26,368 nt of DNA from a virus. A program made the translations under genes and the position numbers. The DNA is taken from positions 1-26,368 of the IMG/VR virus record IMGVR_UViG_3300037132_000368. One strand, written 5' to 3'. How positions within the stretch are numbered: the first letter of the stretch is position 1; each line of letters begins with the position of its first letter. Below, one piece after another: positions 1 to 26,368 of this stretch. The notes beneath the pieces were generated by a model. The model was not told the DNA's origin, searched no databases, and saw nothing but the letters and a program-made list of their open reading frames with translations.

Positions 1-1299
1 CTATTTTTTGAACAGATCCCCAAACTTCCTCATGGCCGCCTTTTCAGCGCTCGGCACCAGGTGAGAGTATATGTCGAAGGTGACCCTGATACTGCGGTGG
101 CCGAGGCGCCGGGAGATGTACTCCAGAGAGTTGCCGGCCAGGAGCATCAGGCTTGCGTGAGTATGCCTCAGGCAGTGAAGATTGAGCCTGGGCAGTCTGG
201 TGAATTCATCCACCGGCACCTCTTTGTTGCAGCCAGGGCAGAAGTCCTCTTTCTTCATGAATCCGCCGCACGCCTTATGAACGATGATCTTTTCCAGGAA
301 TTCAGGGAACCAACTGCTCGGAGTATCCGGATGCATCGGTTTGCCGTCCGGCTGGCAGAAGATTAGATCGTTATCCTCGTATTTCTTTCCGTATAGTTCC
401 CGCAGTTCATCCTGCTTTCTTCTGAGCGTTTTCAGCACATCGATGACCTCCGGGGAGATATCGATCGTCCGCCGGCTGTTCTTATTTTTGAGTTTTTTCT
501 TGATGAAGACGCCCAACTCCGGAGTATAGGCGACGGCCTGCCTGACCGAAAGCTGCTCACCTGCAAAGTCGATATCCTGCCAGCGGACACCGAGCAGCTC
601 ACCACGACGCAGGCCTGTCCACACAGCAACGAAGACCAGGGCATAATGCTGTCCCAGCGGATCCATCCGCAGCAGGAGGATCTCAACCTGGTCCGGAGTC
701 AGAATGCGAACCTTTTCACGGATATCGTCGTCATCGTCGTCGGGATCCTGGGGCGGCCTGGGCGGTTTGATCGGCGCGGGGTTATGCTGGATCAGCTCGT
801 CTTCTATGGCATCATTGAGCGACTTGTGGATCACCCGGTGATGATACTCAAGGCTGGCCTTGGAGAGCGGCTTCCACACCGGCTTTTCTTCCTTGCCCTG
901 GGCGTTCTTCTTGGGTTTGATGATCTGCCCTTCCTTGATTATCTGGGCATAGAAATCCTTGATATGGGTTGTCCGCAGTTTCTCCAGGGGAATGTCGCCG
1001 ATCAGCGGTATGACCCGGAGACTTATGATTTGCTTATATCGGCGCTGGGTGGTTGCCGCCAGGTTGGCCTTTACATAGTTGTCATACCAGCGCAGCAGAT
1101 GGTCGCCAAAGGTCAGCTTCGACGGGTCAACGTAGGAGCCCTTGAGGATCTCCGCCTTGAGCTGGATCGCAAATGATTCAGCCTCCCGGCTGGTGCCGTA
1201 GAAAATACGGTAGACCCTATGTCGGCCGGTCTTCGGGTTCTCAAGTATGACCTCGTACTTTTTGTTTTTGATGATCTCGTTGACGTGGCCACCGCGCAT
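1..1299 (-). CDS. int: Tyrosine recombinase integrase with zinc-like insertion
   Basis: Site-specific recombinase expected to integrate and excise the phage. The 432-residue protein has an N-terminal arm-type DNA-binding region (about 1-65), a SAM-like core-binding domain (about 65-175), a run of acidic residues (DPDDDDDD, 185-192) and a catalytic domain. Catalytic residues are visible: R231 in TGLRRGEL, a Lys around 272-274, H375 and R378 in HCLRHTHAS, H401 in LGH, and nucleophile Y411 in FDIYSH. Unusually, H341, C344, C354 and C357 form a zinc-ribbon-like insertion just before the HxxR motif. It is the last gene of the leftward operon and its TAG stop occupies positions 1-3, so any att site must lie outside the window or be unrecognisable here. 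An in-frame GTG five codons in is an alternative start. Confidence 0.97.
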   Translation of the reverse strand: MRGGHVNEIIKNKKYEVILENPKTGRHRVYRIFYGTSREAESFAIQLKAEILKGSYVDPSKLTFGDHLLRWYDNYVKANLAATTQRRYKQIISLRVIPLIGDIPLEKLRTTHIKDFYAQIIKEGQIIKPKKNAQGKEEKPVWKPLSKASLEYHHRVIHKSLNDAIEDELIQHNPAPIKPPRPPQDPDDDDDDIREKVRILTPDQVEILLLRMDPLGQHYALVFVAVWTGLRRGELLGVRWQDIDFAGEQLSVRQAVAYTPELGVFIKKKLKNKNSRRTIDISPEVIDVLKTLRRKQDELRELYGKKYEDNDLIFCQPDGKPMHPDTPSSWFPEFLEKIIVHKACGGFMKKEDFCPGCNKEVPVDEFTRLPRLNLHCLRHTHASLMLLAGNSLEYISRRLGHRSIRVTFDIYSHLVPSAEKAAMRKFGDLFKK

Positions 1300-1310
1300 G
1301 GGATCACCCC

Positions 1311-1868
1311 TTATTCTTGCTCTTCAACCACAACTTTATAGGGTTGCCCGGTATTAATCGTTAAATAGTAATCCCCGGAACCTCTCATGTAGCTGGTGTC
1401 GCTTCCTTTTCCGATGACATTTGCTGCGACGCCAGGCTCTTTCATTGATCCGTCTCCATTATAAGTCATGATTTGAAAATTCATATTCCCATAATCACCG
1501 GGCCAGGTAGACCAGCTAATTCTCCAATTGTCAGAGTCAACGTGAAACGTCTGAGTGTTTTTTATACTCGATCCCTCAAAGGTGATTACCTCTTGCCAGC
1601 CGACTGGTTTTGGAGCTGCAGGAGCCGGTGCGCTTGGGGCTACCGCCGGCGCAGCTATTTGTGCTGGTGCTGAAGTTGGTGCAGATGTTGATGCCGTGGG
1701 TTGTGCTGCCGGCGCGCTTGTAGGAGTGCTCTTTCCGCTAGTCGCAATTCCAATGATCATCATAAGAATAAAGAAATACCCGATGCATGCGACCACCATC
1801 TTCCAAGGTTTTCCCGACCTGAAACCAAAAATCCTGCGGATAAACGGTTTCTTTTCTTGCTCTTCCAT
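1311..1868 (-). CDS. Membrane-anchored extracytoplasmic protein in lysogeny operon
   Basis: No family is recognised with certainty. The start is the second ATG (MEEQEKK): AAGGAG lies 9 nt upstream of it, whereas the first in-frame ATG (MCQ, 1877) touches the ribosome site. The 185-residue protein has a basic N-terminus, one transmembrane helix (about 25-45, VVACIGYFFILMMIIGIA), an Ala/Pro/Ser/Thr-rich linker of about 45 residues, and a C-terminal globular domain of about 95 residues rich in aromatic residues and Gly (NWRISWSTWPGDYGN). Positive residues lie on the N-terminal side, so the C-domain should face outside. It sits between integrase and repressor and is probably expressed in lysogens. 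That is the usual place for superinfection-exclusion or lysogenic-conversion genes, but this role is only inferred. Confidence 0.85.
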   Translation of the reverse strand: MEEQEKKPFIRRIFGFRSGKPWKMVVACIGYFFILMMIIGIATSGKSTPTSAPAAQPTASTSAPTSAPAQIAAPAVAPSAPAPAAPKPVGWQEVITFEGSSIKNTQTFHVDSDNWRISWSTWPGDYGNMNFQIMTYNGDGSMKEPGVAANVIGKGSDTSYMRGSGDYYLTINTGQPYKVVVEEQE

Positions 1869-1923
1869 CTGGCACATCTCCTTTGTAATATTTAGTCGTA
1901 ATTTGTCGAATCCCCCATTAGAC

Positions 1924-2436
1924 TCAGAAACCGCCCTTCGGCGGCTCTCTCTTGATAATGTTTCTGCATTTAAAGTGCGTCTGTGTCTTCATAAAGCCGA
2001 TCTTCCAGCGCATGAGCCATTCTGCTACTCCGAAATGCTCCAGCCATTCTACAAATTCCCTCGGGCCGGATGCGGCAAATTCCCAAAATTCTTCGTCAGG
2101 AATCAGGTATCCAGTTGCCCAGACCAGCGCTACCCGCTCTGTTTTTGAATGTTGATACTTGATCTCGCTTCTTGCCAGGGTATCCTTTTGATAGAAATCG
2201 GCACGGTGATAATTAACGCAACTGTAAACAGGAGGATAAAAGATATGGCCGATCTCCTCGGCCAGAACGCATATATGGTCTGTTGGTCTGCCTAGCAGGG
2301 AGTTGTCCAAAACAATGAGCCGTTGGAGTGGTTTTGCGTATCCTTCCAGGACTGGATTGCTGACGTGTAAGTTTCTGTATATAACCCGGATATTGTAGAG
2401 AGATGCAATCCGAAGTAGATCCTCAAGTTCATCCAC
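1924..2436 (-). CDS. immA: ImmA/IrrE-type metallopeptidase
   Basis: Probable zinc peptidase of the ImmA/IrrE family (COG2856). In integrative elements these cleave the cognate HTH repressor to trigger induction. The 170-residue protein carries LAEEIGHIFY (58-67), which is the ExxH form of the HExxH motif common in Firmicutes phage members. A further acidic ligand candidate is E100 in KTERVALVWATGYLIP, a segment typical of the family. The start is GTG at 2436, 22 nt after the repressor stop, with a GGAG somewhat far upstream (about 13 nt). A more internal start cannot be excluded. The repressor immediately upstream in the same operon is its likely substrate. The repressor lacks a self-cleaving S24 domain, so a separate protease fits. 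Confidence 0.88.
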   Translation of the reverse strand: MDELEDLLRIASLYNIRVIYRNLHVSNPVLEGYAKPLQRLIVLDNSLLGRPTDHICVLAEEIGHIFYPPVYSCVNYHRADFYQKDTLARSEIKYQHSKTERVALVWATGYLIPDEEFWEFAASGPREFVEWLEHFGVAEWLMRWKIGFMKTQTHFKCRNIIKREPPKGGF

Positions 2437-2458
2437 CTATTCGGGTCATCTCCTGGCG

Positions 2459-2938
2459 CTATTCTATTTTTAATTTCCTTCTCGGTGCGCCGGTTGCTTC
2501 TGAATACGTTATTTTAGATAACGCTCCTGTTCCCGGGGTATTGGGGCCATGGGCGACTTCGTCATCATTCGTTGCGGCTGGCAAGTCTCCGTAATGCGCT
2601 ATAATCATCTCCTCTCCCTTGATGTAGTCATCCAGAGGGATATTGAATTTGCGTTTCCAGGCGTGCCATTTGATTAGGGCTCTCCCCGAATCGGGCTCCT
2701 GGAAGATTTCTTGGATGTCGTAGGGATAAGTTGCCAGCTCAGGAATGCACAGAAGGTAATTTGAAGAAACGCCGAATAAGCGAGTAAGAATTTCTATCGA
2801 ACCGCGGTTGGGTTCATTTCTATTATTTTCATAATACCCTATGGCTTGCTGGGTAACACTCAATAGCTTCCCAAGTGCTTCTTGGGTAAGCCCTTTTTCC
2901 TCTCTCAGCCGTTTTAACCGCTCGCCAAAAGATTCCAT
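2459..2938 (-). CDS. CI-like XRE-family phage repressor
   Basis: Lysogeny repressor of 159 residues. An XRE-type helix-turn-helix fills residues 4-60 (GLTQEALGKLLSVTQQAIGY, then EILTRLFGVSSNYLL). The remaining 100 residues have no recognisable S24/LexA peptidase motif, which is consistent with control by the ImmA-like protein encoded next to it. It is divergently transcribed from the Cro-like gene across a control region containing three perfect ACAAC-N5-GTTGT palindromes. These palindromes are its most likely operators. It probably represses the rightward early promoter and also controls its own leftward promoter. The ATG start is the first codon of the ORF. Confidence 0.92.
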   Translation of the reverse strand: MESFGERLKRLREEKGLTQEALGKLLSVTQQAIGYYENNRNEPNRGSIEILTRLFGVSSNYLLCIPELATYPYDIQEIFQEPDSGRALIKWHAWKRKFNIPLDDYIKGEEMIIAHYGDLPAATNDDEVAHGPNTPGTGALSKITYSEATGAPRRKLKIE

Positions 2939-2959
2939 AAATTATCACCGTCCACACCT

Positions 2960-2990
2960 ATTATATACAACAAAATGTTTTGTTAAACAA
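2960..2990 (-). promoter_or_regulatory. Leftward promoter of repressor/integrase operon
   Basis: Reading leftward, a -35-like TTGTTT (2990-2985) is followed by a TATATAAT block (2967-2960). With TATATA as the -10 the spacer is 17 bp; with TATAAT it is 19 bp. The start codon of the repressor gene lies about 22 nt beyond. A degenerate operator half-pair (2967-2981) lies between the two elements and a perfect operator abuts the -35, so autoregulation is likely. This is sequence reading only; no transcription start is known. Confidence 0.65.
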
Positions 2991-3055
2991 ACAACAAAAA
3001 GTTGTTGACAAACAACGAAGGGTTGTATATCATTAGTATCACAACGGAAAGTTGT
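2967..3055. promoter_or_regulatory. Operator array: ACAAC-N5-GTTGT palindromes
   Basis: Three perfect 15-bp sites ACAAC-N5-GTTGT lie at 2991-3005 (spacer AAAAA), 3012-3026 (GAAGG) and 3041-3055 (GGAAA). A degenerate fourth lies at 2967-2981, with right half GTTTT. Centre-to-centre distances are 24, 21 and 29 bp. A fifth near-match (ACAAC-AAAAA-CTTGT, one mismatch) lies at 3272-3286 inside the end of the Cro-like gene. They are expected to bind the CI-like and Cro-like HTH proteins. Confidence 0.85.
3005..3033 (+). promoter_or_regulatory. Rightward early promoter (PR-like)
   Basis: TTGACA (3005-3010) is a perfect sigma-A -35 and TATCAT (3028-3033) is a one-mismatch -10. They are separated by exactly 17 bp. 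Operator O2 (3012-3026) fills the spacer. O1 (2991-3005) overlaps the first base of the -35. O3 (3041-3055) begins about where transcription should start. It would drive the Cro-like gene and the early operon, with repressor bound at O2 blocking polymerase. Confidence 0.88.
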
Positions 3056-3072
3056 TAAGGAGTGTGGCACCC

Positions 3073-3315
3073 ATGCAGTACAAAAATCTTTCAGAATTGA
3101 GAGACGCCAAGAGATTCACCCAGAGAGATGTCGCTGAAAAGCTTGGCATGACGCCTCAGGGATATGGCCTTATCGAAAGGGGTGAGCGGGAACTCAAAGT
3201 TAAAACAGCTACCGTGCTGGCCGATCTTTTTGGAGCCGCCGTTGCGGATATAATTTTTTTATCCCTACAGAACAACAAAAACTTGTTAGAATCTACCGGC
3301 ACCGAAGGTAATTAA
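3073..3315 (+). CDS. Cro-like XRE-family regulator
   Basis: Small DNA-binding protein of 80 residues, essentially a single XRE helix-turn-helix (about 8-60; FTQRDVAEKLGMTPQGYGLI, then TATVLADLFGAAVADI). It is first in the rightward operon and opposite the repressor, the Cro position. The start chosen is ATG 3073, with AAGGAG 10 nt upstream; an in-frame TTG at 3052 has no ribosome site and lies inside operator O3. A near-operator sequence (3272-3286) lies within its 3' end. Its TAA overlaps the stop codon of the convergent minus-strand gene. Confidence 0.9.
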   Translation: MQYKNLSELRDAKRFTQRDVAEKLGMTPQGYGLIERGERELKVKTATVLADLFGAAVADIIFLSLQNNKNLLESTGTEGN

Positions 3316-3322
3316 CCTTCGG
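3302..3322. terminator. Hairpin containing two convergent stop codons
   Basis: A perfect 8-bp inverted repeat, CCGAAGGT / ACCTTCGG (3302-3309 and 3315-3322), encloses the 5-nt loop AATTA. The loop region contains both the plus-strand TAA of the Cro-like gene and the minus-strand TAA of the Cse60-like gene. Neither side has a T tract, so intrinsic termination is uncertain. It may instead protect the ends of convergent transcripts. Confidence 0.5.
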
Positions 3323-3503
3323 CAACCGGCTTCCGCACCACGTAGAGCACCAGAACGCAATACGTAAGTTCCTGCCCGTCGGCAACAAATTGTACGCCAA
3401 GAATACGAGCGGGGTTCACGTCCAGCAACCAAGCATTTAACTGCATCTCAAGCTCTTCATGGTCGTTGCTGGCCAACAATTCAAACTTGTAAGACGACGA
3501 CAT
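3312..3503 (-). CDS. Small Cse60-like protein, antisense in early operon
   Basis: A 63-residue protein read leftward. The start is ATG 3503 because a strong ribosome site (AAAGGAG) lies about 9 nt upstream; longer in-frame starts lack one. The pattern, with a short beta strand (YKFELLAS), an acidic helix (DHEELEMQLNAWL) and two strands (ILGVQFVA, TYCVLVLYVV), resembles the small Cse60 sporulation-family fold. That match is by eye and tentative. It faces the Cro-like gene tail to tail and diverges from the next HTH gene, so it interrupts the rightward operon. Its promoter would have to lie within the 5' end of the 3534 gene and is not evident. Confidence 0.7.
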   Translation of the reverse strand: MSSSYKFELLASNDHEELEMQLNAWLLDVNPARILGVQFVADGQELTYCVLVLYVVRKPVAEG

Positions 3504-3533
3504 TAAAATCCTCTCCTTTAGGTGGTGAATTAG

Positions 3534-3827
3534 ATGGCCGTTGAACTTCCGACTTGTCCCCACTGCGGCAAGCCACGCCGTACCAATATTGCTGACTACC
3601 CGCCCGTGATGAATGAGGCCGAGGCGGGAGAGTTCCTTGGCCTCTCGAACAAGACAGTCTCCGATTACACCCGGTCCGGGAAGATTCCCTGCGTTAAAGT
3701 GGGACGCCGGACGCTCATCGGGCGAGATCGGCTGCTTGAATGGTTCAAGGAAGACCAGGCCAAGCTGCGCTATCTACCCTACGGCGACAAGATCGACAAC
3801 CGCCTGATCAAAAGGAGGACCCCATGA
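3534..3827 (+). CDS. Excisionase-type HTH DNA-binding protein
   Basis: A 97-residue protein. An N-terminal CPHCGKPRR motif suggests a partial zinc knuckle. It is followed by a MerR/AlpA-type winged helix (about 25-70; MNEAEAGEFLGLSNKTVSDY, then GKIPCVKVGRRTLIGRDRLLEWF), the pattern of the excisionase-family HTH_17 domain. Such proteins act as Xis or as early regulators. The ATG start has AGGTGG 8 nt upstream. It overlaps the next gene by 4 nt (ATGA). It may direct excision with the integrase, but its distance from int makes a regulatory role equally possible. Confidence 0.82.
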   Translation: MAVELPTCPHCGKPRRTNIADYPPVMNEAEAGEFLGLSNKTVSDYTRSGKIPCVKVGRRTLIGRDRLLEWFKEDQAKLRYLPYGDKIDNRLIKRRTP

Positions 3828-4051
3828 CCACCATCACCATCGAGCGAGACACGCCTACTGATGCTGTCCCAAACGGCTTTTTCCTGGGTGCCACCATTAA
3901 GACCGATGACGTTATCGACCTGGTCATCCTGCAGCACGGCCTGGATGCGGTGCTCACGGAGGCCCGGGGGTATGCAGAGGTCGACCCGGACTGGAATGAC
4001 AGGATCACCCGCATTGAGGCCATGCTGGCACAACTCACGGAGGGGAGGTGA
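3824..4051 (+). CDS. Small early protein, unknown
   Basis: A 75-residue protein starting at ATG 3824 (MTTITIERD), preceded by AAAGGAGG and overlapping the previous stop by ATGA. It has no recognised domain. The sequence has beta-like ends and a predicted amphipathic helix (DRITRIEAMLAQL) near the C-terminus. Overlap and a strong ribosome site support it as real. Probably a conserved phage early protein of unknown function. Confidence 0.72.
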   Translation: MTTITIERDTPTDAVPNGFFLGATIKTDDVIDLVILQHGLDAVLTEARGYAEVDPDWNDRITRIEAMLAQLTEGR

Positions 4052-4055
4052 CACC

Positions 4056-4178
4056 TTGGAAAGCAGCTCGCTCATTAAATACCTCGCCGCAAAAATAGCG
4101 GCAGTCCTCGAAGATGCCGGTTTGCAACCGGGCGAACAGATCATGACGCTGGCGGCGGTGAAGCGACTGGTCGGCTAG
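4056..4178 (+). CDS. 40-residue early protein, unknown
   Basis: A short ORF starting at TTG 4056 with GGGGAGG about 7 nt upstream. The start is four bases after the previous stop, consistent with coupled translation. The protein (ESSSLIKYLAAKIAAVLEDA, then LQPGEQIMTLAAVKRLVG) looks like two short helices. No family is recognised. The ribosome site and tight spacing are the main support. Confidence 0.55.
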   Translation: MESSSLIKYLAAKIAAVLEDAGLQPGEQIMTLAAVKRLVG

Positions 4179-4217
4179 ATTGTCAAAGAACTATCCAAAT
4201 TTTAGAGCGAAAGTGAG

Positions 4218-4796
4218 GTGAGAACAACGTACAGACAATCGCGCAACAAAGCAGATTTCACCCTTGAAGAGGCAGCTTCTGAGATTAGCGACGTACTGGG
4301 GAAGGATTTCTCGCATAGGACGCTGGCCAAGTATGAAGCGGGGGAGATCACGCCCAGGGACACCATGGTCCTGGCAATGGGGGATGCCTATCACGACCCC
4401 CGGCTGACAGCCCTCTACTGCAAGCGTGAGTGTGCCATCGGGCGCCGCTACTGCTACGAGATCCTGAACAACGTCGATCTCAGCCCGGTGGCCACCTTGG
4501 CTAAGTTCCAGGAGGAGGAGCGAGAGGTCGATGCTCTGCTGGGACGGCTGATGCACATGATACTCAACCGGCGCTCGGGGAAGGATCTCTCGGCGCAGGA
4601 ACGGCCACAGCTTGAAGCAGACATCCTCGATCTGCTGGACATCGAGCACACCATCGAGACGTTGAAGCTGGAGATGTGGGACTTCCTGGACGTGGCGGAT
4701 CTGGTGAAGCGCCACAATGCGAAGTGCAAGCAGAAGGGGTATGTGAAGTCGTTCGAGGGCAAAGAAAAAAGCCGCCTGCAAGCGGCCGCAATCTAA
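4218..4796 (+). CDS. XRE-like phage regulator with long helical tail
   Basis: A 192-residue protein. The N-terminal 65 residues contain an XRE-like HTH (FTLEEAASEISDVLGKDFSH, then RTLAKYEAGEITPRDTMVLA). A Cys-containing stretch (YCKRECAIGRRYCYE) follows, then about 110 residues of charged helix. The GTG start (4218) has only a weak AGTGAGG upstream; no better start is in frame. Two-part proteins of this form occur in Clostridia prophages between the cro region and the replication genes. It is probably an early transcription regulator; the target is unknown. Confidence 0.78.
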   Translation: MRTTYRQSRNKADFTLEEAASEISDVLGKDFSHRTLAKYEAGEITPRDTMVLAMGDAYHDPRLTALYCKRECAIGRRYCYEILNNVDLSPVATLAKFQEEEREVDALLGRLMHMILNRRSGKDLSAQERPQLEADILDLLDIEHTIETLKLEMWDFLDVADLVKRHNAKCKQKGYVKSFEGKEKSRLQAAAI

Positions 4797-4823
4797 AAAA
4801 CTCTGTGAAAGGAGCATACCACC

Positions 4824-5006
4824 ATGGATGCTCAAATTCAAGAGGTTCAACCGCAAGTTGAGACCAACCTGGCCGAAGCCGCAGAGAAGTTCATCACAGG
4901 CAAGGCAGGCGATCGGTTCTGCGAAGCCAGCATCATCCTGGGCGCTATCTACGTGCTGTGGCTAATCGGACAGGCAGTGCAGTTCTGGGCGGGGGTGGGC
5001 AGGTGA
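4824..5006 (+). CDS. Small single-pass membrane protein
   Basis: A 60-residue protein with an ATG start and AAAGGAG about 9 nt upstream. The N-terminal half is soluble and acidic. The C-terminal half is one hydrophobic segment (ASIILGAIYVLWLIGQAVQFW, about 34-54) ending in GVGR. It overlaps the next gene by 4 nt (GTGA). The topology is probably N-in with a tail anchor. The function is unknown. Small early membrane proteins of phages may modify the host envelope, but nothing here shows that. Confidence 0.75.
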   Translation: MDAQIQEVQPQVETNLAEAAEKFITGKAGDRFCEASIILGAIYVLWLIGQAVQFWAGVGR

Positions 5007-5302
5007 GCGAGTTACAATCAGCAATCTCCGTCCTTCGGGTGGCCCGTGGCGAACTGGATACCGAACTGCAGCGCATCGCAGCAGAGGCCGATCTCGACCC
5101 GATGGACCGCACACCTTTTCCTATTCTCTGCTGCATGTGCCAGTTCAGGGGAGAGGATCACACCGAAGTTGACCTCTTCCTCTCAAGCATCTTCGATGGC
5201 TATAGCTGCCATCATCCGATAGTCGGGAACAGCCCGGGAACACAGGACACCGTGAGGCAGTGGAAAGACTGCCAGGCATTCAGGAAGAGGGTGCGGATAT
5301 GA
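5003..5302 (+). CDS. Small Cys-containing early protein
   Basis: A 99-residue protein starting at GTG 5003 (overlap GTGA with the previous stop) and ending by ATGA overlap with the next gene. It has an N-terminal helix (SELQSAISVLRVARGELDTE), then CCMCQFRGEDH and a later CHHP, a possible Cys/His metal site. The family is not recognised. Its place inside a chain of 4-nt overlaps supports that it is translated. Confidence 0.7.
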   Translation: MSELQSAISVLRVARGELDTELQRIAAEADLDPMDRTPFPILCCMCQFRGEDHTEVDLFLSSIFDGYSCHHPIVGNSPGTQDTVRQWKDCQAFRKRVRI

Positions 5303-5631
5303 GCGGGGCATGGGAGAACTGCAGCACTTGTGAGCACGGCCATCCCATTGATGAGGTTTGCCAAAACTGCCCCGGATTTCGTTCACCTGAAACCAAATAT
5401 GAGCTGAGGAAACCGAAGCCGAGCATCCTGGATGCCGCCAAAGCCATCCTCACGTTCCTCGAAGACAAAGGCACAGTGGAGATCTGCACCGGCGGCAACA
5501 GCGAAGACCCTGAAATATTCGAGTTTGACGGCTACGGCCTGGTGGCCTTCCCGGATGCGGAACTGAGCAAACTGCAAGAGGCGCTGAGCGAGGCAATCAA
5601 ATTAGCGGAAGGAGCGATACAGAATGAGTGA
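5299..5631 (+). CDS. Small zinc-knuckle early protein
   Basis: A 110-residue protein starting at ATG 5299 and overlapping its neighbours by 4 nt upstream and 8 nt downstream. The N-terminal 30 residues carry four Cys in CSTCEHGH and CQNCPGF, a short zinc-knuckle pattern. The rest is a compact alpha/beta segment with a helix (KPSILDAAKAILTFLED) and a C-terminal amphipathic helix (SKLQEALSEAIKLAEGAI). The function is unknown. Confidence 0.7.
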   Translation: MSGAWENCSTCEHGHPIDEVCQNCPGFRSPETKYELRKPKPSILDAAKAILTFLEDKGTVEICTGGNSEDPEIFEFDGYGLVAFPDAELSKLQEALSEAIKLAEGAIQNE

Positions 5632-6373
5632 GATTCAGGTTTACGACGAGGTAAACGCCCAGGCCAACGCCATGCCTCAACTGGCCACGGCGATGATCGT
5701 GGAGACCCCGGAGCACGTCACGGCAGCGACTAATTTTCTCGGTTTCCTGGCTACCAGCAAGAAGCGATTCGAGGCGCGCCGGACGTTCTTCGTGCGCCCG
5801 CTGAATGACCAGGTTAACGCCATCAATGCCGCTTTCAGATCTATCATCACCCCCCTGGACACGGCCACGGCAACCCTCAAGACGAAGGTGCTGGCCTACA
5901 ACCGGGAGCAGGAAAGGTTCCGCCAGGAAGAGATCAAGAGACTGCAGCAGGAAGAGGCCGCAAAGATTATCGATGCCTACATAAGCGGCGAGGAGATCCC
6001 GCTGCCGACCGTGATAGCACCCCCGAAGGCCCCTACCATGACCGTGGGCAGCTTCGGCAAGGCGGTGAGCAAGAAGCGCTGGACGTTCGAGGTCACCAAC
6101 CTGGCGCTGGTTCCCCGGTCTTACATGATGGTCAACGACCAGGCGATCAGGGACGCAATCAAGGCTGGCATCAGGGAGATCCCTGGAGTCCGCATCTACC
6201 AGGATGAGCAGTTAGCCGTAATCAGGCAGGGGGTATTAGGATGGCTATGCAGTTTACGAAAGCCGTCAAGTCTCAGGCCAAAGGCCGCATCGGCCTCATT
6301 GGCCCCAGCGGGTCCGGCAAGACATTCACCGCCTTGGTTCTGGCAGCCGGCCTGGGCGGGACGACCGCACTGA
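5624..6373 (+). CDS. Conserved phage protein upstream of Sak4-like gene
   Basis: A 249-residue protein. Residues 1-115 are mainly helical (a central helix SKKRFEARRTFFVRPLNDQV; a coiled-coil-like YNREQERFRQEEIKRLQQEE). Residues 145-200 form a second domain ending IPGVRIYQDEQLAVIRQG. Proteins of this form sit just upstream of phage recombination ATPases and may act with them; the exact role is unknown. The frame stays open for 133 nt inside the next gene. Residues from about 206 on are Pro/Ala/Arg-rich and look like out-of-frame translation of that gene, so the functional protein probably ends near residue 205 and its stop has been lost. Confidence 0.85.
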   Translation: MSEIQVYDEVNAQANAMPQLATAMIVETPEHVTAATNFLGFLATSKKRFEARRTFFVRPLNDQVNAINAAFRSIITPLDTATATLKTKVLAYNREQERFRQEEIKRLQQEEAAKIIDAYISGEEIPLPTVIAPPKAPTMTVGSFGKAVSKKRWTFEVTNLALVPRSYMMVNDQAIRDAIKAGIREIPGVRIYQDEQLAVIRQGVLGWLCSLRKPSSLRPKAASASLAPAGPARHSPPWFWQPAWAGRPH

Positions 6374-7320
6374 TCGACACTGAGCACGGCAGCGCCAGCA
6401 AGTACGCCGACCTGTTCACCTTCGACACACTGGAGTTGACCACGTTCAGCCCTGAGGTCTACATCGAAGCGATCCACGCCGCCGGCGCCGCAGGATACGA
6501 CAACCTGATCATTGACAGCCTATCCCACGCCTGGGCGGGTACCGGGGGCGCTCTGGAGATGGTCGAGAAACTCAAGGCGAAGCATAGCGGCAACAAGTTC
6601 GCAGCCTGGGGCGACATCATGCCGTTGCAGAACCGCCTCATTGAGGCCATGCTGACCAGTCCCTGCCATGTCATCGTGACCATTCGCTCCAAGATGGAGT
6701 ACGTCCAAACAGAAGAGAACGGCAAAAAGGTCGTCAAGAAAGTCGGTATGCAGCCGGTCCAGCGTGACGGCCTGGAGTACGAGTTCGACATCGTTGCCGA
6801 CATGGACACCGAGCACAACTTCATCGTCTCCAAGACCCGCTGCAACGCTATGGACGGCTTCATCGTCAACAAGCCCACTGCCGAAGTCGCAACCATGATC
6901 AAGACGTGGCTGGACGGTGGAGCGGTTCCCCCCGCGAAGCCTGCCCTGTCGCTTGCCCCCCCGGTCACGCCCCCTACGCAGCAACCACCACCTGCGCCGC
7001 CAACAGTAACCAACGGCGCCAACCCGTATCAGGCAGCGTTCTACAAGCAGATGAGCGATTGGTGCATGATTCACGGCTACGCCTGGGGCGAGGTCGACCA
7101 GTGCGTCAAGGCTCGCATCGATGCCAACCCCAAGCGCAGCAAGCCGGGCTTCTGGGGGCAACTGCAAAAGCCGGAGTTCCTGCTGCAGTTCCAGGCCATC
7201 ATCACTGACGACCTGGCCGCTCTGCATCCAGACGAAGCGCCTGACGAGGAAATCTTCAACGGAGAGATGTCGCTGCCGGGTGAGCGCCTGCCGGGCGAGG
7301 ATGACCTGGGATTCGATTGA
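6241..7320 (+). CDS. Sak4-like (RecA/Rad51-fold) recombination ATPase
   Basis: ATP-binding protein of the AAA_24/Sak4 type, predicted to promote single-strand annealing or strand exchange during phage recombination and replication. The 359-residue protein has Walker A GPSGSGKT at 21-28, Walker B NLIIDS at 88-93 and a core to about residue 225. A Pro-rich linker follows (about 226-262), then a C-terminal domain and an acidic tail ending EDDLGFD. That tail resembles the acidic hydrophobic tip of SSB proteins, and no SSB gene is visible nearby. The ATG start has AGGGGG 9 nt upstream. The first 133 nt overlap the preceding gene in another frame. Confidence 0.88.
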   Translation: MAMQFTKAVKSQAKGRIGLIGPSGSGKTFTALVLAAGLGGTTALIDTEHGSASKYADLFTFDTLELTTFSPEVYIEAIHAAGAAGYDNLIIDSLSHAWAGTGGALEMVEKLKAKHSGNKFAAWGDIMPLQNRLIEAMLTSPCHVIVTIRSKMEYVQTEENGKKVVKKVGMQPVQRDGLEYEFDIVADMDTEHNFIVSKTRCNAMDGFIVNKPTAEVATMIKTWLDGGAVPPAKPALSLAPPVTPPTQQPPPAPPTVTNGANPYQAAFYKQMSDWCMIHGYAWGEVDQCVKARIDANPKRSKPGFWGQLQKPEFLLQFQAIITDDLAALHPDEAPDEEIFNGEMSLPGERLPGEDDLGFD

Positions 7321-7332
7321 GTAGCCAACTAC

Positions 7333-7360
7333 CCCGGTGGCCTCTTAGGGGGCTGCCGGG
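7333..7360 (+). other. Intercistronic hairpin
   Basis: CCCGGTGGCC (7333-7342) pairs along all 10 positions with GGCTGCCGGG (7351-7360), with two G-U wobbles and an 8-nt loop. It lies between the Sak4-like stop and the next ribosome site. No T tract follows, so RNA processing or stabilisation is more likely than termination. Confidence 0.55.
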
Positions 7361-7392
7361 ATAACTTTACTTTGTGAGGAGGAGAAAAGTAT

Positions 7393-8019
7393 ATGTGTGA
7401 CGATGGCGATTTCTGCAACTGCTGTATAGGCGAGTTTGAAATCAAAATGAACGAACTGGTCAGGAATGAGGTTAATGAGCGTATCGGCCAGGCGGCAATC
7501 GACCTGGAAAACTACATAGCCGACAACAAGAAGCTGCGGGCTGCAAACACTGAGCTACTGCTCAACCTTCGGCAAATCGAGAGAGACAACAAAGCGGCTC
7601 TCACGAAGGCGCTGCGAGAGAAAGAGATCGACGTCAAGCGAGATATCTTCGGCGGTTTCACGATTGGCGATACCTGTTTCTTCGCAAAGTCTGATTTGCT
7701 GCGCCATCCATGCGAGAAATGCGAGGGCAAAGGCAAGGTCAGCGTTCAGATCGCAGGTGAAGAAAAGTCCGTTAGGTGCCCATACTGCAACGGTGATAAA
7801 AGTACACATACCTGCCATTACTCCCCAAAAAAAGCACGGATAGTCGATATGCGGGTAGAGTTTCGCGGAGGAAATTGCAGCGCCAAGTGGCAGCATTTCT
7901 CTCTCGATTGCAACGAAACCGGCGACTATGCCCCGGATGATCTATTCAAAACCATCGAAGAGTGCCAGGCCGTCTGTGACATGGAGAATGCGCCCAAGGT
8001 TGCCGAGCCCACGCCATGA
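7393..8019 (+). CDS. Coiled-coil protein with DnaJ-like zinc finger
   Basis: A 208-residue protein with GAGGAGG 7-13 nt before its ATG. Residues 1-12 are Cys-rich (CDDGDFCNCC). Residues 15-80 form a charged coiled coil. Residues 107-140 contain CEKCEGKGKV and CPYCNGDKSTHTC, the CxxCxGxG repeats of a DnaJ-type zinc finger. Residues 155-195 hold further Cys. This looks like a zinc-dependent binding or scaffold protein; no enzymatic motif is seen. It overlaps the next gene by 4 nt. Confidence 0.8.
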   Translation: MCDDGDFCNCCIGEFEIKMNELVRNEVNERIGQAAIDLENYIADNKKLRAANTELLLNLRQIERDNKAALTKALREKEIDVKRDIFGGFTIGDTCFFAKSDLLRHPCEKCEGKGKVSVQIAGEEKSVRCPYCNGDKSTHTCHYSPKKARIVDMRVEFRGGNCSAKWQHFSLDCNETGDYAPDDLFKTIEECQAVCDMENAPKVAEPTP

Positions 8020-8213
8020 CCGCGCACCCCTTCATCATCCCCCTCGTAGCCAAGTACCCGCCAGGCTCCCGGGGGCATCAGCCTCACTGGACGCTACAGG
8101 TGCCATGCCCACGGTGTGGAGAGGCCTGCTGGGTACCCGGTGGCGGGGAAGAGGCCCTGCAGGGGAAGGATGTGGTGATTTGTCAGAAATGCAATTCGGG
8201 AGATCTCTACTGA
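8016..8213 (+). CDS. Small zinc-ribbon protein
   Basis: A 65-residue protein starting at ATG 8016, inside the previous stop (ATGA). Two knuckles, CPRCGEACW and CQKCNSG, spaced about 20 residues apart, form a zinc ribbon in the C-terminal half. The function is unknown; it may be an adaptor or nucleic-acid-binding protein. The stop overlaps a possible CTG start of the Spo0E-like gene that follows. Confidence 0.75.
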   Translation: MTAHPFIIPLVAKYPPGSRGHQPHWTLQVPCPRCGEACWVPGGGEEALQGKDVVICQKCNSGDLY

Positions 8214-8221
8214 AACTGCAC

Positions 8222-8353
8222 ATGTGTATCGAGACCATGCGGATCAGGCTGCTACAGACGGCAGAGCAATGCGGCCTGAACCATCCGAAAACGCTGCGGA
8301 TGAGCCAGCGGCTGGATGAACTAATAGCGGAGTGGTATGAACTGAGCGCTTGA
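8222..8353 (+). CDS. Spo0E-like aspartyl-phosphate phosphatase homologue
   Basis: A 43-residue protein. Two short helices are joined by a loop: IETMRIRLLQTAEQCG, then TLRMSQRLDELIAEWYEL. The SQxLDxLI-x-xWY pattern is the signature of the Spo0E family, whose members dephosphorylate Spo0A-P and delay sporulation. The conserved Asp of SQRLD is present. ATG 8222 has no well-spaced ribosome site; GGGAG (8198-8202) would better suit a CTG at 8210, which overlaps the previous stop. Translation is probably coupled. Family assignment is by motif and length; activity on the host Spo0A is inferred. Confidence 0.8.
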   Translation: MCIETMRIRLLQTAEQCGLNHPKTLRMSQRLDELIAEWYELSA

Positions 8354-8367
8354 GGGGGTGATTGTAT

Positions 8368-8455
8368 GCGGCGGGGGTAAAGCCGCCTGGCGATCGGAGC
8401 AACACCTCAAACAACTTATAATGCCGCCTCGCCCAACCTGGTCCACGGGGCGGCA
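8368..8455 (+). other. Two hairpins in 145-nt intergenic leader
   Basis: The gap between 8353 and 8499 holds GCGGC (8368-8372) pairing with GCCGC (8382-8386), and a perfect 7-bp pair TGCCGCC (8422-8428) with GGCGGCA (8449-8455). The right arm of the first can also pair with the right arm of the second, so alternative folds exist. No T tract or convincing ORF is seen. It may be a processing or translation-control region. Confidence 0.4.
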
Positions 8456-8498
8456 ACAAAATCAATCAACATTGAGACAGAGGGGGATGGAGATCACA

Positions 8499-8792
8499 TT
8501 GAAATCCATGGATAAAGTATTCCGACGCATTCTCGTTGACCGCTCACTGATTCAAAACAAGATGAACCTGCCGCAGAAGCAGGAATGCCATTGCTGCCAC
8601 GCCAGGAAGTCGACCAAGTATATGAGCATTCTGGCAGATCATCTGTGCAAGGACTGCGCCGACAAGCTGAACCATTTAAAGTTCCGGCGAAAGAGGCAAG
8701 CAGAAAACACGGGTAGGCGTGGCCAGTGGCTGCGGCAGCAAGCGGCCCATCGGGTGTGGCTAGCGGATCGGAAACGGAAGAGATCGGCATAG
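8499..8792 (+). CDS. Basic protein with zinc finger
   Basis: A 97-residue, strongly basic protein. The start chosen is TTG 8499, because GGAG lies 6 nt upstream; ATG 8487 (too close to its ribosome site) and ATG 8508 are alternatives. CHCCHARKSTKYM followed by CKDCADKL gives a four-Cys finger at about 30-55. The C-terminus (FRRKRQAENTGRRGQWLRQQ) is very Arg-rich. A nucleic-acid-binding role is likely from charge and finger; the target is unknown. Confidence 0.7.
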   Translation: MKSMDKVFRRILVDRSLIQNKMNLPQKQECHCCHARKSTKYMSILADHLCKDCADKLNHLKFRRKRQAENTGRRGQWLRQQAAHRVWLADRKRKRSA

Positions 8793-8854
8793 AGAGATAG
8801 GCGGTCTAGGGCTGGCCTGGTGGCCGCCCCCAATTTTGAGAGGAGTGACCCAAA

Positions 8855-9334
8855 TTGAAACTGCACATCAAGAATCAACTGAATGACAACCTGACAATCG
8901 AGTTCTGCTGCGGACCCAAGGAGTACACACTGCAGCATGATCAGGAGATCGACATTGAGGCCGAGGACGGAGACTGCATGTACTTCGACATCGTGCGCGC
9001 AGAGAGATCGGCAAATGCGCTGGCAACGCTTACGAGGCGTGAAGTCCTTACTCTTGCTGAATCAAAGGCCAGAAATAGTCTAGCGAAGCGCCTCTATGAG
9101 GCAGCGAACAAGGATTTTGACGAGGAATGGGCGCGGATTTTCAAAAAGTACGGCTTGCCCGAGGATATACAGGTCAGTGTCGATGGCAAGACCGGAGAGA
9201 TGTCTGCCCGAGAAGATTCGCCAATAAGCGAGGCTGCCCTGATCGCATTAAAACTGCAGCGTCTCCGCATTGGCATCCTGCCTTTAATTCTGCTGCCGGT
9301 GGTGGCCGTGTTCGTGAGACGGGAGGTGGCGTGA
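8855..9334 (+). CDS. Protein with C-terminal membrane segment, unknown
   Basis: A 159-residue protein starting at TTG 8855 with GAGGAG 8 nt upstream. The N-terminal 50 residues look like a small beta domain (LTIEFCCGPKEYTLQHDQEI). The middle is helical and charged. The C-terminus has a hydrophobic segment (IGILPLILLPVVAVFV, about 138-153) followed by RREVA, so it is probably tail-anchored with the bulk in the cytoplasm. It ends immediately before the methyltransferase. The family is not recognised. Confidence 0.75.
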   Translation: MKLHIKNQLNDNLTIEFCCGPKEYTLQHDQEIDIEAEDGDCMYFDIVRAERSANALATLTRREVLTLAESKARNSLAKRLYEAANKDFDEEWARIFKKYGLPEDIQVSVDGKTGEMSAREDSPISEAALIALKLQRLRIGILPLILLPVVAVFVRREVA

Positions 9335-9336
9335 GC

Positions 9337-10098
9337 ATGAGCACTGTCGCAATGATCAAAGCAGCCCCTGATGTTTTAGAAGTCCTCGATCATGCTGAAA
9401 TAGAGGGAAACACTCTGTATCTCAAATGCAGTCAATTAGACCGCAAGCTCTATACCGAGACCAACAAAGTCCTGGAAGCAATGGGCGGCAAGTGGAACCG
9501 GAAACAGGGTGGACATGTCTTTGAATCTGATCCATCAGAGCTGCTCTGCCTGGTCAAAGAAACCGGTGAGATCATCGACCTCAAAAAGTCTTACCAGGCG
9601 TTTTACACGCCGCCGGATCTGGCTGCCCATCTGGTCGAACTGGCAGACATCGGCCCCGGCATAGACGTGTTGGAACCTTCTGCTGGTATAGGAAACATAG
9701 CTGACGAACTGATCAAAACAGGCTGCGATCTGTCTGTGATTGAGATTCGTCCGGATAGCCAATTGATACTTCAACAGAAAGGATACAACCTGATCGGCGG
9801 CGACTTCCTGAAATATACCGGCCAGCAATTTTACCGCATAGTGATGAATCCGCCGTTCACTCGGCAGCAAGACATCGACCACGTAACCCATGCCTGGAAC
9901 CTGCTAAAGCCCAGTGGCCGCCTGGTGGCAATTATGAGCGCCAGCGTACTGTTCAGAAATGACCGCAAAACTGAGGAGTTCCGGAAGATTCTTGATAACT
10001 ACGGTTGGCATGAAGAAAATGAGGCCGAGGCTTTCAAGGCAAGCGGCACGATGGTCAACACGATCACGGTTGTCCTGGACAAGGCCGAAGGGATGTGA
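9337..10098 (+). CDS. Orphan DNA adenine-type methyltransferase
   Basis: S-adenosylmethionine-dependent DNA methyltransferase of 253 residues. An N-terminal module (about 1-70) contains KVLEAMGGKWNRKQGGHVF, a segment seen in several phage methylases. The catalytic domain carries FYTPPDLA (89-96), the AdoMet-binding LEPSAGIG (112-119) and the catalytic NPPF (171-174), typical of amino-methyltransferases, most often N6-adenine. No restriction gene is adjacent, so it probably protects phage DNA or alters regulation. ATG 9337 is preferred with GGGAGG 10 nt upstream; GTG 9331 is an alternative. Confidence 0.9.
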   Translation: MSTVAMIKAAPDVLEVLDHAEIEGNTLYLKCSQLDRKLYTETNKVLEAMGGKWNRKQGGHVFESDPSELLCLVKETGEIIDLKKSYQAFYTPPDLAAHLVELADIGPGIDVLEPSAGIGNIADELIKTGCDLSVIEIRPDSQLILQQKGYNLIGGDFLKYTGQQFYRIVMNPPFTRQQDIDHVTHAWNLLKPSGRLVAIMSASVLFRNDRKTEEFRKILDNYGWHEENEAEAFKASGTMVNTITVVLDKAEGM

Positions 10099-10102
10099 CC
10101 CG

Positions 10103-10534
10103 ATGGATGCTAACCACGTACATCATCGCCGGCGCCATCATCTTCTGTGGATTTGTGGGCTTGTCATCCTGCTGTGGCCAGTGAGGTTGTATCCGGACCA
10201 TATCGGTGACACCAACAAAATGGTCGCCATCCGCCAGGCCGCACCACCCAAAGTGATCGAGATGACCGTGACCGCCTACGCCTCGACCGACAGAGACTGC
10301 GGCAAGCATGACGGAATCACGGCCACAGGATCATTGGCAGGCCCGGGGACGGTAGCCAGCGACTGGCGCACACTTCCACCCGGGACGAGGCTAGAAATAC
10401 CCGGTTATGGCCCGGGGATCGTGGCTGATAGGGGTGGCGGGATCCAGGGGGACCGGCTGGACGTTTGGATGCATGATGAAAAGGCTGCCCGGAAATTCGG
10501 GAGACGGAAGTTGAAGGTGAGGATAGAGCCATGA
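10103..10534 (+). CDS. 3D-domain cell-wall-associated protein
   Basis: A 143-residue protein with a basic N-terminus, one hydrophobic segment (LLWICGLVILLWPVRLY, 14-30) and a C-terminal 3D domain (about 53-142), named for three conserved Asp residues. These are D109, D117 and D120 in VADRGGGIQGDRLDVWM. The fold is that of MltA-type lytic transglycosylases and of Firmicute stationary-phase wall hydrolases. The TM segment should export or anchor the domain outside the membrane. It lies among replication genes, not in a lysis cassette. Peptidoglycan remodelling is the likely activity; the biological role is open. Confidence 0.85.
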   Translation: MDANHVHHRRRHHLLWICGLVILLWPVRLYPDHIGDTNKMVAIRQAAPPKVIEMTVTAYASTDRDCGKHDGITATGSLAGPGTVASDWRTLPPGTRLEIPGYGPGIVADRGGGIQGDRLDVWMHDEKAARKFGRRKLKVRIEP

Positions 10535-10680
10535 CAGATAGTTATTGGGTGGAGATAGCTATTGTGGATTGTGAGACCTGCAAGAATAAAGGCAAGGATT
10601 GCAATGAATGTATTCATCGGCGTGATCCTGCTAATCTCGGAGATTATTACGAATCGCTAGAAGGAAGTGAGAAGGAGTGA
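10531..10680 (+). CDS. 49-residue Cys-rich protein
   Basis: A short gene starting at ATG 10531 inside the previous stop (ATGA) and ending by GTGA overlap with the next gene. The protein has DCETCKNKGKDCNECIHRRD, a compact four-Cys zinc knuckle, and an acidic C-terminus. Chain-like overlaps on both sides argue for real translation. The function is unknown. Confidence 0.75.
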   Translation: MTDSYWVEIAIVDCETCKNKGKDCNECIHRRDPANLGDYYESLEGSEKE

Positions 10681-10934
10681 AAAACACTCTCACCGATTTA
10701 AACAATTACCTGTTCGCGGAGTTGGAGCGCCTGGATGACGAGAGCGTGAAAGGCAATGACCTGACAGAGGAGATCACCAGGGCCAAGGCGATCACGGGCG
10801 TCGCCACGCAGATCATCTCCAACGGCTCATTGGCGCTGCAGGCAAAAGAGTTTATACAGGAGTACGGTAGCGGCGACGGCAAGGATGACAAAAAAATGCC
10901 TCCGATGTTAAGAGAGGCGTTCCTAGGGGAGTAG
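10677..10934 (+). CDS. Conserved small phage protein
   Basis: An 85-residue protein with GTG start (10677) and GAAGGAG overlapping the codon region just upstream. It is mainly helical (KNTLTDLNNYLFAELERLDD, then EEITRAKAITGVATQIISNG). A protein of this form commonly precedes an HNH gene in Firmicute prophages, as it does here. The role is unknown. Confidence 0.8.
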   Translation: MKNTLTDLNNYLFAELERLDDESVKGNDLTEEITRAKAITGVATQIISNGSLALQAKEFIQEYGSGDGKDDKKMPPMLREAFLGE

Positions 10935-10938
10935 CGAG

Positions 10939-11529
10939 ATGACCCATCATTATACGCAAAAAGAATTCGAGTTCATCGATGACCAGATAGAAGGGCGCAC
11001 AAGCGCGGAGATGACCGCACTGTTCAATGAGCATTTCGGGCTAGACTTGAAAGCCACGCAGATCAGGGCGTTCATCAAAAACAACGGGCTGACCAGCGGG
11101 CTGGACTACAGATTCAGGCCCGGCCAGGTGCCTGCCAACAAGGGTAAGAAGGGCATCGTCTACCCTGGCGGTGTGGCCACTCAGTTCAAGAAGGGACAGA
11201 AACCGCCGAATTACATGCCCGTCGGCGCAGAACGGGTGAACAGCGATGGGTATGTGGACGTGAAGATCCGCGAAGGCCTCAGGGGGTGGAGACCTAAGCA
11301 CATTCTGATCTGGGAGACCGCCAATGGGCCGGTTCCCGAGGGGCATGTGGTGATATTCGGGGATGGGGATAACAGGAACTTCGACCCGGACAACCTGCTG
11401 CTGATCACCAGGGCGCAGCTGGTGCGGATGAACCAAAGTCACCTGATTCAAAACGATGCGGAACTGACAAAGACAGGGATTCTGATCGCTGATGTTTACA
11501 ACAAGATCGGAGAGCGGCGACGTGCATAG
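10939..11529 (+). CDS. HNH endonuclease, phage type
   Basis: A 196-residue nuclease. The N-terminal 60 residues form a HTH-like DNA-binding region (SAEMTALFNEHFGLDLKATQ). The HNH core spans about 92-160: KHILIWE with H121, GHVVIF with H136, and DGDNRNFDPDNLLLI with N146, D149 and N152. Homologues are free-standing homing-type or nicking nucleases frequent in phages. The ATG start has GGGGAG about 8 nt upstream. It overlaps the next start by 8 nt. Whether it acts as a homing enzyme or in DNA processing is not shown. Confidence 0.9.
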   Translation: MTHHYTQKEFEFIDDQIEGRTSAEMTALFNEHFGLDLKATQIRAFIKNNGLTSGLDYRFRPGQVPANKGKKGIVYPGGVATQFKKGQKPPNYMPVGAERVNSDGYVDVKIREGLRGWRPKHILIWETANGPVPEGHVVIFGDGDNRNFDPDNLLLITRAQLVRMNQSHLIQNDAELTKTGILIADVYNKIGERRRA

Positions 11530-14320
11530 TGCTGCATTGCCCACTAAAGAGCACATAGACAAGATCATCGACTTCTTGGAGCAGATATATTCGGGCTCAA
11601 CAGACGAGAGCAGCAGAACTGTCCTTGCCAGCACGCCGATCACCTGCTCAACATGCTTCAACGGTGTCTACGGCGGATCACGGACTCCCTGTCTAGTCGG
11701 AGAAACATTTGAAAAATGCCAGGGCAGGTATTGGTGCCCGTTTCACAGATGTATGGGCGGCAGACTATGGAACTGCGTGCCGAAGAAGATAGGCTACGTG
11801 CTCGAGTATGTCTGTTACACCTGGTGCCTTCCTTACTGCCCATGCGACAGGATGGGAGCTCTAACAGGGCGGTATTATAACCCGTCTCACCTGACGGAAG
11901 CAGATAAGCAATTTCTTGGGATACATACGAGAGGAGTGATAGAAGTGCCGAGAAAGAAGAAAGAAGCGCCGGCGGTCCAGGAAGTTAATCCAGTTAAGGC
12001 CCTGGTTGGCCATCGCATCCGGACTCACTACAACACAGGCGGTGTCGTGGCCAGAGTCGATTACTGGGGCGACGCAGACAGCTATACCATTTACTACGAG
12101 GACGAGAATGCACACAAAAGACTATGGCTCAATGACATCAAGCTCCAAGATGGAGTGATCCTTTGTGAGGGCAAGCCGCTGGCCATCGATGAAGAGGAGC
12201 AGGCAGCCCAGGAAGTCTCCATGGAAGCGGCATTAGATCAGATCGCCAATGGCCCCGGGCCGACACCGGAAGAGACGGCTGCGTCGAAAACAAAATTCCA
12301 ACAGGACCTCGCGCGGCATCGCAAGGTCAAAGAGGCGCCGGCTGCCGATCCGGTTCAAGCGCTGATCGGTCGTCGCATCAATCATCACGGCGCTGTCGGG
12401 GCAGTTAATGACGTGGCCGGACCCCGAACTGATGGTTTATATGTCATCTATTTTCAGCCGGACACAGGCAAGAGTGTGCTCGAATACCTAATGTGTGCCC
12501 TGCAGGATGGCGTGTTTACCTGCGATGGTGTTCCGCTGGCCTTCGAGACGGATGTACCGGCCCAGGAAGCCGATCCAATTGACGTTGCGGAGACTCCGGA
12601 AGAATTGATGGCCGCCGCCGGCGCAGTGCTGTTCTGGCCGAAGAGCTGCGGGGTCTGCCCAAAATGCACGCTTGAGTATTGCGATCCCGATTGTCCGTTA
12701 GCCAAAAAATGTGAGGAGTGCAAAGAGGAGCAATGCTTTGAAAGCTGTCCAGCATTTGCGCGGCAAGATAACCTGGTCCAGGAAGACACTGTTACCGATT
12801 CGCCCGAAATCGTTACTGAAACCGCTCAAAGCGTAACGATTTGGCCCGCGAACTGCAAGGACTGCACGCTCGATGTGAGTTGCGGGAAATGTCCCAACTG
12901 CCCGGAGCAGTATGAAGAGGCTGAGCCGGTCCAGGAAGCGCCTGCCGTCATCCCCGGTACCGAGGTCCCGATCGCCGCGGTCTACCCCAACCCTGACAAC
13001 CCCCGGAAGAGATTCGACGAAGCCGAGATGGAGAAGCTCATCGCCAGCGTCAAACAGTTGGGCGTGCTAGCGCCGATCCTGTGCGTCCCTGATGGCGATC
13101 GCTACCGGATCGTGGACGGCGAGCGGCGGTACCGGGCTGCCCTAGCTGCCGAACTCGAGCGGGTGCCGTTGATCGTCCGAGACCTGACTCCTGAGGTGGA
13201 GTTCGAGGCCATGCTGACGGCCAACATCCAGCGGGCCGACCTGGACCCGATCGAAGAGGCGACAGCATTCAAAGTTGCGGTTGATCGGGGATGGAAACAG
13301 GAGCAGTTGGCCGTCAAGCTGGGCATCAGCCAGGCGCAGGTCGCGAACCGGCTCAGGTTGCTGAAGCTTCCGGAGTCAATTCAGGAGAATATTTCACGTG
13401 AAATAATGAACCCCTCTCAAGCCCTGATGTTGGTGAAGGTGGCGCACAAGCCGGAGATGATCAAGGAGCTAGCTAAGAAGCTCGACGGCGTTCCTGTGGC
13501 CGCCAGCGAGGAGATTATCGATTCATACATCCGAAACCAGTGCTATTCGACCCCGCTCTGCCCCAGCGTGTCCTGGAGAGAGCCGAAATTCGACCCCGAT
13601 AAAGAGGGATGCGTCAAGTGCCCTGAGCGGGTGCTGGCCAAGATTAAAGGCGAGAAGCAGCACCCTTTCTGCATGGACAAGGAGTGTTGGGAAAAGAAGC
13701 AGAGCGATGCCGGGGCGGCAGAGATGCGCGAGAAGGTCACGGCTGCCCTGGGCGAGGATGCGCCAGCGGAAATCCTGAAGCTGTGCAACCTGACCAACTA
13801 CGCGAGCCTTGGCGGCAAGATCAAGCCGGAGGATTGCGAACCCTGCGAACACATCACGCCGGCAATAAATTACGCAAATCAGGTTGTAACGATCTGCAGA
13901 AACCCGGAATGCTTTCAGGGGAAGTTAGCCAAGGTTCAAGAGGCTGAGAAGGCTGAGCGGCAAGCAGAGAAACAGTCCTGGGAAGACCGCATTCAAGAAC
14001 TGACGACTCTCGCTGACGAACCGGCATCACTGCTGTTCATGGCAGCCAAGGCCTATGCCCTGGCCGAAGAGAGTTTCTATTCCAGCGAGAAGAGTATTAT
14101 CGAACGCCTCTGCGAGTATTTTCACTGGGAACTTCCGGCAGAAGCCGATGGGGACGAAGAGGACAAGGAAATGTCCTGGTTGGTCGAGCGATTCAAGAAG
14201 TTGCCAGAGGATAGGTTGCTGGCGGCGATCTATGTGATCATGCTTGGCGCTGCCGGCAGGGACGATGAGGCTTACACGCTCACCCTGGGCGCTGTGGCCG
14301 GCGAGGAGGCTGAGGCGTGA
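11522..14320 (+). CDS. Large multi-domain ParB-like protein
   Basis: A 932-residue protein from GTG 11522. Domains in order: a Cys-rich N-terminal region (about 41-110); two copies of a 65-residue module (about 158-223 and 278-342, each starting V-x-AL-x-G-x-RI and ending LQDGV-x-x-C-x-G-x-PLA); two Cys clusters (about 376-410 and 445-461); a ParB N-terminal domain (about 480-570) with the CTP-binding box GERRYRAA (533-540); a KorB-type HTH (about 590-616, KQEQLAVKLGISQAQVANRL); and a Cys-rich C-terminal half. ParB proteins bind parS and slide as CTP-dependent clamps. No parA is in the window. GAGGAG plus GTG at 11945 could give a second, shorter product that starts just before the first module. 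The gene contains a parS-like palindrome. Confidence 0.88.
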   Translation: MHSAALPTKEHIDKIIDFLEQIYSGSTDESSRTVLASTPITCSTCFNGVYGGSRTPCLVGETFEKCQGRYWCPFHRCMGGRLWNCVPKKIGYVLEYVCYTWCLPYCPCDRMGALTGRYYNPSHLTEADKQFLGIHTRGVIEVPRKKKEAPAVQEVNPVKALVGHRIRTHYNTGGVVARVDYWGDADSYTIYYEDENAHKRLWLNDIKLQDGVILCEGKPLAIDEEEQAAQEVSMEAALDQIANGPGPTPEETAASKTKFQQDLARHRKVKEAPAADPVQALIGRRINHHGAVGAVNDVAGPRTDGLYVIYFQPDTGKSVLEYLMCALQDGVFTCDGVPLAFETDVPAQEADPIDVAETPEELMAAAGAVLFWPKSCGVCPKCTLEYCDPDCPLAKKCEECKEEQCFESCPAFARQDNLVQEDTVTDSPEIVTETAQSVTIWPANCKDCTLDVSCGKCPNCPEQYEEAEPVQEAPAVIPGTEVPIAAVYPNPDNPRKRFDEAEMEKLIASVKQLGVLAPILCVPDGDRYRIVDGERRYRAALAAELERVPLIVRDLTPEVEFEAMLTANIQRADLDPIEEATAFKVAVDRGWKQEQLAVKLGISQAQVANRLRLLKLPESIQENISREIMNPSQALMLVKVAHKPEMIKELAKKLDGVPVAASEEIIDSYIRNQCYSTPLCPSVSWREPKFDPDKEGCVKCPERVLAKIKGEKQHPFCMDKECWEKKQSDAGAAEMREKVTAALGEDAPAEILKLCNLTNYASLGGKIKPEDCEPCEHITPAINYANQVVTICRNPECFQGKLAKVQEAEKAERQAEKQSWEDRIQELTTLADEPASLLFMAAKAYALAEESFYSSEKSIIERLCEYFHWELPAEADGDEEDKEMSWLVERFKKLPEDRLLAAIYVIMLGAAGRDDEAYTLTLGAVAGEEAEA
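13390..13405. promoter_or_regulatory. parS-like palindrome inside parB-like gene
   Basis: TATTTCACGTGAAATA is a perfect 16-bp palindrome. The Bacillus parS consensus TGTTNCACGTGAAACA differs only at symmetric positions 2 and 15. The site lies just after the HTH-coding part of the parB-like gene, and the same 18-nt string recurs at 22219-22236. Binding by the phage protein or by host ParB is inferred. Confidence 0.75.
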
Positions 14321-14712
14321 AACTCTACCACTTCACAGCGAATCATTTTGTGCCTGAGATAAAGCGTAGCGGGCTGACCCTGGGGATGTTCCCGATACTT
14401 GACGAGCATAGGAACCTGGTCCGGATGCTGGATAAATGGCAGTGGCTGACGGATGAGCGCCGGCCGGAGGAGCAGAGCTGGGCGACCAGTGAGGGGCTGG
14501 AGTACAGCCGGACGGAGACCAGACTGACGATAGCGATCCCTAAGTCGCACCGGCACCAACTGCATAAGGCTCGGGACTTGCCTAAATATCGGTGGCCGTT
14601 CTCGGAATCAGCATGGACAATCATCACGGAATGGCCAGGAAGCGAACACTGGTATGTATATTTCGGGAATGTACCATCAGGATGGATCAGGGAGATTGAA
14701 GCTACAGCTTAA
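14317..14712 (+). CDS. Phage protein, possible ART-like fold
   Basis: A 131-residue protein with GTG start overlapping the previous stop (GTGA). It opens KLYHFTANHFVPEIKRSGLT, a strand-helix pattern that, with a later YVYFGNVPSGWI, recalls small ADP-ribosyltransferase-like folds (LYHFT...I...GL). No catalytic triad can be assigned with confidence. Such genes in phages may be enzymes or degenerate scaffolds. The function is left open. Confidence 0.75.
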   Translation: MKLYHFTANHFVPEIKRSGLTLGMFPILDEHRNLVRMLDKWQWLTDERRPEEQSWATSEGLEYSRTETRLTIAIPKSHRHQLHKARDLPKYRWPFSESAWTIITEWPGSEHWYVYFGNVPSGWIREIEATA

Positions 14713-14717
14713 GGCTA

Positions 14718-15557
14718 TTGGGGGCAGGAGAATTGGCGAGACAGCGCTTTATACATCCCGAACTATGGACAGATCCAACGGTAGGACAATTACCACCGCT
14801 CGAGCGTCTTCTTTTCATCGGCTGCTTCTCAAATGCTGACGATGAGGGGCGACTCCTTGGCAACCCAGCCTATCTGAGATCGACGGTCTTTCCCTATGAC
14901 GATTTCACCATCGACCAGGTGCGGGAGATGCGGGATCACGTCATTGAGCACTGTAAAAACATCATTCTCTATGAGGCTGACGGCCTTGAATACCTGGCCT
15001 TTACGAAGTGGGAGAGATACCAAAAACCTAAATACGCCAAGCCTTCCAAGCTGCCTGTACCGCCCGAGAAAAATAATGGAGAAAGCTTTCTCCAAAATGG
15101 GGGAAAAGATGGAGAACTCTTGTCGGAAGGCTTACTCCCTAGATTGGGTAGGGTTGGGTTGGGTTTGGATCTAGATAGGGTTGGGTTGGGTAGGGATGAA
15201 ATTCCGCAACCTGCCCTTGATGATGACCAGTTGTTTATAGACGAACTGGAACAGATACCCAACTACCCCTTCGATGAACAAAAGGACTTAGAAAACCTGA
15301 AGCAGCTAAGGACGGATTTCCCAACGCTGAACCTACTGTCGGAGGTCAAGGCCTGGCGCACATACAAGCGGGACAAGCCGCTAAAGAAGGATTCCAACCC
15401 ACGCTTGCAGTTCAGAAAGTGGTGTCAGATATCCCTGGAGAAGCGGGAGAAGGAGGCGCAAGCTCATGAAACCCATGTCGGAACTGATACGAGACCTGCA
15501 GCAGGCTCAGCTCAATCGAAATACCCGATGCACTTCGAAACCGGAGACACAAGCTGA
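14718..15557 (+). CDS. Replisome organiser / DnaD-like initiator
   Basis: A 279-residue protein. Residues 1-115 form the winged-helix N-terminal domain typical of Firmicute phage replication initiators (FIHPELWTDPTVGQLPPLER, then GRLLGNPAYLRSTVFPYDD). A variable linker (about 118-165) contains the repeats RVGLGLDLDRVGLGRDE. The C-terminal part is helical. Proteins of this class bind the origin and recruit the DnaC-like loader encoded next. TTG 14718 has a weak AAGG upstream; TTG 14733 is an alternative. The linker DNA is an unusual G-rich repeat and could be the origin itself. It overlaps the next gene by 92 nt. Confidence 0.87.
   Translation: MGAGELARQRFIHPELWTDPTVGQLPPLERLLFIGCFSNADDEGRLLGNPAYLRSTVFPYDDFTIDQVREMRDHVIEHCKNIILYEADGLEYLAFTKWERYQKPKYAKPSKLPVPPEKNNGESFLQNGGKDGELLSEGLLPRLGRVGLGLDLDRVGLGRDEIPQPALDDDQLFIDELEQIPNYPFDEQKDLENLKQLRTDFPTLNLLSEVKAWRTYKRDKPLKKDSNPRLQFRKWCQISLEKREKEAQAHETHVGTDTRPAAGSAQSKYPMHFETGDTS
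15146..15195. repeat. G-rich repeat, possible origin or G-quadruplex
   Basis: Two clusters of four GGG runs with 2-nt loops, GGGTAGGGTTGGGTTGGG (15146-15163) and GGGTTGGGTTGGGTAGGG (15178-15195), are near mirror images. TAGGGTTGGGTTGGGT also recurs exactly at 15149-15164 and 15176-15191, a 27-bp period. The repeat lies in the linker-coding part of the replisome organiser gene, where phage origins with iterons often lie. Confidence 0.7.
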
Positions 15558-16263
15558 TTGCCCGTTCTGCGGCGACAAGGGCATGGTGCTCCGGGAGCGC
15601 AACGGGGAATGGTATGCCAGCCCCTGCCGATGCGTGGAGCAAAAGGCGATCGAGCGGATGATCGAGACCTCCGGCTTGGACGATAACGAGCGGGAAATCC
15701 GGCTGGTGGACTTCAACGTGACGAAGAGCACAATTGCCATGTTCAAGGCGGTGCATAAATACCTCGAGGAGTTCCCGGAGCTTTACAAATCCCGGGCGAT
15801 CGCAAAGGGGTTGGCCCTGGCCGGCTGGGTGGGCGTCGGTAAGACGATGCTGGTGCAGGCGATTGCAAACGAGCTCCTGGACCGGCGGATCCCAGTAGTC
15901 TTCGTAGTGACCCCGGCCCTGATCGGTGAGCTCCGGGCTTCACAGTTCGAGCCTGGCGGCCGTGCGCTTGAAGAAAAGATCGAGGCGCTCTCTGCTGTCG
16001 AGGTGGCCATTTTCGATGATGTGTCCAAGGAGAGCGTGACCGAGTGGGTGCAGACTCAGTATTTTCGGATTATCGACAACAGGTTCAGGCGCCGGCTGCC
16101 GACAATCTTCACCAGCAATCACAACTTGGACGTGATAAGCAAGAGACTTGGCGATGCGGTGACATCCCGGCTTTATGCTCTCACGAAGGGCAGGCAGGTA
16201 TGGTGCGAGGCAGAGGATTACCGGCTCCGGGAGTTGGTGCCGATCGGCGGGAGGCGACCCTAA
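15466..16263 (+). CDS. dnaC: DnaC/DnaI-like helicase loader ATPase
   Basis: A 265-residue AAA+ protein that should load the replicative helicase at the phage origin with the upstream initiator. The N-terminal region has a zinc-binding CPFCGDKG (32-39) and CRC (54-56). Walker A is GWVGVGKT (120-127), Walker B is VAIFDD (180-185), sensor 1 is TSN (216-218) and an arginine-finger candidate is R235 in TSRL. The ATG start has AAGGAGG about 12 nt upstream and lies inside the end of the initiator gene. Its TAA overlaps the next ATG (TAATG). No helicase gene is seen, so the host helicase is presumably used. Confidence 0.92.
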   Translation: MKPMSELIRDLQQAQLNRNTRCTSKPETQADCPFCGDKGMVLRERNGEWYASPCRCVEQKAIERMIETSGLDDNEREIRLVDFNVTKSTIAMFKAVHKYLEEFPELYKSRAIAKGLALAGWVGVGKTMLVQAIANELLDRRIPVVFVVTPALIGELRASQFEPGGRALEEKIEALSAVEVAIFDDVSKESVTEWVQTQYFRIIDNRFRRRLPTIFTSNHNLDVISKRLGDAVTSRLYALTKGRQVWCEAEDYRLRELVPIGGRRP

Positions 16264-16550
16264 TGCCACAACATTACTGCTCCCACGTCGAGATCATCGC
16301 TCACGCCCATAACCGCTGGCATCTCCGAGCGCCCGGCCAGCGCGAACCAGGGTCGAAGCAGATCATGGCGAGGCTCAACAACATGCTTAGGTTAGGTGTC
16401 CAACCCGATCCCGACTGCACTGTCTGGGTACCGGTGACAAGGTATCTGAGCGCCATCTGCCAGCCGCAGTTTGACGGCACATGGTTGGTGATCACGTACA
16501 AGTATCACGGAACCTATGGCAGGTATAACCGGGAGGAGAGAGCACTGTGA
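16263..16550 (+). CDS. Small phage protein, unknown
   Basis: A 95-residue protein starting at ATG 16263 within TAATG and ending in GTGA overlap with the next gene. The sequence is rich in His and aromatic residues (CSHVEIIAHAHNRWHL; FDGTWLVITYKYHGTYGRYN), suggesting a small mixed alpha/beta fold. No family is recognised. Translational coupling on both sides supports it. Confidence 0.75.
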   Translation: MPQHYCSHVEIIAHAHNRWHLRAPGQREPGSKQIMARLNNMLRLGVQPDPDCTVWVPVTRYLSAICQPQFDGTWLVITYKYHGTYGRYNREERAL

Positions 16551-17374
16551 AAGCTCAAGCTCAAAAGGTGCGTGCCGACTTAATCCTGAAGCAGCTGGCA
16601 AAGCGGCACTCTGGTGGCAATAACCCTGATGTGTTTTTGACTGAGGTTAAGAACGGGGAGTCATATGTGGCAACCGGCAGAATGTTAAAGGTTGATGCCA
16701 TGGCCATCCGCAAATCATGGGCGCACCCCTGCGTTATTGCCTATGAGGTCAAAGTTGATCGCGGGGATTTTCTCAGAGATACCAAGTGGCCAAGATACCT
16801 TGATTTATGCAACGAGTTATCTTTTGCCTGCCCAACCGGGTTGATCAGCCCGGACGAATTGATGCCGGGGGTTGGACTGCTTTATTACAGCCCGGAGAAA
16901 GACTCTCTCAGGACACAACGGAAGGCAGCTTTTCGTCAAGTTGATATTCCGCTGGATATGTTGTGGTATATCATCATGTACCGTGTTAATTCTGACTCAA
17001 AGCATCCGTTTTTCAGTTCTGAGAGGGAATATCTTGAAGAATGGGTTAGAGATAAGAATGATCGTAAGGAACTTGGCGGGTCCGTATCAGGCAAGCTATT
17101 TTACCGCATGATCGACCAAAAGAACAAAATATCTGAACTAGAAAGACAGATAGAAAGGCTTGAATCCAGGGATGAGACTGATAGAGAACAGCTTGATCAA
17201 CTGCGGCAACTAGCAACTAAGGCTGGCGCAAGCCAGTACCAAGCAACGCACTATCCTGCTGGGTTCATTGAAAAAGCAATGAAAGTATCGGTATCAAAGG
17301 AAATGGCGAACTTGGTGGACAGTCTTGAACAAAATGCTTCCAAGTTGAAAAGCATGGTGGGGGTGACATCGTGA
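16547..17374 (+). CDS. MmcB-like PD-(D/E)XK nuclease with coiled-coil tail
   Basis: A 275-residue protein. Residues 1-125 resemble the MmcB DNA-repair nuclease family: KVDAMAI with D50, then YEVKVDRGDFLRDTKWPRYL with E67 and K69, giving the PD-(D/E)XK active site, followed by CNELSFACPTGLI. Residues about 190-220 form a charged coiled coil (KNKISELERQIERLESRDET) not typical of the short MmcB proteins. It probably cleaves structured DNA in repair or recombination. The GTG start overlaps the previous stop. Base composition is somewhat richer in A and T than its neighbours. Confidence 0.85.
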   Translation: MKAQAQKVRADLILKQLAKRHSGGNNPDVFLTEVKNGESYVATGRMLKVDAMAIRKSWAHPCVIAYEVKVDRGDFLRDTKWPRYLDLCNELSFACPTGLISPDELMPGVGLLYYSPEKDSLRTQRKAAFRQVDIPLDMLWYIIMYRVNSDSKHPFFSSEREYLEEWVRDKNDRKELGGSVSGKLFYRMIDQKNKISELERQIERLESRDETDREQLDQLRQLATKAGASQYQATHYPAGFIEKAMKVSVSKEMANLVDSLEQNASKLKSMVGVTS

Positions 17375-17853
17375 AAGCACTATCAGTTTTGCAGCCCCAT
17401 GCGTCCCTTGTGGCAATCCAGGCCAAAAAAAACGAGACCCGGAGCTGGGCGACAAAGTACCGCGGGCCGCTGGCGATCCATGCGAGTGCCAGGATGACAA
17501 ACAAACAAAAGGATTTGTGCTGGCTAAAGCCATTCTTCGATCCGCTTTATGATGCCGATTTGATTGACGTTAACATTGACAATTTCCCGCTAGGTGCCGT
17601 CATTGCTACCTGCAATCTGGTGGACTGCCTCAAGATCAGAGATTTGCGACCAGTCAAGCGCGACGGAAACATAGTCCAGGTGGCTTTTTTAGAGGCGAAA
17701 AACAGCTTGATAGAAGTGATGGGCGACGAATTGGCTTTTGGCGACTATACACCCGACCGCTTTGCCTGGATGCTCGAAGACGTCAAGCAGATCGAGCCGG
17801 TACCGGCAAAAGGAAAGCTGGGGCTGTGGGAGTGGGAAGGAGATGCGAAATGA
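17371..17853 (+). CDS. ASCH-domain protein
   Basis: A 160-residue protein with the ASCH (PUA-like) fold over most of its length. It begins KALSVLQPHASLVAIQAKKN, then ETRSWATKYRGPLAIHAS, the strongest family signature, and ends GLWEWEGDAK. ASCH proteins bind RNA or modified nucleosides, and some hydrolyse N4-acetylcytidine. The phage role is unknown. The GTG start overlaps the previous stop, and the gene ends in ATGA overlap. Confidence 0.88.
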   Translation: MKALSVLQPHASLVAIQAKKNETRSWATKYRGPLAIHASARMTNKQKDLCWLKPFFDPLYDADLIDVNIDNFPLGAVIATCNLVDCLKIRDLRPVKRDGNIVQVAFLEAKNSLIEVMGDELAFGDYTPDRFAWMLEDVKQIEPVPAKGKLGLWEWEGDAK

Positions 17854-18146
17854 TCGAGAATAAACTGCAACTTGGGACGCTGGTACAAGTAAATCAGGTC
17901 TGGGAGCGTCGCAAGCGGACAAGCAGGGAGCGCGGGCACTGGAACGATATCCAGTGGGAGCGCAAGGACGCTAACCTGCAGGGCGTGGTCTGTGGTGTCC
18001 GTAAATTACACAACGGCTATTCTGTTGATGACGCCGATCAGATTACTTTCAAACCTACGAGCCATGAGGATGCCTATCTGATCGCCGTGAACCATGCCAG
18101 GACAGTCTATACTCCAGCGGATGCAGTACAATGCCCATCCGCCTGA
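17850..18146 (+). CDS. Conserved small phage protein
   Basis: A 98-residue protein starting at ATG 17850 with GGAAGGAG about 7 nt upstream. The centre has a beta-rich pattern, GVVCGVRKLHNGYS and KPTSHEDAYLIAVNHAR, similar by eye to small proteins often found next to RusA-type resolvases in Firmicute prophages. Function not known. It overlaps the RusA-like gene by 16 nt. Confidence 0.78.
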   Translation: MIENKLQLGTLVQVNQVWERRKRTSRERGHWNDIQWERKDANLQGVVCGVRKLHNGYSVDDADQITFKPTSHEDAYLIAVNHARTVYTPADAVQCPSA

Positions 18147-18640
18147 CGCAGAAAGAGGCTGCAGGGCTGGGCATAGGTAAACGCAAGCGCCAGGGCGTCA
18201 AGTTGACCAAGCTCCACCCCACTGCGGCCACCTGGGATGCCCGAGTGGATCCAGGCCACACCTGGATCTGCATCCCGGAGCTGCCGCCGAGCCTGAACGA
18301 GTGGAGCCGTCAGCACTGGAGCGAACGGGACCGGCGGGTGGAAGAGATGACCGAAAACCTGACCGGGCTCAGACGGGCATTCCGGATCCCGAGAGTGGAG
18401 CGACCCCGGGTGCAACTGGTCTACTACTTCGCCACCAGGCGCCACCGGGATCCGGACAACTACACCGGCAAGTTTATCTTGGACGGGTTGAGGCATGCGG
18501 GGATTATCGCTGATGACAACTCAGAGGTGCTGCAGCTCCCGCAGCCGGAGTTCCATGTGGACAGGGAGAGGCCAAGGACCGAGATTTTAATAACCGAATG
18601 GAGGGCTGAAAATGGCAATGGAGAAACCGACCCCGATTGA
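18131..18640 (+). CDS. rusA: RusA-like Holliday junction resolvase
   Basis: A 169-residue endodeoxyribonuclease expected to cut Holliday junctions and branched replication products before packaging. The catalytic core is HRDPDNYTGKFILDGL (105-120) with D107, D109, K114 and D118, then GIIADDNSEV with D128 and D129. It carries about 40 extra N-terminal residues (basic, KRKRQGVKL) compared with E. coli RusA. The ATG start overlaps the previous gene by 16 nt, and its end overlaps the next gene by 29 nt. Confidence 0.9.
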   Translation: MPIRLTQKEAAGLGIGKRKRQGVKLTKLHPTAATWDARVDPGHTWICIPELPPSLNEWSRQHWSERDRRVEEMTENLTGLRRAFRIPRVERPRVQLVYYFATRRHRDPDNYTGKFILDGLRHAGIIADDNSEVLQLPQPEFHVDRERPRTEILITEWRAENGNGETDPD

Positions 18641-20300
18641 ATGCCTGGAGCAGGGCTACCCGATGACGATGGCGCGACTGATGGAACCGGAGGACCTGAC
18701 CCGGGAGGATTGCATCAAACTGCTGGATGGCGGGTTCGAGCAGTACGTCATCCGGATGCGCTACAACTTTTCCGGTGAGGACTGGCTGGCGAAGCTGAAA
18801 GAGTGGGGCCTGAATAAGTCGCACGGGAGCTGGGCGTCAAAAGATCCGTATCGAGGTAAAAGAGCGCCGAAGGAACCGGTCAACGATTACTCAGCGGTGA
18901 CCGGCCATGTGCCCAAGGTGCCGGTGCAACCGATCCAGGAAGCGGCTCCAGTTGAAGAGGCGGCGACGGCCCAGGAAGAAGCGCCGGAAGTTCTGATCCC
19001 TGCCGAGAAACCAACTGCAGTCGAATGGCTACAAAAATACGGAAATACGCCCAGCCATCTGGGGCAAATCAAGATCCTGACGGTGAAGGATCTGACCAAG
19101 GAAGATGCCCAGAAACTCCTGGCTGCAGGTGTCAGCAGAAGTATGCTCTGGAAAATGTACGGCATCGAAACTCCGGGAGGACCGTACTATAAGCGGCTGA
19201 AGGAAATGTTGCAGGAGCCAGACGCGCAGCCAGAGCCGATCAAACCGGCAGAGGACAAATCCAGCACTCTCTTGCCGCCGATCAAGATAACCGGTCAGCC
19301 GCCGCTGGATCTGAAAGACCTGGGCGCTCTCGCTGTCGATCAGATCTGCTCAATGGTTGATCTACAGGATCTACAGCGGGATATTACTGGCTACATCGAT
19401 GACCTAGTAGGTGGCCGGATAATCAATATACCGGAGTTCCAACTTAGCGGCGATGGCCAGGGCGAAGCGTTGCCCTCGATCGGTTTGGCCGTTACGAATG
19501 ACTGCTGGACTTGCGACCATGGCGAAGGCTCTTTACGCATTTGCAACTTGCCGACGACCAAAGACGTCAGGGAGTGCGTTGATGCCGGTTATAAGGGTTG
19601 GATACCGCGGGAGACCCCGATCAGTAAAGTTAAAGTTATCAAACCACCGACCAAAGAAGAGATAAAAGCATTTTTTGCTAAGGAAGATCCCGGCTGCCTA
19701 TTCGGTCCAGATCATCACTGCGATGAGCAGGAATGTCTCAAGGATGCCTGCCCTGACCTTATCCGCGCGATAAAGCTAGACAGATTAGGCAAATGGTACC
19801 GGGAAGCTGGCCTTATTGACGAAGAAGGCAACTATCATCCCGAATGCCCGATCAGCCCAGCCGTCACCCAGGCCATCGAGACCGGCGAGATCAAGGTGGC
19901 CACCGCCGAGCGCGCAGCTCCAGCGCCGAGCATCGACCTGGCATCCTGGGAACTGGTCAACTATAAACAACAGCAGGCGCACACTCCCATCCTCCGCATC
20001 ACCGGCAAAGGCGACGGCGCCCTGGTGTCAACTGACTTTCAGGAAGGTGACGCGGTGCAGTTCCGGCTTGACCCGCATTCCGATGGCAAACGCCTGGCCG
20101 TGGTCAAAGCGGAAACCGGCAGGCCGCTGCGCCTTGAAAAGGGTACCAATGTGAGGCTCCGGTTTTCGAGCAATGATCTGACCCGGGCGCTGGTGAAGCA
20201 AGGCATTCCATTGCCGGCAGCGTATGGGCTGGAATGGAACGAAGGAGCAGGGGCATGGGTCGGCGTGCTGAGGGAGAAGAAAGCTGGGGTGAGTGCGTAA
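18612..20300 (+). CDS. Double-HTH multidomain phage protein
   Basis: A 562-residue protein. Two related modules of about 65 residues (5-67 and 133-201) share PT-x-x-E-x-L, DLT-x-ED-x-x-KLL and a final Y/W-x-x-(R/K)LKE. The pattern is that of a phage HTH (LTKEDAQKLLAAGVSRSMLW). An acidic Pro/Ala linker separates them. Residues about 290-395 are Cys-rich (CWTCDHGEG, CLFGPDHHCDEQECLKDACP), and the last 120 residues form a separate beta-rich domain (about 440-558). ATG 18612 has GGAGG about 8 nt upstream. A DNA-binding or regulatory role is suggested by the HTH pair; nothing more can be assigned. Confidence 0.8.
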   Translation: MAMEKPTPIECLEQGYPMTMARLMEPEDLTREDCIKLLDGGFEQYVIRMRYNFSGEDWLAKLKEWGLNKSHGSWASKDPYRGKRAPKEPVNDYSAVTGHVPKVPVQPIQEAAPVEEAATAQEEAPEVLIPAEKPTAVEWLQKYGNTPSHLGQIKILTVKDLTKEDAQKLLAAGVSRSMLWKMYGIETPGGPYYKRLKEMLQEPDAQPEPIKPAEDKSSTLLPPIKITGQPPLDLKDLGALAVDQICSMVDLQDLQRDITGYIDDLVGGRIINIPEFQLSGDGQGEALPSIGLAVTNDCWTCDHGEGSLRICNLPTTKDVRECVDAGYKGWIPRETPISKVKVIKPPTKEEIKAFFAKEDPGCLFGPDHHCDEQECLKDACPDLIRAIKLDRLGKWYREAGLIDEEGNYHPECPISPAVTQAIETGEIKVATAERAAPAPSIDLASWELVNYKQQQAHTPILRITGKGDGALVSTDFQEGDAVQFRLDPHSDGKRLAVVKAETGRPLRLEKGTNVRLRFSSNDLTRALVKQGIPLPAAYGLEWNEGAGAWVGVLREKKAGVSA

Positions 20301-20708
20301 ATGGCTGAAATCATCTGCAAGGAAACGTCCTGCGCGTTCAACGAGGGGCACGGTTGCCTGAAGCGGATCGTGACACTGGAGCCAGGAGAGATCGAGGTAA
20401 TGAAGTGCATCGGGGAGTGCCTGGGGGCTTTTTACAAACTGGACCAGCAGCACCCTGATGAATTGCGGGAGTTCGTGGATGCAGTTCATGCCATGCAGGA
20501 TGTTTTAGCCCTGCGAGCAGTGCGGCGCAGTTATCCTGAAGGATGGCCGACTTACAGTTACCAACCGAAGGATGCGAAGCCTGAAGAGAATCTAGCGGTG
20601 AATTCGATAACCATACCTGTAACCATGGTTATACAGACGCCAGAAGAACTTACTGACAGGGTAAGCAGAAAAATCATGGAACGGATGAATGCCATGAGGC
20701 AATTCTAG
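20301..20708 (+). CDS. Small Cys-containing phage protein
   Basis: A 135-residue protein whose ATG directly follows the previous TAA. The N-terminal 45 residues have five Cys (CKETSCAFNEGHGCL, MKCIGEC), a likely metal site. The remainder is helical, ending TDRVSRKIMERMNAMRQF. Last gene of the middle operon before an A-rich hairpin. Family not recognised. Confidence 0.75.
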   Translation: MAEIICKETSCAFNEGHGCLKRIVTLEPGEIEVMKCIGECLGAFYKLDQQHPDELREFVDAVHAMQDVLALRAVRRSYPEGWPTYSYQPKDAKPEENLAVNSITIPVTMVIQTPEELTDRVSRKIMERMNAMRQF

Positions 20709-20714
20709 AGAGAG

Positions 20715-20738
20715 AAAAAAAACGCCCCTTCCGGAGCG
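20715..20738 (-). terminator. Leftward-facing intrinsic terminator
   Basis: Read on the minus strand, CGCTCC-GGAA-GGGGCG forms a 6-bp stem (one G-U) followed by eight T. On the plus strand the same sequence is an A8 run followed by a weaker stem with one C-A mismatch. It would stop antisense transcription entering from the right; no minus-strand gene is visible there. Confidence 0.55.
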
Positions 20739-20781
20739 ACTACGACAAGTCAATTATAACATAATCCGGGAGGTGGCAAGC

Positions 20782-21324
20782 TTGTCAAAGACAATGAACA
20801 AGAAGCCGGCCATAAAAGAGACAAATTACGAGGTAATCATTCAGCAGGCGGTAAAAGCAGGGATTGAGGCTGGCCGCGCACAGATCGACAGCAGATCAAA
20901 AGAGGCATACCGGGCGACGGAGCGGCGGCTGTATGCGCTGACGACTCTGATCGGCAAGGTTGAGAACGCCAAGGAAAGGCTGCGTGACCTCGAAACCCAC
21001 GGGCCGCAAGCGAGGAGCAAGGACATTGCCAGGTTCTCCCGGTCCGGGATGCGGATCGATGCTGAAGACATATGGGATGCTATGATCACTGACGAGCAGG
21101 CGAAGATCGCTAGCGATGAATACGAGATCGCCACGATGAAAGAAGCTCTTGGAAACATCGAGGATGACCGCTATTACCCTGCTATTGAGGGGCGATATTT
21201 CTCAAAACTCTCTGATGAGGAAATAGCAGCGCAGATCCCCTGTGACACCACCACCGTATGGCGCCAGAGAGTCCGCCTAGTGCAGATCGTAGCTGTTTGG
21301 CTCTACGGTGCCCAAGCTGTCTGA
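20782..21324 (+). CDS. ArpU/sigma-like late transcription regulator
   Basis: A 180-residue protein. The start is TTG 20782 because GGGAGG lies about 9 nt upstream; an in-frame GTG (20773) is too close to it. The C-terminal 50 residues form a sigma region 4-like HTH (LSDEEIAAQIPCDTTTVWRQ, then RVRLVQIVAVWLYG) that fits the ArpU/RinA class of phage late activators. The N-terminal part is helical with a coiled coil (ERRLYALTTLIGKVENAKER). It ends three bases before a phased TGCAA array and is upstream of the packaging genes, so it probably activates the late operon. Confidence 0.85.
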   Translation: MSKTMNKKPAIKETNYEVIIQQAVKAGIEAGRAQIDSRSKEAYRATERRLYALTTLIGKVENAKERLRDLETHGPQARSKDIARFSRSGMRIDAEDIWDAMITDEQAKIASDEYEIATMKEALGNIEDDRYYPAIEGRYFSKLSDEEIAAQIPCDTTTVWRQRVRLVQIVAVWLYGAQAV

Positions 21325-21326
21325 GA

Positions 21327-21377
21327 TGCAATTTTGGTGCAATTTTACCGTGCAAAAAATGTGCAATAGACGTGCAA
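21327..21377 (+). repeat. Five phased TGCAA repeats
   Basis: TGCAA begins at 21327, 21338, 21351, 21362 and 21373, so spacing is 11, 13, 11 and 11 bp, close to one helical turn. Four of the five have GTGCAA. The array starts just after the stop region of the late regulator gene and is followed by noncoding DNA. It is a good candidate binding array for that regulator. Confidence 0.75.
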
Positions 21378-21413
21378 TCTGACTCGTGATATGCTTCTTA
21401 TGATGGAAAATTA

Positions 21414-21495
21414 GCGGGAAGGAAACTCCCGCACTTACTAATGAGAACCTAAAGTGAAAGGGGCTACTGGATCCGGCGCCGGAGAAGGTAGCCCC
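21414..21495. other. Hairpins in late control region
   Basis: Part of a 258-nt stretch without genes (21325-21582). GCGGGA (21414-21419) pairs with TCCCGC (21427-21432). GGGGCTAC (21460-21467) pairs perfectly with GTAGCCCC (21488-21495). The loop of the second contains a 12-bp palindrome, TCCGGCGCCGGA (21472-21483). Neither has a T tract. They may be RNA control elements or a cruciform site. Confidence 0.6.
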
Positions 21496-21510
21496 GCTAT
21501 ATGCAGATAA

Positions 21511-21538
21511 GTCGTCCACCCGGGCGGCTGTTTTATTT
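21511..21538 (+). terminator. Intrinsic terminator before Spo0E-like cassette
   Basis: GTCGTCC (21511-21517) pairs with GGGCGGC (21522-21528) over 7 bp with two G-U pairs and an ACCC loop. It is followed by the T-rich TGTTTTATTT. It would isolate the downstream Spo0E-like gene from upstream transcription or attenuate late transcription. Confidence 0.65.
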
Positions 21539-21582
21539 GCCCCCCTAGGGCAATACTATTTTTCATAAGGGGGAATCAAAGT

Positions 21583-21753
21583 TTGTCATCAAAAATAGAG
21601 GAAGTATTAAAGAGAATTGATGAGCTAAAGCAGGAGTTGTTAGATCTGGAGACGGGGAAAACCTTATCGGATCCAGAGGTTATCAAGAAAAGCCAGGAGT
21701 TAAATATCGTGCTAAACGAATACTATCGACTGTTGCTAAAACATAAGAATTGA
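21583..21753 (+). CDS. Second Spo0E-like protein, Asp-to-Asn variant
   Basis: A 56-residue protein starting at TTG 21583, with AAGGGGG about 9 nt upstream. Two helices: KIEEVLKRIDELKQELLDLE and DPEVIKKSQELNIVLNEYYR, joined by TGKTLS. DPEV-x-x-x-SQEL-x-x-x-L-NEYY is a clear Spo0E-family pattern, but the conserved acidic residue of SQELD is Asn41 here. Loss of that Asp would be expected to reduce phosphatase activity, leaving a possible binding-only protein. It is flanked by terminators on both sides, like an independently transcribed moron. No strong promoter is seen; TACTAT (21554-21559) is a weak -10 candidate. Confidence 0.82.
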   Translation: MSSKIEEVLKRIDELKQELLDLETGKTLSDPEVIKKSQELNIVLNEYYRLLLKHKN

Positions 21754-21758
21754 AAGAG

Positions 21759-21788
21759 AGCCGCCCGCCCAGGCGGCTGAATTATTTT
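21759..21788 (+). terminator. Intrinsic terminator after Spo0E-like gene
   Basis: AGCCGCC (21759-21765) and GGCGGCT (21772-21778) form a perfect 7-bp stem with a 6-nt loop, followed by GAATTATTTT. It lies 5 nt after the Spo0E-like stop. Confidence 0.72.
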
Positions 21789-21851
21789 GTCAGGGTTAGC
21801 AGGAAAAGGCTTCCTTTTGCCGAAGTATGCTGGTGGAAGGGAGGTGATAAT

Positions 21852-22199
21852 ATGCCTGATGAGGAGTTTTTGGAAGCAATTAAGGAAGTTAATAAGTATC
21901 ATTTTTATTCTGAAGCTGTTACTTATTTAGAAAAAAAGAAAGAGACGGTAGTTGAAAATTTAAGAAATTTAATTAATGAGGCAAATGAAGTTAGGGCGGA
22001 CATAGGAAAGCAAACGGTGATAGTTGAGTACCCAAATATCACTCAGGAAGAAACGAAAATAGATCTAGGTCTTTTAATGCCCAAATTAGATAAGTGTCGA
22101 AAGAAGATACAAGATATGCTTAAAAATGAACTTGAGCCGATAAATAAGGCGATTGATGATTACAAAACAACGCTAGACGGTTACCAAAATAAAGCCTAA
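21852..22199 (+). CDS. AT-rich coiled-coil protein, moron-like
   Basis: A 115-residue protein with ATG 21852 and AAGGGAGG 7 nt upstream. It is almost entirely helical and charged, with Lys, Glu and Asn abundant (EAVTYLEKKKETVVENLRNL; KLDKCRKKIQDMLKNELEPI), so probably a coiled coil. The gene is clearly richer in A and T than everything around it and has its own terminator, suggesting recent acquisition. The function is unknown. It lies between the Spo0E-like gene and terminase. Confidence 0.8.
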   Translation: MPDEEFLEAIKEVNKYHFYSEAVTYLEKKKETVVENLRNLINEANEVRADIGKQTVIVEYPNITQEETKIDLGLLMPKLDKCRKKIQDMLKNELEPINKAIDDYKTTLDGYQNKA

Positions 22200-22219
22200 G
22201 AGCCTTCGGGCTCTTTTTT
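22199..22219 (+). terminator. Intrinsic terminator before terminase
   Basis: AGAGCC (22199-22204) and GGCTCT (22209-22214) form a perfect 6-bp stem with a TTCG tetraloop, followed by T6 (22214-22219). It starts within the stop codon of the coiled-coil gene and directly precedes the parS-like site. Confidence 0.9.
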
Positions 22220-22235
22220 ATTTCACGTGAAATAA
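22218..22235. promoter_or_regulatory. Second parS-like palindrome, before terminase
   Basis: TTATTTCACGTGAAATAA is an 18-bp perfect palindrome whose central 16 bp are identical to the site at 13390-13405. It sits between the terminator and the small terminase gene, where packaging sites are often found. It is parS-like (two symmetric differences from the Bacillus consensus). Confidence 0.78.
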
Positions 22236-22250
22236 TCGCCCGCAAGGCAG

Positions 22251-23300
22251 GTGGAGGTGATGGGACGCACCGCAAAGCACAACCCTGATGCTCTATATCG
22301 GGAGTATTGCCAGGGACGTTACAAGAGCGTGGCCGAATTCTGCAAGGCAAGGAAGCTTCCCTATGATCTTGTTCGCCATATGTTTAAGAAAATCATGGAA
22401 GAATCAGAGCAGCAAAAACCGGCTAAAACCGGTCAAAAAAATCGGTCAAAACCGGCTAAAAATAATGACCGGATCGAAGAATCGGCTAGAAAACCTGCTC
22501 AGACCTGGGAGCGCTTGAAGAAGCAATTCACTGACTGGCCGCAAGAGAAGCTTGATTCCTACTTGGTGCAGATAGAGCAGCGCCTGGCCGAACTGAATGT
22601 CGTCGACTTCGATGAACTCACCACCGAAGAGCAGGAGGAGCTCGGGCAGCTCCGCCGAGAGCGCCGGGCGATCCTCTCCGATCCGGACCCGGACAAGATA
22701 TGCAACGGTCACCGGCATGGTGGCCAACCCTGCAAGAACCCGGTGGAGCGCGGCAAGGAGAAATGTTGGCAGCATGGTGGAGCTCCGGGGACTGGGGCGC
22801 CGGCGGGGAATAAGAACGGGATGCGCCACGGCTTCTTCAGCCGGATCATGCCGGACGACCCAGAGCTTAAAGCAATCATTGAGGAGATCGATGCCAAGAG
22901 CCCGATCGATATAGTTTGGGATCAGATTGTCATCCAGTACGCCCAGATTGCCCGGGCGCAAAAGCTAATGTATGTCCAGGACAAGGATGATATCGTCAGG
23001 CATCTGAAGCGAGAAAAAGAGTCGGATCACGCCTGGGAGAAGGAGTGGGAATTCCAGTATCCGTGGGACCGGCATGCTGCATTCTTGACAGCCCAGTCCA
23101 AGGCGATGGGTACTCTTGAAAGGCTGATCGCCCGTCATGATGCGATGGCCAACGATGAGCAGAAGCTCAAGACCGCAAAACTCAAGGCCGAGATCGAGCT
23201 GTTAAAGAAGAACCCGGGAGCCAGTGAAAAGACCGCTGAAATGGAAGCGGCTATCGACGAGGCGTGGCGGAAACGGAGTGAGCAGCATGCTCAGCTCTGA
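22251..23300 (+). CDS. terS: Terminase small subunit
   Basis: A 349-residue DNA-recognition subunit of the packaging motor. Residues 10-45 form a HTH (DALYREYCQGRYKSVAEFCK). A Lys/Pro/Asn linker follows (55-72), then a coiled coil (about 86-140) and a Cys/His motif (CNGHRHGGQPC, then CWQHGGAPGTG; C151, C161, C172, H175). NKNGMRHGFFSRI (187-199) is typical of these subunits. The C-terminus is helical (about 280-345). GTG 22251 and ATG 22260 are both possible starts and GGAGG lies between them. It overlaps the large subunit by 14 nt. Its HTH probably recognises the packaging site, perhaps nearby. Confidence 0.88.
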   Translation: MEVMGRTAKHNPDALYREYCQGRYKSVAEFCKARKLPYDLVRHMFKKIMEESEQQKPAKTGQKNRSKPAKNNDRIEESARKPAQTWERLKKQFTDWPQEKLDSYLVQIEQRLAELNVVDFDELTTEEQEELGQLRRERRAILSDPDPDKICNGHRHGGQPCKNPVERGKEKCWQHGGAPGTGAPAGNKNGMRHGFFSRIMPDDPELKAIIEEIDAKSPIDIVWDQIVIQYAQIARAQKLMYVQDKDDIVRHLKREKESDHAWEKEWEFQYPWDRHAAFLTAQSKAMGTLERLIARHDAMANDEQKLKTAKLKAEIELLKKNPGASEKTAEMEAAIDEAWRKRSEQHAQL

Positions 23301-24675
23301 TGCTGTCGCCTATTACATCGACCACCCGACTGAATTCGTTTATGACATAATCAGGGCCACCCCGACTGACTATCAGGGCGACATCCTCCGTCAGGTGGCC
23401 AGCCGGCAGCGCGTGGCCATCAAGTCAGGTCATGGCACCGGCAAGTCCTCGATGGAGAGCTGGGCAATCCTCTGGTTCCTGGCGACCAGGCCGTTTCCGA
23501 AGATTCCTTGCACCGCACCTACTCAGCACCAACTTTCGGACATCCTCTGGGCAGAACTCTCCAAGTGGAAACGCCAGAGCCTGCTTGATTCATGCTTCAC
23601 CTGGACGGCTCAGAAGCTTTACTTCAACCCGCATCCGGAAGAGTGGTTCGCGGTAGCACGCACCGCCTCGACCAATGAAGCCCTGCAGGGCTTTCATGCT
23701 GATCACCTGTTGTTCATAATTGACGAGGCCTCGGGTATCGATGACGAGATATTTCAGCCCGTCGCCGGCGCCTTGAGTGGTAACGACAACAAGCTTTTCA
23801 TGTGCGGAAACCCGACACAACTCAGCGGGTTCTTTTTTGATTCGTTCGGTAAGGACGCTGCGCTTTATGCTACAGCCACCCTGAACTCCGAGAATAGCTC
23901 GCTGGTGTCGCCTGAGTTCTGCCTCTTCATCGCCTCGAAGTGGGGCAAGGATTCAGACGTCTACCGTGTCCGGGTGCTGGGGTTGTTCCCGAAGGCGGCG
24001 CCTGATTCATTCATTCCGTCTGACTGGATTGAACGGGCGATGCGGAAAGAGATCGTGATCCCCGAGGAGCCGAAGATCATCCGGATCGGCGTGGATATCG
24101 CCCGCTTCGGTGATGATTCAACCGTGCTGGCCACCAGACTGGACAACAAGATCATCGACCTGGAGCAGCACCGGAAAGAGGGCACGACACAGACCACCGG
24201 CCACGTCGTCTACAAGGCGAAGCATCTGCATGCGCAGTACCCGGGCAGAACAATCGACGCCTTGACTGACGATGGCGGCCTCGGCGGCGGCGTGACCGAC
24301 GAGCTGGAAGAGCAGAAGCGGGAGCAGAACCTGGACTGGCTGAACGTCGTCCCCGTCAACTTTGGATCGGCATCCCGGGATGATGATTATGACAATAAGG
24401 GCGGCGAGATCTGGGGCAACGTTCGCAACCTGCTGCAGACTCAGGAGATCGAACTGCCGCAGGATGATGAACTGCTGAGTCAGATGACCAACCGCAAGTA
24501 CACCATCAGCAGCAAAGGCAAGATCGTTATCGAGCCTAAGAAGGATATGAAAAAGCGGGGCGTGGGTTCGCCCGACAAGGCCGATGCCGTGGCGCTGGCC
24601 TTCGCAGACGAACACAACGCCTGGCTTGAATACCTCAAGGGCGAGGCTGAACGCGCCAAGGAAGGGAGGCAATAG
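23287..24675 (+). CDS. terL: Terminase large subunit
   Basis: A 462-residue packaging ATPase and nuclease. ATPase domain: Walker A SGHGTGKSS (47-55), Walker B LLFIIDEAS (141-149) and motif III CGNPTQ (173-178). RNase H-like nuclease domain: D270 in GVDIARFGDD, D328 in LTDDGG, and D430/D433 in SPDKADAVALA. ATG 23287 is preferred because it has GGAGTG upstream and gives the usual short N-terminus; longer in-frame starts read into the small subunit gene. It cuts the concatemer and drives DNA into the prohead through the portal encoded next. Confidence 0.95.
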   Translation: MLSSDAVAYYIDHPTEFVYDIIRATPTDYQGDILRQVASRQRVAIKSGHGTGKSSMESWAILWFLATRPFPKIPCTAPTQHQLSDILWAELSKWKRQSLLDSCFTWTAQKLYFNPHPEEWFAVARTASTNEALQGFHADHLLFIIDEASGIDDEIFQPVAGALSGNDNKLFMCGNPTQLSGFFFDSFGKDAALYATATLNSENSSLVSPEFCLFIASKWGKDSDVYRVRVLGLFPKAAPDSFIPSDWIERAMRKEIVIPEEPKIIRIGVDIARFGDDSTVLATRLDNKIIDLEQHRKEGTTQTTGHVVYKAKHLHAQYPGRTIDALTDDGGLGGGVTDELEEQKREQNLDWLNVVPVNFGSASRDDDYDNKGGEIWGNVRNLLQTQEIELPQDDELLSQMTNRKYTISSKGKIVIEPKKDMKKRGVGSPDKADAVALAFADEHNAWLEYLKGEAERAKEGRQ

Positions 24676-24676
24676 C

Positions 24677-26368
24677 TTGTCTCTGATAGATAACTTGAAA
24701 AGCTTCGCATCCAAGGCGTGGCAGTCATTCGTCGGACCACCCGATCCGCCATCGTCCAAATCTGCAGGCGTAGATCAGGCTTTTCTCTCCGGCCGGACGG
24801 TACCGACTCAGGTCGAGACATCGATGGAGCAGCAGGGTATGGATATGCGCACCCCGCTGTCTCCTGGTCAACCTATAGCTCCTTGGAATGCCATGACGGA
24901 CGATCCAAGGCAGTATCAATACGTGGTCGGCCAGAACATCGCCCAGATGCCCAGGGCGAACGAGCGGATCAGCTTCAAAACCATTCGGAGCCTGATTGAC
25001 AACTATGATGTGGCTCAGATGTGTATGGACCTCCGGATCGACGAATTCCTGAACCTGGACTGGGATATCGTGCCTCGGGACGAAGATGAGACGGATAAGT
25101 ACTCCAGTGAAATCAAGCAGGTGCGGGCGTTCTTCGAGAAGCCTGACGGTACCACACCGTTCTACTTCTGGCTCAAAAAGGTAGACTACGACCGGTTGGC
25201 CTTCGATGCCCTGGCGATCTACAAGGAGCGCACCCGGAACGGCAAGCTGGGGGCGCTGCTCCCGGTTGATGGAACAACCTTGACGCCGCTGATCGACGCC
25301 CATGGCCGCACCCCGAAACCGCCCTCTCCTGCATACGTGCAGTGGTGGCGGGGCCTGCCCTGGTGGTGGGCGACGACCGATAATTTTGTTTACCAGCCGG
25401 AAAGACCGCGGACCAACACGCCTTACGGCCTGCCGCCGGTGGAGTGGATGCTGCTCCACATCAATACCGATATCAGACTCAAATGGTTTTTCCTCCAACA
25501 TTTCACAGAGGGGACAATTCCGGGCCTGTTCGTTGAGTCTCCAGACGGTTGGACGCCAGATCAGATCAGAACAATGCAAAATATGTATGATGATATACTG
25601 TCAGGCCGACAGGAGATCAAACATAAGTTCATATTGCTGCCACATGGCGCCAATGCTAAGCCGTCCAAAGATGAGAAGTTCGACCTGGATCGGGCGCAGT
25701 GGTTCCTGAACGTGTCCTGCGCTGGATGGAAGGTTCAGCCGGCGGAATTGGGATTTACTGAAAAGGTGAACAAAAGTTCGGGCGATTCCCAGGAAGCCGT
25801 TCACTACAGGCGGAACCTGAAACCATCAGCAAGGTATTACGAGCATATTTTTAGTGATATCATCGCCAAGGATTTCGGCTTGCCCAACCTTCAATTTGCA
25901 TACCTGAACGTGGGTGAGCAAGATGACCGACTGTCAGTTGCCCAGGAGCGGCAGATCTATATCAACTGCGGCGTTTTGAACGTCAATGAGGTTCGAGCAA
26001 AGGATCTGGGGATGAAGATCCCCGACGATGAAAAAGGCATTGGGCGGTTCGTGTCCACCGCCAGTGGTCCGGTATTCCTCAAGGACATTGGCGATCTCTC
26101 GGCTCAGACCGCAGGGAGAGCGATAGCTCCGCCGGCGCCTATCCAGGAGCAGCAGAACGCACCTGACGGAACGCCACCCCAGCAGCAACAGGGAGCAACG
26201 CCGAAAGGAACACCGCCTGAACCAGGGACGGACAAGGACAAGGAGGCCCAGGCCGAGATCAAGCGCTGGGTGCAAAACAGCCTGAAACGTGTTCGAGACG
26301 GGAAGCAGCCCCGTCTTTTTAAGTCCGATCTGATACCTTCCCTGGCGCTGGCCACTATCTGGGCGAAG
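24677..26368 (+). CDS. Portal protein (cut by window end)
   Basis: An open frame of 564 codons running off the right edge. It starts at TTG 24677 with GGGAGG 7 nt upstream, one base after the terminase stop. Internal features: an early PYIAPWN-like segment (GQPIAPWNAM), then RISFKTIRSLIDNYDVAQMC, VDYDRLAFDALAIYKERTRN, and LGFTEKVNKSSGDSQEAVHY, followed by a Pro/Gln-rich linker (about 475-520) and a charged C-terminal part. Position directly after terL and the overall pattern fit a phage portal, the dodecameric ring at the capsid vertex. A fused C-terminal extension may continue beyond the window. Confidence 0.85.
   Translation, partial: MSLIDNLKSFASKAWQSFVGPPDPPSSKSAGVDQAFLSGRTVPTQVETSMEQQGMDMRTPLSPGQPIAPWNAMTDDPRQYQYVVGQNIAQMPRANERISFKTIRSLIDNYDVAQMCMDLRIDEFLNLDWDIVPRDEDETDKYSSEIKQVRAFFEKPDGTTPFYFWLKKVDYDRLAFDALAIYKERTRNGKLGALLPVDGTTLTPLIDAHGRTPKPPSPAYVQWWRGLPWWWATTDNFVYQPERPRTNTPYGLPPVEWMLLHINTDIRLKWFFLQHFTEGTIPGLFVESPDGWTPDQIRTMQNMYDDILSGRQEIKHKFILLPHGANAKPSKDEKFDLDRAQWFLNVSCAGWKVQPAELGFTEKVNKSSGDSQEAVHYRRNLKPSARYYEHIFSDIIAKDFGLPNLQFAYLNVGEQDDRLSVAQERQIYINCGVLNVNEVRAKDLGMKIPDDEKGIGRFVSTASGPVFLKDIGDLSAQTAGRAIAPPAPIQEQQNAPDGTPPQQQQGATPKGTPPEPGTDKDKEAQAEIKRWVQNSLKRVRDGKQPRLFKSDLIPSLALATIWAK

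Follow-up and report, generated by a model that had tools for sequence, protein, structure and literature searches.

An Asn-type Spo0E-like gene in an accessory cassette before phage terminase genes, and its probable action on host sporulation

A small gene lying just before the terminase genes of a phage encodes a Spo0E-like protein in which Asn takes the place of the Asp of the family signature, and this protein probably represents an Asn-type branch of the family that was taken from the chromosome of a spore-forming member of the Bacillota, docks on Spo0A and acts as a brake on sporulation. The gene lies in a record of 26.4 kb of virus DNA (IMG/VR record IMGVR_UViG_3300037132_000368; the window, that is, the whole stretch of 26,368 nucleotides analysed), which is bounded by an integrase on one side and by terminase genes on the other. 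The last 3029 bases of the window recur with 100% identity in the viral contig L003, which extends past this point; the window therefore covers only part of a longer phage. The two Spo0E-like genes of the window and the signals of the second are as follows.

8222..8353, plus strand: first Spo0E-like gene, Asp-type (SQRLD), about 43 aa, in the early region; PF09388 match of 44.6 bits
21568..21573, plus strand: Shine-Dalgarno-like AGGGGG, about 9 nt 5' of the TTG at 21583, read from the sequence
21583..21753, plus strand: Asn-type Spo0E-like gene, 56 aa with a TTG start; PF09388 match (E 2.8e-11) and AlphaFold hairpin
21691..21705, plus strand: signature SQELN, with the Asn codon AAT at 21703-21705 replacing the family Asp, from the sequence and the family comparison

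That the phage carries two such genes had been proposed from the sequence alone, and the PF09388 matches at both places bear this out. The second open reading frame runs from the TTG to a stop at 21753, and its product, with the motif DPEV-IKK-SQELN-IV-LNEYY, reaches 43.7 bits against PF09388 in the profile search (cut-off 23), a match recovered independently in a six-frame scan of the record; it is a genuine gene, and a Spo0E-like homologue well above chance. The signature SxxxD is not present in its strict form, since SQELN has Asn for Asp, and the protein is thus a PF09388 homologue that is non-canonical as an SxxxD Spo0E, while I12, P31, S37, L40 and Y47, conserved positions of the family, are all retained. 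The AlphaFold model from the single sequence is a two-helix hairpin (helices 3-23 and 31-55, mean pLDDT 90). When searched with the family profile, the PDB gives matches to 2c0s and 2bzb, two solved Spo0E-like proteins, and the fold comparison aligns 54 residues with 2c0s (32% identity, rmsd 2.1, Z 7.7), but it is uninformative, since many unrelated helical hairpins give similar scores. The single protein gave chance matches to ubiquitin and ribosomal proteins only in the PDB (phmmer), zero matches in a direct search of the viral collection, and one chance match, to a tape-measure protein, in a tblastn search of annotated phages; a query of the Asn type built from chromosomal relatives had zero matches among annotated phages, and the plasmid search returned two weak Spo0E-family matches from Paenibacillus and nothing else.

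The surroundings of the gene are formed by the following elements.

20773..21324, plus strand: transcription regulator of the phrog_36 family, late-type, by phrog_36 match, 5' of the slot
21510..21538, plus strand: upstream terminator, a stem-loop (21510-21529) with a T-rich tail, matching the single terminator of the same slot in the relative contig L004
21759..21787, plus strand: downstream terminator, a hairpin (21759-21778) with a T-rich tail, repeating the upstream terminator in direct orientation at 79% identity
21852..22199, plus strand: AT-rich gene of 115 aa with no function assigned, also accessory and sharing the slot with the Spo0E-like gene
22251..23300, plus strand: terminase small subunit (phrog_509, E 1.7e-50)
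23266..24675, plus strand: terminase large subunit, by its relatives and position

Two further claims of the sequence-only reading hold on this map, namely that the gene forms a terminator-bounded cassette, and that it sits at the early/late boundary, with the regulator 5' and the two terminase genes 3'. The two terminators constitute a 29-nt direct repeat, 249 bp apart, in a region where 10 terminator-like sites are observed against 1.7 expected. A scan limited to sigma-70-type promoters found none between the upstream terminator and the gene, so the description of the cassette as its own transcription unit derives from the terminators only. Several GTGCAAT/TGCAAT repeats, possibly operator sites, occur in the non-coding stretch 21327-21383, which lies 3' of the regulator gene and 5' of the cassette. 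The GC content is about 43% across the insert, compared with 55–60% in the flanking region, and the gene at 21852-22199, with 33–35% GC, has a strong terminator behind it (22198-22215).

The syntenic contig L004, whose large terminase gene is 78% identical to that of the window at the DNA level, keeps the order of regulator, terminator, small terminase and large terminase, and its terminator agrees with the upstream one of the window over 21 nt with one mismatch. Its slot has this single terminator and no Spo0E-like gene; a different, unrelated 55-aa open reading frame (L004:1708-1875), with no family match, lies there between terminator and small terminase. None of the 57 loci with related terminases or regulator has a Spo0E-like gene in the DNA available, several of them being short or cut by contig ends, and the query with the late regulator yielded one distant relative and no more. 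With its own terminator, its deviating base composition and its absence from the syntenic relatives, the cassette is by all appearances an accessory insert (a “moron”) in a variable slot just 5' of the terminase genes. The simplest reading is that this slot gained a unit of gene plus terminator; that such units are exchanged through the repeated terminator is a guess. An unrelated phage contig has a Spo0E-like gene of the Asp type (L289:49-219), followed by a terminator of its own and placed directly 5' of the small and large terminase genes, which means that the placement of a Spo0E-like gene before the terminases recurs.

The closest relatives of the phage protein are found in bacteria. When 398 genomes from a single Bacillota phylum were searched, the best matches were L090 (55% identity) and L091 (49%), both with Asn, and a profile search of 113 genomes of the class to which these belong added L141, L142 and L143, also of the Asn type; all five (about 43–57% identical to the phage protein) are located on bacterial chromosomes of this one class. 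In a tree of 222 distinct family members, built with the Asn/Asp column removed, these same five are the rows nearest to the phage protein and the next readable ones have Asp, so that the closest relatives share the Asn even with that column excluded. Support is low, every branch that includes the window protein being below the 95% mark, as would be expected from about 41–42 columns, and for this reason the ranking was relied on. The earlier view that Asn is unusual at a near-universal Asp agrees with the family comparison, in which 118 of 118 sampled members have Asp, a count that omits the places already fetched by Asn-type queries and is not strictly an unbiased frequency; among the distinct sequences gathered, Asn occurs in 12 of 222, most of the 12 having been deliberately sought. 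The other cases of Asn come from genomes of the order Sporomusales (L075/L122, L124, L083) and from L153 in the same class as the five; two Sporomusa proteins with SDEMN appear separate, and parsimony on the tree counts five Asn/Asp changes. L090 and L141, in two genomes, are both found between groEL and cysK, a shared position that indicates a chromosomal and inherited gene, and the other three have other chromosomal neighbours. As far as such comparisons can tell, the Asn is a lasting feature that marks a small lineage of host genes, the SxxxN branch, and did not arise in this phage. The literature searched did not yield any account of an Asn branch conserved within the Spo0E family, which does not prove that there is none.

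An AT-rich insert that is absent from related phages might also be thought a decaying or neutral passenger that lost its Asp by drift, a reading that is very improbable and already contradicted: the frame is open and has a good ribosome site, and all five nearest homologues have the Asn. Within the branch its codon varies between AAT and AAC, and there is little nonsynonymous change although most synonymous sites have reached saturation; dN/dS, mostly undefined because of this saturation, could be measured in three pairs only, at 0.06, 0.25 and 0.39. As a single transition would turn Asn into Asp, the retention is meaningful, and the Asn looks to have been kept by selection.

The sequence-only reading had also supposed that one intact and one altered copy in the same phage stand for an enzyme and its competitor. 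As a decoy, the Asn-type protein would be a catalytically dead competitor of the Asp-type Spo0E of the phage or of the host, and would favor sporulation; this we regard as improbable, even if the Asp is otherwise near-universal and reported to be critical (PMC11115286; PMC3035606), and even if four genomes (G170, G222, G487 and G488) carry both kinds. In G467, whose completeness is unstated, the Asn gene is the sole PF09388 match found, with no Asp partner, and this, together with the retained Asn and the groEL-cysK locus, speaks against the gene being a defective copy or needing an Asp-type partner for its role. Moreover, a dead binder would also cover the phosphorylation site, given that catalytically dead RapH still inhibits phosphotransfer (PMC3035606), and sporulation need not rise. 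Nor are the two phage genes a recent duplicate pair, since they sit far apart on the family tree, beside different relatives. A prophage in genome G451, which shares seven genes with the window, the most among the available loci, has likewise two Spo0E-like genes, assigned to one prophage whose borders are unmapped (coordinates in G451:C106:40001-80000):

47261-47368, plus strand: Spo0E-like gene (L298), early region, Asp-type
78814-78936, minus strand: Spo0E-like gene (L299), just past the lysis genes, Asp-type

Paired Spo0E-like genes in one phage thus recur without an altered copy, and two copies need not mean that one is active and the other inactive; the pairing of enzyme and competitor is not supported, and the decoy role is without positive support. 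This prophage belongs to the same Bacillota class as the Asn relatives, which links the phage to that host class. Another genome, G471, has an integrase akin to that of the window and, about 0.7 kb away from it, a Spo0E-like gene of the Asp type (L147), which suggests that Spo0E-like genes in this class may often travel on mobile elements.

The distance between the two phage proteins on the tree could instead reflect different targets, as the sequence-only reading had also suggested, the Asn-type protein acting on another response regulator or on an RstA-like partner rather than on Spo0A. In C. difficile, the contacts of Spo0E include RstA, and it has effects on motility and toxin (PMC11115286); genomes of the class have up to seven family members, suggesting divided targets. 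This reading is nevertheless rather unlikely, for the most conserved family positions, listed above, are kept. To our knowledge, the direct target data for the Spo0E-like family concern Spo0A, which also counts against it.

Action on Spo0A is the reading preferred here, and it would comprise several steps: (i) a temperate phage would have acquired the gene from the chromosome of its spore-forming Bacillota host, and would carry it as a self-contained moron, with a copy of a terminator on either side, in the slot just 5' of the terminase genes; (ii) the two-helix hairpin would dock over the phosphorylated Asp in the receiver domain of a response regulator of the host, which is most probably Spo0A; (iii) the Asn side chain might orient a water molecule for hydrolysis, like Asn99 of CheX, or the protein might only block the site; (iv) and finally, with active Spo0A lowered, the infected or lysogenic cell would be held from sporulation, this delay being the benefit. 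Since a dead binder also covers the site, an active phosphatase and a pure blocker would both restrain Spo0A.

The chemistry of the third step bears on what is held about the family. The Asp of SxxxD is considered critical for Spo0E function (PMC11115286), as also stated where PMC3035606 cites Diaz et al. 2008, although PMC3035606 itself leaves the chemistry of Spo0E-like proteins open and favors an acidic residue. In the CheX/CheC and Rap phosphatases an amide side chain can dephosphorylate a receiver domain (Asn99 in CheX, Gln47 in RapH), but their folds differ from that of the phage protein, and in CheX an acidic residue serves as an additional partner. RapH functions with Gln or Glu but not with Asn, its Q47N form being dead, so that catalysis may fail where the length of the amide is wrong, which counts against catalysis by Asn (PMC3035606). 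It is therefore only tentatively, and with more doubt than confidence, that we propose SxxxN to be a functional Spo0E branch without the supposed catalytic Asp, its members either using an amide for hydrolysis, in the manner of CheX, or acting purely as anti-activators of Spo0A, and adopted by phages against host sporulation.

The protein resembles the Spo0E-like phosphatases of PF09388 (Spo0E, YisI and YnzD of B. subtilis; 2c0s, 2bzb) in its length, its helix-loop-helix, the signature Ser and hydrophobic positions and a score above the cut-off, and differs in having Asn where they carry the signature Asp, and in its location in a terminator-bounded phage insert. Spo0E of C. difficile, likewise two-helix, with 53 aa, binds Spo0A (PMC11210211), has been modelled over its phosphorylation site and is thought to block it; that protein has Asp42 in SxxxD, is chromosomal, and has RstA as a further contact (PMC11115286). 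Spo0E homologues on phages have been proposed, as here, to manipulate sporulation, in Brevibacillus phages (PMC4909266), temperate phages of Firmicutes (PMC10075063) and gene 51 of TP-84 (PMC10969951); the available parts of these sources do not mention an Asn variant, and that of PMC10075063 places its Spo0E genes next to quorum-sensing genes, of which none were seen in the window. Phage-borne Spo0E genes are thus already known, and what would be new is the Asn branch, here with a member on a phage.

The catalytic step of Spo0E-like proteins is unsettled, and published views of it depend on a single Asp. A natural Asn branch, comprising at least five proteins encoded on chromosomes and one on a phage, offers ready material for separating binding from catalysis, with which the supposed need for the Asp becomes testable. 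If the reading is true, it would add a variant to the known phage routes into the sporulation decision.
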